Source of the DNA: Acidobacteriota bacterium
GTDB taxonomy: Bacteria; Acidobacteriota; Terriglobia; Terriglobales; Acidobacteriaceae
Direction of reading: 5' to 3'
Length of the DNA stretch: 64,000 nucleotides
Assembly: GCA_018268775.1 (NCBI GenBank)
Contig: JAFDVV010000038.1
Span: 1 to 64,000 of the forward strand
Shown: piece after piece, positions 1-64,000 of the stretch
Numbering within the stretch: the stretch's first letter is position 1
Layout: each line of letters opens with the position of its first letter
Translations under genes and position numbers: made by a program
The notes under the pieces: model-generated
What the model saw: only the letters and a program-made list of their open reading frames with translations
The model's database searches: none
What the model was told of the DNA's origin: nothing

Positions 1-778
1 CCTTGGCGAACTCGTCCTTGCGCAGGACGCCGTTGTTGACGAAGATGCACGTCAGCCGGTCGCCGATCGCGCGCGCCACCAGCACCGCTGCGACTGACGA
101 GTCGACGCCGCCGCTCAGCCCGCAGATAGCGTGGCCATCGCCCACCTGCGCCTTGATGCGTTCCACCGTCGATTGGATAAAGTGCTCCGGCGTCCAGTCC
201 GGCTTCGCGCCGCAGATGTCGAGGCAGAAGTTCTTCAGCAGCTCCATTCCCTGCCGCGTATGGGCAACCTCAGGGTGAAACTGCACGGCCCAGATCCTGC
301 GCTCTTCGTTGGCAATTCCCGCCACCGCATTTGCGGTCTTCGCTGTGAGTCGGAATCCTTCGGGCAGCGTCTTTGCTTCGTCGCCGTGCGACATCCACAC
401 ATCGAGCGTCTGCGGCAGGCCGCGAAACAGCGGCGTCTCGGAGATGACCGAGACCTGCGCATGGCCATACTCGCGCGCGGGTGCCTGCTCCACCTTGCCG
501 CCGAGATGGTGCGTGATGAACTGCAAGCCGTAGCAGATGCCCAACAGCGGAGTGCCCATCGTAAGCAGCGCGGGGTCGGCCGCCGGAGCCTCGGCATCGT
601 AGACCGAGCTCGGGCCGCCCGAGAGGATCAGCCCCTTCGGCTTCAGTTCGCGAATCTTTTCAAGAGACGTCGTACAGGGCAGCACGACGGAAAACACGTT
701 GAACTCGCGGATGCGCCGCGCGATGAGCTGCGTGTACTGCGACCCAAAGTCAAGGATAACGATCGTAGAGGTGTCCAC
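1..778 (-). CDS. guaA: GMP synthase (glutamine-hydrolysing), C-terminus cut by window edge
   Basis: Converts XMP to GMP with glutamine and ATP, the last step of guanine nucleotide synthesis, in the cytoplasm. The 259 visible codons hold the class I amidotransferase domain: oxyanion-strand SGGPSSV near residue 53, nucleophile Cys82 in GICYG, and His168/Glu170 in QFHPEV. The start of the ATP-pyrophosphatase domain follows, with PP-loop SGGVDSS at 222-228. The GTG start is forced: an in-frame TGA lies two codons upstream. It is the last visible gene of a minus-strand run, 33 bp after the membrane-protein gene. The PPase and dimerisation parts lie outside the window. Confidence 0.96.
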   Translation of the reverse strand, partial: MDTSTIVILDFGSQYTQLIARRIREFNVFSVVLPCTTSLEKIRELKPKGLILSGGPSSVYDAEAPAADPALLTMGTPLLGICYGLQFITHHLGGKVEQAPAREYGHAQVSVISETPLFRGLPQTLDVWMSHGDEAKTLPEGFRLTAKTANAVAGIANEERRIWAVQFHPEVAHTRQGMELLKNFCLDICGAKPDWTPEHFIQSTVERIKAQVGDGHAICGLSGGVDSSVAAVLVARAIGDRLTCIFVNNGVLRKDEFAK

Positions 779-811
779 ACTTCAAGTGTAAATGGCCGCG
801 CCGCCGGATAT

Positions 812-1768
812 TTACTCCCCACCGCGATCTGCGTAGGCTTTCCACAGGCGCAGGTACCCCACCAGCCGGGCGACGTGGAAGAAGTCCGAGGCGACAAAGT
901 AGAGCACGGCGACGCCAGCCCACCACGTCACCAGGAACTCCGTCGTCGCAACACTCTCAAAGGGGAGCGGCGTGGCGGAAAAGACCAGCGCCAACACCAT
1001 CAGGGCGATCTTGACGATGCCCATCACCAGGTTGATCTCGACCAGCTTGCCCTTGAGCGGGCCAAGACGGAAGGCTGCCCTTAGGCTGGCGCCGACGTCG
1101 GTATTGTGAAGCATCGCCAGCATCGGGGCCACGCTGAATATCCAACTGACGACCGCCCACAAAGTAAACAGCCCCAATGTGGAGACAATTGCGAGCGCAA
1201 AGTAGCCAACCAGGTTCGGCTCGCCACCACGCAGGACGGGGCCGGTCACCGCAACTCCTGCCGCACCCCGCAGGCAGAGGAACCACAAAATAAAGCTCGC
1301 AGTCAGCGCTGTGACGCGGATTGCCTGCAGGACGATCAGCGTCCACGGGCGAGAGTGCAGCGAGCTGTCGATGCGGCGCATCACCACAGTCCGCCCCAGC
1401 GAAGACCATATAACCCAGGTCACCAGCAGCAGAGGAGCCAGCCATGCCGCCACCTGAACCACGGGCGGCAGCAGAATATCCATCGTCTCGGCAAGCGTCT
1501 CCGCGGCCTGCATCGGCTGCGTCACAGTCATCTTTTCAAGCGCGACCAGGTTCAGCGGCACCGATGCGTACAACCGCGAGCCCACGCGCCACAACAGAAG
1601 CAGCGCAGGGATTCCATAGACCCAGCGCCAGAGAACCTCCAACGCCGTCAGCGAAGGCCGCGACCAGCACTCCGACAGCACATGGACAAACGACTGCGTG
1701 GCGCGAACTTCGCCCGCAGCCGTGGAGACGATCACATCGTCGATGCCGTTCTTGTCGAGGGCCTTCAC
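812..1768 (-). CDS. Conserved multi-pass membrane protein, unknown function
   Basis: A 318-residue protein with about six hydrophobic segments (roughly residues 47-62, 98-120, 138-160, 175-195, 225-250, 270-292) and no catalytic motif that I recognise. It starts with GTG whose G is the last base of the leuS TAG stop (TAGTG, one-base overlap), so translation is probably coupled to leuS. It sits between leuS and guaA, which suggests constitutive co-expression with housekeeping genes but not a function. I judge the reading frame real from the tight coupling and from a consistent membrane topology; antisense frames here show only low-complexity Arg/Ala/Pro-rich translations. Confidence 0.8.
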   Translation of the reverse strand: MKALDKNGIDDVIVSTAAGEVRATQSFVHVLSECWSRPSLTALEVLWRWVYGIPALLLLWRVGSRLYASVPLNLVALEKMTVTQPMQAAETLAETMDILLPPVVQVAAWLAPLLLVTWVIWSSLGRTVVMRRIDSSLHSRPWTLIVLQAIRVTALTASFILWFLCLRGAAGVAVTGPVLRGGEPNLVGYFALAIVSTLGLFTLWAVVSWIFSVAPMLAMLHNTDVGASLRAAFRLGPLKGKLVEINLVMGIVKIALMVLALVFSATPLPFESVATTEFLVTWWAGVAVLYFVASDFFHVARLVGYLRLWKAYADRGGE

Positions 1769-4317
1769 TACTTCACCACGAGGTTGACCAGCTTGTTCGG
1801 AACAACGATGACCTTTGCAACCGTCTTGCCGGCAGACCGCGCCTTCACCTTCTCATCGGCAAGCGCCGCCGCCTTTACTGTCTCCTCATCGCTTCCAGCC
1901 GCAACCTTCACGACGTTCACCAGCTTGCCGTTGACCTGCACGGGAATCTCGACCTCGTCCTCGCGTGCAAGCTCCTCGTTAGCCACGGGCCACGTTGTGC
2001 GGAAGACGGTTCCTTCGCCGCCGATCTGCTCCCACATCTCGGCGGCAAAGAACGGCGCAAAGGGAGCGAGCAGCAGAACCAGGTTGCGGAAGATTTCGGC
2101 AACGGCCGCTGGCGAAACCTCGCCACTATCGATGGCAGCCTCCGCGGCGACGATCTCGTTGATCAGGGTCATGATCGCCGCAATCGACGTATTGAAGTGC
2201 CAGCGCCCGCTGAAGTCGTGCGTGATCTTTGCGATGGTCTGGTGCAGCTTGCGCAGCAGCTTCTGCTCCGTCGCTGAACCCGCGGTGAGCGTTGCGGCTG
2301 AGGCAGCGCGCGTCGTCTCCACGTACTTTGTGGAGAGCCGGTAGACCCTGCCCAGAAACCTGCTTACGCCCGCGACGCCCTCTTCCAGCCACTCCAGGTC
2401 GCGGTCGGGCGGCGCTGCGAAGAGCGCATACATGCGGGTCGCATCCGCGCCATAGCGCGCAATCATGTCGTCAGGCGATACAACGTTGCCCTTCGACTTT
2501 GACATCTTTGCGCCGTCCTTGATCACCATACCCTGCGTAAACAGGCGTTCCGCAGGCTCGTCGTTTTTGATCAGGCCCAGATCGCGCATCACCTTGGTCC
2601 AGAAGCGCGAGTAGATCAGGTGCAGAATCGCGTGCTCGACGCCACCGATGTACTGGTCGATCGGGAACCAGTAGTTTGCCTTGTCGCTGGCGAACGGGGC
2701 CGTTGCGTTCTTCGCGTCGGCGTAGCGGTAGAAGTACCAGCTTGAGTCGACGAAGGTGTCCATCGTGTCGGTCTCGCGCTTCGCGGGGCCGCCGCAGACC
2801 GGGCAGGTTGTGTTGAGGAACGCAGGCACCTTGCCCAGCGGCGAGCCGCCCTCCTGCGTAATCTCGATCTGCTCCGGCAATAGCACTGGCAACGCGCTCT
2901 CGAGCAGCGCAACGACACCACCCGGCTCGACGCCTGTATGTCCGTTCTGGCAATAGACCATCGGGATGGGCGTTCCCCAATAGCGTTGGCGGCTCACTCC
3001 CCAGTCCTTCAGGCGGTAGGTGACTGTCGGCTCACCGAAGCCCTTTACTTTCGCCAGTACGGCAAGCTTCTGCTGCGCTCCGACACATCCGAGTCCCGTC
3101 CACTCGCCGGAGTCGATCAGCACGGCATCGTCCTCGGCAGTAAACGGAAGCTCCGGCTCGTCGCCGTTCTTTGGAGCTATCACGCGCTTAATGGTGAGGC
3201 CATACTTCTGCGCGAACTCAAAGTCGCGCTCATCGTGAGCCGGAACGCTCATAATCGCGCCGGTGCCGTAGTCCGCCAGGATGTAGTTGCCTACCCAGAT
3301 CGGCACCCGCTCGCCGTTGAACGGATTGATAGCGTAGCGACCCGTGTTCACACCATGCTTCTCGATCGCGCCAAGGTCGTCGGACTCGCGCGCCTTCTTC
3401 TGCTCTTCCAGCAACGCCTCTACCTTCGCAGCAAGCTCGGCATCGTCAGCCGCAAACGCCTTCGCCACTACGTGCTCAGGAGCAAGCTGCACGGAAGTCG
3501 CGCCAAAGATCGTATCCACGCGCGTGGTGAAGACGGTGATTTTGCAGCAATCGGCCTTCACCTCGCCGTCGACGGCAAAGTCCACCAGCGCGCCCTCGCT
3601 GCGTCCGATCCAGTTGCGCTGCATGGTGCGGACCTTCTCCGGCCAGCCCTCGAGCTTGTCCAGCCCGTCGAGCAGCTCGTCGGCGTACTTCGTGATCTTC
3701 AGAAACCACTGCGTCAGATCGCGCTGCTCGACGATGGTGTCTTCGTGCCGCCAGCAACGGCCGTTCACCACCTGTTCGTTTGCGAGCACGGTCTGGCACT
3801 CCGGGCACCAGTTCACCTTGCTCTTCTTGCGATAGGCAAGGCCCTTCTCGAACATCTTCAGAAAGAACCACTGGTTCCAGCGGTAGTAGTCGGGCAGGCA
3901 GGTTGTGACTTCGGTGGACCAGTCATAGCTCAGCCCCATGCGCCGCATCTGCGTCTTCATAGCGGCGATGTTTCTGAGCGTCCAGTCGCGAGGAGGCGTG
4001 TTGTTCTTGAGCGCGGCATTCTCCGCCGGCAGGCCAAACGCGTCCCACCCCATCGGGTGCAGCACGTTGTATCCGCGCATCCACATGTGGCGCGCCAGCG
4101 CATCGCCGATGGAGTAGTTGCGGACATGCCCCATGTGCAACTGCCCGCTGGGATATGGCAGCATCTCGATGCAGTAGTACTTCGGCTTGCCCGAATCATG
4201 CCCTTCGGCGGCATATAACGCGGGGTCGGCGTCCCACCGCGCCTGCCACTTCGCTTCAATCTCTGCCGGGTTATAACGCCCCTGGCGTTCGGTCTCTTCC
4301 TTCACAATCTCGGCCAT
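1768..4317 (-). CDS. leuS: Leucyl-tRNA synthetase
   Basis: Charges tRNA-Leu. This 849-residue protein has the usual bacterial LeuRS length. The class Ia HIGH-type motif is in PYPSGQLHMGHVRNYSIGD near residue 55, followed by a zinc-type Cys pair in the WCPEC region near 170. The CP1 editing domain spans about 225-420 (VFTTRVDTIFGAT and VPAHDERDFEFA), and KMSKSKGNVVSP lies near residue 608. A C-terminal anticodon-binding domain ends in VIVVPNKLVNLVVK. The ATG start gives the expected N-terminus (RYNPAEIEAKWQARW). It is followed with a one-base overlap by the membrane protein, and lies 38 bp downstream of another minus-strand gene. Confidence 0.98.
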   Translation of the reverse strand: MAEIVKEETERQGRYNPAEIEAKWQARWDADPALYAAEGHDSGKPKYYCIEMLPYPSGQLHMGHVRNYSIGDALARHMWMRGYNVLHPMGWDAFGLPAENAALKNNTPPRDWTLRNIAAMKTQMRRMGLSYDWSTEVTTCLPDYYRWNQWFFLKMFEKGLAYRKKSKVNWCPECQTVLANEQVVNGRCWRHEDTIVEQRDLTQWFLKITKYADELLDGLDKLEGWPEKVRTMQRNWIGRSEGALVDFAVDGEVKADCCKITVFTTRVDTIFGATSVQLAPEHVVAKAFAADDAELAAKVEALLEEQKKARESDDLGAIEKHGVNTGRYAINPFNGERVPIWVGNYILADYGTGAIMSVPAHDERDFEFAQKYGLTIKRVIAPKNGDEPELPFTAEDDAVLIDSGEWTGLGCVGAQQKLAVLAKVKGFGEPTVTYRLKDWGVSRQRYWGTPIPMVYCQNGHTGVEPGGVVALLESALPVLLPEQIEITQEGGSPLGKVPAFLNTTCPVCGGPAKRETDTMDTFVDSSWYFYRYADAKNATAPFASDKANYWFPIDQYIGGVEHAILHLIYSRFWTKVMRDLGLIKNDEPAERLFTQGMVIKDGAKMSKSKGNVVSPDDMIARYGADATRMYALFAAPPDRDLEWLEEGVAGVSRFLGRVYRLSTKYVETTRAASAATLTAGSATEQKLLRKLHQTIAKITHDFSGRWHFNTSIAAIMTLINEIVAAEAAIDSGEVSPAAVAEIFRNLVLLLAPFAPFFAAEMWEQIGGEGTVFRTTWPVANEELAREDEVEIPVQVNGKLVNVVKVAAGSDEETVKAAALADEKVKARSAGKTVAKVIVVPNKLVNLVVK

Positions 4318-4355
4318 ACCTTCGATTGTAAAGAAAACTCATGCCATACGGGCTT

Positions 4356-5057
4356 TCAGGGCTTTTTTGCAGTACCGGGCTGTGCATCGTGATCGGGCTC
4401 CGGATTGCCGTCCGGGTCCAGGCGCCTGACACGTCGGAATCCGACGACGGCCCCCTTCTGGTCGCAGACCATCTGCCACATCTCGCCCGTCTGCTGGTTC
4501 AGAAGAAAGGTATGGGCCTGCATGCCGTGATCGGTCTTGTGAACAGCCGACTGCACAACCGTAAAGTGCAGCGGCACGGGAGCCACAGGCTTATCGACGA
4601 CCACCGGCTTCTTCGGCCACACCACCGACAGACAAAAGATGACCCCTATCGCAAGCGCTCCGATAGAGAACGGCCACAACAAGACATTGAACCATTGCTC
4701 AGTCTCTTTGCTTGAGCCATCCTTCTCGGTCTCCAACTTCTTCTTCTCCGCCTCCAGCCAGGTGCGCCTCACTGGATCGGGAATTGTGAACGGCGCTGCC
4801 AACTCCTCGTTGATCTCGTTGAGGTTTTCCTTCACACGTTTGATGCGGAGCAGCCATAGCAGATACACCACTCCGCCAATCATGCTGACCACAAACAACC
4901 CCAGAATCACGGCGACCGTTGGCCGCATCAGCGGATGCCGGCCATCCAACTGTTCAGGATGCAGAAACACGCCTGCCAGCACCGCTCCCGAAAGGCCGAC
5001 AATCCACTTCACGCCATCGAGGTAACCTGCAATTGAATCCGGTGCCGTGTCCGCCAT
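4356..5057 (-). CDS. Hypothetical membrane-anchored protein
   Basis: A 233-residue protein of unknown role. Residues about 15-30 and 50-75 are hydrophobic (WIVGLSGAVLAGVFL; VAVILGLFVVSMIGGVVYLLWLL). A Lys/Glu-rich, probably coiled region follows, then a third hydrophobic stretch near 140-165, and a soluble C-terminal part with LNQQTGEMWQMVCDQKGAV. The ATG at 5057 is preferred over the upstream GTG because GAGGGG lies about 14 bases before it and it begins two bases after the stop of the preceding gene. Tight spacing implies translational coupling in the same minus-strand operon as leuS. Confidence 0.72.
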   Translation of the reverse strand: MADTAPDSIAGYLDGVKWIVGLSGAVLAGVFLHPEQLDGRHPLMRPTVAVILGLFVVSMIGGVVYLLWLLRIKRVKENLNEINEELAAPFTIPDPVRRTWLEAEKKKLETEKDGSSKETEQWFNVLLWPFSIGALAIGVIFCLSVVWPKKPVVVDKPVAPVPLHFTVVQSAVHKTDHGMQAHTFLLNQQTGEMWQMVCDQKGAVVGFRRVRRLDPDGNPEPDHDAQPGTAKKP

Positions 5058-5059
5058 GG

Positions 5060-5455
5060 CTAGTAACCCCTCGGGCACTTCAGAAACGCCGAAAAATCAT
5101 CCGGCATTAGAACCTTTACCTCGCGCTCCTCCACCTTGCGGATCACCTCGGCGCACTGCAACGGGCCATCAACCACCCACCGCTCAAACATTGCCGTTCG
5201 CTCCTGGCTACCGCAGTGGGCCGCGCGCGTCAGTAGAAGTCCCATCATCTCCAGCATCGCCTCGGTCGTGCCCACCCCAAAGTCGATGCGCTTCTCCTTC
5301 CGTGCCACGAAGAAGAAGTTGGCGCAGGTCCGAAGAGTCTCGACACCCGAGTTGACATCGTCAAAGCCGTCATATTCCGTCTCGGGGGTCTTCAGCTTGT
5401 AGGTGGAGAGCTTGTATTCAACGGGGGGATCGTCAAAACTGAAATCGGGCGCCAT
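5060..5455 (-). CDS. Hypothetical protein, first gene of the leuS-guaA run
   Basis: A 131-residue acidic soluble protein (begins MAPDFSFDDPPVEYKLSTYK) with no signal peptide or membrane segment and no family I can name. The ATG at 5455 has CAGGAG six bases upstream, which decides it over an in-frame TTG five codons earlier. Its stop is two bases before the next start, so the two small genes are probably co-translated. As the first gene of the minus-strand run, its upstream region (5456-5676) probably carries the promoter for the run and for the divergent SDR gene. Confidence 0.68.
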   Translation of the reverse strand: MAPDFSFDDPPVEYKLSTYKLKTPETEYDGFDDVNSGVETLRTCANFFFVARKEKRIDFGVGTTEAMLEMMGLLLTRAAHCGSQERTAMFERWVVDGPLQCAEVIRKVEEREVKVLMPDDFSAFLKCPRGY

Positions 5456-5676
5456 GATCAACTCCTGCAAGAGGGTTCGATAGCGGGGAGGGAGAGTCCG
5501 CCCCGAAGCTACTCCAACCCGCCAGCAGAATCAACCTCAAACTCATTCTTCGTCATTTCGGCAGGACGAGTTCAAGGCTCTCGTTCAGCAGTACGCCCCC
5601 AAGGGCAAGTTCCACAACGATCTCATCACCGCGGAGCTTTATTCTTGAGAGAGCACATTGTGGGGAGGGCTTTCGG

Positions 5677-6390
5677 ATGGCAGACGAACTCAAAGGGCAG
5701 GTCGCGGTTGTAACAGGAGCCGCGCGCGGCATCGGAGCGGCGATCGGCAAACAGCTTGCCTCCATGGGAGCGACCGTCGTCCTCGCCGCGCGCGACCAGG
5801 CGCTTCTTGAACAGGTTAAACGCGAGATCGAGGCCGCAGGCGGCGTGGCCGAGGCCGCTGAGCTCGACCTTCTCGACGAGTCATCGATCGCTAACCTTGC
5901 CAAAGCAGTCGAAGCCCGTCATCGCCGCTGCGACATCCTCGTCAACAACGCTGGAATCGGTGTGCTCGGCAAGCCGCTGACTGAGTTGGCCCCGTCGGAG
6001 TGGGACAGGATGATGGGCACGAACCTGCGCGGCCCGTATCTCATGATCCGTGCGTTCGCGCCGTTGATGATCGCCGCGCAGTCGGGCCACATCGTGAACA
6101 TCTCGTCGCTCACGGGCCACAATCCGTTTCCCAATGGGGCCGCCTACTCCGCCTCGAAATGGGGACTCAACGGCCTCACCTACTCCGTCGCCGAGGAGCT
6201 GCGCCCGCACAACGTTCGTGTCTCTGTTGTCGCGCCCGGCTCGGTCAACACGGGCTTCTCGACCAGCAACAAGAACGGCGATAAAAAAATTCAGCCAGCG
6301 GACGTAGCTCGTGTTGTGGCGATGCTCGTCACACAGTCGCCGCAGTCATTTGTCAGCGAAGTTTTGATGCGGCCGACACAGAAATCCTAG
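5677..6390 (+). CDS. SDR-family NAD(P)-dependent oxidoreductase
   Basis: A 237-residue classical short-chain dehydrogenase/reductase. The Rossmann motif TGAARGIG is at residues 14-21, NNAG near 90, the catalytic Ser in ISSLTG near 142, and Tyr/Lys in YSASKWG near 157-161, followed by PG..NTGF in the substrate-loop region. The closest general type is 3-oxoacyl-ACP reductase or a sugar/steroid dehydrogenase; the substrate cannot be read from sequence. The ATG follows GGGAGGGC about 14 bases upstream. It converges on the endonuclease IV gene with a 13-bp gap and no obvious terminator. Confidence 0.9.
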   Translation: MADELKGQVAVVTGAARGIGAAIGKQLASMGATVVLAARDQALLEQVKREIEAAGGVAEAAELDLLDESSIANLAKAVEARHRRCDILVNNAGIGVLGKPLTELAPSEWDRMMGTNLRGPYLMIRAFAPLMIAAQSGHIVNISSLTGHNPFPNGAAYSASKWGLNGLTYSVAEELRPHNVRVSVVAPGSVNTGFSTSNKNGDKKIQPADVARVVAMLVTQSPQSFVSEVLMRPTQKS

Positions 6391-6403
6391 CCAGCGCGTC
6401 GCC

Positions 6404-7267
6404 TCACCCCGCCGCCAGCGTCCTCAGCACTCCAACGTTGCGCGCCTCATCGCCCGGAGCATCCACAGGGGTCTCGGCAATAAACGCGCAGTGCGCAAAC
6501 TTCGGCTCCTTCAGCAGACGGCAGAAGGCAGCCGCTCCAATTGTGCCTTCGCCGATATGTTCGTGCCGGTCGAGCTTTGATCCCATCGGCGCTTTTGCGT
6601 CGTTACAATGCCACACCTTTACTACGTCGAATCCTACCGTTGATTCGATCAACTTCATCGTCTCGATGTAGCCGTCCGGCGACACGATATCGTAGCCTGC
6701 AACATGCACATGGCAGGTATCAAGACATACGGCCACCGGTGCGCATGCCTTCAGGCAGTCCACCAGCTCGGCGACCTGCTCCAGTTTTCCGCCAAGCGAA
6801 AACTCCGCCCCCGCCGTGTTCTCAATCAGAATCCTGAAGTTCTTCCCTGCAAAATCGATCCCTTCGATGGCCTTTTCGATGGACTCCGCCGCGAGCTTCA
6901 GGCCCTGCTCGCGGGTCAGGCCCTTCCAGCTTCCTGGGTGCAGCACGAGATACTCCGCACCGAGCGCCAGCGCTCTCTCGACCTCGCCGCGAAACGCCTT
7001 TGTCGAGTTGTCTCTCACACTCTCCGTCTGGCTGCACAGGTTGATCAGGTAACTCGCATGGATGGCCACCGGGCCGACATCGTGCTTTGCCCGCAGCTCA
7101 GCCATCTTCGCCGCATCCGCTGCTTTGACCGGAGAAGCCTTCCACATCCGCGGACTCGCCGAAAATATCTGAAAGGTATTCGCACCTGCGGCGACCGCTC
7201 GATCCACCGCCGTCCACACGCCACCGCCCGTACCTACGTGAACACCGATTCGCTTCTTGTTTGCCAT
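6404..7267 (-). CDS. nfo: Deoxyribonuclease IV (AP endonuclease family 2)
   Basis: Cleaves DNA 5' to abasic sites in base-excision repair, using a three-metal zinc centre in a TIM barrel. The 287-residue length is typical. Metal-ligand motifs appear in the family order: HASYLINLCS near 70, LVLHPGSW near 110, ILIENTAG near 145, CLDTCHVHVAGYD near 182-194, KVWHCNDAK near 220, DRHEHIGEG near 234, and FIAETP near the end. The common CHAFAAGYD form here reads CHVHVAGYD, a conservative variant that keeps the ligand His. The ATG start gives a normal N-terminus (KRIGVHVGTGGG). Confidence 0.95.
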   Translation of the reverse strand: MANKKRIGVHVGTGGGVWTAVDRAVAAGANTFQIFSASPRMWKASPVKAADAAKMAELRAKHDVGPVAIHASYLINLCSQTESVRDNSTKAFRGEVERALALGAEYLVLHPGSWKGLTREQGLKLAAESIEKAIEGIDFAGKNFRILIENTAGAEFSLGGKLEQVAELVDCLKACAPVAVCLDTCHVHVAGYDIVSPDGYIETMKLIESTVGFDVVKVWHCNDAKAPMGSKLDRHEHIGEGTIGAAAFCRLLKEPKFAHCAFIAETPVDAPGDEARNVGVLRTLAAG

Positions 7268-7350
7268 GCTTCAAGCCTAACCGCAGCTTTTTTTATTGTC
7301 ATTCCGCGTGACGCCGCGTAACGCTTTTTGCTGTCGTTTCATAGCGCTAT

Positions 7351-7384
7351 TTGTTGTCATTCCGTAGCGCAGCGGAGGAATCTG
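7351..7384 (+). repeat. Interspersed short repeat, copy A
   Basis: Contains GTCATTCCG...GAGGAATCTG and is identical over 34 bases to the inverted copy at 63077-63110. A degenerate piece (GTCATTCCGCGTGAC) lies about 50 bp upstream near 7298. It sits between the nfo start and the DUF6526 gene. Confidence 0.9.
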
Positions 7385-7475
7385 CTTTTGTATTACCAGC
7401 TAAGAGCCGAAGCTCAGCCTATAAATTCATCATGCTATGCTGAGGCCGCACGTTTGGGAGAAAGGTGACCGCCCC

Positions 7476-7916
7476 ATGTCCGCGCCGCAAAGTTACAAGA
7501 ACCACGCCCGCTTCGATCCTCCGATGCACTTCTTCGTCTTCCCTGTTCTGCTGATCAACCTTGGCGTCGCCGTCTACGTTGCCGTCCACTTTCGCCATGA
7601 GTTTCCCTGGCTGGGCCACTGGACGATCCTCCTCGCGCTGGCGCTCCTGATCCTCGGCACCAAGTGCCGGATAAACGACCTCAAGGTTCAGGATCGCCTC
7701 ATTCGCCTGGAAGAACGGCTCAGGCTGGCCGCGCTGCTGCCGGCTAACGAGGCAGCCCACATCAATGAACTCACCACAAAGCAGCTCATCGCCCTGCGCT
7801 TTGCCTCTGACGAGGAGATACCCGCGCTCGTCCACAAAACACTCACGCAGAACCTCGATGCCAAGACAATCAAGCAAAACATCACCAACTGGCGGGCCGA
7901 CGATCACCGCGTGTAA
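7476..7916 (+). CDS. DUF6526 family membrane protein
   Basis: A 146-residue protein opening with the DUF6526 signature region QSYKNHARFDPPMHFFVFP. Two membrane helices follow (about residues 16-35 and 45-62), then a cytoplasmic helical tail with LEERLRLAALLP and LTTKQLIALRFASDEE. The function is unknown; the family is common in Bacteroidetes and Acidobacteria. The ATG at 7476 is preferred over one at 7437 because GAGAAAGGTGA lies just upstream and homology begins there. A strong hairpin follows the stop. The family assignment comes from memory of the conserved N-terminal motif. Confidence 0.82.
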   Translation: MSAPQSYKNHARFDPPMHFFVFPVLLINLGVAVYVAVHFRHEFPWLGHWTILLALALLILGTKCRINDLKVQDRLIRLEERLRLAALLPANEAAHINELTTKQLIALRFASDEEIPALVHKTLTQNLDAKTIKQNITNWRADDHRV

Positions 7917-7933
7917 TTTCGTGCATTCTTAAT

Positions 7934-7971
7934 AAACGAAGGGGCGGCGCCTTTGCGCCGCCCCTTCGTTT
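7934..7971. terminator. Strong bidirectional intrinsic terminator
   Basis: A perfect 17-bp stem (7934-7950 with 7955-7971) closes on a CTTT loop, with A-rich bases before and T-rich bases after. It lies between the convergent DUF6526 and NmrA-like genes and probably ends both transcripts. Confidence 0.9.
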
Positions 7972-7984
7972 GTCTACTTTCGGC

Positions 7985-8614
7985 TTAGTAGCCCACTGAA
8001 AAGACCGCACGCTCATGCTTCGGCTTCTCAATCTCGTCCACCAGCGCGATGGCATAGTCGGCAAACGAGATCCTGCTCTCACCCTTGGCATCCGTAACCA
8101 GTTCCTTCGTGCCCAGACGGAACTTACCCGTCCGCTCGCCGGGAACGAAGAATGCCGCCGGCGCAAGGTAGGTCCAGTTGATGCTGGATGCCTTCAGCAC
8201 CTCTGACGCCTTCTCGTGCGAGACGGCGATGGGGATATAAGCCTCCGGCAGATGACCCGATTTGGTAAGCGTCACGCCGGGAGCAACCTCAAGCTGCCCC
8301 GCGCCACCCACGACCACCAGCCTGGGCACGCCAGCTTTCTTCACAGCTTCGATCTCCAGCCTGGTGACATCGATCAGTTTGTCGGTGTTGTCTGCTGGAG
8401 GTTGATAAGCCGAAACCACAACATCCGCACCTTTGATGACTGCTGCAATCGTTCCAGCATCGGAAAGATCGTCGGTCTTCGCAGTTACACCCGGTTGCGC
8501 CTTGAGCTTTTCAACGTTGCGGGCGACTCCCGTTACATTGTGTCCACGCCTCAGCAACTCTTTGACGATCTCGGAACCTGCATTTCCCGTTGCACCGTAC
8601 ACCACGACATTCAT
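7985..8614 (-). CDS. NAD(P)-binding oxidoreductase, NmrA/atypical SDR family
   Basis: A 209-residue atypical SDR. The dinucleotide-binding motif GATGNAG is near residues 7-13, VARN follows beta-2, and VVVGGAGQLE is near 100. There is no YxxxK pair in the classical position, but YLAPAAFFVPGERTGKFR matches the NmrA/NAD-dependent epimerase-like flavin-reductase relatives. The substrate is unknown. The ATG at 8614 has GGAGG five bases upstream, which decides it over the ATG at 8626. Palindromes in its promoter region suggest control by a small regulator not in this window. Confidence 0.85.
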   Translation of the reverse strand: MNVVVYGATGNAGSEIVKELLRRGHNVTGVARNVEKLKAQPGVTAKTDDLSDAGTIAAVIKGADVVVSAYQPPADNTDKLIDVTRLEIEAVKKAGVPRLVVVGGAGQLEVAPGVTLTKSGHLPEAYIPIAVSHEKASEVLKASSINWTYLAPAAFFVPGERTGKFRLGTKELVTDAKGESRISFADYAIALVDEIEKPKHERAVFSVGY

Positions 8615-8684
8615 AGCATCCTCCATTTAGACAACATATGTCGCTTATTGAGATGCGCCTTCTCTCCTAGAGGATTCAACTTGT

Positions 8685-8717
8685 ACAACAATAGTTGTTT
8701 TTCTCTGGCAACAACTA
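8685..8717. promoter_or_regulatory. Candidate operator: repeated ACAAC/GTTGT palindromes
   Basis: ACAAC-AATA-GTTGT (8685-8698) is followed 12 bases later by ACAACTA (8711-8717), which pairs with TAGTTGT (8692-8698). The cluster lies about 70-100 bp upstream of the NmrA-like gene start. It is consistent with a dimeric regulator, but no cognate regulator is adjacent. Confidence 0.4.
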
Positions 8718-8718
8718 A

Positions 8719-8743
8719 GAACCCCGTCTTTGAGACGGGGTTC
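8719..8743 (-). terminator. Intrinsic terminator after the CysJ-like gene
   Basis: A 10-bp perfect stem GAACCCCGTC / GACGGGGTTC with a 5-base loop lies downstream of the minus-strand flavoprotein gene. The trailing minus-strand bases are moderately T-rich (TTAGTTGTTG). Confidence 0.7.
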
Positions 8744-8769
8744 CTTGACCGACAGTGTTTTACTGAGGG

Positions 8770-9945
8770 TTAGTAAACGTCTCGCTGGTAGCGCTTCTGC
8801 TTCTTCATCGCAGCCAGATACTCGGCGGCGTGCTCCAACGTGCCGTTCGACCCCTTGGCGATGGCGTCGAGCAAGGCGTTTTCAACGTCCTTGGCCATTC
8901 GGGTGGCGTCTCCGCAGACGTAGAAGTAGGCGCCGCGCTCCAGCCACTCGAAGACCTCCTTTGCATTCTCCTGAATGCGGTCCTGCACGTACACCTTGTT
9001 ATGCTGGTCGCGGGAGAAAGCGGTGTGGAGGTGAGTGAGCGTTCCGTCCTTCACCATGCCCTCAAGCTGCTGCTGGTAGAGGAAGTCCAGCTTGGAGCGC
9101 TGCTCGCCGAAGAAGAGCCAGTTCGGGCCTTTGGCTCCGTCGGCCTGACGCTCTTCGAGGAAGGCGCGAAAGGGCGCGATTCCCGTTCCCGGGCCAATCA
9201 TGATGACCGGAGCACTCGAGTCCTCGGGCAGACGGAAGTTGTTATTGGAGTGCAGGAAGATCGGCATTTGCGTGCCTTCGTCCGCACGGTCGCCGATGTG
9301 TCCGCTCGCCACCCCTTGGCGATCGCGTCCGTGGGCCTCGTAGCGGATCACGCGCACAGTGGTGTGAACACTGTCGGGGTGCACCTTCTGGCTCGACGAG
9401 ATGGAGTACATGCGCGGCGTAAGGCGCTGCAACACATGAAAGAGCTGCTGCGGATCGGTGATGATGCCGGGAAAGTCGGTCGCCAAGTCGACAAACTCAC
9501 GTCCCCAGCAATACTCTTCGGCGCGGGCGCGGTTGTCCGGCCCGGTAAGCACCTTCAGACCTTCAACTTCGGGGGCCAGCTTGGCGAACTGACCTACGCT
9601 TCCGCGCGAGAGCTTGCCGATTCCGAGGCGTGTCCGCAGCGCCTCTTCCAGAGAGATTTCGACCTTGTAGTGGTCCAGCACGCGCTCGTCGCCCTTGTAG
9701 CCAAGGGCCTTCAGCACATCTTCAACCGCCGCAATGCGGTTCTCCGGGATGATGCCAACGGCGTCTCCGGGGGTGTAGGTCATACCATCTTCCAGGGACA
9801 GCTCAACGTGGCGTGTCTCCTTCTCAGATCCCTCAGCCGTAAGGAGATAGTTGACGTTAACGTTCGAGTGGTACGGATTGTTCCTTGTGTACTTCCTGGC
9901 GTGTTCCGCCCCCGCTTGCGCTTCCTGCTCCAAAACTTCGCTCAT
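8770..9945 (-). CDS. CysJ-type NADPH flavoprotein reductase lacking the flavodoxin domain
   Basis: A 391-residue diflavin-reductase module, corresponding to the FAD/NADPH half of sulfite reductase alpha subunit. Visible motifs are RMYSISSS (FAD), HIGDRADEG, GPGTGIAPFRAFLEER (NADPH), YVCGDATRMAKDVE, and the C-terminal KRYQRDVY ending in the aromatic residue that stacks on FAD. CysJ is about 600 residues because of an N-terminal FMN flavodoxin domain; here only about 30 residues precede the FAD domain, so electrons must leave by another carrier. The ATG at 9945 follows AGAAGA; the 17-residue extension of the longer frame looks non-coding. No sulfite-reductase hemoprotein is in the window. Confidence 0.9.
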   Translation of the reverse strand: MSEVLEQEAQAGAEHARKYTRNNPYHSNVNVNYLLTAEGSEKETRHVELSLEDGMTYTPGDAVGIIPENRIAAVEDVLKALGYKGDERVLDHYKVEISLEEALRTRLGIGKLSRGSVGQFAKLAPEVEGLKVLTGPDNRARAEEYCWGREFVDLATDFPGIITDPQQLFHVLQRLTPRMYSISSSQKVHPDSVHTTVRVIRYEAHGRDRQGVASGHIGDRADEGTQMPIFLHSNNNFRLPEDSSAPVIMIGPGTGIAPFRAFLEERQADGAKGPNWLFFGEQRSKLDFLYQQQLEGMVKDGTLTHLHTAFSRDQHNKVYVQDRIQENAKEVFEWLERGAYFYVCGDATRMAKDVENALLDAIAKGSNGTLEHAAEYLAAMKKQKRYQRDVY

Positions 9946-9976
9946 TCTTCTATGGTAAAACGGCCCGCCGCAAAAT

Positions 9977-10014
9977 GCATTCGCAAATGCGACCAAATTA
10001 GTCCTTTCAGACTA
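9977..10014. promoter_or_regulatory. Two candidate operators upstream of the flavoprotein gene
   Basis: GCATT-CGCA-AATGC (9977-9990) and TAGTC-N6-GACTA (9999-10014) are inverted repeats 32-69 bp upstream of the flavoprotein start. They are plausible regulator sites; no experimental or family match is claimed. Confidence 0.35.
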
Positions 10015-10055
10015 TCGCTGCACGAACTCCCTCATAATGTTGAGGTTGACGTTCG

Positions 10056-10865
10056 CTACACAAACTTCTCAAATCGATCGGCGGTAAGGCGCACGATCTC
10101 ATCGGCGGGGAGCGACCAGAGCGCCTCGTTGAAGATTTCGACCTCGATCGGGCCTCGATACCCAATCTGTTCGACGGCCTCGCGGAGGCGCTTCAGCTCG
10201 ATTACACCGTCTCCCATCATGCCGCGCCCCATCAGCATGTCTGGAGTCGGCACGATCCAGTCCGAGACATGGAAGGCGAATATCCTCTCCCCTGCTCTCT
10301 GTATCTCGGCGTAGACCTGCGGGTCCCACCAGATGTGATACACGTCGACGACCAGGCCGACCTGGCAGGGTTGGAAGTTTGAGGCAATCTCATTCGCCTC
10401 GCCCATGGTGACAACAACGCTACGGTCGGCGGCAAACATGGGATGCAGCGGTTCGATGCCGAGCCTGACTCCACTCTTCGCCGCGTGATCGACCACTGCG
10501 GCGATTCCATCGACGACCATCCGGCGCGCGCCATCAATATCCCTGTCCGGCGCGGGCCCGTTCACCAGCACCAGCAGATCGGTGCCAATAGCTGCCGCCT
10601 CGTCGATGGCACGAAGATTGTCCTCGATGCGGCGCTGACGCTCTTCTTTTGTCGCAGCGGGAAACATGCCCCCGCGACAGAGACTCGACACCTTCAGCCC
10701 GGCATTGCGTATGAGAGCGGCCGCAGCAGCGGGGTTGTCGGTGACGGAGTATCGCCATGGGCCAATCCACTGGACGCCGTGACGGACGCAGGCATCGACA
10801 ACTTCGGCCAGCGTGGCCTTTCCGGCCGTCATCTGATTGAAGCTCAATCTCGATAGCTCAGCCAC
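10056..10865 (-). CDS. Sugar phosphate isomerase/epimerase family protein
   Basis: A 269-residue xylose-isomerase-like TIM barrel. Likely metal ligands are Glu in LGIEPLHPMF (about 151), Asp in LVVDVYHIWWD (about 186), His in FAFHVSDWI (about 213), and Glu in IEVEIFN (about 246). The family interconverts keto sugars or inosose-type compounds. Its GTG start overlaps the stop of the DUF993 gene by one base (TAGTG), so the two are translationally coupled. With the Gfo/Idh/MocA gene it fits a three-step sugar oxidation pathway, but the substrate is not deducible. Confidence 0.85.
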   Translation of the reverse strand: MAELSRLSFNQMTAGKATLAEVVDACVRHGVQWIGPWRYSVTDNPAAAAALIRNAGLKVSSLCRGGMFPAATKEERQRRIEDNLRAIDEAAAIGTDLLVLVNGPAPDRDIDGARRMVVDGIAAVVDHAAKSGVRLGIEPLHPMFAADRSVVVTMGEANEIASNFQPCQVGLVVDVYHIWWDPQVYAEIQRAGERIFAFHVSDWIVPTPDMLMGRGMMGDGVIELKRLREAVEQIGYRGPIEVEIFNEALWSLPADEIVRLTADRFEKFV

Positions 10866-11998
10866 TATCCCTCCACTCCTGCGATTTGAAGCGCCAGCTT
10901 CATGCGGTGCACGGCAAGCTCCGGGTCGGCCAGCAGACGGGCCTTGTCCGCAAGAACAAACAACTGAGACAGATGAACGATGGGCCGCGCGCTTTGTTGC
11001 CCGCCCAGCATGACGAAGTGCCTTTGGTGGCCGTTCAGGTAAGCAAGGAAGACCAGGCCCGTCTTATAGAAGTATGTCGGCGTTTGAAAGATGTGACGCG
11101 ACAGAGATACCGTTGGGGCCAGCAGCTCGTCGTATTTGGCGGTGTCCCCGGCGTCGAGCGCGCGCAGGGCAAGCGAGGCGGCGGGAGCGATGCCGTCGAA
11201 GATGCCCAGCAGAGCGTCGCTGTGGCCTTCCACGTCGCCCCGAATCAACTCCGCGTAGTCGAAGTCGTCGCCCGTATACATCCTGACGCCAGCGGGCAGT
11301 TGCCGGCGCATGACGATCTCCTGCCGCTTGTCGAGCAGGGATATCTTCACTCCATCGACCTTCGCCTGGTTCTCCCGGATGATCTCGACGCAGGTCGCCA
11401 TTGCGTCGGCGACGCCGGCGCATCCCCAGTAGCCTCGCAACTGCGGGTCAAAGGCCTCACCCAGCCAATGCAGAATTGCCGGTTGACGCAGCCCTTGCAA
11501 GATGCGGCCATAGACACGCGCATAGTCTTCAGGCCCTCTGGCGCACTTCACCAGCGCACGGCTCGCCATCAGGATGACGCGGCCTCCTGCGTCTTCGATG
11601 GCCTCGCACTGCTCCTCGTAGGCGGCGATGACCTCGTCTACAGTTGCAGTCTTCGCTGGGTCCAACTGGTCGGTGTTGGCGCCGCAGGCGATGGCCCCGG
11701 TACGTTCACCGGCAGAGACGCGAATCAACTCGCGCGCGCCAGTCCAATCCAGCCCCATGCCGCGCTGCGATGTGTCCATCGCCTCGGCGACGCCGAAGCC
11801 CAGCGACCAGAGGTGACGGCGAAACGCCATCGTCGCCTCCATATCGAGTGTTGTGGGATCGAGAGGATTGACGACAACGTGGGCCGCGGCATAGGCCACA
11901 CGCGAGACCGGTGGCGGTCCCACAACGGCGGGTAATGGCCCTGCCGGGTTCAGGCGATATTCGGTGAGTCCTTCAGGGAGCGGAAGTCGAATCTGCAT
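10865..11998 (-). CDS. DUF993 / dihydrodipicolinate synthase-like protein
   Basis: A 377-residue protein of the DUF993 family, a distant class I aldolase/DHDPS-like TIM barrel of about the same length. Visible landmarks are GFGVAEAMDTSQRG near 75, IACGANTDQL near 105, ILHWLGEAFDPQLRGYWG near 175-192, a Lys in VDGVKISLLDK near 217 as a Schiff-base candidate, and YTGDDFDYAELI near 240. Its neighbours suggest cleavage or dehydration of an oxidised sugar. The frame is open to 12073, but those 25 extra codons translate an interspersed repeat; I take the ATG at 11998, where family-like sequence (MQIRLPLPEG) begins. Confidence 0.85.
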   Translation of the reverse strand: MQIRLPLPEGLTEYRLNPAGPLPAVVGPPPVSRVAYAAAHVVVNPLDPTTLDMEATMAFRRHLWSLGFGVAEAMDTSQRGMGLDWTGARELIRVSAGERTGAIACGANTDQLDPAKTATVDEVIAAYEEQCEAIEDAGGRVILMASRALVKCARGPEDYARVYGRILQGLRQPAILHWLGEAFDPQLRGYWGCAGVADAMATCVEIIRENQAKVDGVKISLLDKRQEIVMRRQLPAGVRMYTGDDFDYAELIRGDVEGHSDALLGIFDGIAPAASLALRALDAGDTAKYDELLAPTVSLSRHIFQTPTYFYKTGLVFLAYLNGHQRHFVMLGGQQSARPIVHLSQLFVLADKARLLADPELAVHRMKLALQIAGVEG

Positions 11999-12041
11999 GT
12001 CTGCCTTTAGCGCTGTGTTTGTGTATGAAGTTGCTCTGACC

Positions 12042-12069
12042 GTCATTCTGAGCAGTCGGCGAGGAATCT
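12042..12069 (+). repeat. Interspersed short repeat, copy B1
   Basis: GTCATTCTG...GAGGAATCT, a diverged copy of the repeat also at 7351, 12105, 62335 and 63077. It forms an inverted pair with the 12105 copy. Confidence 0.8.
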
Positions 12070-12104
12070 CCATATTCGTTTCACCGGCTTAAGATGAACT
12101 ACAG

Positions 12105-12132
12105 GGATTCTTCGCCTACGACTCAGAATGAC
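12105..12132 (-). repeat. Interspersed short repeat, copy B2 (inverted)
   Basis: GGATTCTTCG...CAGAATGAC, inverted relative to the 12042 copy. The pair could fold into one hairpin of about 90 nt between the Gfo/Idh/MocA and DUF993 genes. Confidence 0.8.
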
Positions 12133-12195
12133 GGCAAAGCCGTACTGCCAATATCTGGACAACGAACAAAATCTCGCAGGCGCGAAACTGACCTT

Positions 12196-13344
12196 CTAGT
12201 TCAGCTTTAGTTCAGGCAGATCGACCCAGTGCCGCTCTTTCCACGATTGAAGACCGGCTTCGGCGAGTTGGACGCCCTTTGCCGCTTCGAGGAAGCTGTG
12301 CGGGAACGGGGCATCCTCAAAGACGTGGCGCAAGAACATCTCCCACTGAATCTTGAAGGCGTTCTCTTCGGGAGAGGTCGAGGGAACATTCTGCCATGCC
12401 TCACGAAAGGCGATTGGGTTCGAGATGTCGGGGTTCCACACGGCCTTGGGCGTTGCCACGCGCGGCTGCACCTTGCACTCGCGCAGGCCCGCGACCGCGC
12501 TTCCGCCGGTGCCGTCGACGTGAAACTCCACAAGCTCGTCGCGGTTGACCCGAGTGGCCCATGAGGAGTTGATCTGCACAACGACCCCGCCCTCAAGCTC
12601 AAAGGTCGCGTACGCGGCATCGTCCGCTGTGCAAGGGTACGTCTTTCCGGACTCATCGACGCGCTCGGGGATGGTCGTCCGTGCCGTGCAGCTTACGGAA
12701 TCGATCCTGCCAAAGATGTTTTCAATCACATACTGCCAGTGAGGAAACATGTCGAGAATGATGCCGCCGCCCTCGTCTTTTCTGTAGTTCCACGACGGAC
12801 GCTGCGCCGCGGGTGTTGGCCCCTCGAAGACCCAATAGCCGAACTCGCCGCGTACCGAGAGTATCCGGCCAAGGAGACCGCTGGCGATGACCTGCTTGAG
12901 CTTGAGCAGACCGGGGAGGAACAACTTGTCCTGTACAACACCGTTTTTGATTCTGGCGCGAGCAGCTTCGCGGGCCAGATCCAGGCTCTCGTCCAGCGTC
13001 CCGGCCAGCGGCTTCTCACAATAGATATGTTTGCCTGCCCTGATCGCCGCCCTGACGGCCTCCGCGCGAAGCAGGGTGGACTGCGCGTCGAAGTAGATGA
13101 GATTCGCGTCGTCGGCAAGGCACTCCTGCAGGTTGGTCGACCAGCGCTCGACGCCCCAATCGGCAGCCAGTTTTTCGAGCTTCGCCGCGCTGCGGCCTAC
13201 GAGGACGGGGTCGGGCATAACGACCGACTTGTCCCGCAGCTCCAACCCGCCCTGTCTGCGAATTGCCGCGATGGACCGGGCAAGGTGCTGGTTTGTCCCC
13301 ATGCGTCCCGTGACGCCGTTCATAATGATGCCAACCTTACGCAT
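12196..13344 (-). CDS. Gfo/Idh/MocA family oxidoreductase
   Basis: A 382-residue NAD(P)-dependent sugar or polyol dehydrogenase-like protein. The Rossmann segment VGIIMNGVTGRMG opens the protein, CEKPLAG (the family EKP motif) is near residue 115, and the C-terminal alpha/beta domain includes GGGIILDMFPHWQYV (His as candidate catalytic base) near 205-219. The ATG at 13344 has AGGGAGAC just upstream; the 44-codon upstream extension is discarded. It shares orientation with the DUF993 and isomerase genes, separated by the inverted repeat pair. The GntR gene diverges from it, so it is a likely regulatory target. Confidence 0.87.
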   Translation of the reverse strand: MRKVGIIMNGVTGRMGTNQHLARSIAAIRRQGGLELRDKSVVMPDPVLVGRSAAKLEKLAADWGVERWSTNLQECLADDANLIYFDAQSTLLRAEAVRAAIRAGKHIYCEKPLAGTLDESLDLAREAARARIKNGVVQDKLFLPGLLKLKQVIASGLLGRILSVRGEFGYWVFEGPTPAAQRPSWNYRKDEGGGIILDMFPHWQYVIENIFGRIDSVSCTARTTIPERVDESGKTYPCTADDAAYATFELEGGVVVQINSSWATRVNRDELVEFHVDGTGGSAVAGLRECKVQPRVATPKAVWNPDISNPIAFREAWQNVPSTSPEENAFKIQWEMFLRHVFEDAPFPHSFLEAAKGVQLAEAGLQSWKERHWVDLPELKLN

Positions 13345-13397
13345 CCGCACTGTCTCCCTGAAAGATATGATTTCCACCCAGGCGTGTGGTCGTGCCG

Positions 13398-13424
13398 ATG
13401 GGTCTTCACGTTGCAGAGACCCAT
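13398..13424. promoter_or_regulatory. Perfect 8-bp inverted repeat, candidate operator or leader hairpin
   Basis: ATGGGTCT / AGACCCAT arms with an 11-base spacer lie 54 bp upstream of the oxidoreductase start. It could be an operator or an mRNA leader stem. Confidence 0.45.
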
Positions 13425-13523
13425 GGTTATTCCCACGAAGGGATGATATAGGAATGATCTGCGCCGGAACACTCACGACCCGTGGGCCTAATGGATTGCC
13501 AGCAAAAAAACATTTCCCGGTTT

Positions 13524-13539
13524 GTATATATGGCTATAC
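13524..13539. promoter_or_regulatory. Candidate GntR/HutC-type site
   Basis: GTATA-N6-TATAC inverted repeat between the divergent genes. HutC-subfamily operators are TA-rich GT...AC palindromes; this only loosely resembles that type. Confidence 0.3.
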
Positions 13540-13707
13540 TTTACGTCTGAATAAAGCCAATGAACCGATGAGAACCTGACCGCAACATCCGACCCCGCCA
13601 AATCAGCCCAGGAACAATGGTTGGTGAAACGGCGTATACCTTTAGTAGTTCATTCACAAGAATGCTGTAGACCGGTCCCGCCGTTTGGGCCAGGAGATCA
13701 AAAGACA

Positions 13708-14481
13708 GTGAAAGCCAAGGTTCGACCAGCACCCGATGTTCTTCCGTTGGACAAGAACGGGTTCATCCCGCTCTATTACCAGATACAACGCGTGCTGATG
13801 GACAGAATTCAGTCGGGCAAATTGCTTGAGGGCGACCTGCTGGCCTCGGAAGAAGAGCTCGCGCGCTTGTACCAGGTGAGCAGGATGACGGCGCGGCAGG
13901 CGCTGCACGGCTTGAAGGCGAGCGGCTACGCGCAGAGCCAGAAGGGCCGCGGGACCTTCGTGACGAAACCCAAGCTCGAAAAAAACATTCTGCACCTGCG
14001 CGGTTTTACCGAGGACATGAAGCAGAGGGGCATGGTCCCCAGCTCAAAGCTGCTGGAGCAGTCGGTCATGAAGGCGACGGAAGAACTTGCAGAGACGCTG
14101 CAGATTCAAGTCGACGCTCCGGTCATGAAGCTGCGCCGCCTTCGTCTTGCGGACGGCATCCCCATGGCCATCGAGGACTCAAGCATTCCTCTGCTGCCGT
14201 TTCCGAACCTTGAACGATATAGCTTTGCCAAGCAGTCGCTTTATCACATTCTGCGCGAAAACTACGGGGTGAAGGTGGGCTGGGCCGATGAGATCATCGA
14301 GGCCCTGCCGGCAACGCGCGAAGAGTCGGAATTGCTCACCATTCCCAAACGGGCAAGCGTTCTGTCTATCTCGCGAATCATTATCACGACGGACCAGACC
14401 CCCATCGAGGTAGCATGCTCCCGCTATCGCGGCGATCGATATCGCGCGATGATAAGGGTTCCTACGACGACGATCGAGTAG
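13708..14481 (+). CDS. GntR family regulator with UTRA domain (HutC subfamily)
   Basis: A 257-residue transcription factor. The winged-helix domain (about residues 13-80) shows IPLYYQIQRVLMDRIQSG, EEELARLYQVSRMTARQAL and GRGTFV; the UTRA effector domain (about 95-250) senses small molecules, often phosphosugars. The GTG at 13708 has CAGGAG about 11 bases upstream and begins just before the conserved fold; the 29-codon extension is unlikely. Its place between the oxidoreductase operon and the mannosidase genes suggests it controls this carbohydrate locus, probably responding to a pathway intermediate. Confidence 0.9.
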   Translation: MKAKVRPAPDVLPLDKNGFIPLYYQIQRVLMDRIQSGKLLEGDLLASEEELARLYQVSRMTARQALHGLKASGYAQSQKGRGTFVTKPKLEKNILHLRGFTEDMKQRGMVPSSKLLEQSVMKATEELAETLQIQVDAPVMKLRRLRLADGIPMAIEDSSIPLLPFPNLERYSFAKQSLYHILRENYGVKVGWADEIIEALPATREESELLTIPKRASVLSISRIIITTDQTPIEVACSRYRGDRYRAMIRVPTTTIE

Positions 14482-14493
14482 TGCCGCGCTCCA

Positions 14494-16815
14494 TCATGCA
14501 AGCGTAAGAGACGGCGGGAGCGCGGAGGCGTCCGCGCCAAGCGTAAGGTTTGGATCCGGCCCCATCGTCAGGATGATCCTGCCTCCTTGCGCGATATCGG
14601 AGTGATGGAACCATACCCGTTGCTGGGGCTGTCCATTTAGCGAGAACGACTGCACGTACTGGTGTGCGGGGTCTTTCCGCTCGACGACAATCTCAAGCTG
14701 CTTCCCCTCGCCCAGTTCCACCACCGCGTTCTCAAACAGGGGCGAGCCCAGAACATAGTTGCCGCTGACAGGATCGACGGGGTAGAAGCCCAGCGCGCTC
14801 AGCAAGTACCAGGCTGACATCTGGCCGACGTCTTCGTTGCCCTGCATGCCGTTCGGCTGGTCGGCATACATGGTTTCGAGCAGGCTGCGGACCCGCGCCT
14901 GCGTCTTGTGTGGCGCTCCGGCATAAACATACAGGTACGAGATATGGTGCGAAGGCTCGTTGCCATGCGCGTATTGCCCGACCATGCCGGAGATGTCCGG
15001 CGGCGCGTCTTCAGGAAGATCGGGCGCGGCACTAAAGAGGCCATCCAGCTTCTTGACGAACGCCTCGCGTCCACCGCAGAGCTGGATGAGTCCAGCGGGA
15101 TCGTGCTGGACACCAAAGGTGGTCTGCCAGGCGTTTGACTCGGTATAGTCGCGCCATTTTTTGGAGTGTCCCATGTCGATCGGGCGGAACGGCGTGGTCC
15201 AATTGCCATCCTCCAGCTTCGGACGCATGAACCCTGTCGAAGAATCGTAGTAGTTGCGGTAGTTGGTCGACCGCTTGACGAGCATCGCCGCATCTTCGGC
15301 CTTGCCGAGCTTGCGCGCGACATGCGCGATCGCCCAGTCGTCATAGCAATACTCAAAGGTCTTCGAGACGGACTCCTCTTCCTTGTCTGCGGGGATGTAG
15401 TGCAGTTTGCGGTAGTAGCCGAGGCCACGATAGTCGTCGACCATGGCGCGCTTCATCATCAGTCTGTAGGCTTTCTCGTAGTCGACACCGGTGAAGCCCT
15501 TATTGCACGCCTCGGAGATTACGGCGGCAGAGTGGTAGCCCGTCATGGTGCCTGTCTCGGTCGACATCAACGGCCACACTGGCATGCCTGCCGGACTCTG
15601 CTCGGCCATGCGGACAAGCGTGTTCACCCATTGCGGAACGCGCTCGCGCTCGATCAGCGTGTAGGCGGGGTGCGCCGCGCGGAAGGTGTCCCAGAGCGAG
15701 AAGGTCGAGTAGTGATGCGATCCCTTTTCGAGAGTGTGTATCTCGTTGTCCATGCCGCGGTAGCGGCCGTCGACGTCGTCGAAGAGCGTCGGTCCGAGCG
15801 ACATGTGATACAGCGCAGTGTAGAAGACGCGTTTGTGTGCCGCATTGGCGCTCTGCACACGCACCTTGGAGATCTGCTTGCGCCACGCCTCGCGGACCGA
15901 GATACGAACCTTCTCGAACTCCCAGCCAGGAACCTCGGCCTCAACATTTTTTGCGGCACCTTCCGCGTCGACGCCCGAGATGCCGGTCTTCACGAGGATG
16001 GGCTCATTGGCCCTGGTCTTGAAGTAGAGAACGCACTTCAGGTTCTTGCCCTGGAGATCGGCGGCCGTGGGGGCCGGAACTTCTTTGTCGTCTGAATAAA
16101 AGACGATGCGCTCGGGCCGCTTCGACACCTGCAACGAGAAGTACGCATGGCGGTCTCTTCCCCACGCCGAGGTGCGGCGGCCACCGGCAAGAGCATCGGG
16201 AGCGGTCTGGCGCAGTTCTGACGAAGTGACAGGGCCATCGCCCGCACCATAACCGTGTTGCAGATCGAGGATCAGGTACGCTTTATCGCTCGCCGGAAAT
16301 GTGTAGCGATGGAAGCCCGCGCGCTCGGTAGCCGTAAGCTCGGCGCGGATGTTGTAGTCCTTGAGTAGAACGGAGTAGTAGCCGGGCTCCATGCGTTCAT
16401 CGGCATGGTCGAAGCGCGAGCGATATCCCTGCTCCGGGAAGCGGCGATCTCCGGGGACGAGTTTGGCATCTCCGGTTCCGGCCATCACAAGGAAATCCAG
16501 CAGATCGCCGCAGCCCGTTCCGCTGAGATGTGTGTGACTAAACCCCATGATGGAGTCGTCGGAGATGTGATAGCCCGAACACCAGTCCCACCCATCGTTG
16601 AAGGTGTCGGGACTCAACTGCACCATGCCGAACGGCATCGCTGCGCCGGGAAAACAATGGCCGTGGCCTCCGGTGCCAATGCGCGGGTCGACCCAGCGAA
16701 GCGGGTCTTCCGGTTTGTGACCGCCGATCGCGGCTTGGGCAAATTTGCTCAGCGGAGCGGCGCTCAAAACACAGGCTGCGGACGTGCTCTGTACAAACTT
16801 TCTACGGCTGATCAT
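14494..16815 (-). CDS. GH92 family alpha-mannosidase, Tat-exported
   Basis: A 773-residue GH92 exo-alpha-mannosidase. It starts with a Tat-type signal (MISRRKFVQSTSAACVLSAA) and then a beta-sandwich beginning DPRIGTGGHGHCFPGAAMPFG. The catalytic (alpha/alpha)6 domain carries the hallmark GNEPSHHISYLY near 645, whose Glu is the family's general acid, and MQGNEDVGQMSAWYLLSALGF near 680. GH92 enzymes are calcium-dependent inverting mannosidases acting mostly on alpha-1,2/1,3/1,4/1,6-mannosides. It diverges from the GH125 gene across 109 bp, so the two are probably co-regulated for mannan or N-glycan breakdown. Confidence 0.95.
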   Translation of the reverse strand: MISRRKFVQSTSAACVLSAAPLSKFAQAAIGGHKPEDPLRWVDPRIGTGGHGHCFPGAAMPFGMVQLSPDTFNDGWDWCSGYHISDDSIMGFSHTHLSGTGCGDLLDFLVMAGTGDAKLVPGDRRFPEQGYRSRFDHADERMEPGYYSVLLKDYNIRAELTATERAGFHRYTFPASDKAYLILDLQHGYGAGDGPVTSSELRQTAPDALAGGRRTSAWGRDRHAYFSLQVSKRPERIVFYSDDKEVPAPTAADLQGKNLKCVLYFKTRANEPILVKTGISGVDAEGAAKNVEAEVPGWEFEKVRISVREAWRKQISKVRVQSANAAHKRVFYTALYHMSLGPTLFDDVDGRYRGMDNEIHTLEKGSHHYSTFSLWDTFRAAHPAYTLIERERVPQWVNTLVRMAEQSPAGMPVWPLMSTETGTMTGYHSAAVISEACNKGFTGVDYEKAYRLMMKRAMVDDYRGLGYYRKLHYIPADKEEESVSKTFEYCYDDWAIAHVARKLGKAEDAAMLVKRSTNYRNYYDSSTGFMRPKLEDGNWTTPFRPIDMGHSKKWRDYTESNAWQTTFGVQHDPAGLIQLCGGREAFVKKLDGLFSAAPDLPEDAPPDISGMVGQYAHGNEPSHHISYLYVYAGAPHKTQARVRSLLETMYADQPNGMQGNEDVGQMSAWYLLSALGFYPVDPVSGNYVLGSPLFENAVVELGEGKQLEIVVERKDPAHQYVQSFSLNGQPQQRVWFHHSDIAQGGRIILTMGPDPNLTLGADASALPPSLTLA

Positions 16816-16924
16816 GCTGACTCCATCGATTTCGAGTACGGCGCGTCGTTATTTCGCGCACTTGTGCGAAGACCATTCTCCGGCAATCGATCACCCGCAG
16901 GCAACTGTGGCAGAATGACACAGC
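16816..16924. promoter_or_regulatory. Bidirectional GH92/GH125 promoter with palindrome
   Basis: A compact 109-bp divergent region. CGCAC-TT-GTGCG (16857-16868) is a perfect inverted repeat roughly mid-way and is the best candidate for a shared operator. Confidence 0.45.
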
Positions 16925-18403
16925 ATGAGATCTTTGCACCCAACCAGCACTCGCCGAGAGTTTCTTCGCTCCGCAGGCACAGTCGCCGCAACGGCCGCAG
17001 CGTTGAACAGCTCTGCCGCCTTCGGCATACAGTCGTCAGTCGAAGTTCCTCCGGTAAAGACCCCCTGGGACATGTCGCAGGGGCGGCCAACGCCCGGCGA
17101 GCGCAGGTTCACGAGCGACGCGGTCGAACAGTTTCTCACCGAGCGTAAGGCACGGATCGCCGACCCCGCGCTGGCTACGTTGTTCGTCAACTGCTTTCCC
17201 AACACGCTCGATACAACCGTTGAACCTGGAACCTTCGAAGGCAAGCCGGACACTGCCGTCCTCACCGGCGATATCGCGGCGATGTGGCTGCGCGACTCGT
17301 CCGCGCAGGTGTGGCCGTATCTGCCGCTGGCAAAGAATGACCGGAAACTCCGCGATCTGCTGGAAGGAGTGATTCGCAGGCAGGCGCGGTGCATTCTGAT
17401 TGACCCCTACGCCAACGCATTCATGGCCGACCTCAACGCCGCTGCCCTGCCCTGGAGCCTCAAGGACAAGACGGAGATGAAACGCGGTGTTGGCGAGCGT
17501 AAATGGGAGGTCGACTCGCTCTGCTATCCCATTCGCCTGTCGCATGGCTACTGGAAGCAGACGGGCGATACCGGCCCCTTCGACCAACGCTGGCTTGAAG
17601 CAATGCGGCTAATCGTAGACACCTTCCAGACGCAGCAGCGGAAGCATGGCGAAGGCCCCTATCGCTTCCAGCGCGTCTCCGACACATCGACAGAGACGCT
17701 ACCCGCATCGGGCTTCGGCAATCCGGTAAAGCCCGTGGGGCTGATTGCCTCGGGCTTCAGGCCATCGGACGACGCCTGTATCTTCCCGTTCCTGGTTCCA
17801 TCGAACCTCTTCGCTGTCACCTCGCTGAAGCAGCTTGCGGAGATGGCGCACGCGGTCGCACATGACGAGGCGCTTGCCAATGCGGCAGACACGTTGGCCA
17901 AAGAGGTCGAGCTGGCGTTGTATCGATACGCTATAGCAACCACGTCTGAAGGCACTATCTGGGCGTATGAGGTCGACGGCTACGGCAGCCAGCTACTGAT
18001 GGACGACACCAACGTTCCAAGTCTGCTGGCGCTTCCCTATATCGCGAGTTCGCCCAACCCCGCGATGTATGCGCGCACACGCGCCTTCTGCTGGAGCGAG
18101 CGCAATCCGTGGTTCTTCCGTGGCACCGCTGGCGAAGGCATCGGCGGTCCGCACGTTGGCAAAGACATGATCTGGCCGATGTCACAGACCGTCTACGCGC
18201 TTACGAGCACTAACGACACTGAGATACGCCGCGCTGTACAGATGCTCAAGACCTCCGCGCAGGGCTTTGGCTTTATGCACGAGAGCTACTTCAAAGACGA
18301 CCCGCGAAGGTATACGCGCGCCTGGTTTGCGTGGGCCAATACGCTCTTCGGCGAACTTATTGGAACGCTCGCCGCTACGAAGCCGGACCTGCTGAGGTCT
18401 TAG
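16925..18403 (+). CDS. GH125 family exo-alpha-1,6-mannosidase, Tat-exported
   Basis: A 492-residue protein of the GH125 (formerly DUF1237) family. A Tat signal ([20 protein letters not shown]) leads into the conserved motifs [19 protein letters not shown] near 120, YANAFM near 160, [21 protein letters not shown] near 275, [15 protein letters not shown] near 360, and [15 protein letters not shown] near 410. The family hydrolyses non-reducing alpha-1,6-mannosides. Paired with GH92 it gives complementary linkage cleavage of a branched mannoside. It converges on the kinase gene with a 3-bp gap. Confidence 0.95.
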
Positions 18404-18406
18404 CCG

Positions 18407-19318
18407 CTATGGCTGACGTGCACGCCACAAAGCTCCCTGTAGGGGATCGACCACTCCGGGCAGCACCTTCAGCGTGGGAAGATCGCGCCGCAGCACTTCC
18501 ACGATTCCATCGCGCACTTCGACGACATGCTCAAGGATGCTACCGGTAAAGGCCAGGTCGGGAATCCAGCCGGGTCGCGAATCCGCGTGCCTCAACCTGT
18601 CGATGACCAGTCGCGCAAGGTGGGCCAACTCCTCGGCCTCACGCCGCAATACACGACGGGCGACCTCGTCGCCGGCCTCGGCGCAGGAGACGACCAGAGG
18701 CGCCAGCTTGGTGACATCCGGCGACGGAATCTCGTTTGCGTAGCCCACGATCTCCATATAATCCGCAAGGCCCCAGAGCTTCAGGATCGCTGGCAGAAGT
18801 GTCGTCTCTTTCCGCTCGTCGATCGCCAAAAAAGTGTCACGGAGCGCCTGTTGCCCGATTCTCGCGCCCGATCCCTGGTCACTCAGCGCTGGCCCATATC
18901 CACCTGCGGTCGTCAACTCGCCTGCGGCCGTCCGGCCCGCAACATTGGAACCCGTTCCTGCCATGACCAGGACACCTGGGCCGCCGAAGAAGGCCGCATC
19001 GAGAGCGATTTCGACATCGCCCACGATGACCAGTGAACCTCCGACGCGTTCGGCAAAGGCCTGCCGAATCCAATCCGTGACCAGGGGCACCGTGACTCCC
19101 GCGGCCCCAACGCAGCTTTGCTTGATCTGCCGCACCGGGATGCCGCTCTGCTCTTCCAGTTCCTTCAGTGCCTTGTTCAGATTGGCCTGCGCAGAACTGG
19201 CGTCCGTGCGCATCCGCTTGATCGTGCCTCCACGGACGCGTGCCAGCTCGGTCGTCTCATCCGCCAATACGTATTCGGTCTTCGTGCCGCCAACATCCAA
19301 AGCCAGATAGAACGCCAA
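18407..19318 (-). CDS. BadF/BadG-type sugar kinase (N-acetylglucosamine kinase-like)
   Basis: A 303-residue ASKHA-fold kinase of the eukaryotic-type GlcNAc kinase/BadF group: phosphate-1 motif ALDVGGTKTEY at the N-terminus, GAAGVT near 70, phosphate-2 GDVEIALDAAF near 99, and adenosine motif MAGTGSNVAGR near 118, with GGYGPALSDQGSGARIG typical of GlcNAc/glucosamine kinases. The TTG at 19318 is chosen because GAGGGAG lies five bases upstream and conserved sequence starts at once; the longer frame crosses a likely operator. It may phosphorylate amino sugars or hexoses freed by the mannosidases next door. Confidence 0.83.
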   Translation of the reverse strand: MAFYLALDVGGTKTEYVLADETTELARVRGGTIKRMRTDASSAQANLNKALKELEEQSGIPVRQIKQSCVGAAGVTVPLVTDWIRQAFAERVGGSLVIVGDVEIALDAAFFGGPGVLVMAGTGSNVAGRTAAGELTTAGGYGPALSDQGSGARIGQQALRDTFLAIDERKETTLLPAILKLWGLADYMEIVGYANEIPSPDVTKLAPLVVSCAEAGDEVARRVLRREAEELAHLARLVIDRLRHADSRPGWIPDLAFTGSILEHVVEVRDGIVEVLRRDLPTLKVLPGVVDPLQGALWRARQP

Positions 19319-19408
19319 GCCTGCTCCCTCGTACACAATTCTGCATTGATCATCGCGTGAACGATGCGTCCACAATTCTAGATAATGCGTATGCGATTGT
19401 GGAGATAT

Positions 19409-19429
19409 TATCCGGCCAATTGGCGGATA
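19409..19429. promoter_or_regulatory. Candidate operator upstream of the sugar kinase
   Basis: TATCCG-N9-CGGATA inverted repeat (arms 19409-19414 and 19424-19429) about 90 bp upstream of the kinase TTG start, with an inner CCAATTGG palindrome. Confidence 0.4.
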
Positions 19430-19502
19430 TCGGCCACACAAGTATCGCCTGACCAGCCTGAAGCCGGGCAGGCGATGCTATGGCTACTCGACAGTTTCCG
19501 GC

Positions 19503-21047
19503 TTAAGCCCGGACCGACATCGCATGGTGAAAGATATTGTTCGGGTCGTACTTCCGCTTCACGCTTTGCAGCAAGGGGTACACATCTCCCGTGCCGTAGT
19601 AAAGCTGCGGCCAGTAGCTGTACTGGAGCATGTCGGAGTCGGGATAGTTGATGTAGCAGCCCTCGTACCGGTCTCCCCAGAAAGGCGTGCCGTCGTACTT
19701 CGATCCCGTGGCACGGTACAGGTCGGTATACAGGTCTCTCATCCACTGGCTCTGACCGGCGTCCTGCGCAGGGTCCGTCCATGTGGTGATGAATTGCAGC
19801 TTCATCACCGAGTCGCGCTGGGCGGCAGCCGTCTCTTCAAGCATCTGCTTGCGATTCACCGCGCCGCCAAACGAATCGGCAAGTACCGTCGCGCGCGAAA
19901 GGTCGACACCGGGAACCGTGCGGGTCAGGTGTTTGTAGAAGCAGACGGCCTCTTCTTTCGAAAAGCCTTGCTTCATGAAGGTGGACTTGTACTTGTGGCG
20001 GGAGGTGCTCATCGGCCCCATACCGCCTCCGCCTCCGCGACCGTTCGATTCGCTCCAGCGCATCTTGTTAAGCGTATGTTTGGCCAGACAGACCTCTGTC
20101 CCGGAATGCTCCGGCTCCGGATGGTGCTCGGCCATGGCCGGGTGAACGGACAACTGTGCCACGGGCTTGCACTCATCGAACATCTGGAGGAACTCGTCCA
20201 CGACGCGAGTGTCGTTCACCGTTCCATCGGGGTTGGTGAATGACACGGACATGCCGAGATGACCGGAGCTTTGGTGCGCGAGATTGAAGATGGAAAACAA
20301 TCCCCACGTCTCGGGGTCTCTTCCGCGCGTCTCCCAGTAGTTGCCAAAGAGGTACAGGATGCGGGCGAACCGCGCCTCCGTCATTCCCTCCCAGTCGAAG
20401 CTCACGCTTCCGCGCAGCACCTCGGAGGGCGCCTTGGGCAGCTCGTCGAAGTAGAAGTTCGTAATGATACCGAAGTTCCCGCCACCGCCACCGCGACAGG
20501 CCCGCAGCAGGTCGGCGTCGTTATGCTTGTCCGCCCGCCGGATCGTAGCTTTCCCAGCTCTATCGACCGTGACGATATCGACTGCCGTCACCCAGTCGGG
20601 AGTGATGCCATGCAGACGCGAGAGCAGACCATAGCCTCCACCGGATATATGCCCGCCTGCGCCTACAGGGCCACACGTCCCGCCGGGAATCGTGACCAGC
20701 GCACGTTTATAGAGGTCGGCATAGGCTTGCCCGAGGGTCGTGCCTGCGCCCAACCGATACTTCGGCCCCTTGGCTGGCGGAGCGGTCCCGTTCAACAAAC
20801 TGATGTCGATAATGGCGCCTCCGGGATTGTTGTCTACGAAGTCTTCGTAGCAGTGTCCGCCAGAGCGGACCGTCGGGCGCAGGCCCGAATGGACGAAGCG
20901 CTCCAACGCTTCGGCGACATCCTCGCTACTTTCGCAGAGTGCAATCCTGCTTGCTCGATCATGGCTGTTCTCTGGAAAGCGGGCGTTCTGTCCGCGGCTA
21001 AGACGCTCGAACCGGAGATCGCCAGGCAAAACAATTTCAATGGCCAT
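19503..21047 (-). CDS. FAD-linked oxidase, berberine bridge enzyme-like
   Basis: A 514-residue flavoprotein of the PCMH/BBE family. His65 in RSGGHCYEDF and Cys125 in GGTCGPVGAGGHISGGGYG are the two residues that bind FAD covalently in bicovalent members. A substrate domain follows, and the C-terminal BBE segment has GCYINYPDSDM and YYGTGDVYPLLQSVKRKYDPNNIF. Members oxidise sugars, oligosaccharides, alcohols or alkaloids with oxygen. No signal peptide is evident. The ATG at 21047 follows AGAGGA. It lies beside the carbohydrate locus, so a sugar substrate is a reasonable guess, not shown. Confidence 0.9.
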   Translation of the reverse strand: MAIEIVLPGDLRFERLSRGQNARFPENSHDRASRIALCESSEDVAEALERFVHSGLRPTVRSGGHCYEDFVDNNPGGAIIDISLLNGTAPPAKGPKYRLGAGTTLGQAYADLYKRALVTIPGGTCGPVGAGGHISGGGYGLLSRLHGITPDWVTAVDIVTVDRAGKATIRRADKHNDADLLRACRGGGGGNFGIITNFYFDELPKAPSEVLRGSVSFDWEGMTEARFARILYLFGNYWETRGRDPETWGLFSIFNLAHQSSGHLGMSVSFTNPDGTVNDTRVVDEFLQMFDECKPVAQLSVHPAMAEHHPEPEHSGTEVCLAKHTLNKMRWSESNGRGGGGGMGPMSTSRHKYKSTFMKQGFSKEEAVCFYKHLTRTVPGVDLSRATVLADSFGGAVNRKQMLEETAAAQRDSVMKLQFITTWTDPAQDAGQSQWMRDLYTDLYRATGSKYDGTPFWGDRYEGCYINYPDSDMLQYSYWPQLYYGTGDVYPLLQSVKRKYDPNNIFHHAMSVRA

Positions 21048-21134
21048 GCTGAAATTCCTCTGTTCGCACAATACCAGCAGACATTTTCAATACGAATAAG
21101 GCAATCGACCTATTTTAGACAGATTCGGACAATA

Positions 21135-21180
21135 ACCGCGCGAAAGCTGTCTGCGCTCGGTCGATTTCTCTTCGCGCGGT
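21135..21180. repeat. 10-bp perfect inverted repeat in divergent promoter region
   Basis: ACCGCGCGAA (21135-21144) and TTCGCGCGGT (21171-21180) with a 26-base spacer lie between the BBE oxidase and the barrel/cytochrome operon. It may be a regulatory hairpin or paired operator halves. Confidence 0.5.
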
Positions 21181-21321
21181 CAACTAAAGCCATTCCCACG
21201 AGTACGTAAGCGCCATGTGAAGAATGACAACGCTGTGACATCTCTTTGACGGCCCCCACAAACAGCCTTCCTATACTTCGACTCATTCAGAGCTGCATTG
21301 GCAGCGACGAAATGAGGAAAC

Positions 21322-22392
21322 GTGGTGCCTGTAGCTTCAATCAAACAACGGTATGTCGCTGTGACGATCGCGTTGTGTCTTGCAGCCGCTCATCATGGCA
21401 GGGCCCAGCAGGCCGCGGAGCCCGACAATCATGCCGGCCGCGTTCCCGTTATCTCCGGAGGATTCGGCTATGTCCACAATGTAAGTGGCGGAGCTACCTC
21501 ATTAATTCCCCAGATCAACCCGGTGCTCCTGGTTCCTTTTGGACAACATGTCCTTCTCGAATCGAGGACAGACTTTACAGGGTTCTTTGAGCGGCAGAAC
21601 CAAACGAGCGGTCCTTTCAAAGGAAAAGTGTTCAAGACGGTCGAGTTCGCTCAGCTCGACTGGTTCGCCAACAGCCACATCATGGCGGCCGCCGGACGCT
21701 ATCTTCTTCCATTCGGCATCTATAACGAGCGCTTTCAGCCCATCTGGATCAAAAACCTTCAGGATGCTCCCATCACGGCCACGATCGGCACTCGCACAAG
21801 CGGCTCTGGCGACGGGCTTATGCTAAGAGGCGTTGCGACTCAGAGACCGCAATACTCCCTTCAATACACGGCCTATTTTTCCGCGCACAGCAAGATCAAC
21901 CAATTGCAGGCAGCGCGCGTAGCCGGTGCCGATGCGAGCATCTATCTTCCCCAGGCACGGCTTGAACTCGGAACTTCTTACCAACGCTTTCTAGAAGGCC
22001 ATCGAATCAACAGTGTCGCGACGTACGCCTCGTGGCAGCCATCTTCCCAGCCGTTCGATCTCAAAGCGGAGTACGACCACAGCCATAACGGCCATGGATA
22101 CTGGCTGGAGACAGCGTACTCCTTCCGCCAGCTTTCAGCGCCCCATTTTTTTCAGCGCATTCAGACCGTCGCGCGTATTCAACAGTTCTTTGCCTCGAAT
22201 GGAGGAGGAAACGGGTTGCCTTCCATCGACACACAACGGTTCGACTTCGGACTGAACTACTACATACGCGACGATCTCAGATTCATCTCAAGCTATGGGC
22301 GGAGCTTCAGCTCGCACACAGATTCAAACATCTGGAACATCGGCTTTACCTACAGGTTCCTCTTCCCGTTGTGGCCGGAGAAAAGACAATGA
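21322..22392 (+). CDS. Outer-membrane beta-barrel (porin-like), first gene of CuA/cytochrome operon
   Basis: A 356-residue protein with an N-terminal signal peptide (VAVTIALCLAAAHHGRAQ) and then alternating hydrophobic/aromatic strands ending in IGFTYRFLFPLWPEKRQ, as in 14-16-stranded barrels. The motif AAGRYLLPFGIYNERF recalls phosphate-selective-porin or DcaP-like barrels. The GTG at 21322 has TGAGGAAAC immediately upstream. Its stop overlaps the next ATG by 4 bp (ATGA). Being coupled to cytochromes and a CuA protein suggests it is either the outer-membrane part of an electron conduit or a route for a metal or small electron shuttle. Confidence 0.75.
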   Translation: MVPVASIKQRYVAVTIALCLAAAHHGRAQQAAEPDNHAGRVPVISGGFGYVHNVSGGATSLIPQINPVLLVPFGQHVLLESRTDFTGFFERQNQTSGPFKGKVFKTVEFAQLDWFANSHIMAAAGRYLLPFGIYNERFQPIWIKNLQDAPITATIGTRTSGSGDGLMLRGVATQRPQYSLQYTAYFSAHSKINQLQAARVAGADASIYLPQARLELGTSYQRFLEGHRINSVATYASWQPSSQPFDLKAEYDHSHNGHGYWLETAYSFRQLSAPHFFQRIQTVARIQQFFASNGGGNGLPSIDTQRFDFGLNYYIRDDLRFISSYGRSFSSHTDSNIWNIGFTYRFLFPLWPEKRQ

Positions 22393-22682
22393 TCAACAAA
22401 GCGATATGCCTCTCTGCGCTTGCTCTATTGCTGCCGCTTCCAATCTATGCGGGCAAAGCCGGTAAAGCTCAGGACACCAACAAAGCTGCGAGCACCTCCG
22501 CGCAAAACAACGTCCAACCCGATGCGGCGGAGCGGGTGTTCGAAACAAACTGCGCGCGATGCCACATGCCCCCATCCGCGCTCTCCCAACGCACTACGGG
22601 CACGGTGGTGATGCACATGAGAATGCGTGCCAGGCTCTCACAGCGGGACGAGCAGATGCTTCTCAAGTATCTGGCGCCGTAA
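22389..22682 (+). CDS. Small periplasmic monohaem cytochrome c
   Basis: A 97-residue protein with a signal peptide (AICLSALALLLPLPIYAGKA) and one haem c site, Cys55-Cys58-His59 (NCARCH). The mature part is only about 75 residues, small even for class I cytochromes c. Several Met residues (MHMRMRARLS) could supply the sixth ligand. The ATG at 22389 overlaps the barrel gene's stop by 4 bp. It is probably an electron carrier between the outer-membrane protein, the CuA protein and the lipoprotein cytochrome encoded next. Confidence 0.82.
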   Translation: MINKAICLSALALLLPLPIYAGKAGKAQDTNKAASTSAQNNVQPDAAERVFETNCARCHMPPSALSQRTTGTVVMHMRMRARLSQRDEQMLLKYLAP

Positions 22683-22735
22683 CACACTCGAATGCAACCG
22701 AGTTACATCCATTGATTCATGGAGCAAACACCGCA

Positions 22736-23089
22736 ATGCCAAATGCTCGACAATTCTATGCTCTCGTCATCGCGCTGCTCTTGACGGCGACCTGCCATTG
22801 CGTTGCCCAGGAAAACAGCAACCCCATTGAAGTTCATGTGCACAGGTTTTCATTTCAACCCAACGAAATCACCGTAGCGAGAGGACAGCCCGTCACCATA
22901 AGACTTGTGTCCGGCGACGTAACTCACGGCCTCGTGGTCAAAAGCCTAGGGATCAATCTAACCGTATCGAAAGATCACCCCGTCGATGTCCGGTTTACGC
23001 CAGAGAAAGCCGGCGACTTCCGCGGCCAATGCGGCCGGTTTTGCGGAAAGGGCCATGGCTCAATGATCTTCATCATCCATGTGAAATAG
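22736..23089 (+). CDS. Free-standing CuA-domain cupredoxin (COX II-like, no catalytic subunit)
   Basis: A 117-residue protein with a signal peptide (about 1-25) and a cupredoxin fold carrying a complete CuA ligand set: His64 (DVTHGLVV), Cys99, Cys103, His107 and Met110 in GQCGRFCGKGHGSM. In cytochrome oxidase subunit II the residue at position 101 is usually Glu and donates only its backbone carbonyl; here it is Arg. There is no membrane hairpin as in COX II, and no subunit I, nitrous-oxide reductase or NO reductase nearby. The ATG at 22736 follows GGAG. Probably a soluble binuclear-copper electron-transfer protein. Confidence 0.88.
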   Translation: MPNARQFYALVIALLLTATCHCVAQENSNPIEVHVHRFSFQPNEITVARGQPVTIRLVSGDVTHGLVVKSLGINLTVSKDHPVDVRFTPEKAGDFRGQCGRFCGKGHGSMIFIIHVK

Positions 23090-23096
23090 GCAGGCT

Positions 23097-23630
23097 ATGA
23101 CGATGTTGCGCCTACCGATTGCCTTCGACCTTCTATTGCTTGCTTGCCTCTCCGGCTGTCGGGCCACGCCGCCGCCGAGCTTTGAAGCGCTAACCGTGCG
23201 CTGGGTCAAAAAGCATATCACCGTAAAAGGCACCCATCAGACGAACCCAATTCAGACGACCCCGCAAAGTATCTCCGACGGCAAGCACGCGTTTGGCTTT
23301 TACTGTGTGGTCTGCCACGGAAGGGACGGACAAAACACTGGGGTCCCTTTCGCAAATGGAGTCTCTCCCCCGATACCGTCTCTTGCCTCCGCCGAGGTAC
23401 AAAGCTACAGCGATGGCCAGTTGAAATGGATTATCGAAAACGGCATCGCGCCATCGGGCATGCCGGCATCGCGAGGGATACTGTCCGACGACGATATGTG
23501 GAGCATCGTAATCTACCTCCGCCACCTTCCGCCGGAAGGCAGCCTGGGAGACCCGAAGGCGTATTCAGGCGAGGAATTCGAAGATGAAAACCGGGCGTCG
23601 AACAAACCCACAGGCTCCTCTTCCAATTGA
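23097..23630 (+). CDS. Lipoprotein cytochrome c
   Basis: A 177-residue exported protein. The N-terminus has a lipobox-like LSGC with Cys21, and the haem c site is Cys70-Cys73-His74 (CVVCH). Met in GIAPSGMPASRG is the likely sixth ligand, and SDDDMWSIVIYLRHLP is a typical class I cytochrome C-terminus. The fold resembles the single-haem subunits of alcohol dehydrogenase or cbb3 oxidase. It starts 7 bp after the CuA gene, so the two are co-translated partners. The low-complexity tail (GEEFEDENRASNKPTGSSSN) is probably flexible. Confidence 0.87.
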   Translation: MTMLRLPIAFDLLLLACLSGCRATPPPSFEALTVRWVKKHITVKGTHQTNPIQTTPQSISDGKHAFGFYCVVCHGRDGQNTGVPFANGVSPPIPSLASAEVQSYSDGQLKWIIENGIAPSGMPASRGILSDDDMWSIVIYLRHLPPEGSLGDPKAYSGEEFEDENRASNKPTGSSSN

Positions 23631-23641
23631 GGTCCACGCAA

Positions 23642-24988
23642 ATGACTATTCCTCAGATCGTTTATGGCAGTCGCGAGCTTCATGTCCCATCTGAATTCCT
23701 GGCATTTCTGCTGGCGCTCCAGATGTGTGCCGCCAACGACGCACCCCTGGCATCGCTCAGCGACAGGCACTGGCAGGATTTGCTTTCCTTCTGCAATCGC
23801 GCCCAGCTTACGCTGCTGCTCTCACGGATGGATCGATCACTTCTACCGTTATGGGTGGCGGAACAGATCGAGCGGAACCTTGCCGACAACACAAAGCGGT
23901 CTGAACGGATCAAAGCCACCTATAACGAGGTTGCTTCCGCGTTGACCGCAGCCGGAGTTCCACACGTGGTCGTCAAAGGTTTCACACAGGTTCCCCACTA
24001 CGCTCCGGCCATCTGGTCTCGCAGCCAGTCTGACATCGATTTGTATTGTCCACCCGAATATCTTCAGCGTGCACAAGCGGCTCTGGAGTCCATCGGCTAC
24101 TCGGCAGACACCTCCAACGACTATCGCCACGCTGACCATCTGCCCATGATGGTGCGGAAAGGCGCATGGAAGTGGCGTGGAAACCACTTCGATCCCGAGA
24201 TGCCCTTGTCGATCGAGTTGCACTTCTCCTTATGGAACGCCCGCCTGCTCCTGAACCCCCTTCCTGAGATCGGACACTTCTGGGACCGCCGTCAGGTAAG
24301 ACAACTTGATGAGTTCAGCTTCCATGCACTCGGTCCCGTAGACCATCTCGCCTACTTCTCGCTGCACATACTGCGCAATCTGATCTTTGGGAGCTGGGTC
24401 GTCCACCACGTATTTGAACTCGCGTATTTTCTCCACCAACACGCAGATAACGACGAGTTCTGGAGGAAGCGAGCGCAAACCCATTCTGCTTCGTTGCGGT
24501 CATACCAGGCGGTCGCCTTCGCTTATGCAAAGAGCTGGTTCAACTGCAATCTTTCCAGCGAAGTAGAACTGGAGATATCACAGCTCGCTCCCGCGATCGG
24601 ACACTGGCTCAACTTCTATGTGTTCTCCTCTCTCGGTGGGATGTTCCACGAGACGAAGGACTGGGCGCTTTTGAACGCCGTTCTGGTACCTTCCACGGCG
24701 CAGGGTTATACGTGGCTTCGCCGCATGCTCTTCCCGCAACGGATGCCGCGGAGAAACTCCCATGCAATCTACTTCAAGGACAGAAAGCCACGTGCCACTT
24801 CAACCGTGCTGGGCGAGGAACTGGCACCCGCTCGCAGGCTCCGCTATTTGATCTATGTGTCTGGGCGAATATTCACGCATCTGCTTGTCATCACAAGGAC
24901 CCTGAGCAAAGGCCTCCTGTGGTGGCTCACAATACCTGAACTGAATCATGAGGCTACTCAGAAGCCGATGGACACTGTGCCTCGTTAG
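23642..24988 (+). CDS. NTP_transf_5 family nucleotidyltransferase
   Basis: A 448-residue protein of the uncharacterised nucleotidyltransferase group found in lasso-peptide and HPr-rel-A/exosortase gene sets. The nucleotidyltransferase core shows VVVKGFTQ (Lys112-Gly113) and SQSDIDLY with Asp131 and Asp133 as metal ligands; a helical C-terminal half follows. The ATG at 23642 has GAGG upstream; a TTG five codons earlier is less likely. It lies 11 bp after the cytochrome gene, so it belongs to the same operon, and its last 35 bp overlap the convergent MFS gene. The substrate, peptide or glycan, is unknown. Confidence 0.8.
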   Translation: MTIPQIVYGSRELHVPSEFLAFLLALQMCAANDAPLASLSDRHWQDLLSFCNRAQLTLLLSRMDRSLLPLWVAEQIERNLADNTKRSERIKATYNEVASALTAAGVPHVVVKGFTQVPHYAPAIWSRSQSDIDLYCPPEYLQRAQAALESIGYSADTSNDYRHADHLPMMVRKGAWKWRGNHFDPEMPLSIELHFSLWNARLLLNPLPEIGHFWDRRQVRQLDEFSFHALGPVDHLAYFSLHILRNLIFGSWVVHHVFELAYFLHQHADNDEFWRKRAQTHSASLRSYQAVAFAYAKSWFNCNLSSEVELEISQLAPAIGHWLNFYVFSSLGGMFHETKDWALLNAVLVPSTAQGYTWLRRMLFPQRMPRRNSHAIYFKDRKPRATSTVLGEELAPARRLRYLIYVSGRIFTHLLVITRTLSKGLLWWLTIPELNHEATQKPMDTVPR

Positions 24989-26276
24989 ACATATACGGAC
25001 GCTTGCCGCTGCGGCACATCATCGGCGAGACGAGCCATTTGAAAAGCGCCGCGGCAACTCCAGCAGCCAGCATAAGCGCAATCAAAACATTTGAGTACCC
25101 AAAATGGACCAGGCAGATACCGGCTAGCGCCGTCGCAGCTGCCTGCACCACAGAGTTGGAAAATATCGTTAGCGACGACGCTGAGCTTCTGATCTTGTCG
25201 GGAACGCTATCCATCAGCATGCTATATAGGCCCGGGCTGCTCATCCACTGGCCTGCGGAAAGGACGAGATAGATCGCAACTGCATGTGAGCTCGTCGAAG
25301 ACACTGCCAGCAAGCCGAACGCAGATGCTGCGATCGCTTGCGTCATTACAATGCCATTGGTACGGCCTACTGCCTGATAGAGCTTGGGCGCTACCAATCC
25401 TGCAAGCAACTGTGCTATTTGTGCGGCAGAGAATATCCAGCCCAGTTTCGCCAATGGCATTTGGAAGCTGCGCACAAAATAGACACTCACAAAAGGTGTA
25501 AACGCGGCGGCAACCGCCGACCACAAAGCCATCGCTGGAAGAAACCGCACAAGAAACGGATTCAACCCTTGCCTTCCCTCTTGCACCGAAGAAACTGCAG
25601 CTTCTGCTACAAGAGGAACACGCAACTTATATAAAGCCACCACGCCCAGCAATGCACAGACACAAGCCGACAACAGAATCATCTGCTTGATGTGTACCGG
25701 TGAAGCAACTATGCCGAAGTCATGCAACCAAAAAGGCAGATAGCCGCAGACGAGGCCACCGCCCGCGCTGCTTCCTATGCTCACCGAAAATATCAGGCTG
25801 AACGCGAAAGCCCTGTTTTCTTCATTGGTCAGACGGGCCACCACAGGAGAAAAGCACACACCCCACAGACACATCGCTATGCCGCCCAGAAATGCCAGCA
25901 GAAATTGTGAGGTCTGCGCGGTAAACAGCACGCGCAGGACTCCTGCAAGCGGCGCCACACAGAAGCAAACCATGAGCACCTGCCACAGCCCTGTTTTTTT
26001 TGCCACAATCCCCGCGGGTACGGTTCCTACAATAGAACCAAGTGTCAAGGCTCCGCCGATAAATCCCATCATGCGCTCGTTGAAGCCGCAGTCGAGCAGA
26101 TAAAGATTGAATAAGAAGAAGTACACAGCGAAACCAAGGTCGAAGAAGAACGCTGCCGTAAAGAACAGCCAGAATTCATGGCTAAGCCTTCTGTCCGAAC
26201 CGCCTGCCACAGAACAAGGAGGACCTCCGGCACCTTGATTCGCAGCCAAACCTTCGCCATCAAGGGTCGAGGTCAC
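24954..26276 (-). CDS. MFS transporter
   Basis: A 440-residue major facilitator protein with about 12 membrane helices; the first begins near residue 33 (FWLFFTAAFFFDLGFAVYFF) and the loop between helices 2 and 3 reads GIVAKKTGLW. The C-terminal helices are Ala-rich. A soluble polar N-terminus of about 30 residues precedes helix 1. The GTG start overlaps the kinase stop by 4 bp (GTGA), so the two are translationally coupled. By context it may export a product made or tailored by the kinase and nucleotidyltransferase; an import role cannot be excluded. Confidence 0.88.
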   Translation of the reverse strand: MTSTLDGEGLAANQGAGGPPCSVAGGSDRRLSHEFWLFFTAAFFFDLGFAVYFFLFNLYLLDCGFNERMMGFIGGALTLGSIVGTVPAGIVAKKTGLWQVLMVCFCVAPLAGVLRVLFTAQTSQFLLAFLGGIAMCLWGVCFSPVVARLTNEENRAFAFSLIFSVSIGSSAGGGLVCGYLPFWLHDFGIVASPVHIKQMILLSACVCALLGVVALYKLRVPLVAEAAVSSVQEGRQGLNPFLVRFLPAMALWSAVAAAFTPFVSVYFVRSFQMPLAKLGWIFSAAQIAQLLAGLVAPKLYQAVGRTNGIVMTQAIAASAFGLLAVSSTSSHAVAIYLVLSAGQWMSSPGLYSMLMDSVPDKIRSSASSLTIFSNSVVQAAATALAGICLVHFGYSNVLIALMLAAGVAAALFKWLVSPMMCRSGKRPYMSNEAQCPSASE

Positions 26277-27280
26277 TTACCCTCCATCAGCAGCCGCTCC
26301 AATCGCGAGATTGCCCAGTCAAGCTCGGAGTAGTGCATCTCCCAGACTTGCGCCTTCGTCAGTAGGCGCTCCATTGTTTTCTCGTGCTGAAGCATCCCCT
26401 CGACGGTGCCAAACATTGAGCGACGCATAAAATCGCGGGTCTCCTCCTCGTCGTACAGCGATATGCCCGCAGGTCTTCTGTCTCTTCTATTTAGAAATAC
26501 GATGTGCTCGATATGCGCTGCAGGCGCGAAGTCTATCTCCGGCAACGAGTGGATAGGGATCTCAATCGACGGCTTGCCCGCTGCGCGCGGAGTAATTTCA
26601 CGGCCGTCTACCTCAGGAAAAAGTTCCGATGCGGATGGGCGAAAGCGAATTTGATAGCAGTTTCCCACTGCCACGCCTGGTTCGTCGCTGTCATGGGCAA
26701 AGTAGGTTGCATCGTCCGTAACGTAGGTCCACCCGGCGCGCGCACAGGCAAACGATAGTGTTGACTTGCCATCTCCCGATTCGCCGCAAAGCAATATCCC
26801 CCGGCCATTCCTCGCAATACATGCAGCATGAACCGGAAGCGCAAGGCTCCCTGCGATGTGACAAAGGGGCGTGCTGCCCACAAGAAAGTATTGCATCCAC
26901 AAAGGACTCCGCAGCGCACCGGGGGAGAGCGTGACATGACTAACTCCGCGCCTCAGGTCTCCGATGCTCATATTCACCGGGTCGGCAACACTCATCATCA
27001 AGCCGTCTCGCAAAGTAAAGACTGGTTCCAGGGGGAGATCGTGCGTTCCATACTCCACGGCTTCGACGTTCAACTCTATTGGTTCGTTTGAAAAGCGCCT
27101 TTCAAAACGTCCAAACATCTCCTTCATCATGTTCAGCACACTTGCGGAGTTTGTCGATACATGCAGCGTAAACCCGTAGGGATGCAGCATCTGCTTGAGA
27201 GGAAGCGCCGGCGGTATCAACCCGCGATATCTTTCAGTCGATCTTTCCTGAGTTGCCTGCACCGGTTCGCTCCATTCCAT
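26273..27280 (-). CDS. HPr kinase-like P-loop protein (peptide-kinase type)
   Basis: A 335-residue protein whose second half resembles HprK/P. It has His151 in LPVHAACIARNG, Walker A GESGDGKST at 166-174 and VTDDATYF (Asp189/Asp190) after it. The N-terminal 120 residues are not the usual HprK N-domain. This architecture matches the HPr-kinase-related proteins of peptide biosynthetic loci, some of which phosphorylate the C-terminal Ser of lasso-peptide precursors. No HPr or PTS gene is near. It begins 2 bp after the TonB-receptor stop and overlaps the MFS start, so all three form an operon. Confidence 0.78.
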   Translation of the reverse strand: MEWSEPVQATQERSTERYRGLIPPALPLKQMLHPYGFTLHVSTNSASVLNMMKEMFGRFERRFSNEPIELNVEAVEYGTHDLPLEPVFTLRDGLMMSVADPVNMSIGDLRRGVSHVTLSPGALRSPLWMQYFLVGSTPLCHIAGSLALPVHAACIARNGRGILLCGESGDGKSTLSFACARAGWTYVTDDATYFAHDSDEPGVAVGNCYQIRFRPSASELFPEVDGREITPRAAGKPSIEIPIHSLPEIDFAPAAHIEHIVFLNRRDRRPAGISLYDEEETRDFMRRSMFGTVEGMLQHEKTMERLLTKAQVWEMHYSELDWAISRLERLLMEGK

Positions 27281-27282
27281 CT

Positions 27283-30200
27283 CTAAAACGAGTACCGCGC
27301 CGCCAGTTGAATCACGCGCGGGTTTGTCACCGTCCCCGTGATCTTGCCAAACGACGGGCTTGCGACTGGATTGGGGTCAGTTGGATCTCCGTATCCAAGA
27401 AAATTCGACGGATTGGCAAACTGCGGTGTATTGGTAAGGTTGAAAAACTCTGCCCTGAAGCGAAAGCTCTGGTTCTCAGTGATTGGGAAGATTCGCTCCA
27501 CAGCAGCATCGATGTTCCGTTGTGCCGGTCCGCGAACGATTCCTACGCAGCCGTTGCCAAAGTCCTGGTCCGCCAGACTGGTTCCATTGGGTGCCTCAGG
27601 CGCGCGCGTGAAAGCCGACGGATCGAGATACAACCCGTTGACGCGTTGAAACAGCGATCCGGCGGTCGCAGGACTGCTGCCTGTTCTCTGCGCGCGGTTC
27701 TCAAAGTTTCCATAGACCGACCCCGCATTGCCGTCCATTACAGTAATAGGGCTTCCAGACTGAATTACGCCTATTCCCGAGAACGACCAGTTGCTTAGCA
27801 CATCACGTGCAACAGCCGGCATCGTACTCAGCTTTGGAGATTGCCAGGTGAAGCTGAGGACCCCTCGGTGGGTACGGTCGAAGTCTGTCAAACCATATGC
27901 TTGCCGTGGATTGTTTTGGTCGTTTGTAAGAAGCCACAACTCAAAAAGTCCGCTTCCGCCTGACCCGCTTGTCTGGTCGAGGCTCTTGGACCATGTGTAG
28001 CTCCCACGAAATTGAAGACCCTGGCGAAGGCGTCTGACGAGGCTGGTCTGCAAGGAATTGTAGTTGGCAATGAACTCCGATTTCGTAAACAGCGACCCGG
28101 GGCTTATTCCCTGATAGGGCAACCTTTGAATGAGGTTGTTGGTTGAGTTTGTCGTCTCCCCATTGATTGGATGCGAAGGGCTCGCCAGCAATGCCTGGTT
28201 GAATTCGATCGATCCCGGCCTGTGCGTCGAACGCGTACCGACATAGCCCAACTCAAGCAGATAGTCCGTTGCAAAGGCGTACTGCGCATTGACGTTGTAT
28301 TGCTGAGTGTAACCATCCACCGTGCCGGGAGCGATGCCTTCCACAAATGGAAAACCAAAAGGCACCCGCGGAGAGAAGATCGGATAACTTGAAGGCGATG
28401 GCAGCAAAGGCGCAAACGGACTGGCGAGCGTCGCACCGGCATTGGCCGAATCAGACTGTATCTGTTGCGTCGAGAAGGGTGCCTGTCCCTGCGTCGATTC
28501 AACGTAACCATTCGAATGGCGGTCGTAGTAGACACCGTAGCCTCCGCGCAGAACAACAACCGGCTTTGATGCCATCTGCCACGCAAAGCCGACCCGGGGC
28601 GAAATGTCGCCGTGCCGCGTCGGCCACAATCCCCTGCTTGTCAGCCTCGTGACACCCTGGGGAACGGTACCTTGAAAGTTTGCAGGAACGACAAATCCGC
28701 TCAGGCTCCCCGAAGGCGGTACGCTTCCAATTGCAATGCCTGGATCGAAGTTTGGTAGCCGACCGTTTGTCTCAAAGGGCGAGCCGAATATCTCGTATCT
28801 CAACCCGATGTTCAGCGTAAGACGCGGAAGAACCTTGTAGTCGTCCTGCACGAATGCCGCGAAGTCCTTATATCTCGTGTCCTTCCGCGATATGCCGGAG
28901 CCACCGGTCGACTGCGTTACATTGCTCGACCCGATGGGACTTCCGTTCTGCGATGCACTTTGCCCAACTAAGAAGTCGGCGAAAGTCCTGATGTCGAGAA
29001 GACCATCCTTTGAAAACGGCGCATCGAGATCGACCTGATTGTATTTGTACTCCGCGCCAAAGCGCATGTTGTGCCGGCGCCGCACCCAGGACACCATGTC
29101 CTGCCAGATAAAGGCGTTCGTCACCTGCCATTGACCGGGCGTGCCGGCATCGCCGATCGTGAACAATCCATCTACCGTTATCCCAGGGATTGGAGAGTCT
29201 TTTGCAGCCGCGCCTGTCGGGGTTCCGATTCCCACATCGTTCGCGAAGATAGGCTTTCGTACGGTGGAGATCCCGTCGAAGCGCATATATCCCGCGCGTG
29301 CCACGTTCACAAGATTGCCGCTGAAGGTATGTGTTTCCGACAGGACGAACATCGTATTCCGGTCCTGACTATCCGTCCCCCACCCAGGAACGTTTGCGGC
29401 ATTCGGCGAAAACGGCTGTTGCGTGGGCGCACGCGAGTAGAAGAACCTTGCACTCAAAGTGTCCTTCGCATCCAGCGTATGGTCCAGGTTCGCGGAGAAC
29501 TGGTTCTCCTTATAGGTTGCGGGCAACGCAAACGTCGATTGTCCAACCGGCAATTGTGATGCGTCGCTCAGGGCAACAGCCGTTTGCGGACTGGGAATGG
29601 CGAACTCCCCGCTTGCCAGCTTTAGATTGAGGATCGCCAGAGCCACGGGATTGATATTCGACCCATCGCAGGCAACCTGCGTCCCTCCTGCGTGCGTCAG
29701 GTAGCCCGTTGCCGGTGTACCGTCCGGGGCCAGATGGTTCGCTGGACAGAACTGCCGGCCCAGCGTCGCAGCAGACCGGTCGCCCGTAAGCTGCGGTAGC
29801 AGCGCAGTCACCTTGCCTCCCAGACTGTTTGCCGACGTCAGCCCTTGATAGGCAAGAAAGAAGAACGTGCGGTCTCTGCGAATGGGCCCGCCGAGAGAAC
29901 CGCCAAACTGGTTCTGTTTCAGAGTTGGCCGTTTCTGCCCTCCCTGCTTCAGAAAGAAATCGTTCGCGTTGAAGATATCGTTGCGCAGAAACTCCCATGC
30001 GCTGCCATGAAACTTGTTCGTGCCGGTTTTGCTCACCAGGTCAATATTGGCACCGGAACCGCGGCCGTACTCCGCATCGTAGTTTGCCGTCTGCACCTTA
30101 AACTCCTCGATGGCATCGGGCGCGGGTATCGCGGTCCCAATCTCGTTGCCATCGTTTGCCATCGAGTTCTGCGCGAGGTTGTTCGCGTCGATGCCGTTGA

Positions 30201-30792
30201 ACAAGACGTTGTTCGACACAGTCTTCGCCCCGTTGGCAGCTACATTCTGCGTGCCTCGTCCCAGTTCGGCTGCGTTGGGGAGTTCAACAACGATCCCAGG
30301 AGACAGTCCTAGAATCTGCGTATAGTTGCGGTTGGCCAGCGGGAGCGCTTCGACTGCGGCATGGTTGACGCTGCCTCCCAGGTTAGAACTCTCCGTTTGC
30401 ACAAGCGAGGTATTGGCATCGACCTGTATAGCGGTCTCCACTCCTGCGATTGGAAGCACGATGTGTAACGACACGGTTTCAGTTACGGCGACCTGCACCC
30501 GGTTCAATATCTTCTTCGCAAAACCCGGCGCAACACCTTCAACCGCATAACTGCCCGGTTGCAGCAGCGCAACGACAAAGGTGCCCTCATCCGATGTGGC
30601 TGTTTCCCGAAGGACTCGGGTCGATTCGTTGGTGACAGTCACCTCGGCGTTGCGCAGCGGAATCCCAGCGGCATCGAGCACCACGCCACGGATTGCTCCC
30701 GTACCCGGCGCCTGGCAGAACGAAGCCACGCCTGACGGCACGAAACATAGTGCAATCAATAAACGACGCTGGAAAAACGATTTGGTCTTCAT
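27283..30792 (-). CDS. TonB-dependent receptor, Oar-like with carboxypeptidase-regulatory domain
   Basis: An 1169-residue outer-membrane receptor. A signal peptide (about 1-27) precedes a CarboxypepD_reg/Cna-B-like domain (GAIRGVVLDAAGIPLRNAEV, about 32-110), then a plug domain with LPLANRNYTQILGLSPGIV, NNVLFNGIDANN, DAIEEFKVQTANYDAEYG and KTGTNKFHGSAWEFLRND (to about 300). A large barrel ends in RVIQLAARYSF with the C-terminal Phe used by the BAM machinery. Such receptors are multiplied in Acidobacteria and take up oligosaccharides, peptides or metal complexes. It is the first gene of the operon with the HPr-kinase-like and MFS genes, which suggests a peptide-like ligand. Confidence 0.93.
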   Translation of the reverse strand: MKTKSFFQRRLLIALCFVPSGVASFCQAPGTGAIRGVVLDAAGIPLRNAEVTVTNESTRVLRETATSDEGTFVVALLQPGSYAVEGVAPGFAKKILNRVQVAVTETVSLHIVLPIAGVETAIQVDANTSLVQTESSNLGGSVNHAAVEALPLANRNYTQILGLSPGIVVELPNAAELGRGTQNVAANGAKTVSNNVLFNGIDANNLAQNSMANDGNEIGTAIPAPDAIEEFKVQTANYDAEYGRGSGANIDLVSKTGTNKFHGSAWEFLRNDIFNANDFFLKQGGQKRPTLKQNQFGGSLGGPIRRDRTFFFLAYQGLTSANSLGGKVTALLPQLTGDRSAATLGRQFCPANHLAPDGTPATGYLTHAGGTQVACDGSNINPVALAILNLKLASGEFAIPSPQTAVALSDASQLPVGQSTFALPATYKENQFSANLDHTLDAKDTLSARFFYSRAPTQQPFSPNAANVPGWGTDSQDRNTMFVLSETHTFSGNLVNVARAGYMRFDGISTVRKPIFANDVGIGTPTGAAAKDSPIPGITVDGLFTIGDAGTPGQWQVTNAFIWQDMVSWVRRRHNMRFGAEYKYNQVDLDAPFSKDGLLDIRTFADFLVGQSASQNGSPIGSSNVTQSTGGSGISRKDTRYKDFAAFVQDDYKVLPRLTLNIGLRYEIFGSPFETNGRLPNFDPGIAIGSVPPSGSLSGFVVPANFQGTVPQGVTRLTSRGLWPTRHGDISPRVGFAWQMASKPVVVLRGGYGVYYDRHSNGYVESTQGQAPFSTQQIQSDSANAGATLASPFAPLLPSPSSYPIFSPRVPFGFPFVEGIAPGTVDGYTQQYNVNAQYAFATDYLLELGYVGTRSTHRPGSIEFNQALLASPSHPINGETTNSTNNLIQRLPYQGISPGSLFTKSEFIANYNSLQTSLVRRLRQGLQFRGSYTWSKSLDQTSGSGGSGLFELWLLTNDQNNPRQAYGLTDFDRTHRGVLSFTWQSPKLSTMPAVARDVLSNWSFSGIGVIQSGSPITVMDGNAGSVYGNFENRAQRTGSSPATAGSLFQRVNGLYLDPSAFTRAPEAPNGTSLADQDFGNGCVGIVRGPAQRNIDAAVERIFPITENQSFRFRAEFFNLTNTPQFANPSNFLGYGDPTDPNPVASPSFGKITGTVTNPRVIQLAARYSF

Positions 30793-31085
30793 GTCCCTGA
30801 ACGGTTGCTCCTTGTACGTGCACCGTCGAGGGTATTCATCGCCTATCAGCGATTTGTTACCGGTTCGTCACTTGTTTGTATCCATTGGGAAATCCCTTCT
30901 CCCTGCAAGGGGATGGCTGTCTGCCAATCGCAGGTGTGACGCCTATGAGTAAACTGTTCACGGCAAGGAGATACATTTTTAGCAGAAGGCCGGCGAGATC
31001 CGAAGACAACTGTACGAAATATCGAGAGCACTGGAGAAGGCGCAGCAGTGATCAACCCCGCACCTCTCTATCCATAGCTGTTAAT

Positions 31086-32051
31086 ATGCAAAATAGGATG
31101 ACTGAGGGAAACAAGGGGTGCTGCACTCCATCCGCAAATCGTGAAAGTCATGCGCAGCAGCATGTGCAACCATTGGAACCGCTCCATGAGGCTTCAGCCG
31201 AAGGCATGGTTAGTCTGCCAGGTGGACGCTTTCTCATGGGAACCGACTACCCCTTCGGCTTCCCAGCCGACGGCGAAGGCCCTGTGCGTTCCGTCAACCT
31301 GCCTCCTTTCTCCATAGACATCACACCTGTTACCAATAAGCAGTTCTCCGAGTTCATCAAGAGCACAAAGTATGTCACCGAAGCGGAGCGGTTCAACTGG
31401 TCGTTCGTCTTCTGGTCGCACATTCCGAAGGCCCGCTACGACCAGCTCGTGGCGGACACTGTGGAACAGGCTCCGTGGTGGTGCAAGGTCTATGGCGCGA
31501 AATGGAATACGCCCGAGGGCCCAGGAAGCCATATTGAAGACCGCCCGGACCATCCAGTCGTCCACGTAGCTCATGCGGATGCGGCCGAATACGCCGCATG
31601 GGCCGGTAAGCAACTCCCCACCGAGGCGGAGTGGGAGTACGCAGCGCGCGGCGGGCTGCAACAAAAGCTCTATCCATGGGGCGACGAGCTCGAACCCGAC
31701 GGAAAGCATCTTTGCAATGTCTGGCAAGGTCAGTTCCCTTCAGAGGACACTGCGGAAGACGGCTATGCAGGCACCTGCCCCGTCACCGCCTTCCCGCCAA
31801 ATGGATACGGCCTCTACTCCATGACAGGAAATGTCTGGGAGTGGACACAGGACTGGTTCGGAACCTCGCACCCAAAGCACGAAACGGTGAATCCACGGGG
31901 CCCGAAGTACGGTACGGAGAGAGTAATCAAGGGTGGCAGCTTTCTGTGCCATGCCAGCTACTGCAATCGCTATCGTGTAGCGGCAAGAACCAAAAATACG
32001 CCCGACAGCTCCACGGGGAATATCGGATTTCGCTGCGTCAAGCGCGTCTGA
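31086..32051 (+). CDS. Formylglycine-generating enzyme (sulfatase-modifying factor)
   Basis: About 321 residues of FGE-sulfatase fold: MVSLPGGRFLMGTD opens the domain, VTNKQFSEFI and QLPTEAEWEYAARGG lie centrally, and GNVWEWTQDWF precedes the active site GGSFLCHASYCNRYRVAAR. Its two cysteines (codons at 31947 and 31962) match the copper-binding pair of true aerobic FGEs, not ergothioneine-type relatives. FGE oxidises a Cys in CxPxR of sulfatases to formylglycine. No sulfatase is in the window. The start is uncertain: the frame is open from 30876 and no strong ribosome-binding site marks any ATG; 31086 is used as the last ATG giving a modest leader. Confidence 0.88.
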   Translation: MQNRMTEGNKGCCTPSANRESHAQQHVQPLEPLHEASAEGMVSLPGGRFLMGTDYPFGFPADGEGPVRSVNLPPFSIDITPVTNKQFSEFIKSTKYVTEAERFNWSFVFWSHIPKARYDQLVADTVEQAPWWCKVYGAKWNTPEGPGSHIEDRPDHPVVHVAHADAAEYAAWAGKQLPTEAEWEYAARGGLQQKLYPWGDELEPDGKHLCNVWQGQFPSEDTAEDGYAGTCPVTAFPPNGYGLYSMTGNVWEWTQDWFGTSHPKHETVNPRGPKYGTERVIKGGSFLCHASYCNRYRVAARTKNTPDSSTGNIGFRCVKRV

Positions 32052-32064
32052 TGTGCTGGCTCTT

Positions 32065-32193
32065 CTACTTTGAGAATTGCGAAAGCGGTCTGCCCGGCTC
32101 TCGCGCAGCATCTTCGACAACAGAAAGCCCTTGGGCCAGCTTCTCAATATCTTTTTCTTCAAATCTAGCCGGGGCGTATTTGAAATAAGGCAT
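32065..32193 (-). CDS. Small ORF of 42 codons, unknown
   Basis: ATG-initiated frame encoding 42 residues (begins MPYFKYAPARFEEKDIEKLA, ends LSQFSK) in the gap between the FGE gene and the acyl-CoA ligase. Composition is protein-like: a charged amphipathic helix with few rare residues. No convincing ribosome-binding site is seen (a GAGG lies too far upstream). It could be a real small protein, a gene remnant, or chance. Confidence 0.3.
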   Translation of the reverse strand: MPYFKYAPARFEEKDIEKLAQGLSVVEDAAREPGRPLSQFSK

Positions 32194-32387
32194 TGTGGTG
32201 AAGTCTCAGCCTGCCTCAAGGGGCAATGAGGCCGCGCGAAAGAATGCATCAAGTCATGATTCCGCAAGTCACCGGCGAAATAGGTTGGGCCAGCCGCGCC
32301 TCGACGCCGGGAGTTTTCTTTAAGTGAGCAGTTAGGTGGCCGGGATCGAGATCGCTTACGGTCTTCTCTCAGCCTCTACTGGAGGAA
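32194..32387. other. Gap before the acyl-CoA ligase, nothing clear
   Basis: With the small ORF at 32065-32193, this completes a 336-bp stretch without a confident gene. No terminator or repeat is evident here. Confidence 0.5.
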
Positions 32388-33974
32388 TCATCCTTGCACT
32401 CGGCTCTGCTTTCCCTGCCAGAAACCGTCACGCAAGAGCTGTTTCATTACTTTGCCAGTTCCGGTCTTCGGAAGCGGGACTTCTGAAAAACAGATGGAAC
32501 GTGGCAACTTGAAGCGGGCAATACGTGTCGAGATGAATGCGAGAAGTTGTTCCTCAGTGAGAGCGTGCTTCGTCTTGAGTACAACAATAGCGACAGGAAC
32601 TTCACCCCAGTGAGGGTGTGGAGCAGCCACCACGGCGCATTCCATGATCGACGGATGAAGGCATATCGCTTGTTCAACTTCTATGGAGGCGATATTCTCG
32701 CCACCGCTGACAATAATGTCTTTCTTTCGATCTACGATCTGCGGCCAGCCCTCGTCGTTCCACACGGCCATATCACCGGTGTGCAACCAGCCCCCGCCGG
32801 TAGCAGCAGCAGTCTGTTGCTGGTCGAGATAGTAGCCGTCCATGATGCTGTCCCCTCGAACGACAATTTCCCCCACCGTTATTCCATCGTGTGGCACATC
32901 GTTCCCCAGGTCATCCACCACGCGGGTCTCCATGCCCAACACCGGCCATCCGGTTGACGCTGCGTATTGCAGTCTTTCCGGATCGCCGCTGTGGCCGAGT
33001 GTCGACTTCGTCCGAGACATCGAGACTACTGGCCCACTCTCGGTTAGCCCATAGCCCGCAAAGACCTCCGCATGAAAGGCCTCTTCAAGGGAAGCGATAA
33101 GTTCAGGCGAAGGAGCTGCGCCACCGACGATGATCTGACGCAAACTGGAGCTATCCCAACTCCCGCGTCCTTCAAAGTTGAGTAGCATATTCGCCATCGT
33201 CGGCACCAGGATCATTCTTGTGGCCTTCTCCTTTTCGATCAGGCTCAAGACCAGGCTTGGTTCGAACCGCCTGACCATGACCTGCCGCATGCCGCACATT
33301 GTGGCAAACTGAGGAAAACCCCAGCCGTTCGCATGAAAGAGCGGTATCGTGTGAAGCATCACGTGATCGTCGCTGTGATCGATGCTGCCTGCCAGCGAAA
33401 GAGCGTGAAGATACAAGCTACGGTGCGATAGAAGAACTCCCTTTGGATGGCCCGTGCTACCGCTGGTGTAGAACAACTCGGCAGGTGAATTCTCATCGAT
33501 GGCGAATGGATCCATTCGCCCGATAGGCGCAACATCCGTCAATTCCTCAAGCGAGAAATCGGAAGCATGGTCGCCATCGATGGAAATATGCCGCGTTGCT
33601 CCTCGCTGTCTACTTCGCAGAGAGTCCAGAATGGACGCGAACTCCGCTTCATACACCAGCACAGTTGGCATGGAATGCTGAAGAATTGAGTCCAGTTCAC
33701 CTGTCTGCAGGCGCACGTTGAGTGGCATGAGTACCGCGCCTATCATTGGCACAGCGAAATAGCTGGCCAGTAGTGCGCTGTTGTTATAGCTCAGAAAGGC
33801 TACTCGATCGCCAGGGCGTACGCCCGAGGCAACCAGGCCAGCGGCCAGCCGCTCGCACCGGTCGCCGAATTCCCGATAACTATACCGCTCCTCGCCCGAT
33901 ACAACTCCGAGCTTGTCTCCGTAGAGATCGACCGCGCGGTAAAGGCAGCGAACAGGGCTGAGTGGAACATTCAC
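32388..33974 (-). CDS. AMP-binding acyl-CoA ligase
   Basis: A 528-residue ANL-superfamily ligase. Core motifs appear in order: YTSGSTGHPKGVLLSHRS near 170 (P-loop), VFAGYGLTESGPVVS near 310, GWLHTGDMAVWNDEGW near 395, DRKKDIIVSGGENI near 415 (hinge), and PKTGTGKVMK near 507 with the adenylating Lys. It activates a carboxylic acid to acyl-AMP and then acyl-CoA; the sequence type resembles medium/long-chain or methylmercaptopropionate-CoA ligases. It follows the TonB-receptor gene by 198 bp on the same strand, possibly a separate transcript since a hairpin intervenes. Confidence 0.92.
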   Translation of the reverse strand: MNVPLSPVRCLYRAVDLYGDKLGVVSGEERYSYREFGDRCERLAAGLVASGVRPGDRVAFLSYNNSALLASYFAVPMIGAVLMPLNVRLQTGELDSILQHSMPTVLVYEAEFASILDSLRSRQRGATRHISIDGDHASDFSLEELTDVAPIGRMDPFAIDENSPAELFYTSGSTGHPKGVLLSHRSLYLHALSLAGSIDHSDDHVMLHTIPLFHANGWGFPQFATMCGMRQVMVRRFEPSLVLSLIEKEKATRMILVPTMANMLLNFEGRGSWDSSSLRQIIVGGAAPSPELIASLEEAFHAEVFAGYGLTESGPVVSMSRTKSTLGHSGDPERLQYAASTGWPVLGMETRVVDDLGNDVPHDGITVGEIVVRGDSIMDGYYLDQQQTAAATGGGWLHTGDMAVWNDEGWPQIVDRKKDIIVSGGENIASIEVEQAICLHPSIMECAVVAAPHPHWGEVPVAIVVLKTKHALTEEQLLAFISTRIARFKLPRSICFSEVPLPKTGTGKVMKQLLRDGFWQGKQSRVQG

Positions 33975-34130
33975 GTGTCGTCACCCTCCATCTCCCATTG
34001 ATTTCGACGCGGCAAAGCTGGAGCAAATTTGCAAATAGGTGTATAGCCTTTTGTAGGGGCGCGGCTTCAGTGCCTATCCTCAGCGAAGTCGAATGGGCGC
34101 CGTAGGAACCATGCCTACAGGATATGAACC

Positions 34131-34160
34131 GGCACGAACCCCACCCACTGGGCTCGTGCC
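34131..34160 (-). terminator. Hairpin after the second TonB-receptor gene
   Basis: GGCACGA / TCGTGCC arms with further CCCA/TGGG pairing inside, 13 bp downstream of the receptor stop. It lacks a clear T-tract, so termination may be weak or Rho-assisted. Confidence 0.5.
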
Positions 34161-34172
34161 ACTCATGGGATG

Positions 34173-37100
34173 TCAGTAATTGAGTTTCAGCGCGAACTGA
34201 ACAATGCGCGGGTTCACGCTTGTCGACGTGATTTCGCCGAATGTAGAGTTGCTGATTCCAGTATCGGGATTTCCAAATTGCGGCGTGTTGAACGCATTGA
34301 ACAATTCCCCACGGAACTCCAGGTCTAAGGGCGATTCATGCGGCCACCCCAGCTTCGTATGCTTCGTGAACGCCATATCCCAGTTTCGCTGTGATGGCCC
34401 GTTGGCAATTCCAACCCCGCTATTTCCAAAGCCGGTGGCTTGCCCATCGGAACCGATTACAGGAAATTTGGTTGAAAAACAACTTGTGTTCCAGTATGAG
34501 TTGAGCTTTTTCTGGGTCTGCCCTGGCTTCACATAAGAACCTCTGCTGCATGAACCCGTCAGAACTGCAAAGTCGTTCGTCTGTCCAAACGCATTGAAAC
34601 TGTTGTTGGCGGTAATCGTGAGGGCTGTACCCGATTGATAGGTTGTAACGCCACTGAGTTGCCACCCGTTCAACACCGTCCGGCTAAACGTCGGTCCGCT
34701 TTTCATCTGAGGAAAATCATAGGTGTAACTCACGACGAGACGATGTGGACGGTCGAAATTTATGCGCCCATAACGCGCCCTAGGGTCCCGCTGGTCGCCG
34801 AACGCACCGCCCGCCGTCCCTCCACTTGCTTGCACTACATCCAGAGCGTCAGTATCGAGAGCTTTTGAGAAGGTGTATGAGGCAAGGAATTGCAGGCCAT
34901 GGCTCAACCGTTTGGTAAGGCTCGCTTCCAGAGCGTTGAACCACGAAGCTCCTCCAGAGTTGAGCTCGACAAGCGCGACAGGCGTGAATCCCAGGATCGG
35001 AACACGCTGATTGATGTTTGCCAGCGTATTCGTTGTTTGACCGCGAACCGGAGCCGTGGGGCTCGCGGAGTAGGCTTGGTTGGGCTTAATTCCTCTCGAC
35101 AGGTGCTCGCCATGAGTACCGACATAGGCAACTTCAAGCAAAAAGTTATGGCCGAGATCGGACTGCACATCGAGGCTTGCTTCTTGCGCATAGCCAGATC
35201 GGAAGCGCGGGTTCTGATATTGCATCTGGCCGATAGGCGCAGTCGGGCTATACGGCGTGAATAAAGGAAAGTCTGCCAACGTGGGAAATGGCCCAGGCCC
35301 GAATGGATTCTGGAAGGAGATCCCGGGGTTTGCAGTACCCTGGGTTGCGGCGTTGAATACCCAGGGAGGAGTGATAACGCCTTGCAGGAACCCTACGGCT
35401 GGGATCTCCGACTGATAAATCCCATACCCTCCATGTAAAACCAGAGTGCTGGACCGTGGAAACACCTGCCACGCAAAGCCGATGCGTGGTGACCAATTGT
35501 TTTGCGCATCTCCGTTGATGGCGTAATTGTGGCTGGTTTTGGCCACGCCGGCCGGCGGTGTACCCGTGGAGTTGCCGGCTACGATGAATCCCTGGAGAGA
35601 ACCTGAAGCCGGTGCATTCGGATTCGCCGCGGAGAAGTCGAAGGTCGAGGCCCGTCCCAGAGCATCTCCCAGCGCGCCGATCCGGTCGTAACGGAACCCC
35701 AGGTTCAGCGTCAAGGTCGGCAATATCTTGTAATCATCCTGGAAGTAGAGATCGGCATCGATCTTCCGGTATTTGCGCCCCATGAGGATAGCGCCGCCGA
35801 AGGTCTCGATAACGTTGCTGAAAGGAGATCCGTTTCCTCCATTTGCTACGGGGCCCCCTGGCAAGCCGAGGAGGAAGTCGGGATAGCCGAGAAACACGGT
35901 AGCTGTGGGAAGTTCGAACTTCGACATCGAAATGTATTCACGACGAATTGAACCGCCGACGCGTATCTGGTGAAGGCCATGAGACCACGCCAGCGAATCG
36001 ACCGCGCTCAACGCCGGTTGATTCACAAGGAAAGCGGGTTGAGTCTGCATCCAGTCCGATCCGAAGATCACATTCACCGTCGGGCCGAAATCTGACGGCA
36101 CATTGGAGCCCATCGAAGCCAAATCGAAGGGCTTGTCTGTCGCCGGCATCGTGGCCGTATCGTTGACCCTCGTATTGTTGTAGCCGAGAATCGCCTCGTT
36201 CACGAGATGGCTCGTTAAGATGTAAGTGTTCGACAGCGAGAAATTCCGATACGTGGTATCCGAGGGCGCAGGGATTCCCGGCACATTGCTCAAGCCCAGC
36301 GTGACGACCTGATTGCTTAGTGCCTGAAAATAGCGCGCGTAAAACGTGCTCTTTTCGGACTGTTGATACGCAATATTGCCCATGACCTGATCTTCGGTGA
36401 ATGTGCAGGGAATGCTGAAAGACGACCGTCCCTGTATCGCAAACGGTTGACTGGGATCAATCGTTTGGGGCGTCGGAAACAAGTATTTCCCGTCTGCAAA
36501 TTTCAAGTTGAGCATGGTCAGGGCGATAGGATTGATGTTCGACCCATCGCTTTTGATGGCTACACCGCCGAAGGTACCGGTCTTCCCGCCGAAGAGTGCT
36601 CCGAGACCCGCCGCCGAACGGTCGTTCGTCAATGGAGGCGTCTGAAGAATCGCAGAGCATCCCGCCGCGATACCATTCGACTGCCTCGTTCCCTGGTAAG
36701 AGGTAAAAAAGAGCAACTTCTTCGTGAATGTAGGACCGCCCAGCGTAAAACCAAACTGGTTCTGGCGCAGGACACCACGCGGTTGCTTTAGCTGTTTACG
36801 GAAGTATTCATTTGCATTCAAAGCATCGTTGCGGAAGAACTCAAAGACGCTTCCGTGAAACTTGTCCGTGCCCACCTTGGTGATGATATTCACGTTACCG
36901 CCCGCATCGCGGCCGAACGAGGCGTCGTACTGGCCGGTAAGAACCTTGAATTCCTGGATCGCATCCGGATTCGAAACCGGAATGCCTCCGCCGACATCTG
37001 CGCTGCCAAAGTTCGTGCCGGACCCGACACCAAGATTGTCGTTTACCGGCACACCGTTCATCTGGAAGTTGTTGTCGTAGGGCCGAGCACCATTCACGAT

Positions 37101-37670
37101 CTTGGCTCCGCTATATCCTCCCGATGAACTGCTGCCGCCCTTGCCCAGATCTGCGGCATTATTGACCGCCATATTGACGCCAGCGGAAAGGCCCAGTATC
37201 TGGGTGAAATTGCGCGTGACTAGCGGAAGAGCAACGACCTCTCTGGAATCGATCACTCGCCCTTGCGCACTCGAATCAGTCTGGACCATCTCCTGGGTCC
37301 CCTCCACCGTCACGGTCGCGCTGGCGGCACCCACTTCGAACGAAATATTCAGCGCGGCGGTCTCAGTAACTACGATGTCAATCGCCGGTATGACCACGCT
37401 CTTGAAGCCTTCTTTCGAGGCATTCACCTGATAAGTGCCGGGCAATAGAAATGCCAGGTTATACCGTCCGCTTGAACCGGAAACGGTCGAGCGCTCCACC
37501 CTTGTCGCCTGATTGACGATCACAATCTTTGCGCCTGGAACCACGGCGCCTGTGGAGTCCGTAATCGTTCCTGCCAAAGCTCCCGTGATCGAGGTCTGCG
37601 CGAGACTGATCGGCGCGCAGCAAAGAAACATACACGCCACCAAAAAGAGCTTCATATACATCCGCATCAT
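34173..37670 (-). CDS. TonB-dependent receptor, Oar-like with carboxypeptidase-regulatory domain
   Basis: A 1165-residue paralogue of the receptor at 27283. It has a signal peptide (KLFLVACMFLCCAPISLAQ), a CarboxypepD_reg domain (GALAGTITDSTGAVVPGAKI), a plug with LPLVTRNFTQILGLSAGVN, FQMNGVPVNDN and DAIQEFKVLTGQYDASFG, and a barrel ending in RIVQFALKLNY with terminal Tyr. ATG 37670 is chosen because GAGG lies seven bases upstream; the frame extends 19 codons further without signal-like sequence. It sits between an IclR regulator and an acyl-CoA ligase, so the ligand may be an aromatic or fatty-acid-related compound. Confidence 0.93.
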   Translation of the reverse strand: MMRMYMKLFLVACMFLCCAPISLAQTSITGALAGTITDSTGAVVPGAKIVIVNQATRVERSTVSGSSGRYNLAFLLPGTYQVNASKEGFKSVVIPAIDIVVTETAALNISFEVGAASATVTVEGTQEMVQTDSSAQGRVIDSREVVALPLVTRNFTQILGLSAGVNMAVNNAADLGKGGSSSSGGYSGAKIVNGARPYDNNFQMNGVPVNDNLGVGSGTNFGSADVGGGIPVSNPDAIQEFKVLTGQYDASFGRDAGGNVNIITKVGTDKFHGSVFEFFRNDALNANEYFRKQLKQPRGVLRQNQFGFTLGGPTFTKKLLFFTSYQGTRQSNGIAAGCSAILQTPPLTNDRSAAGLGALFGGKTGTFGGVAIKSDGSNINPIALTMLNLKFADGKYLFPTPQTIDPSQPFAIQGRSSFSIPCTFTEDQVMGNIAYQQSEKSTFYARYFQALSNQVVTLGLSNVPGIPAPSDTTYRNFSLSNTYILTSHLVNEAILGYNNTRVNDTATMPATDKPFDLASMGSNVPSDFGPTVNVIFGSDWMQTQPAFLVNQPALSAVDSLAWSHGLHQIRVGGSIRREYISMSKFELPTATVFLGYPDFLLGLPGGPVANGGNGSPFSNVIETFGGAILMGRKYRKIDADLYFQDDYKILPTLTLNLGFRYDRIGALGDALGRASTFDFSAANPNAPASGSLQGFIVAGNSTGTPPAGVAKTSHNYAINGDAQNNWSPRIGFAWQVFPRSSTLVLHGGYGIYQSEIPAVGFLQGVITPPWVFNAATQGTANPGISFQNPFGPGPFPTLADFPLFTPYSPTAPIGQMQYQNPRFRSGYAQEASLDVQSDLGHNFLLEVAYVGTHGEHLSRGIKPNQAYSASPTAPVRGQTTNTLANINQRVPILGFTPVALVELNSGGASWFNALEASLTKRLSHGLQFLASYTFSKALDTDALDVVQASGGTAGGAFGDQRDPRARYGRINFDRPHRLVVSYTYDFPQMKSGPTFSRTVLNGWQLSGVTTYQSGTALTITANNSFNAFGQTNDFAVLTGSCSRGSYVKPGQTQKKLNSYWNTSCFSTKFPVIGSDGQATGFGNSGVGIANGPSQRNWDMAFTKHTKLGWPHESPLDLEFRGELFNAFNTPQFGNPDTGISNSTFGEITSTSVNPRIVQFALKLNY

Positions 37671-37942
37671 GGACTGGCCTCTTCTTAAAACGAGAGGAAA
37701 CTTCCACAAACGATTGACTATTGGCATTTACCGCCTCCCGTAATGCAGTTATCAGTGCCTCTTCCACGCCGCTACGAGCGGTTCATGACCCACTGCGACG
37801 TTGCACTTTTTGTCGTCGCCGTGGACGCAGAAACACTACAGATGTAGCACCGTGGGACAGTCAAACGTCCGCTCAATACATTGAGGAGTTTTACTGGGGG
37901 AAGCCGATCGATACACAGGCAGGAGTTCTAACGGATAGCTAT

Positions 37943-38812
37943 TTAAGCCGTCTGACCAGCAGCCGAGTGCCGGAGGGCCGTGAGAACATCAAAGGGCGAG
38001 TTCAGGAATCGCCTGTGAGCCGCTGTCTCCTGCAAGCGCTTCGAGATCAACGTGGCGCCGTCGTGAATAATCCGGATCGCTGCGTCGTCATCCAATCTCA
38101 AGCGAGGGCCGGCAACCGTAAGCCCAGCGCAGGTCTGTCCGGCACCGTCCACGATGGGCACTGCCAGCCCCATGATTCGCGTAAAGAGCTCGCCGTTGCT
38201 CGTCGAATGTCCGCGTCTCCGAATGTCTTCAAGGTTCCGGATCAGGTCGTCTTTGGAGTTGATCGTTCGGGGCGATTGCTTCACCAAGTGCTGCGAACCT
38301 AGCAGCTCAAGCAGATCGGCATCTGGAAGTCGCGCTAACAGCATCTTTCCAATCGCGGTCGCATGCGCAGGGAAACTTGCGCCCATCTCAAAATCGACAT
38401 CGACCAGTTCGGGAAGTCCAGTCCTTCTAAGAATGGTGACCCGGTCCTTGCGTAGAATGGCGACGATGACCGCTTGACCAGTCTTCTCCGCAATCTCCGC
38501 GAGAATTGGGTCGACCGATGCCGGAAGCCCGGTATCACGCATTACGCCATGCGCCAGACCGAGCACCTTGATCCCCAGCTTGTAACGCCGCGTGTCCTCT
38601 GATCTCGTCAGATACCCAACCCTCTCCAATCGCTGGAGCACATAGGAACAACTGCTCGAAGGAATGGATAAGCGGCGAGCTATCTCCGCGTTTGCAAGGC
38701 CAGCAGCGTTCTGCGAAATCATCTCTAAAATTGCCAGCGCGCGATCCAGAGAGGTACCGCAGTCTCCCTGTGCTGCTCGATTCAGACGGATTGAAGGCTC
38801 GATCAAAGGCAT
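37943..38812 (-). CDS. IclR family transcriptional regulator
   Basis: A 289-residue regulator. The winged helix-turn-helix (about 18-75) reads SLDRALAILEMISQNAAGLANAEIARRLSIPSS in pieces, with LQRLERVGYLTR as the recognition and wing part; the effector domain (about 90-270) has GASFPAHATAIGKMLLA, HSTSNGELFTRIMGLAVPIVD and AGLTVAGP as in other IclR members. These regulators often control aromatic or short-chain acid catabolism. The start is uncertain between ATG 38812 and GTG 38827, since neither has a clear ribosome-binding site. The TonB-receptor gene follows after 272 bp on the same strand. Confidence 0.9.
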   Translation of the reverse strand: MPLIEPSIRLNRAAQGDCGTSLDRALAILEMISQNAAGLANAEIARRLSIPSSSCSYVLQRLERVGYLTRSEDTRRYKLGIKVLGLAHGVMRDTGLPASVDPILAEIAEKTGQAVIVAILRKDRVTILRRTGLPELVDVDFEMGASFPAHATAIGKMLLARLPDADLLELLGSQHLVKQSPRTINSKDDLIRNLEDIRRRGHSTSNGELFTRIMGLAVPIVDGAGQTCAGLTVAGPRLRLDDDAAIRIIHDGATLISKRLQETAAHRRFLNSPFDVLTALRHSAAGQTA

Positions 38813-39058
38813 CCTTTGGTCACACAAACACTACGAAACGTCTCGCCTTCCAACATCTCCCCATGGAGATAGGCCCGCCAAAAGATGCAACCGGCCGGGT
38901 TTGGGGCTATTTGGGCATCCCAGTCAGTACGGCATGGTAGATATCGTCTTTTCGCGTTGTCAACTGCAAGTTTTTGTCGCACCAGAATTCGGGCCAAATC
39001 CTTGAGGATGGCGATGGACGCATCGAACGGGCAAGGTGAAAGCTTCCGGAATTGAAGC
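38813..39058. other. Upstream region of the IclR gene
   Basis: Together with the hairpin at 39059-39117 this forms a 312-bp gene-free gap. It should hold the IclR promoter; no convincing -35/-10 pair or palindrome was picked out. Confidence 0.5.
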
Positions 39059-39117
39059 GTCCTCGGCTCCCATCCGGTGCCTAAAGGTATGGCCAGGCAC
39101 GGATGCGAACCGAGGAC
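39059..39117 (-). terminator. Long hairpin after the beta-lactamase/BACON gene
   Basis: Nested arms GTCCTCGG/CCGAGGAC, CATCCG/CGGATG and GCCT/AGGC form an extended stem across 59 bp just past the stop. There is no strong T-tract. Confidence 0.6.
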
Positions 39118-39124
39118 TCATTGT

Positions 39125-42100
39125 TTACTGCACAATCACGGTTGCGTTGAGCAATTGCGACGACGCACCGGACAGGCTCAACGTGACCGGCACTGTGTAG
39201 TTTCCAGGCGGCGTGTTCGTACCCGAACCGTTCCCGCCGCAACCGCTGATCGCGCCGACCCAAACGGTCGCCAGACAGAACAGGGCCAACATCAGCAGGC
39301 GACGAATTGGGTATTGCTTGCGGCGCTTCAGGCCAACCAATGCAATCAGCGATCCCGGCAGTCCGAAAGTCATCGCAGACAAGACCGTTCCCGCTCGATC
39401 CGATGGGAATGGAGTTGACCGCAGCGCGGCGGTTGTCGTCTTCGCCGTGTTGATGGTCAGCGTGTCCGTTGCCGTGGTGGTACTCGCCGTGATCGCCACC
39501 GATGTGGGTGCAAAGGTACAGCTTACATTTGCAGGAAGAGTTCCACAGCTCAGGCTGATCGTACCGGTGTAACCGCCCGTGGGAGTGAAGGTAATTGTCA
39601 GCGTACCCGAAGATCCGCTCTTGATAATCAACGGGTTCGGGCTCGCGGTCACAGTAACGCCAACTGGGACGACGGTCTCGGTGAACGCAGCAGAGGTGCT
39701 GCCCTTGAACGTCGCATCGCCGCCATATTGCGCGGTGATGCTGTTGGTCCCGGCCGCGCTGAAGCTGGCGGTCAAGGTTGCCACGCCGGAGGAGTTCAAC
39801 GTACCTGTACCCAGGCTGGTTGTTCCATTCAGGAAGGTGACGGTTCCCGTTGGCGTTCCGCCACTGCCTGTGACCGTCGCCGTAAAGGTGACGTTCGCTG
39901 CAACGGCGACCGAGGCATTGGAGCTTGTGAGTGCCGTCGAGCTGGCGGCGAGAGGTGCGCCAATCACCAGCGTCCCCGTTGCCGACCCGGTATAGTTCGT
40001 ATCGTTGATCGTTCCAACAACGGAGTAGCTGCCCACGGCGGATGGTGCCGTGGCCGACCCGTTATAGGTGAACGTAACATTCAGTCCTGCCGGAGACGTC
40101 GTTGCAGTCGCGGCGTGCGGGTTCCCATCGGCGGTCACACTCAAGCTGCCCAGCGTCACCGTCGCGGTCGCCTTCGAGATGACGAGCGTCCCCGATGCTG
40201 TTCCCGTGTAGGTGGGATCCGAGATCGTGCCGACAACGGCATAACTGCCTGCCGCCGTTGGGGCCGTCGACGACCCGGCGTAGGTGAAGACGACGTTGAG
40301 CCCCGCCGGACTTGTCGTTGCCGTAGCGGCATGCGCGCTGCCGTTGTAGGTTGCGGTCAGGCTGCCAAGCGTTACCGTCGCGTTCACCTTGTTGACGACA
40401 ACCTGCACAGCGGTCGCATTGGATGCTCCAAACGTCGAGTCTCCAGGGTAGCTCGCCGTGACGCTGTCTGTTCCCCCGGGCAGCGCGGTCGTCGTCAGCG
40501 TTGCTACACCGCTGGTCAACGTGGCCGTTCCAACCGAAGCGCCTCCACTGGAGAACGTGATCGTCTCTCCGTTGGTGCTCGCGCTACCGGCGCTGTAAGG
40601 GGAGAGTGTGGCGGTAAGCGTCACCGACTGGCCCGCGTTGACCGTGGTGGGGTTCGCGGCGAGAGTCAGAGCTGTTGCGGTGGTCACGCCACCCTGCGTT
40701 ACCGTGAAGGTCTGGCCGGCGATGGTCATCGTTCCAGTGCGCGGCCCGCCTGTGTTGGCGTCCACCGTATATCCAGTCGCTCCAGAGTCGGAATTGAGCG
40801 CCCCGGCGGTGACGTGTATCCAGCTCGCGTTGCTGACCGAACTCCACGCGCAGAAGTTCGCGTCCGTTACGCCGACCGTAAAGGTGTTGCCATTTGTCGG
40901 TGCACTCTGTGAGGTGGCGGCAAGGGTGAACGAGCAACTGCTTCCTGTACCCGTGTAATTCGGAAATAGATCGCCGGTCGGCCAGGATGTCACAGTCTTG
41001 AGATAGGTGGCGATGGCATTGTCGGCGTCGCTCTCGGGCTCCGAGATGTTCGATCCGTCGCGGGTGTTGAAGATCGCGGAGTACGTCACCTTGCCTACGG
41101 TTGCTGAGCTTGTAATGAGATGCACCAGACTGTTTGTGCCCGGCAGGCTACCGTAGAAGGTGTACTCCCATCCCGCGCCGTTCGGCGGTATGGCGAAGTA
41201 AAACTTCGGCGTTTGGAAAGGATTGCTGGATGGATACGTCGAAAACATGCTGGTGCTCGTCTGACCGTTGATCGTGTTTGTAAAGCGGATAAGGTCCATC
41301 GTGCTCGAAACCCAGCAGCCATTCGCCAACTGAAGCGTGCAGGAATATCCGCCATAGGGGTACGGAACCTGGCTTCCGACTGGAGGCTCGACGGACGGCA
41401 CCAGCGGAGCGCCGGGATAGTCGTAGTAGGCCACCTCGTTGGGAAGGCGGCCAGAGAGCAACGTGGCGCCAGGCTGCGTGCGCGCGATGCCCGCCGGGGC
41501 GAAGACATTGTTCTGTATGTAGGTCGCATACGGCATGCCCGAGACCTGCTCGATAATGTAGCCGAGCACGATGTAGCCGAAGTTGGAGTAAGCGTAGGTC
41601 GTGCCGGGATCATGCTGTAACGGCTGCCCAAGCATGTACTTGATCAGCAGTTGCGGCGTCGCGGGAGGAGTCGCGCCAAAGGTTGTGGCGGCAACCACCG
41701 CATCCGCTTGAGCGGGGTCTGGAACGATCGTATCGTCGAACCCGCCGGTGTGCTGCAGCAGCTCCTGGATCGTGATGGAGGCGTAGCGGGAATCGACCGT
41801 GGCTCCGGAGGGCGGCGTCAGATTGTTCAGGATTGTGGCGAAAGGCTGCGTCGTCAGCGAGAGCTTGCCCTGGTCGATGAGCTTGTAGATGCCCGCCGCG
41901 GTGATCGGCTTGGAGTTGGACGCGATCCGAAACAGCGAGTCCGGCTGAGCGAACTCGCCTGTATCGACCTTGGCGTAACCATAGCCCCTGGCAAAGACCA
42001 GCTTGCCATTTACGGCGACGGCGAGCGTTGCACCCGGGCTGCTGTACTTGGTCATGTAGGTCTGCATGATCGTGTCGAGCTGGCTGAGGCTTGGCACAGG

Positions 42101-42250
42101 TTGCCCGCTGATGGGTTGGGGTGTCTGGGCGGATGCTCCAGACGAAAGGACCAGAAACAGCCCTCCCGCGCAGAGGGACCCGGCTAAAGTGCGCCCGTAC
42201 AGGGAGGCTTTGGCAGTAGCTTCGACGACGAAACGATAGATAGCTCTCAT
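39125..42250 (-). CDS. Secreted serine-hydrolase (beta-lactamase fold) with BACON, Ig-like and MBG modules
   Basis: A 1041-residue exported protein. A signal peptide (to about 41) is followed by a class C beta-lactamase/esterase-like domain (about 50-430) with SNSK at 111-114 as Ser-x-x-Lys and YSN at 221-223. Then come BACON (437-521), an Ig-like repeat (531-619), two tandem MBG copies (about 622-692 and 693-764), another Ig-like repeat (771-861) and a beta-rich domain. It ends in two hydrophobic segments around LPGSLIALVGLKRRK, then GCGGNGSG and a short beta motif. Probably a cell-surface peptidase or esterase bound to glycan or envelope. ATG 42250 has GAGG five bases upstream. Confidence 0.88.
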   Translation of the reverse strand: MRAIYRFVVEATAKASLYGRTLAGSLCAGGLFLVLSSGASAQTPQPISGQPVPSLSQLDTIMQTYMTKYSSPGATLAVAVNGKLVFARGYGYAKVDTGEFAQPDSLFRIASNSKPITAAGIYKLIDQGKLSLTTQPFATILNNLTPPSGATVDSRYASITIQELLQHTGGFDDTIVPDPAQADAVVAATTFGATPPATPQLLIKYMLGQPLQHDPGTTYAYSNFGYIVLGYIIEQVSGMPYATYIQNNVFAPAGIARTQPGATLLSGRLPNEVAYYDYPGAPLVPSVEPPVGSQVPYPYGGYSCTLQLANGCWVSSTMDLIRFTNTINGQTSTSMFSTYPSSNPFQTPKFYFAIPPNGAGWEYTFYGSLPGTNSLVHLITSSATVGKVTYSAIFNTRDGSNISEPESDADNAIATYLKTVTSWPTGDLFPNYTGTGSSCSFTLAATSQSAPTNGNTFTVGVTDANFCAWSSVSNASWIHVTAGALNSDSGATGYTVDANTGGPRTGTMTIAGQTFTVTQGGVTTATALTLAANPTTVNAGQSVTLTATLSPYSAGSASTNGETITFSSGGASVGTATLTSGVATLTTTALPGGTDSVTASYPGDSTFGASNATAVQVVVNKVNATVTLGSLTATYNGSAHAATATTSPAGLNVVFTYAGSSTAPTAAGSYAVVGTISDPTYTGTASGTLVISKATATVTLGSLSVTADGNPHAATATTSPAGLNVTFTYNGSATAPSAVGSYSVVGTINDTNYTGSATGTLVIGAPLAASSTALTSSNASVAVAANVTFTATVTGSGGTPTGTVTFLNGTTSLGTGTLNSSGVATLTASFSAAGTNSITAQYGGDATFKGSTSAAFTETVVPVGVTVTASPNPLIIKSGSSGTLTITFTPTGGYTGTISLSCGTLPANVSCTFAPTSVAITASTTTATDTLTINTAKTTTAALRSTPFPSDRAGTVLSAMTFGLPGSLIALVGLKRRKQYPIRRLLMLALFCLATVWVGAISGCGGNGSGTNTPPGNYTVPVTLSLSGASSQLLNATVIVQ
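39950..40381 (-). repeat. Tandem MBG-domain repeat, two units of about 216 bp
   Basis: Two adjacent copies inside the beta-lactamase/BACON gene encode nearly the same 72 residues (ATVTLGSL..., TTSPAGLNV.FTY, GSY.VVGTI). They are visible at both protein and DNA level and suggest recent duplication or recombination. Confidence 0.85.
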
Positions 42251-42549
42251 GGGAACCTCGGCACCGATTTGCGGCAAACGGCGTACCCTTGCTCAGCGTC
42301 CAACGGGAAACGCCCGGACCTGCGCCGGTGTGGAGCGCAGAATTTGGGTCTCACTCATGCTGCGTAGAATCTCTGGAAAAACCCTCACATCGCTTACAAA
42401 AAAATGCTGCCGATTTTCTGAGACGAAAACGATCGATTGCACCACGCGAAATTGGATTCGAGAGCAGAAACCCAAGGCGATAGCCAGGCTCGCTCCGGAA
42501 ATTCAGGAAAAGAATGTCTATGCTATGCTGACTCGAAATCTGGACCGAT
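42251..42549. other. Divergent promoter region, serine hydrolase / kinase
   Basis: A 299-bp region that must hold both promoters. No terminator, repeat copy or clear palindrome was seen. Confidence 0.5.
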
Positions 42550-43971
42550 ATGCACTCTCAGCCGCCGGAACTCGACATTCCCCGAGCAGTCGGCCCCTTT
42601 CGCGTTGTCAGGTTGCTTGGACGTGGTGGAGCGGGTGCGGTATATCTAGGCGAGCGGTCGGAGCATTTCTCCCAACGGGTAGCCATCAAGTTTCTCAATT
42701 TGTTTCCTTCGTCCGGCAACGACGATGACCCGGAGTTGGAAGAACGGATTCTTACCGCCCTCGATCACCCGGGCATCGTTCGCCTGCTGGATAAAGGCAA
42801 AACTCCGGAAGGGCTGCGATATATCGCGATGGAGTACGTTGAGGGCACACCACTCGACGAGTACTGCGATAACAGAAAGCTTCCCCTTGCTTCACGGATC
42901 GAGCTTCTCATTCAAGTTCTGAACGCGATCGCCTATGCTCACAGGCACCTTGTCATTCACGCCGACCTGAAGCCATCCAACATCCTCGTCACGAATAGTG
43001 GACAGCCCAAGCTTCTGGATTTCGGTATCGCTGCCATGTTCGATCAGAAATGGAAGCAGGCATTCAGCGTGGAAACTGCCATGCCTCAATTCACCTCAGG
43101 TTTTGCGAGTCCTGAGCAACGGAAGGGTGAGCGAATTACCTCTGCCTCCGACATATATTCCGTGGCGGTCGTCGCAGGCATCGTGCTCGCGGGTGCACCT
43201 CCAGCGGAGAGCCGAGAGCCGATGTCGCCCGTGCGGACACTTCTGAAGCTCGATCCAGAGAGTCAGTCGGCAATTGCCGCTCGCCGCGCAACGTCTGCAA
43301 CAGCCTTGAAGAATGCCCTGAATGGAGACCTCGAATCCATTCTGGACAAAGGTCTTCGCGCCGAGCCGGAGACTCGTTACCGCAGTGCGGACGAATTTGC
43401 GGGCGATCTTGCAGCCTTTCTCGAACATCGCCCTGTCCTGGCCCGCCACGGCAACCGCATCTATAAAGCTCAAAAGTGGATGCGACGTCACCGTATCGCG
43501 GCATCGGTCAGCGCGCTCTTTCTGATTGCCGTGAGCCTGAGCATTGCTGGGGTCGCCGTACAGGCCGCACGCGCCACCCACCAGAGGGCCGTCGCGCAGA
43601 CAGGTCTTCACGATCTGGTGCGGCTAACCGGGCTGCTCGATGGAGAACTGTATGGCTCCATTGAATCCCTGCCACAGGCTGAGGAAGCGAAGAATGTCCT
43701 CCTGCAAGCAACCGGGACGACCCTCGATAAGCTGGCAGGAAATAGCGAGCACGATCCAGTTCTGGATATGGAGTTGGTCAGGCAGTACGAGAGGTTGGCA
43801 AAGCTGCATCTTGGGATCGAGGGGCCCGGGAAAGATAGGCATCGGCGCGAAGCAATTTCGGAACTGGATCGCGCAGACGTATTGCTTGCAAGGTTTTCTG
43901 CATCCGATGGCAGAGTAGCCGCTTTGAGACAGCAGATGCTGTCGCTGCGTCAGACACTCCTGGACAAATAG
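42550..43971 (+). CDS. Membrane Ser/Thr protein kinase with HAD (non-RD) catalytic loop
   Basis: A 473-residue Hanks-type kinase. The Gly-loop GRGGAG is at 24-29, Lys47 in VAIKF, the catalytic loop HADLKPSN at 137-144, DFG at 157-159, and ASPEQ marks the activation-segment end. The usual HRD Arg is Ala138, making it a non-RD kinase, but the catalytic Asp139, Lys and DFG are kept, so it may still be active. A membrane helix (about 316-336) follows RRHR, then a short periplasmic helical domain. The kinase core resembles that of the convergent kinase 13 bp away, which suggests duplication. Confidence 0.9.
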   Translation: MHSQPPELDIPRAVGPFRVVRLLGRGGAGAVYLGERSEHFSQRVAIKFLNLFPSSGNDDDPELEERILTALDHPGIVRLLDKGKTPEGLRYIAMEYVEGTPLDEYCDNRKLPLASRIELLIQVLNAIAYAHRHLVIHADLKPSNILVTNSGQPKLLDFGIAAMFDQKWKQAFSVETAMPQFTSGFASPEQRKGERITSASDIYSVAVVAGIVLAGAPPAESREPMSPVRTLLKLDPESQSAIAARRATSATALKNALNGDLESILDKGLRAEPETRYRSADEFAGDLAAFLEHRPVLARHGNRIYKAQKWMRRHRIAASVSALFLIAVSLSIAGVAVQAARATHQRAVAQTGLHDLVRLTGLLDGELYGSIESLPQAEEAKNVLLQATGTTLDKLAGNSEHDPVLDMELVRQYERLAKLHLGIEGPGKDRHRREAISELDRADVLLARFSASDGRVAALRQQMLSLRQTLLDK

Positions 43972-43984
43972 CGCGGATGAGGCA

Positions 43985-46831
43985 CTAATGCCGACGCTCT
44001 TCGATCTCCAACAACTTTCCTGGACGAGTCATGGGCTCGCCAGGCTGAGGTAACGCGAGCAATGCGAGACCTTCCCTGGCGGCAGCATTCCCCTTCTCGG
44101 CCTGACCCGCTGCCTGGTATGCCTGGGCCAGCCAAAGCAGGAACTCCGGGGTCGTCCGGCGATCGTGGGCAACCAGTTCTTCCGCGGCCTCAACCGTCAG
44201 CCGATTGTCACGCAGCTTTGAGGGCTTCACGACCAGCATGGCCTGAACCAGATAGGTCAGGTCTTCGAGTGTCGGATGGCCTGTCTGAAGTATTTGGCGG
44301 GCCGTCGCCACTCCCGTGCCAACAAGTCGAACGCCATTTCCCGGATCGACTCCGCTCTCATATTCCACAGTTCCAAGATGAATCTGCGTATAAGCCTGAA
44401 AGACAATCCACCTTTGATTGTCTGGATTCACCGCGAGGTTCCTCTCCTGAAGCGCAAGAGATTTCTGCAAAAGCTGAATGGCATGTGACGCGTTCTTCCG
44501 CCATACGTCCCGGTTGGATGCGCTCAGATCGGGGTTGAGCATATCGAGATAGACCGAGGCCTCTTCGGACAGCCCTACGGCCAGATCATGCTGCGCACGG
44601 CTGTCCATCTTGTCGGCCATTGCGTACGGCTCGATGATGGCTCGTCCCCGTTCGAAGGCTGCTATGGCCTCTCTGTAATCACGGGCCGCAGTCAAAGCCA
44701 CCCCCAAGTCCCAGTTGTTGACCCCAATTCCACGCTGGTTCCTAAACCTGTTCTTGTCGGCTACCGGAAGGGCTTCCCGCTCTGCGATGGATTGGCGATA
44801 TACCTTGATCGCCGCCACCGGGTCTGTTCGAACCAGTATCTGTCCAATCTTGTTATGGGCAATGGCGATCGATTGCCTGCCCAGGACAAAGTTGGGGTCC
44901 ACTCGAAGAGCGCGCTGCGAGAGCTCAATGTCTTTGCGATATGCATCGAGTGCGGCGGCGTAATCGCCTAGGGCCGCCGATTCGGGCTCTCCCAACTCAT
45001 CGCCCAGTCCGTTATAAGCATTGGAAGCAAACTGAAGTTGCGCTGCGGTGGCGGTCGGACGTGAAACGAGCGTATCGTAAAACCCCACCGACGCTCGCAT
45101 AGCAGCAATCCCTTCCTCTGTCCTTCCGATGCCGTAGAGCACTTCACTGCGGGTCCTCTGCACCAGCGCCTGTCCAGCCAGAACGTTGACATCGTTCGGA
45201 GCTGCCGATGTCAGCTCCCGCGCAAGGACCTGTGCTTTATCGAGACTTGCCAAGGCCCCCTTGGGATCGCCGATATTCTGCTCGTAAGGGTCTCCCTGAA
45301 GCAGGGCCATCCTCCTGTACGCTTCGACGCTCTCGATCAACAGACCGCGGCTGCCGGTGATCCCGCTGAGGTTGTCAAGATAAGCAACTGCCTGAGTTAC
45401 AGCCTTGCGCTGCGCATCGATCGATCCAGGGATGTTTTTTAAACGTTCGAAGTAGTCGGTAAAGAGAAGATGGGCGAGTTTACGTTCTTCGTCGATTCCC
45501 ACCTCTGCCCTGACCGTCTCGGCAGAGACCACCCTGGCTTGCCATCTCATCGCGAAAAGCCCCGCGACCAGAACCGTCGCGGCGGCGGCACTCCCCAGCA
45601 CTGCAAGCCGGTTGCGTCGCAAGAACCTCTGCGCCCGGTAGAGTCGCGACGGCGTCCGCGCAAGAACAGGGCGGTTTTCCAGCAGACTCAACAGATCGCC
45701 GGCTAGAGCGTCTACACGGGGATATCGCTCTTCGGGTTCAAAGCTGATCGCCTTCAATACGATGGCGTCTAAATCTCTTGCCATGGAAGCGGAGACCTTC
45801 TTGCCAGTACCGCTTCGATAGGCCAGGCATGGCGGCGTGATCTTTTGCAACTTCAGACAATCGAAGTACCCTTCGATGGGAACATCCGTCATCTCTGGCG
45901 GCATCGATCCCGCAATCAGCCTGTAAAGAATCATGCCGAGCGAATAGACGTCCGACGCCGTCGTGGTCCGATCGCCGCCGATATGCTCCGGACTCGCGTA
46001 GCGAACAGTGAGCGGACGCATTCCAGCCTGCGTCATCGTGGAATTTGCCGCCGCATCCAAGCCCATGAACTTCAGCGTCCCGAAGTCCAATAGCTTGATG
46101 ACCTCGCCGGCGTCGGTCACCATCACGTTGGCGGGCTTTAGATCACGGTGCAGAATTAGGTTTCGATGCACATGATCGACAGCCCCGCACAACTGCAACA
46201 TGAGACGCAGCACATGCTCAATCGACACCGCGGGACCGTCGCAAAACGAATCGAGGTGTCTTCCCTCTATGTACTCCATCGCAACATAAGGAAGCCCACC
46301 CTGTGTAACACCCCCGTCCAGCAAGCGGGCTATGTTCTCATGTTCCAACTGTGCAAGCGCACGTATCTCGAGTAGAAAGTGACTCCGCGCCGGAGTGGAT
46401 TGCAGGTGCCGGGACATCACCTTGACGGCAACCTTCTGCGAGAACTCCCCGGTGGTACGCGTTGCCAGGTACACAACTCCCATACCGCCACGTCCAAGCA
46501 GACGATCGAGCCGGAATGCCCCGACTTTGGTTCCAAGCCACGGATCATCGTGGGGACCCCTTGAAAGCAGGGCCCCTTCGTCTTCGGCACGCAGAGATTC
46601 GATCAGGCGATTGACGGATGAGTCGGAGTCCAGCAGCCGGATTACTTCAGCGAGTACCCCGGAATCCTCCCCGCACCATATTTGCAGTTGAGCGAGACGC
46701 TCGTCGGCGGGCAGGCTCAATGCTCGATGGAAGATGTCTTCGACAATGCTCCAGTAGGCAGCCGGAGAAGAGTCCATTCGAGATGCGTCTTCCGGGTCCC
46801 ACTTCGACTCAGGCTGTAGAGGGAGAGCCAT
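43985..46831 (-). CDS. Ser/Thr protein kinase with TPR-like periplasmic domain
   Basis: A 948-residue kinase. An N-terminal helical region (about 20-95) is of the type seen in ECF-linked kinases. The kinase domain (about 104-375) has GRGGMG, Lys137 in VAVKV, HRDLKPAN at 228-235 and DFG at 249-251. A single membrane helix follows RRNR (about 405-425), then about 500 residues of TPR-like helices (DPKGALASLDKAQVLARELT; ALRVDPNFVLGRQSIAIAH; DYREAIAAFERGRAIIE). ATG 46831 has GGAG eight bases upstream and overlaps the sigma-factor gene by 23 bp, so the two are coupled and likely act in one signalling pathway. Confidence 0.93.
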   Translation of the reverse strand: MALPLQPESKWDPEDASRMDSSPAAYWSIVEDIFHRALSLPADERLAQLQIWCGEDSGVLAEVIRLLDSDSSVNRLIESLRAEDEGALLSRGPHDDPWLGTKVGAFRLDRLLGRGGMGVVYLATRTTGEFSQKVAVKVMSRHLQSTPARSHFLLEIRALAQLEHENIARLLDGGVTQGGLPYVAMEYIEGRHLDSFCDGPAVSIEHVLRLMLQLCGAVDHVHRNLILHRDLKPANVMVTDAGEVIKLLDFGTLKFMGLDAAANSTMTQAGMRPLTVRYASPEHIGGDRTTTASDVYSLGMILYRLIAGSMPPEMTDVPIEGYFDCLKLQKITPPCLAYRSGTGKKVSASMARDLDAIVLKAISFEPEERYPRVDALAGDLLSLLENRPVLARTPSRLYRAQRFLRRNRLAVLGSAAAATVLVAGLFAMRWQARVVSAETVRAEVGIDEERKLAHLLFTDYFERLKNIPGSIDAQRKAVTQAVAYLDNLSGITGSRGLLIESVEAYRRMALLQGDPYEQNIGDPKGALASLDKAQVLARELTSAAPNDVNVLAGQALVQRTRSEVLYGIGRTEEGIAAMRASVGFYDTLVSRPTATAAQLQFASNAYNGLGDELGEPESAALGDYAAALDAYRKDIELSQRALRVDPNFVLGRQSIAIAHNKIGQILVRTDPVAAIKVYRQSIAEREALPVADKNRFRNQRGIGVNNWDLGVALTAARDYREAIAAFERGRAIIEPYAMADKMDSRAQHDLAVGLSEEASVYLDMLNPDLSASNRDVWRKNASHAIQLLQKSLALQERNLAVNPDNQRWIVFQAYTQIHLGTVEYESGVDPGNGVRLVGTGVATARQILQTGHPTLEDLTYLVQAMLVVKPSKLRDNRLTVEAAEELVAHDRRTTPEFLLWLAQAYQAAGQAEKGNAAAREGLALLALPQPGEPMTRPGKLLEIEERRH

Positions 46832-47417
46832 TTGCCAGCTCCGCCTTTCCAATCGGATGCAGCTCCTTATATAGCCAACTTCGAGAAAACTTCAAGTCTC
46901 GCTCGGCGGTTGCAAGCGAGATGGCCAGAACATCGGCAGCTTCTTCCATAGTCAACGCGAGGAAAAAGCGCAGCTCTATCAGTTGCGCTTTGCGCGCATC
47001 GACCTGCTCCAGACGATCCAGGGCGCGATTGAGATCCAGAAGCCCTTCAGGAGATGTCCCGACCCAGGCCACCTCCTCGGAGAGGGGCAGGCGGAACACC
47101 TTCAGGCCGCCTCGCTTGTCCGCCAGATGCGCCCTCGCATGGTCCTTGAGGATATTGCGCATCATTCGCGCTGCAAACGTAAAAAAATGGACTCGGTCGT
47201 CCCACGTTACGGTTCTCTGGTTCAATAGCCGCAGGTAGACTTCATTGACAAGTGCTGTCGGCTGCAACGTATGGTCGTCTCGCTCGCGCCTCATGTAGCC
47301 TTCGGCGATGGCGTGCAACTGGCTATAGATCAGGGGAAGCAATCGCTCCAGCGCCTCGGGATCCCCGATCCTCCATCGATGCAGAAGCTGAGTGATTTCG
47401 CCTTCTACGTTGTCCAT
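46809..47417 (-). CDS. ECF-family RNA polymerase sigma factor
   Basis: A 202-residue sigma factor of the ECF-like group (PF07638) common in Acidobacteria and Planctomycetes. Region 2 shows LHAIAEGYMRRER, LVNEVYLRLL and FFTFAARMMRNILKDHARAH; region 4 has ARKAQLIELRFFLALTMEEAADVLAISLATAERDLKFSRSWL in pieces. The family is typically encoded next to a Ser/Thr kinase that may control it by phosphorylation in place of an anti-sigma factor. Here the kinase gene overlaps its 3' end, in agreement. Confidence 0.95.
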   Translation of the reverse strand: MDNVEGEITQLLHRWRIGDPEALERLLPLIYSQLHAIAEGYMRRERDDHTLQPTALVNEVYLRLLNQRTVTWDDRVHFFTFAARMMRNILKDHARAHLADKRGGLKVFRLPLSEEVAWVGTSPEGLLDLNRALDRLEQVDARKAQLIELRFFLALTMEEAADVLAISLATAERDLKFSRSWLYKELHPIGKAELANGSPSTA

Positions 47418-47789
47418 GTCGCCTGATAAGCCCTCAAGAGCCCTCGTAAAAACCAGTGAGAAAACTGATTGACGCCTGAACGATCTTGAACCAGCCTGCT
47501 TAGCTCACCCGGGGTGCCTTGCGTTTCATCATTCTGGCTCCTGCGGCTGTTCACCACATTACACCACGCAGAAAAGCGTATCGAATAGATCCGGGCAACA
47601 AGTACCCAGCAGGAGAATCATCGGTACTCCATTCGGATAACTATAGATACGTGACTCGATCGGCGAAGGCTCGACTCTCTATTCCGCGACTCGGAGAAGC
47701 GTTGCCGACTTACAGGCGGACGTCGTCAGACAACGCCCCTGAGGCAGTGCGGCCACCAACCGAGTACCTTCCCTGCTAAACTCCACAGC
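47418..47789. other. Divergent intergenic region, sigma factor / SppA
   Basis: A 372-bp region with promoters for both genes expected. An 86-codon open frame on the plus strand (47519-47779) has no ribosome-binding site or recognisable sequence and is not called. A weak CAGT-N6-ACTG palindrome lies at 47454-47467, upstream of the sigma gene. Confidence 0.5.
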
Positions 47790-48857
47790 ATGCCAGAAGA
47801 GCTCCCGCAACAACCGCCGCAGCTACAGTCGCCGCCTCCGCCACCGCCCTATGCGGGCGGTTACGCCGGCCCCAGGCCGCCTTATGGGCCTCCTTATGGG
47901 TCGCCGTACGCATCCGGTTATCCACAGGTGGCTTACGCGCCGGCACCTCTGCGCCAGCGCTCGCCGTGGTTCTACGTCGCTGTGATTGGCGGCTCGTTTG
48001 CCGCGATCTGCCTGGTGATGAGTGCGATGGTCTGGTGGAGCATGCGTTCGATACAGGGCGACGGCTCCGGCCTTGGCCTGCGGGGGAGCCAGATCGCCGT
48101 GCTCGACATCAATGGCGTCATCCTGTCGCCCGAGGCCGTCAACGCGCAGTTGCGCAAGTTCGGCGACGACTCGTCGGTCAAGGCAATCATCCTGCACATC
48201 AACTCGCCCGGTGGCGGCGCGGCGGCATCGCAGGAGATCTATCACGAGGTGATGCGCATCCGGAAGGAGAAGCACAAGCGCGTCGTTGCCTCGGTGGAGA
48301 GTGTGGGCGCTTCGGGCGCCTACTATATTGCCAGCGCCTGCGACCGCATCTACGCCAACGAGGCCTCGGTGGTCGGCTCGATCGGCGTCATCATGGAGTG
48401 GATGAACTACGGCGACCTGATGCGCTGGGCCAAGCTCAAGAACATCACCATCTCGGCCGGCGAGCTGAAGAGCGCAGGCGACCCCAGCCGCGATCTGACC
48501 CCCAAAGAGCAGGCCTACTTTCAGTCGCTGGTGGACAATATGTACGGGCAGTTCATCCACGACGTGGCCACCGGGCGCAAGACCACCGACGACAAGATCA
48601 AGCCGCTGGCAACGGGGCAGGTCTGGACTGGCCAGCAGTCGCTCGACCTGGGCCTGATCGACAAGATTGGCGGCTTCCGGACGGCGGTCATGGACACGGC
48701 GAAGGACGTGGGAATCTCCGGCGAGCCCTCGATCGTGCGCCCGCCCAAGAACAAGCGGAACCTTTTGACGATCCTGACCGATGACGGCGAAGACCTCTTC
48801 CCGAACCCGAGTCAGTTGCTGAACCGCTCACCGGGGTTTTATTTCATCTGGAAGTAA
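47790..48857 (+). CDS. sppA: Signal peptide peptidase SppA
   Basis: A 355-residue membrane serine protease that degrades cleaved signal peptides. A Pro/Gly/Tyr-rich cytoplasmic N-terminus (residues 5-55) precedes a membrane helix (about 60-83). The protease domain has INSPGGGAAASQEIY near 135, the nucleophile Ser in ESVGASGAYYIASACD near 173, VGSIGVIMEW, and the catalytic Lys in SAGELKSAGDP near 230. This is the short, single-domain SppA type that forms oligomers. The N-terminal PPYGPPYGSPY-type repeats are a lineage-specific addition. Confidence 0.93.
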   Translation: MPEELPQQPPQLQSPPPPPPYAGGYAGPRPPYGPPYGSPYASGYPQVAYAPAPLRQRSPWFYVAVIGGSFAAICLVMSAMVWWSMRSIQGDGSGLGLRGSQIAVLDINGVILSPEAVNAQLRKFGDDSSVKAIILHINSPGGGAAASQEIYHEVMRIRKEKHKRVVASVESVGASGAYYIASACDRIYANEASVVGSIGVIMEWMNYGDLMRWAKLKNITISAGELKSAGDPSRDLTPKEQAYFQSLVDNMYGQFIHDVATGRKTTDDKIKPLATGQVWTGQQSLDLGLIDKIGGFRTAVMDTAKDVGISGEPSIVRPPKNKRNLLTILTDDGEDLFPNPSQLLNRSPGFYFIWK

Positions 48858-48989
48858 CTCCACGTCGGCCAATCTTTAGCGGAATCAAGACGTAGGAGGT
48901 GTGCGTCTGTTGAAAACGTTCGGGCAACTTTCTGCATCAGATGGTCAGCAAGATGTTCACTTATTTGCCACTTACGTCGAGTTTCCTTT

Positions 48990-49017
48990 TTGCGGGAACC
49001 TGCATCCGATTTATAAT
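48990..49017 (+). promoter_or_regulatory. Sigma-70-type promoter for the HU gene
   Basis: TTGCGG (48990-48995), a 16-base spacer, and a perfect TATAAT (49012-49017), 81 bp upstream of the HU start. Confidence 0.65.
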
Positions 49018-49097
49018 CAACATGGGTACCTGTTCCAGAACTGTTGCATTTAGCAGCACTTATTAAGCCCTCCCGGAGCATTGAAAGGATCCCACTT

Positions 49098-49424
49098 ATG
49101 ACCAAAGCTGACCTTGTCGATAAAGTAACCGCCATCGGCGACCTGACCCGCCGTGACGGAGAGGTCATTGTCGATACCCTCTTCGAGTCCGTCATCGGCG
49201 CTTTGAAATCGGGTGACAAGATCGAGATTCGCGGCTTCGGAAGTTTTCGCACCCGCCAGCGCAACGCTCGCACGGGTAGAAACCCCAAAACCGGCGCAAA
49301 GGTGGAGGTGCCGGCCAAGCGCGTCCCCTTCTTCAAGCCCTCCAAAGAGCTTCGCGACCTGGTGAACCCCAACGGCGCGAAGTCCTCGCCCTCCGTCGAC
49401 CCTCATCATCCACCGGCGATGTAA
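49098..49424 (+). CDS. HU/IHF family DNA-binding protein
   Basis: A 108-residue histone-like protein. The dimer core (MTKADLVDKVTAIGDLTRRD) is followed by GDKIEIRGFGSFRTRQRNAR and the DNA-binding arm with GRNPKTGAKVEVPAKRVPFFKPSKEL; the Pro in the arm tip is the intercalating residue position. A short Pro/His tail is extra. The ATG at 49098 has GAAAGGA upstream; the 18-codon upstream extension is not part of the family. It has its own promoter and probably ends at a hairpin just after the stop. Confidence 0.95.
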   Translation: MTKADLVDKVTAIGDLTRRDGEVIVDTLFESVIGALKSGDKIEIRGFGSFRTRQRNARTGRNPKTGAKVEVPAKRVPFFKPSKELRDLVNPNGAKSSPSVDPHHPPAM

Positions 49425-49427
49425 GCG

Positions 49428-49458
49428 GCAAGCGGTCTCTTTCGCTGAGGCCGCTTGC
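49428..49458 (+). terminator. Hairpin after the HU gene
   Basis: GCAAGCGG / CCGCTTGC arms with a G-U pair and CTC/GAG inside make a 12-bp stem. It ends 14 bp before the next gene's start, so it may also act on that gene's leader. Confidence 0.6.
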
Positions 49459-49472
49459 TATACTGATGCTGC

Positions 49473-49895
49473 GTGGAGCTTTTTCTCAATCTTGTGTGGT
49501 GCGTTGTCTCGCTCCTGCTGATCGTTCACTGGACGCGGGCCGCGAAGCCACGCCTCAATCTGAAGACGGGCAGGGCCTTCGTCGCCCTGATGCTGCTCGT
49601 CGTGCTGCTGCTGCCGGTCATCTCTTTGACCGACGACCTGGCCGCGATGAGTCACCCCGCCGAGGTTGAGCACATCGTCCGCCGAGGGGACATCTCCTTG
49701 CTGCATCTGGATCAGATGCAAACAGCGATATTGGAAATCGGCGTGCTCCTGGCCCAGCTCTTCATCGGACTCGCCTTTCTCGTTTCCCTACTGTCGCGAG
49801 TCGTTCCGCGCCGCCGTGCCGGAAGACTTCTGGATGGTTTTGGAGTGACATGCGGCATACGCCCTCCGCCCTGCGTGGCACTCTCGGCTGCCTGA
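49473..49895 (+). CDS. Hypothetical membrane protein
   Basis: A 140-residue protein with three hydrophobic stretches (about 3-19, 38-52, 85-108) and a polar segment between (HPAEVEHIVRRGDISLLHLDQ). No family is recognised. The GTG start has no strong ribosome-binding site. The C-terminal 25 residues (Arg/Gly/Cys/Pro-rich) look poorly conserved and may be readthrough of an untranslated stretch. The efflux operon follows after 74 bp on the same strand. Confidence 0.6.
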   Translation: MELFLNLVWCVVSLLLIVHWTRAAKPRLNLKTGRAFVALMLLVVLLLPVISLTDDLAAMSHPAEVEHIVRRGDISLLHLDQMQTAILEIGVLLAQLFIGLAFLVSLLSRVVPRRRAGRLLDGFGVTCGIRPPPCVALSAA

Positions 49896-49969
49896 TCCCG
49901 TTTTATCTGAAGTTGTAACGACTTCTTCCGGGATATCTTTTACCTGTATTTCAAAACCTGAAGGTAGGC

Positions 49970-51244
49970 ATGACACAGAAATCTCTGCGTGCCATGGCCC
50001 TCGCCGCCGTTCTGTCCTGCACGGGACCGGCGCTTGTGGCACAGGCCCCTCCCACCACACCACCGCCGACGACGCCGCTTACGTTACAGCAGGCCGTAGC
50101 GCGGGCGTTGGCTGCGAACCCAACCCTGTTGTCGGCGCAGCAGCACGTCTCAGCCGTCGAGGCCAACAAGATCACCGCGGGCCTGCGCCAGAACCCCAAC
50201 CTGACGTTGTTGGGCCAGAGTGTGACCCTGCCCGAGGCACCCGCCAACGGTAACCCCTTCTTCTATTCCGCGAACGTCTCGCGACTGTTCGAACGCGGAC
50301 AGAAGCGCCGGTGGCGGCTCGATTCAGCCACGGCGACGGCGGAATCGACCGCCAGCCTTTACAAAGACCAGCAGCGCCAACTGGTGCTCGCCGTCCGCCA
50401 GGCATTCACCAATATGCTTCTGGCCAAGGCATCCCTGGCCGTGGCCGAGGAGAACCTGACGGACTACCAGAAGACGGTAGACCTGAGCCGTTCGCGCCTG
50501 GACGCGGGCGACATCACGCGCACCGACTTCGAGCGCATCGACCTGCAGCAGGCGCAGTTTGAAGCCGACCGAGACAACGCGCGGCTCAATATGCAACAGA
50601 CTTCCGCGCAGCTTCAACTTTTGTTCGGCATCGAACGCCCCTCACCGGGCTTCGACATCACCGGCACGCTCGAACCACCCGCGCTTCCGTTGACGCAGAC
50701 CGAGGCCGAGGACAAGGGACTCGCCTCGCGCCCCGATTATCTTGCGGCTCGGCAGGCGCTGACGGCCGCCGAAGCGAACTCGCGGCTGGCCATCGCCGGG
50801 GGAACGACCGACCCCACACTGTCGGGGGAGTACGAGCGCAACGGCGCCGACAACACCTACGGTCTCAGTGTGCAGTTCCCTCTGCGCATCTTTGATCGCA
50901 ACCAAGGCGAAAAGTCGCGCACGCGCTACGAGGTCGAATCGAGCCGCCAGGCGGTGACAGCAGCACGCAACCAGGTGGTCTCCGACGTCGACATCGCGTG
51001 GATGGGCTTCGAGACAGCCCAGCGGCTGGCCGAGCGTTACAACGGCCACTACCTCGACGAGGCGGGCCGCGTTCGCGACAATCTCCAGTTCAGCTACCGC
51101 AACGGCAACTCCACGCTGCTCGACTATCTGTCGGCGCTCAGGGACTATCGGGCGGTGCGGCTTAGCAGCTTGAACGCGAACGCACAGGTCTGGCTCGCGC
51201 TCCACCAACTCAGCTTCGCCACGGCGACGGACATTTTGCCATGA
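49970..51244 (+). CDS. TolC-family outer-membrane efflux channel (CzcC/CusC-like)
   Basis: A 424-residue outer-membrane factor. A signal peptide (to about 25) is followed by two OEP repeats of long helices: LTLQQAVARALAANPTLLSAQQ opens the first, and LGLSV-type strand YGLSVQFPLRIFDRNQGEKSRTRYE in pieces opens the second. LQFSYRNGNSTLLDYLSALRDYR is typical of CzcC-type proteins. It forms the exit duct for the RND pump encoded downstream. Its stop overlaps the adaptor gene's ATG by 4 bp. Confidence 0.93.
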   Translation: MTQKSLRAMALAAVLSCTGPALVAQAPPTTPPPTTPLTLQQAVARALAANPTLLSAQQHVSAVEANKITAGLRQNPNLTLLGQSVTLPEAPANGNPFFYSANVSRLFERGQKRRWRLDSATATAESTASLYKDQQRQLVLAVRQAFTNMLLAKASLAVAEENLTDYQKTVDLSRSRLDAGDITRTDFERIDLQQAQFEADRDNARLNMQQTSAQLQLLFGIERPSPGFDITGTLEPPALPLTQTEAEDKGLASRPDYLAARQALTAAEANSRLAIAGGTTDPTLSGEYERNGADNTYGLSVQFPLRIFDRNQGEKSRTRYEVESSRQAVTAARNQVVSDVDIAWMGFETAQRLAERYNGHYLDEAGRVRDNLQFSYRNGNSTLLDYLSALRDYRAVRLSSLNANAQVWLALHQLSFATATDILP

Positions 51245-52371
51245 AGGACCCCATGAAGAAGAACGGCATGAATACGCTTCCGATACGAATCAACTCGCTG
51301 CTCCTGCTCGCGGTTGTTGGCCTTCCGCTGACCGCGTGCGAATCATCGGCCCCACCGGCCGAGGCAACCCGGCCTGCGAACGCGGGCGTGGATACGATGG
51401 TCGCCCACGTGCAGCAGAGCACCGACTACCTCGACATCCCCGCGCGCATCACCGCCGACCCCTCGCGCGTGGTGCACGTCTTTCCACCGTTGAGCGGACG
51501 CATGCTTGGGCTGCGTGTGCTGCCGGGGCAGGAGATTGCCAAGGGCGCGGTCGTGGCCACGCTCCAGAGCAGCGACATCGCCTCCGCGCGTTCGGACTTT
51601 GAGAAGGCGAAGATCGAAGTACTCCGCGCCGACCGCGCGCTGACGCGCGGCAAGATACTGCTGCAACACGATGTGCTGTCGCAGGCCGACTACTACGAGC
51701 TTGAGGCGACCGACCAGACGGCGCACTCCGAGTTGGAGCGCGCGCGTCAGCGCATCCACGAGCTTGGCTTCTCCGAGGACAGCAACTCCGACGAGGTGGC
51801 CCTGCGCGCGCCGATCTCGGGCGTGGTGCTCGACATCGGCACGGCGGCGGGCGAGATGCAGCGCTCGCTCGACAACGCTGCGACGATTGCGACGATCGCC
51901 AACATCGATTCGGTGTGGGTCGTCGGCGACGTCTTCGAGCGCGACCTGAAGAGCGTACAGCCGGGCCGCGAGGTGCAGATCGTCGTCCCCTCGTATCCCG
52001 ACCTGAAGCTGACGGGGCGGGTGGCCAACATCGGCGATGCGCTGGACCCGGCGACACACACGCTCAAGCTGCGCGTGGTTCTTCCCAACCCGAAACACAC
52101 TTTGAAGACCGATATGTTCGCCACCATCCGCGTTCCCGGCACGGCGCACAGCGCGGTGGTTGTGCCCGCGACTGCGGTGCTGCACGATGGCGACAAGACT
52201 TCCGTGTTTGTTCAGAACGGGTCGGGCAAGTTCGACCAGCGTCCCGTAACCATCGGCCGCACGTTCGACTCTGGCGCAGTGAAGACCGTCGAGATCCTCG
52301 GCGGCATCAACGACGGCGACAAGGTCGTCACAGCCGGCGGAGCTCTGCTTCGCCCAACGAACGGAGACTGA
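51241..52371 (+). CDS. RND efflux periplasmic adaptor (CzcB/CusB-like lipoprotein)
   Basis: A 376-residue membrane-fusion protein. Lipobox LTAC with Cys33 anchors it to the inner membrane. The barrel-sandwich halves LSGRMLGLRVLPGQEIAKGAVVATL and LRAPISGVVLDIGTAAGEM (in pieces) flank a helical hairpin, then a beta-barrel domain (VWVVGDVFERDLKSVQPG) and a membrane-proximal domain. There is no N-terminal metal-binding Met/His-rich extension as in some CusB proteins. It is coupled to the channel gene and lies 4 bp before the pump gene. Confidence 0.93.
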   Translation: MKDPMKKNGMNTLPIRINSLLLLAVVGLPLTACESSAPPAEATRPANAGVDTMVAHVQQSTDYLDIPARITADPSRVVHVFPPLSGRMLGLRVLPGQEIAKGAVVATLQSSDIASARSDFEKAKIEVLRADRALTRGKILLQHDVLSQADYYELEATDQTAHSELERARQRIHELGFSEDSNSDEVALRAPISGVVLDIGTAAGEMQRSLDNAATIATIANIDSVWVVGDVFERDLKSVQPGREVQIVVPSYPDLKLTGRVANIGDALDPATHTLKLRVVLPNPKHTLKTDMFATIRVPGTAHSAVVVPATAVLHDGDKTSVFVQNGSGKFDQRPVTIGRTFDSGAVKTVEILGGINDGDKVVTAGGALLRPTNGD

Positions 52372-52375
52372 GCGC

Positions 52376-55300
52376 GTGCAATCCCTGATTCGACTCTTCA
52401 TACGCAACCGCGCCATCGTGCTCATTGTCTTCGCGGTAATGATGGCCGCGGGCGCATTCGCGCTCTCGCGGCTGGACATCGAGGCATACCCGGACCCCTC
52501 GCCGCCTCTCGTCGAGGTCATCACGCAAAACCCGTCGTGGTCTGCCGAAGAGATGGAACAGCAAGTGACGGTGCCGGTGGAGACGACGCTGAACGGCACC
52601 CCTCATCTGGACCAGGTGCGCTCGATCTCGATCTTCGGCCTGTCCGACGTGAAGCTCTACTTCAGCTTCGGCTCGGACTACTTCCGCGACCGGCAGGAGG
52701 TATTGAACCGCCTTCAGACGCTGCAACTGCCGAACAATCTGCAACCGCAGCTCTCGCCGTGGTCGCCCATCGGCGAGATCTACCGCTACCAGCTCACCGG
52801 CCCGGGCTACACACTCAATGAACTCAAGGCCACGCAGGACTGGCTGGTGCGTCGCGAGCTGAAGCAGGTGCCAGGCATCATCGACATCACCACCTTCGGC
52901 GGCACCACGCGCCAGTACCAGGTGGAGGCCGACCCGAACAAGCTGATCGCCTTTGGCGTGACGCTGCCGCAGGTGATCACGGCCATCCAGAACTCAAACG
53001 CCAACGCGGGCGGCAACTACCTTCAGATGGGCAACCAGAACGTCAACGTACGCGCCATTGGACTGGTGCGCGGCACCGAAGACATCGCCTCCATCGTGGT
53101 CGCGCAGAAGAATGGCGCACCGATCAAGGTGGGAGACATCGGCACCGTAAAGGAGGGCTTCCAGCCACGTCTGGGACAGGTGGGCCGCGACAAGCAGAAC
53201 GACATCGTGCTCGGCATCGTGCTGCTGCAAAAAGAAGAGCAATCGCTGCCCGCGCTGAAGGGCCTCAAGGAGAAGATCGCGGCGCTCAACAGCGGGACGC
53301 TGCTTCCTCCGGGCATGAAGATCAGCACGATCTACGACCGGAGCACCCTGATTGCGAACACCACGCACACGGTGTGGGAGATCGTCGCCATGGGTCTGTT
53401 CCTGGTGACCTTCGTCCTGCTCTCGACACTTGGCGACATTCGGATCACCTGCATCGCGGCGGTCACTATTCCCTTCTCCATCCTGTTTGCGTTCGGCATG
53501 ATGGTGGTGACGGGCCACTCGGCGAACCTGATCTCGATCGGAGCGATCGACTTCGGCATTCTGGCGCACGCCTCCATCATTGTGACGGAGAGCATCTTCC
53601 GCAAGTTTTCGCGGCGCGTTCCGGGCGAGGAGACGCGCGACCTGATCGTTGAAGGCGCCACGGAAGCCGCGCGCCCGGTGCTGTTTTCGACGGCGAGCAT
53701 CCTGGTGTCGTTCATCCCTCTGTTCACCATGCAGGGCGTCGCCGGCCAGATATTCGCGCCGATGTCGGTCACGTATGGGTTCGCGCTCGGCGGTGCGTTG
53801 ATGTTCGCGCTGATCTTCTCTCCCGTGCTGGCGTACGTTACCGCTCCGACCGAGGTCAAGATCGGCGGATCGCGAAATACGCGGTTTGGAATCTGGCTGC
53901 GCGAGCGCTATTCGCAGATATTCGAGGGCATGATGCGCCGCTCCCGCATGGTATGGACGCTCGCCGGTCTGGGAGTGCTGTGTGGCGTGCTCTGCTTCAT
54001 CTTTGTCGGCGGCGAGTTCATGCCGCCCCTGGAAGAGGGCAACCTGTGGATCCGCGTGACGCTGCCTCAGGACATCTCGTTCGACACGGCGGCGGACCTC
54101 GCCAACCAGTTCCGTGCGCTGGTCGCGGAGTCGCCCGAGGTGACGCAGACGACCTCGCAGATGGGGCGGCCCGACGATGGCACCGACGTCACCACCTTCA
54201 ACAACGTTGAACTCTCCGTACGCTTGAGCCCCGCCTCGAAGTGGCGGCCGGGCCTTACGAAGCCCGCGCTGATCGACGAGATCGGCAAGCGCCTCTCTCG
54301 CTACCCAGGTGTCGAACTCAACTTTTCGCAGAACATCCAGGACAATGTGGAAGAGGCAATGTCGGGCGTGAAGGGAGAGAACTCGCTGAAGCTCTTCGGA
54401 GACGACTTCGACACGCTCGAGAACTATGCCCAGAAGATCGAGGGCGTGATGAAATCGGTCCGCGGTGTCACGGACATCGGCATCTTCCAGGTCGGGGGCC
54501 AGCCTTCGCTGATCATCCACATCAACCGGGCCGCAGCGGCACGCTATGGAGTGATGCCTGGCGATATCAACGCCGCCATCCAGGCCGCTGTTGGTGGCGC
54601 GGCCGTCTCACAGGTGATTGAAGGAGACCGCCGCTTCGACCTGACGGTACGGTACCCGCTGACCTCCCGCGGCAATATGGACGAGATACGGCGCATCCTT
54701 ATTCCCGCCGCCGACGGCTCCAATGTTCCGCTCGGCCAGTTGGCCGACGTGAGCATGCGCAATGGCAGCTTCATGATCTACCGCGAAGGCGGCCGGCGAT
54801 ACATCCCGGTGAAGTTCTCGGTGCGCGGGCGCGACCTTGCCAGCACCATCAAAGAGCTTCAGGGCAAACTCTCCGACCAGGTCAAACTGCCGTCCGGCTA
54901 TAACTACACATGGGCCGGCGAGTTCGACTCCCTGCGCAAGGAGCAGCGCCGCCTGCTGGTGATCGTGCCCATCTCGATCACCATCATTACGCTGCTGTTA
55001 TATATGCAGTTCGGGTCGTGGCACGATGCGTTGCTCATCATCGCCATCCTTCCGCTATGCGCGGTCGGCGGTATGGCGTCGCTCTTCATCTCGCACACAC
55101 CGTTCAGTATCTCGGCAGCCGTAGGGTTCACCTCACTGCTGGGTATCGCAACGCTGGGGTCGGTCGTCTTCGTCACTGGCGTGCGCCGCGCACAACGGGA
55201 AAACCCCACGCCCGAGGGCCTGCACCACGGCTGCGTCGACGAGATGCTGCCAGTCATCATGGCCTGCTTCGCCGCGGGGCTTGGGCTGCTGCCCGCCGCC

Positions 55301-55456
55301 GTCTCGCATGGCATCGGAGCGCAGGCGCAGCAACCGCTGGCGAGGGTCGTCGTCGGAGGCATGGTCACGACAGTCCTCTCGATCCTCTTCGTCCTGCCGC
55401 TGATGTTGCGGCACCCGCCCAGCCACCCGATATCGAACATCGGCGAGACGGAGTGA
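52376..55456 (+). CDS. RND heavy-metal-type efflux pump (CzcA/CusA-like) with altered proton relay
   Basis: A 1026-residue inner-membrane RND transporter with 12 predicted helices and two large periplasmic loops. NPSWSAEEMEQQVTVPVET and SIFGLSDVKLYFSFGSDYF mark the first porter domain, and GEFMPPLEEGNLWIR the second. The HME-RND helix 4 motif DFGxxxDGAxxxxE here reads DFGILAHASIIVTE: Asp392 and Glu405 are kept but the middle Asp is His398 (codon 53567-53569). The substrate could be a divalent metal, Cu/Ag or something non-metal. GTG start, 4 bp after the adaptor gene. Confidence 0.93.
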   Translation: MQSLIRLFIRNRAIVLIVFAVMMAAGAFALSRLDIEAYPDPSPPLVEVITQNPSWSAEEMEQQVTVPVETTLNGTPHLDQVRSISIFGLSDVKLYFSFGSDYFRDRQEVLNRLQTLQLPNNLQPQLSPWSPIGEIYRYQLTGPGYTLNELKATQDWLVRRELKQVPGIIDITTFGGTTRQYQVEADPNKLIAFGVTLPQVITAIQNSNANAGGNYLQMGNQNVNVRAIGLVRGTEDIASIVVAQKNGAPIKVGDIGTVKEGFQPRLGQVGRDKQNDIVLGIVLLQKEEQSLPALKGLKEKIAALNSGTLLPPGMKISTIYDRSTLIANTTHTVWEIVAMGLFLVTFVLLSTLGDIRITCIAAVTIPFSILFAFGMMVVTGHSANLISIGAIDFGILAHASIIVTESIFRKFSRRVPGEETRDLIVEGATEAARPVLFSTASILVSFIPLFTMQGVAGQIFAPMSVTYGFALGGALMFALIFSPVLAYVTAPTEVKIGGSRNTRFGIWLRERYSQIFEGMMRRSRMVWTLAGLGVLCGVLCFIFVGGEFMPPLEEGNLWIRVTLPQDISFDTAADLANQFRALVAESPEVTQTTSQMGRPDDGTDVTTFNNVELSVRLSPASKWRPGLTKPALIDEIGKRLSRYPGVELNFSQNIQDNVEEAMSGVKGENSLKLFGDDFDTLENYAQKIEGVMKSVRGVTDIGIFQVGGQPSLIIHINRAAAARYGVMPGDINAAIQAAVGGAAVSQVIEGDRRFDLTVRYPLTSRGNMDEIRRILIPAADGSNVPLGQLADVSMRNGSFMIYREGGRRYIPVKFSVRGRDLASTIKELQGKLSDQVKLPSGYNYTWAGEFDSLRKEQRRLLVIVPISITIITLLLYMQFGSWHDALLIIAILPLCAVGGMASLFISHTPFSISAAVGFTSLLGIATLGSVVFVTGVRRAQRENPTPEGLHHGCVDEMLPVIMACFAAGLGLLPAAVSHGIGAQAQQPLARVVVGGMVTTVLSILFVLPLMLRHPPSHPISNIGETE

Positions 55457-55481
55457 GGACTTCTGTTGCTGCCGGGTTTGC

Positions 55482-56801
55482 TCAGGACCAAAGCCCGGCA
55501 GCACTTTCGTCTTTTGTATTCGAGCATGCCTTCCTCGCAACGATGCTGCGCGGACCAAACCCAGCCGCGTCCATTACTACCTGAACGAAGACCCAGATGA
55601 TAGGCAGACGTAACAACGCTCCACAATACGCCCACCCCAGGTGTAGGTGCTCCAGTACTCGCGCCATGGCTCGTACACCATCGACTGGCGCACTGCCATC
55701 ACCCGGCACGTAACGCATTCTACTAATCGACCCTTGGGGTAGCGTCTCGGCTGCTATGATTTCGAGCCCGATCGGCTTGCGCGCCTCAATCCAGTGCCGC
55801 GCCTCGCTACATGGACCGCAGCTTTCTGCCATGTAGAGACGAGCACTTTTTGCATCGGCAACCGGCCTCCAACGTGGAAACCACCTATGCACTTCTGCTC
55901 TGTAGTTTGTCCACTCGGCGCCAAACCTGCGTCGCAGGTCATGGCCTTCGTCCCACTCAGCGATTCCCGCGCTGTAGACAATCGACATGGCCGCAATCCC
56001 CGCGAACCACCAATTGCGCAGCAGTGCAGCCCACGCCAATAAAACGATTCCGCATGAGAGCTGCATCGGATTCGCAACGTAGCGGTACACTCCACTCGTC
56101 ACCAATCGCTTCGGCGCGTCGTAGGGAATGGGCGTTCCGCCGCCACGCTCGGCAAACTCAAGGACCGCCGAAACCCCTGGGACGGCCAAGAGAAAGACCG
56201 CCTGCAAGCTCATCTGGCGCAGCCACGATGGCAGGCTCAGCAATGGCTTCCATCCCAGGCCCGGCCTCAATGCAAAGACAATCTCAGGCAGCAGGAACAG
56301 AAAGACAAGACCGGCGGTAGCTACCTGGAGCATTGCACGACCACGCACACACGAGTCTTCGAGGGTCCAACGCGAGATGAAAAGAGCCGGTACGAAGATG
56401 AATGCGACAGCGACGAGCTCTCCAACGAGCCATGATGGTTCAAGAAACAGCGCCGGGTATAAGAGAGGCATGGCGAGCAGATCGACGCCGATCATGATTG
56501 CGAGCACCCAGGGCAAACGCATCCGAGGAAACGCCAGCGGAGGAAGTGTACCCCAGAGCAACACCCAGCCAACATAGAGCGCAAGCGCCATGCCGCCGAA
56601 AGCCGGACGCGCATTGGCGAAGGTCCACCATCTGCTCCACGGATGTAACTGAAGAAGGGGCAACGATGCTGCAACCCAGAGTGTGCTCAACAGGCAGGCA
56701 GCGAACTGCCTCGGCCTTCTTCCATTGAGCAGGCGGGCTGCCAGTGATGCCATCAATGGAACATAGATCGCTGCGACGTAGATCCAGTTTTCGCCGATCA
56801 T
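55482..56801 (-). CDS. Isoprenylcysteine methyltransferase-like membrane protein with C-terminal CGPC domain
   Basis: A 439-residue protein. About eight N-terminal membrane helices (1-260) include an ICMT/NnrU-type methyltransferase core, GGGTPIPYDAPKRLVTSGVYRYVANPMQL in pieces, with RFGAEWTNYRAEVHRWFPRW near 300. The last 120 residues carry YMAESCGPCSEARHWIEARKP, a glutaredoxin/DCC-like fold with a CGPC motif. The combination suggests modification of a small molecule or lipid at the membrane plus redox chemistry, but neither substrate is known. Its start overlaps the upstream gene's stop by 4 bp; the TetR gene leads the operon. Confidence 0.75.
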   Translation of the reverse strand: MIGENWIYVAAIYVPLMASLAARLLNGRRPRQFAACLLSTLWVAASLPLLQLHPWSRWWTFANARPAFGGMALALYVGWVLLWGTLPPLAFPRMRLPWVLAIMIGVDLLAMPLLYPALFLEPSWLVGELVAVAFIFVPALFISRWTLEDSCVRGRAMLQVATAGLVFLFLLPEIVFALRPGLGWKPLLSLPSWLRQMSLQAVFLLAVPGVSAVLEFAERGGGTPIPYDAPKRLVTSGVYRYVANPMQLSCGIVLLAWAALLRNWWFAGIAAMSIVYSAGIAEWDEGHDLRRRFGAEWTNYRAEVHRWFPRWRPVADAKSARLYMAESCGPCSEARHWIEARKPIGLEIIAAETLPQGSISRMRYVPGDGSAPVDGVRAMARVLEHLHLGWAYCGALLRLPIIWVFVQVVMDAAGFGPRSIVARKACSNTKDESAAGLWS

Positions 56802-57718
56802 AGTCCCTCGCGTCCTTGGGGCGCAGCATTGGCTTCGATCAGAAATTCAGCGGCCCTGGATACTGCCAGCCGTTCCCAGGGAGTGAAGTACCAGGCTGGG
56901 TCGAGTTGCCTGTCGAAGCCGATTCGCCATGAAACCTCGGTGTGCCGGGAGTCGATCTTTCTCCACGTCACGTCAGAGCTTCTCCAGAGAAGCCACTGTG
57001 TCAGCTTGCTCTTATCGCTTACCGTTTCAAAACGGACATAACCGGGCCGCGATTCAACCACCTTCATCACCAGATCGCCGGGAGGATCGCCTTCAGCTCC
57101 CGCAAAATGAATCGTTCTTGTCGAGCCAATATCCATGCCTTTACCGTAGGCCGCCAACGGACGGGGAAACCCGATCCGAAGCATTCCCGGCAAGGGGACC
57201 TCGACTCTGGGGCTCTGCTCGAGAGCACGCGCCACATCTGCTTCAGTTGCCGTCACGACACGGCTCACCTTCACACTTTGCATACGATGAAACGTTAGCT
57301 CTGGAACAACTCCCTCAAGGCAGAGCGGAAGCAAAACAACTGCGACGCAAACCAACGTACCTTCGCGCTTCTCGCGACGCCAGTCCACAATTAGGCCTAC
57401 AACGATTCCGACAGCGTAAAACAAAGGCGCCGCAAACAGAATGCAGAGATACCCTTCGCCAAGGATTGGAGCGATGATAAGTAGCGCCAATGTGATGGCT
57501 TTGAGGATCCCACCCGTTACCGTCTCCGCCTTTGGCGCAAGCGCGAGAAGAATGGCAAGTACGGCTGGAATACCCAGAAACATTGCAGCGCTCTGACCAA
57601 GGTGTTGATGAAGCAGAATGCGATAGAGCGCAGAAACCGCACTTACTGCAACGATAAGAAAGACCAGCGCACGCCGGCCAGCCCTCTCTTCGTTCTTTTC
57701 GTCAGCCTGTTCTGGCAT
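56798..57718 (-). CDS. Membrane protein with SRPBCC-like C-terminal domain
   Basis: A 306-residue protein. Residues about 18-140 form four or five membrane helices; the remainder looks like a START/polyketide-cyclase (SRPBCC) fold (VSRVVTATEADVARALEQSP; VRFETVSDKSKLTQWLLWRSSDVTWRKID in pieces; HTEVSWRIGFDRQLDPAWYFTPWE). Such domains bind hydrophobic ligands. Its stop overlaps the methyltransferase-like gene by 4 bp and it starts 26 bp after the TetR gene, so the three are one transcript. Confidence 0.7.
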   Translation of the reverse strand: MPEQADEKNEERAGRRALVFLIVAVSAVSALYRILLHQHLGQSAAMFLGIPAVLAILLALAPKAETVTGGILKAITLALLIIAPILGEGYLCILFAAPLFYAVGIVVGLIVDWRREKREGTLVCVAVVLLPLCLEGVVPELTFHRMQSVKVSRVVTATEADVARALEQSPRVEVPLPGMLRIGFPRPLAAYGKGMDIGSTRTIHFAGAEGDPPGDLVMKVVESRPGYVRFETVSDKSKLTQWLLWRSSDVTWRKIDSRHTEVSWRIGFDRQLDPAWYFTPWERLAVSRAAEFLIEANAAPQGREGL

Positions 57719-57744
57719 ACTTCACCTCGTCCTTGTGATTAAGG

Positions 57745-58425
57745 TTAGTTTTCGGGCAAGAGCTGAGCTTCGGTAAGAAGGCCCAATAACTTCGCGCGTA
57801 CCGGCCGAAGCAAGGGCAGCTTTGCCAGCGATAAAAATTTCAACGAGAGCTCGAGCGCTCCATCGGCAAGTCTCCGAGTTCGCACCTGGCGCTTTGTATT
57901 GTCATAGAGAAACATCACCAGCAGCCCCATCTGCAGCGACCACAACGCTACAGGAAGCAGCCGGACGAGATCGGCCGGTAGCTTCTCAACGGCAAGGGCC
58001 TGCCTGAAGACATCCATACTGCGGTTCCGAATATCCTCTGTCCCCTTTCCAAGGCAGGAGATAGGGTTCTCCGGCTCCCCGGCATAACGAAAGACCACGC
58101 CAAGCAGGCGGCGATCGTCTCCGATGAGATCGAACTTCGAGTCGAATACGGCTTTCAATCTGTTGCGAAGGCTTTTCTCGTGTGCGAACGCCTCATTGCA
58201 GATCCTTTCCTGATCGCTCTGAATCGCTTCGTAATAGGCCTGGATGATCGCCTCTTTGCCGGGGAAGTAATAGTAGGCTGCACCTTTGGCAACGCCTGCA
58301 CGCGAGGCCACATCCTGCATGGTCGTCGCATCGAACCCCTTTTCTCGGAACAACTCCAGCGCAGAGTCGTATATCAGGCGCCGTGTCTGCTCCGCTTTCC
58401 CGGTCGAGAGTGCCGTTTTGAACAT
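57745..58425 (-). CDS. TetR family transcriptional regulator
   Basis: A 226-residue repressor. The helix-turn-helix reads TRRLIYDSALELFREKGFDATTMQDVASRAGVAKGAAYYYFPGKEA in pieces (residues about 10-58). The ligand domain is helical and includes VKKL-free Leu-rich ends typical of the family. I choose the ATG at 58425 over 58479 because the longer version would translate one of three inverted repeats (58427-58443) that look like its own operators. It probably represses itself and the two membrane-protein genes downstream. Confidence 0.88.
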   Translation of the reverse strand: MFKTALSTGKAEQTRRLIYDSALELFREKGFDATTMQDVASRAGVAKGAAYYYFPGKEAIIQAYYEAIQSDQERICNEAFAHEKSLRNRLKAVFDSKFDLIGDDRRLLGVVFRYAGEPENPISCLGKGTEDIRNRSMDVFRQALAVEKLPADLVRLLPVALWSLQMGLLVMFLYDNTKRQVRTRRLADGALELSLKFLSLAKLPLLRPVRAKLLGLLTEAQLLPEN

Positions 58426-58426
58426 G

Positions 58427-58496
58427 GTCAAATTTTGGATGACTGAAACCAGCGCCGTCAAGTCTTTTTTTGACTGCATTCAAATTTTTGGTTGAA
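58427..58496. promoter_or_regulatory. Three tandem candidate TetR operators
   Basis: GTCA-N9-TGAC at 58427-58443, GTCAA-N8-TTGAC at 58457-58474, and TTCAA-N8-TTGAA at 58479-58496 share the same arm sequence. Their centres are about 30 and 22 bp apart, near whole numbers of helical turns. They sit immediately upstream of the preferred TetR start. Confidence 0.6.
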
Positions 58497-58501
58497 TTTC
58501 T

Positions 58502-59341
58502 CTACCGCGCGATGCCGATGGCGTTCAGCATGCGCCCGGCAACGCCGTGCTCGGCGCGGTGCGAGAAGTACTTTCGCTCGCCGGTGACGGTGCGTGAGCA
58601 GGCGGTGCATTCGCCGATCATGGAGATTCGTTCCGGCGCGACGCCTGCATCGATGAGCTGGTGCCGGTTTGCCTGCCAAAGATCGACGTAGAGTTGCGGC
58701 GCCTGGCCGTCGGTGCCAGGTCGCGTCGTAAACAGGTCCTGCGCGTAGTGGAAGCGGGCGGCGAACTGCTCGCGAACCTCTTCGCCCACGGCGTAGCAGC
58801 AGGCCCCGATGGAAGGACCGACCACAGCCACCATCTCGCGCGGCTGAGATTTGTACTGCTGCTGCATGAGACTGATTCCCTGCTCCACTATTCCAGCGAC
58901 GGTGCCTCGCCATCCGGCGTGGAAGGCGCCGACGGCCCGGTGGACGGGATCGACGACCAGAACGGGGACGCAATCGGCGGTGCCCACGGCGAGGAGCACT
59001 CCCGGCACGTTAGTCACAAGCCCGTCACCTTCGAGGACGGCCTTGCCCTCGGGAGTTTCAAGGGTGCCCTGAAGCGCCTCGTCTCCGACAACCCTGACCA
59101 CCCCGGAGTGGATCTGGCGGATGGCGACCAGTTGCATCGGCTCGCCGGGTAGGCTGATGGCCTGGACGAAGGCGCTCCGGTTCTGCCGCACATGCGCGGG
59201 GTCGTCTTCCCTGGTCCAACCGAGGTTGAGGGTCAGGCCGCTGTATGCGGTGGAGATGCCGCCAGCCCGTGTGCTGAACCCGTGGCGCAGCCAGCCGAGA
59301 TCATCCCAGGAAGCTACGGTTCCGATATCGATTTCCACCAT
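58502..59341 (-). CDS. pgeF: PgeF/YfiH-family laccase-domain protein (peptidoglycan editing / purine nucleoside enzyme)
   Basis: A 279-residue protein of the Cu-oxidase_4 family. Zinc-ligand motifs IRQIHSGVV near 75, TADCVPVLVVDPVHRAVGAFHAGWRGTV (in pieces) near 123-145 with the Cys and His ligands, and GPSIGACCYAVGEEV near 175 are all present. Members act as purine nucleoside phosphorylase/adenosine deaminase and in E. coli as the peptidoglycan-editing factor. The ATG start gives the expected N-terminus. It ends just before the TetR operator cluster, so the TetR promoter overlaps its 3' flank. Confidence 0.92.
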   Translation of the reverse strand: MVEIDIGTVASWDDLGWLRHGFSTRAGGISTAYSGLTLNLGWTREDDPAHVRQNRSAFVQAISLPGEPMQLVAIRQIHSGVVRVVGDEALQGTLETPEGKAVLEGDGLVTNVPGVLLAVGTADCVPVLVVDPVHRAVGAFHAGWRGTVAGIVEQGISLMQQQYKSQPREMVAVVGPSIGACCYAVGEEVREQFAARFHYAQDLFTTRPGTDGQAPQLYVDLWQANRHQLIDAGVAPERISMIGECTACSRTVTGERKYFSHRAEHGVAGRMLNAIGIAR

Positions 59342-59503
59342 AATCGCCTCATTCTAAGCCGCTTGCCCGTTGACTTTTTCACACACAGACAGTCTGATGA
59401 AGGAAGGCTGGGGTGTTTTGCGCGAGCGTTCGCTAACCCCCTTTTCTTTCAACAAAAAGTTGCATCTCAACCTCACCCTCTGTAAGATACCCCGATTGTA
59501 GAC

Positions 59504-61252
59504 ATGAGAACGAACGTGCCCACTCAAACCGCCGCTTCACAGCTACTTCGTACCCGGATTGGCAAGGTATGCGTCGCCATCATCGGGTCAACCGCCTCCG
59601 AGATGATCGAAAAGGCCAGTGCCGTGGTCAAGGAGACCCCGTTTCTCGAGTTCCGGCTGGATTACCTGGAAAAGCCGCTTGCCGCGCTGCCTAAGATGAA
59701 GCATTTCTTCGCGGAAAATACGGCCTCCGTTGGCGTAGCAACCTGTCGACGCTCAGCAAACGGAGGCAAGTTCAAGGGCACGATTGCCGAAGAGATGGAG
59801 ATTCTCGGCAAGGCTGCCGGCGCGGGTTTTCACCTGGCCGACGTGGAGCTTGAGACAGCCGAGGTGCTCAAAAAGGGCGAACTGCAGAAGCTGCGCGACA
59901 CGGGTATTGCACTCATCGTGAGCCATCACGACTTCAACCAGACGAAAGACCTCGACAAGATCTACCAACGTATCCAGCCGTTTCACCCGGACTTTGTAAA
60001 GATTGTGCCGACGGCGAAGTCGCTGACCGACAACGTGACGCTGATGCGGTTTATTGAGCACATGAACGAGAGTGCGGACATCATCGGCATCTGCATGGGC
60101 GATGCCGGAATCATCTCGCGCGTACTTGGACTGCGGGCGGGTTCGGTGTTTACCTTCGCCGCGGCGACGCAGGGCGAAGAGACTGGGCCGGGGCAGATCG
60201 CGGCGCGCACGCTGCTCGAGACCTACCGTATCGACCAGGTGGACGCGGCCACCAAGGTGTACGGCGTTGCGGGCAACCCGATCAAAAGCTCGCTATCGCC
60301 GGTCATGATGAACACGGCCTTCCGCCGCGAGACGGTGAACGCCGTCTACCTGGCATTGCAGGCGACGAAGGTAAGCGATCTGCTAAAGCTGGTCGCCGAG
60401 ATTCCGATCCAGGGCCTGAGCATCACGATGCCGCACAAGCAGGAGATCATGGCACACCTCGAGAACACGGATCCACTGTCGGCCAAGATCGGCGCATGCA
60501 ACACGGTGCTGCGGGCGCAGGACGGCAAGCTGTACGGCTTCAACACCGACGTTGCTGGCATCATAGGGCCGCTGGAGAAGCGCATCTCGCTGCGAGGAGC
60601 GAAGGCGCTGGTACTGGGAGCAGGTGGTGCTGCTCGGGCCGCAGTCTTCGGCCTGCGTGATCGCGGGGCCGAGGTCTTCATCCTGAACCGCACGGCCGAG
60701 ACGGCACAGAAGCTGGCACGGCAGGCGGGAGCGAAGACGATCAAGAAAGAGGCCGTGGCAAAGACGGCGTTCGACGTGATCATCAACGCGACCTCGATCG
60801 GCATGGCTGGGCAGAAGGGCACGCACCTGATCGAAGCCAAGGACCTGAACACGAAGCTGGTCTTCGACCTGGTGTACAACCCCATCGAGACGCCGCTGAT
60901 CCGCATGGCGCGGCAGCAAGGCATCGCCTTCATTACAGGCGTGGAGATGTTTGTGCAGCAGGGCGCGCGCCAGTTTGAGATATGGACCGGCAAGCCCGCT
61001 CCTGAAGAGGAGATGCTGCGCGTGGTGATTCATGCGCTGCGCCAGCAGGCCGAAGTCGCAGCCGCTGAGGCTCCTCCAGCGGCGGCGAAGGCAGCACCAG
61101 CCAGCACGATACCCGCAGCGAAGGCTCCAACATCCGCAGCAAAGACCCCGGCAGTGGCAAAGGCATCGGCTAAAGCGCCGGTTGCGAAGTCCTCTGCGAA
61201 GGCGGCGAAGGCACCTGCCAAACCCGCGAAGGCGAAGAAGAAAAAGGCTTGA
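59504..61252 (+). CDS. aroDE: Fused 3-dehydroquinate dehydratase (type I) / shikimate dehydrogenase, with Ala/Lys tail
   Basis: A 582-residue bifunctional enzyme for two consecutive shikimate-pathway steps. Residues about 20-240 are AroD type I: EFRLDYLE, HHDFNQT and the Schiff-base Lys in FVKIVPTAKS near 168. Residues about 245-510 are AroE: YGVAGNPIKSSLSP, catalytic Lys in ITMPHKQEI near 310, NTVLR, GFNTDVAGI, GAGGAARAAVFGL and ATSIGM. Residues about 515-582 are an Ala/Pro/Lys-rich tail ending in KKKKA, like histone H1 tails and of unknown purpose. AroDE fusions are known in plants and some bacteria. Confidence 0.95.
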   Translation: MRTNVPTQTAASQLLRTRIGKVCVAIIGSTASEMIEKASAVVKETPFLEFRLDYLEKPLAALPKMKHFFAENTASVGVATCRRSANGGKFKGTIAEEMEILGKAAGAGFHLADVELETAEVLKKGELQKLRDTGIALIVSHHDFNQTKDLDKIYQRIQPFHPDFVKIVPTAKSLTDNVTLMRFIEHMNESADIIGICMGDAGIISRVLGLRAGSVFTFAAATQGEETGPGQIAARTLLETYRIDQVDAATKVYGVAGNPIKSSLSPVMMNTAFRRETVNAVYLALQATKVSDLLKLVAEIPIQGLSITMPHKQEIMAHLENTDPLSAKIGACNTVLRAQDGKLYGFNTDVAGIIGPLEKRISLRGAKALVLGAGGAARAAVFGLRDRGAEVFILNRTAETAQKLARQAGAKTIKKEAVAKTAFDVIINATSIGMAGQKGTHLIEAKDLNTKLVFDLVYNPIETPLIRMARQQGIAFITGVEMFVQQGARQFEIWTGKPAPEEEMLRVVIHALRQQAEVAAAEAPPAAAKAAPASTIPAAKAPTSAAKTPAVAKASAKAPVAKSSAKAAKAPAKPAKAKKKKA

Positions 61253-61273
61253 AGATCGGAAGCGGCAATACGC

Positions 61274-61308
61274 GAGAATGGCCCGGCGAAGGATGCCGGG
61301 CCATTCTC
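61274..61308. terminator. Strong hairpin between convergent aroDE and barrel gene
   Basis: A perfect 14-bp stem (61274-61287 with 61295-61308) and 7-base loop lie between the convergent genes. The flanks are not strongly T-rich. Confidence 0.75.
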
Positions 61309-61330
61309 TGTTGGGTATCACCAACGACCG

Positions 61331-62212
61331 CTACCGCACTCTTCCCTGCCCGCCTCCGAAGCTGTAGCTGAAGCCTATGGAGAAGATGGGGAAGATGGAT
61401 GCGTAGCTGAGATTGTGGTTGTTGCGCACGATGAAGGATGCGAGGTCCTTCTGAAAGCCTGTGTCCTGCATGACGGGCTGGCAGCCGATGTCGGCAGGAT
61501 AATTCGGGTCGCAGGCGCTTCCGGCGAAGTCGACCTTGAGGCTCGGCTGGCCTACGTAATAAAACCCTGCCTCTAAGGGAAAGCTGACGTGCCCGCGTGT
61601 GCGCGGGACCATGTTGCCGAAGCCCAGGCTCAGGCCCGGCGCGGCCTTGCGAAAGCTGACGGTGCCGGAGCCGTGGAGAGGATCGGCGTAGCTGCTGATA
61701 TAGTCCTGTCCGTTGAGAGACAGGCTGCTGCCCGAAGGAATCACTGCGGTGGCGTGGACCTGGTTGTTGTTCGCAAACACCATCAGCGGGCTGATCCGGA
61801 AGCGGCCACCAAAGGGAAACCAGTCGAGCGCGGCGTGCCCTGAGCGCAGGCGGAAGGCGGCGTTGATGTCCGCGCCCTCCTCTTGAAAGGAGAAGGCGTA
61901 GCTGAAGAAGTCGGTGCCAGTGCGAACGTTCAGCTTGCGCGCGACGGGAACCGCGAGGTCGAACCCGGCACCGTTGATCCCCACATGCGTTGCAACGCCG
62001 AGGGCGGCGAACGGTCTCCATGTGCGGGGAGGCCTTGCAGGCATTGGGCGAATGACGCCTTCAGCCGATGCGTCGCGGGCTTCCATTGCGAAGCGCGATG
62101 GCACGCTGGTTGAGGCAATGAGTGGAGCGGCGCCGTCTGTTGTCTGCGCCGGGGCCGATAAAAGCGATGCGGCAATGACGAGTGTGCCTGCAAGATAGCT
62201 CTGCGGTTTCAT
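61331..62212 (-). CDS. Outer-membrane beta-barrel protein, unknown function
   Basis: A 293-residue exported protein. A signal peptide (to about 23, YLAGTLVIAASLLSAPAQT) is followed by OmpA/OmpW-like alternating strands: AALGVATHVGINGAGFDLAV, NVRTGTDFFSYAFSFQ, AALDWFPFGGRFRISPLMVF, AGFYYVGQPSLKVDF, and a final strand IFPIFSIGFSYSFGGGQ. Two Cys (SACDPNYPADIGCQPV) sit in a likely external loop and may pair. This looks like the frequent acidobacterial porin-family outer membrane beta-barrel type. No genetic context hints at its role. Confidence 0.7.
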   Translation of the reverse strand: MKPQSYLAGTLVIAASLLSAPAQTTDGAAPLIASTSVPSRFAMEARDASAEGVIRPMPARPPRTWRPFAALGVATHVGINGAGFDLAVPVARKLNVRTGTDFFSYAFSFQEEGADINAAFRLRSGHAALDWFPFGGRFRISPLMVFANNNQVHATAVIPSGSSLSLNGQDYISSYADPLHGSGTVSFRKAAPGLSLGFGNMVPRTRGHVSFPLEAGFYYVGQPSLKVDFAGSACDPNYPADIGCQPVMQDTGFQKDLASFIVRNNHNLSYASIFPIFSIGFSYSFGGGQGRVR

Positions 62213-62334
62213 GTGAGGGGCCGTCCTTACACGCCCTATCGGCGCGAGGAGAAGCGGACTTGAGAACGGAGATGCGGTTCTTTACGGGTGCTTCCCGATG
62301 GCGGAGGAGATCGGGTCGCACATGACAAATGCCG

Positions 62335-62375
62335 GGATTCCTCGACTCCGGCCTACGGCCTTCACTCGGAATGAC
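62335..62375 (-). repeat. Interspersed short repeat, copy C
   Basis: GGATTCCTCG...CGGAATGAC, a longer variant with an internal GGCC..GGCC mini-hairpin between the conserved ends. Confidence 0.7.
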
Positions 62376-62459
62376 ACCAGCTTGGTTATCCAGTTGACAC
62401 CATTTGATGAGGACGAGTTCGGTTCCAACGAGACATTACAATTGAGTCCTGAAGCAGGA

Positions 62460-62490
62460 AGAAAAAGAGCCGCCCCTATCAAGGGCGGCT
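62460..62490 (-). terminator. Intrinsic terminator of the atp operon
   Basis: AGCCGCCC / GGGCGGCT 8-bp stem with a 7-base loop, followed on the minus strand by TCTTTTTC. Confidence 0.85.
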
Positions 62491-62519
62491 TCTATAAAGG
62501 AAAGGTCTAACAGGGAAAT

Positions 62520-62951
62520 CTAGTGGCTCTTGCCCTCGGCGGAGGCGATCTTCTCCTCGGCCTGACGGGTGATGGCGTTGGCCTCGTCGTACTTCTCACC
62601 GTCGTCGCCAGCCTCGTTCCAGAGCTTCTCGCCCTCGGCAAGCTCTTCTTTAGCTTCGCCGACGTTGATCTCGTTGGGGTGCATGGCCGTCTCAGCCAGG
62701 ATGGTGACGCGCTCCGGGAGCACCTCGACGAATCCCCAGGCCACGAAGAACTTCTGGTCGCCGGAGGTGCCGCCATGGAGACGAACCTCGCCTGCGCCCA
62801 GCTCCGCCAGCAGCGGAGCGTGCCCGTAGAGAGCTTCGAGGTATCCGGACATCGACGGAAGCTCGACAGCCTCGGCGGTCGCGTCCAGAAGGACGCGGTC
62901 CGGAGTGACGAGGCGGACGGTCAACAAGCCGGATTGGTTGGTATCTGCCAT
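62520..62951 (-). CDS. atpC: F1 ATP synthase epsilon subunit
   Basis: A 143-residue central-stalk subunit that couples rotation and inhibits ATP hydrolysis. The N-terminal beta-sandwich (LTVRLVTPDRVLLDATAEAVELP, GYLEALYGHAPLLAELGAGEV, FFVAWGFVEVLPERVTILAE in pieces) is followed by a helical hairpin (NVGEAKEELAEGEKLWNEAG; EANAITRQAEEKIASAEGK). It lies downstream of atpD in the usual order, but separated by 176 bp that include a repeat copy. The terminator follows. Confidence 0.96.
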   Translation of the reverse strand: MADTNQSGLLTVRLVTPDRVLLDATAEAVELPSMSGYLEALYGHAPLLAELGAGEVRLHGGTSGDQKFFVAWGFVEVLPERVTILAETAMHPNEINVGEAKEELAEGEKLWNEAGDDGEKYDEANAITRQAEEKIASAEGKSH

Positions 62952-62961
62952 CTGAAACCTC

Positions 62962-62977
62962 AGGGGCTAAAGCCCCT
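62962..62977. repeat. Short hairpin AGGGGCT-AA-AGCCCCT
   Basis: A perfect 7-bp inverted repeat with a 2-base loop just upstream of atpC. It could be an RNA-processing or attenuation element, or a repeat-family piece. Confidence 0.5.
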
Positions 62978-63076
62978 TCTTACTTGAATCTTTGCGGCTG
63001 ATAGTCCATTGGCTACCAGCCGTTTTCTAACCAGATCCGCGTCGTCTAACCGGAGAACCTGCCTGATGCAAAAAAC

Positions 63077-63110
63077 AGATTCCTCCGCTGCGCTACGGAA
63101 TGACAACAAG
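63077..63110 (-). repeat. Interspersed short repeat, copy D, in the atpD-atpC gap
   Basis: All 34 bases are the exact reverse complement of 7351-7384. It lies within the atp operon between atpD and atpC. Confidence 0.9.
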
Positions 63111-63127
63111 AAAAGCCAACAGCATCA

Positions 63128-64000
<873 letters not shown>

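Follow-up and report, generated by a model that had tools for sequence, protein, structure and literature searches.

A conserved gene set for a predicted porin-like barrel, a mini-cytochrome c and a free-standing CuA protein in Acidobacteriota

CuA is the textbook wiring of oxidases and of N2O reductase. In Acidithiobacillus, electrons from Cyc2 are passed on to rusticyanin and Cyc1. The constriction loop L3 of general porins is located between strands 5 and 6. The porin of Cyc2 is predicted to be 16-stranded, and conduits of the MtrCAB / MtoAB / PioAB type enclose a decahaem cytochrome in a barrel of 26 strands (PMC8406198). The canonical CuA motif is Hx34Cx3Cx3Hx2M; PmoD carries its CuA across a homodimer with the non-canonical motif Cx7MxHxnC, has a membrane helix at its C terminus and is associated with pmo/amo (PMC6189053).

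The window described here is the whole stretch of 64,000 nucleotides that was analysed, from an acidobacterial genome of 3.99 Mb (99.6% complete). At 21322-23630 it encodes, in the order originally predicted, an outer-membrane barrel, a monohaem cytochrome (cytA), a CuA cupredoxin and a second cytochrome (cytB). The porin/mini-cytochrome/CuA module is conserved and apparently undescribed in the open-access literature searched, in which no description of it, of a stand-alone CuA or of DUF5777 was found (most subscription papers lie outside this scope).

Like the Cyc2-rusticyanin-Cyc1 chain (PMC8406198), the locus combines a cytochrome c with a periplasmic cupredoxin, and its barrel is, according to the model, a 16-stranded outer-membrane porin as in Cyc2. 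However, porin and cytochrome are fused in Cyc2 and separately encoded in the loci read here, the Cyc2 motif AXPXFAR[QK][TY] before CxxCH was found in 0 of 58 cytA sequences, and the cupredoxin of the Cyc2 chain is of type 1, whereas here it is CuA. Membership in Cyc2 is ruled out by the unfused genes and the missing defining motif. The DNA pattern of this motif had one match in the genome of the window, with no haem motif seen after it. With the MtrCAB / MtoAB / PioAB type, the locus shares an outer-membrane barrel and a c-type cytochrome; an MtrAB-type conduit is ruled out by the 16 strands and the single CxxCH. PmoD/AmoD is likewise a CuA-type cupredoxin outside any oxidase, but here the canonical motif lies within one chain, a C-terminal helix is absent, and no pmo genes were recognised in the loci read. 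The Thermus ba3 CuA domain (2cua) has the same CuA ligand set and, judged by sequence, the same cupredoxin fold. The general porins OmpF/OmpU/OmpM1/Omp32 share the 16 strands and the loop segment between strands 5 and 6 at an identity of about 8-14%, and no known porin of this kind was found to be co-encoded with a cytochrome and CuA.

The operon and its four proteins

The features of the locus are as follows.

21322..22392, + strand: barrel, 356 aa, GTG start, Sec-type signal peptide
21706..21804, + strand: L3-like loop of the barrel, mature residues 101-133, between strands 5 and 6 of the model, LPFGIYNERFQPIWIKNLQDAPITATIGTRTSG
22389..22682, + strand: cytA, secreted monohaem mini-cytochrome c, ATG start
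22736..23089, + strand: CuA cupredoxin, 117 aa, ATG start, free-standing, periplasmic
23097..23630, + strand: cytB, lipoprotein class I cytochrome c with lipobox LSGC and CxxCH
23642..24988, + strand: NTP_transf_5 nucleotidyltransferase, ATG start, recurrent neighbour in Acidobacteriaceae
24954..26276, - strand: MFS transporter, recurrent neighbour in relatives
26273..27280, - strand: HprK-like kinase, recurrent neighbour, in close relatives between cytB and NTP_transf_5
27283..30792, - strand: Oar/TonB-type large outer-membrane protein, recurrent neighbour, named by resemblance

The start of cytA overlaps the stop of the barrel gene by 4 bases (ATGA), and the NTP_transf_5 gene follows cytB after 11 bases on the same strand as the fifth gene of the run. 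A promoter and terminator scan of the operon found none, below the shuffled expectation, so the limits of the operon are set by gene spacing alone. Names given 'by resemblance', here and below, were read from the sequence without a family search. Further downstream in the window, at 49970-55456 (+), lies a look-alike of an RND-type efflux system, consisting of an outer-membrane efflux protein, a HlyD_D23 (CusB/HlyD type) fusion protein and a 1026-aa open reading frame.

The window's barrel protein matched no family in Pfam or NCBIfam; Porin_O_P (PF07396) was touched by two of 16 barrel members, with a best E of 0.025 that stays under the family cut-off. An AlphaFold model built with 70 sequences has 16 strands and a mean pLDDT of 92.4, and the best Foldseek matches are the porins OmpT, OmpU, OmpM1, OmpF and Omp32 (TM about 0.6). 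From this model, the barrel can confidently be predicted to be an outer-membrane 16-stranded porin-like protein of ordinary size. The L3-like segment comprises 33 residues between modelled strands 5 and 6 and has a mean column conservation of 0.71 versus 0.60 elsewhere in the barrel, with residues 106-120 reaching 0.80. Few methionine, histidine and cysteine columns are conserved (70% is reached by only a single column each for Met and His), and the barrel interior thus shows no indication of a metal or haem site. As modelled, a barrel of 16 strands cannot hold a multihaem wire, being too small for it, so at most a small substrate that enters the pore could meet the cytochrome.

cytA has one CxxCH in about 75 mature residues and an invariant His-Met pair 17-18 residues after this motif; in 58 sequences C53, C56, H57, H74, M75, R76 and R78 are invariant. 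Its model shows three helices with the His-Met pair in the second, is confident only there and weak outside residues 44-95, and gave only uninformative, low-Z helical matches to solved structures. For cytB, the cytochrome c domain scores above the Pfam cut-off, and relatives give tblastn matches.

The CuA ligands were predicted to be His64, Cys99, Cys103, His107 and Met110, and they are exactly these, in the canonical spacing H-x34-C-x3-C-x3-H-x2-M. In Pfam, the protein matched COX2 with 32.5 bits (cut-off 22) and Cupredoxin_1 with 42.4 bits (cut-off 27). Among solved structures, Thermus ba3 CuA domains come closest to it (E about 1e-13). Of 44 homologues, 43 retain the full set of five ligands, which argues against a chance site; in the sole exception (L093), Arg replaces the first Cys. 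On this pattern of residues, the protein probably binds binuclear copper. It carries a signal peptide and lacks a membrane anchor. The CoxB equivalog model gave 46 bits versus a cut-off of 147.7, and from nitrous-oxide reductase only the CuA part matched, with 33 bits versus a cut-off of 625. COX2_TM had no match in the free CuA protein but did match a membrane CoxII of a relative (L143). Ordinary CoxII was rejected as an identity, as the CuA ligands are present but the COX2_TM anchor and linkage to COX1 are absent, and nitrous-oxide reductase was rejected because the protein is not a full-length enzyme with a catalytic domain. In a first-pass tree built on 97 columns, the membrane CoxII proteins of these genomes are set apart as a group of their own (SH-aLRT 96).

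Distribution, linkage and oxidase genes

A scan of 84,980 species genomes for the barrel yielded 76 loci, nearly all in Acidobacteriota; two loci lie in metagenome bins labelled Gammaproteobacteria and Rhodanobacteraceae (L097 and L113), which we suspect to be mis-binned. At 70 of the 76 loci, counted where enough downstream DNA was available and with the window locus included, the 500 bp downstream of the barrel contain a cytA-type CxxCH...HM, and the two genes often overlap. At three loci (L126, L131 and L135), cytA is found directly before CuA instead. Within the class, 50 of 250 genomes have the barrel, with one match each and in two families (f1 and f7); it is also present in an outlier family elsewhere in the phylum (f70). 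Two relatives show two barrel matches each, one case of which is a split gene. Barrel and cytA are a single-copy module of Acidobacteriota. Of the family f1 genomes covered by both searches, 17 carry barrel and cytA together and 14 lack the two genes. A strong CuA match was obtained in 22 of 22 genomes with the barrel versus one of 39 others (61 relatives; Fisher p 1e-15), counts that come from related genomes and a p value that ignores shared ancestry. Linkage, co-occurrence and the oxidase genes of relatives (below) bear out the claim that the set is a dedicated and conserved redox module built around an outer-membrane barrel, and that its CuA protein does not serve as an ordinary oxidase subunit. 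In other genomes, the four-gene order is kept in part: barrel-cytA is kept at the 70 loci, but barrel-cytA and CuA-cytB are often apart. They act as two pairs, which adjoin each other in some genomes and in others are separated by about 10 kb or lie on different contigs.

Gene calls in relatives come from our own selection of open reading frames, in which small genes may be missed. The surroundings in Acidobacteriaceae contain HprK-like kinase, NTP_transf_5, MFS and Oar-type genes and are often near a polysaccharide-export locus with Wza, Wzi, Wzz-like, flippase, O-antigen-ligase-like and two-component system genes. In deeper lineages, the run is barrel-cytA-CuA-DUF5818 without a polysaccharide cluster; its neighbours are ctaA-ctaB-DUF420 at three of these loci (L091, L098 and L105) and PqqC-family and metallo-beta-lactamase-fold (PqqB-like) genes at two others (L093 and L106). 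In family f70, an NtrC-type two-component system is followed by barrel-cytA-CuA, with NrfH/NrfA-type cytochromes divergent. This arrangement, with genes of an NrfH/NrfA-type nitrite reductase, is found at L175:3182-7990. Near many loci (e.g., L063:1244-1963 and L108:10430-12007), a small T1-copper-like protein and a coiled-coil barrel-like protein accompany a histidine kinase and a response regulator and may be a second barrel/cupredoxin pair.

Free-standing CuA proteins also occur in other settings in the phylum. One locus (L238, 6116-7953) encodes an NtrC regulator, CuA, a CxxCH protein and a DUF5777 barrel, and another (L182) a coiled-coil putative porin, CuA and a DHOR dihaem protein. The NtrC-CuA-CxxCH-DUF5777 cassette, seen at L237 and L238, is apparently independent and belongs to another acidobacterial family. 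Six loci have CuA beside ECF sigma/anti-sigma and calcineurin-like phosphoesterase genes, assigned by Pfam at L226 and by resemblance at L222, L223, L224, L227 and L230. CuA furthermore lies inside a pst-like phosphate-transport operon, named by resemblance (L178:9612-15947), and beside PSCyt/DUF1501 genes (L180). No evident barrel-cytochrome pair was found at the loci with metallophosphoesterase/ECF-sigma or pst-like genes.

The original prediction placed no oxidase subunit with the set, which is true for the window and for the surroundings read; a single ordinary CoxII is encoded elsewhere in this genome. Among relatives, one locus (L143, the same as L067) has a caa3-type oxidase cluster that lies divergently about 2.8 kb from the barrel, and at three others (L091, L098 and L105) the haem-A genes ctaA, ctaB and DUF420 are directly upstream. 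However, the caa3 oxidase has its own CuA-bearing CoxII, and therefore the linkage does not make the free CuA its subunit. Apart from this divergent cluster, no COX1 was found near the operon at the loci read. In the genome of the window, two further COX1 genes are located at L187:8261-9919 (contig C53) and L188:9221-10948 (C26), with no CoxII found beside either; both are close paralogues of the COX1 of the complete oxidase on C82.

A possible electron relay and its alternatives

The operon may encode a short periplasmic electron relay docked on the outer-membrane porin and probably running inward, a reading that we favour tentatively and consider quite possible. A small diffusible redox partner would enter the pore and donate electrons to cytA, which would be placed at the periplasmic mouth of the barrel, as proposed for the fused cytochrome of Cyc2. 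CuA would collect electrons from cytA, and cytB would hand them on to the ordinary cytochrome c/oxidase chain. Such a layout would be similar to an unfused Cyc2-rusticyanin-Cyc1 chain with CuA replacing rusticyanin, and by this analogy Fe(II) would be the obvious first candidate donor. An inward direction is preferred here, as CuA and class I cytochromes c typically work at high potentials. We infer docking, electron order, direction and substrate; gene content, ligand conservation and linkage are read from the sequences, and the fold is a model's prediction.

The near-inseparable pair of barrel and cytA and the carriers accompanying it across genomes, also where CuA is distant from the barrel, point to the relay. 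So do the conserved CuA ligands, the invariant haem motif and His-Met pair of cytA and the confidently predicted porin with the strand number that is predicted for Cyc2. The cassettes of L238 and L182, which repeat the combination of CuA, cytochrome and barrel with other partners, support it as well. The polysaccharide-export and HprK/NTP_transf_5 surroundings count against it, as they are unexplained by a respiratory role, and so do the CuA contexts without a barrel-cytochrome pair. In the CuA tree, which has only 97 columns, the barrel-linked CuA groups of Acidobacteriaceae and of the deeper lineages do not fall into one clade, and this split also weighs against the relay.

Since the barrel has an L3-like loop and no conserved metal ligands, a plain diffusion porin also fits. 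The barrel might be only a nutrient/anion porin, while the cytochromes and CuA form a periplasmic chain that feeds a separate enzyme with genes elsewhere or an oxidative step linked to the surface polysaccharide locus. The general-porin fold, the weak Porin_O_P similarity in two of 16 members (E 0.025), the frequent linkage to Wza/Wzz/Wzi/flippase/O-antigen-ligase-like and HprK/NTP_transf_5 genes and the separability of the barrel-cytA and CuA-cytB pairs in many genomes would all agree with this. However, cytA stays with the barrel and not with the polysaccharide genes, deeper lineages carry barrel-cytA-CuA without a polysaccharide cluster, and the loci showed no oxidoreductase partner in common; we consider this explanation rather unlikely. 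Less probable still is a copper-handling set, in which copper would enter through the barrel, Cu(II) would be reduced by the cytochromes, and the CuA protein would store copper or deliver it to cuproenzymes. A copper-binding protein beside an outer-membrane barrel and the RND-type OEP/HlyD_D23 efflux pair in the same window (49970-52371) would be in line with such a role, but the protein carries the complete ligand set of an electron-transfer CuA site in place of a chaperone motif, genes for Sco, PCuAC or CopC were not recognised next to the operon, conservation of 70% is reached by only a single Met and a single His column of the barrel, and the two conserved cytochromes would be left unexplained.

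That the module carries electrons outward to an acceptor outside the cell was allowed for in the original prediction and is suggested by an outer-membrane barrel together with a lipoprotein cytochrome. We hold this outward route to be very unlikely, as the set is without a multihaem or surface cytochrome, 16 modelled strands leave no room for a haem wire, and the usually high potentials of CuA and class I cytochromes c disfavour mineral reduction. Least probable is that the free CuA is a detached subunit II serving an orphan heme-copper oxidase subunit I. It could be argued from the genome of the window, which has three full COX1 and one NorB-like gene and only one ordinary CoxII, and from the ba3 CuA domains being the best structural relatives. 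However, in seven barrel-bearing genomes (G001, G010, G013, G024, G025, G030 and G031) every COX1 match is accompanied by a CuA-bearing CoxII of its own at a distance of at most about 3 kb. A missing subunit II is therefore an unlikely identity for the free CuA, which these genomes retain although their COX1 genes are already paired. The extra COX1 genes in the genome of the window are moreover close paralogues of the paired one, and the free CuA has no membrane anchor and is linked to a porin, not to COX1.

Returning to the inward relay, it can be taken one step further. The split gate of a porin and a monohaem cytochrome might oxidise a small external donor, feed the respiratory chain via soluble CuA and have arisen independently of Cyc2; this extended version is speculative and, taken as a whole, doubtful. 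If true, it would give a soluble, canonical, single-chain CuA a natural physiological role outside a terminal enzyme and thereby be a new role for the CuA site, in one of the most abundant soil phyla. Carriers include cultured strains (Terriglobus roseus, Edaphobacter, Granulicella and Terracidiphilus), which makes the module directly testable. It may represent a new route for soil bacteria to use small redox compounds.
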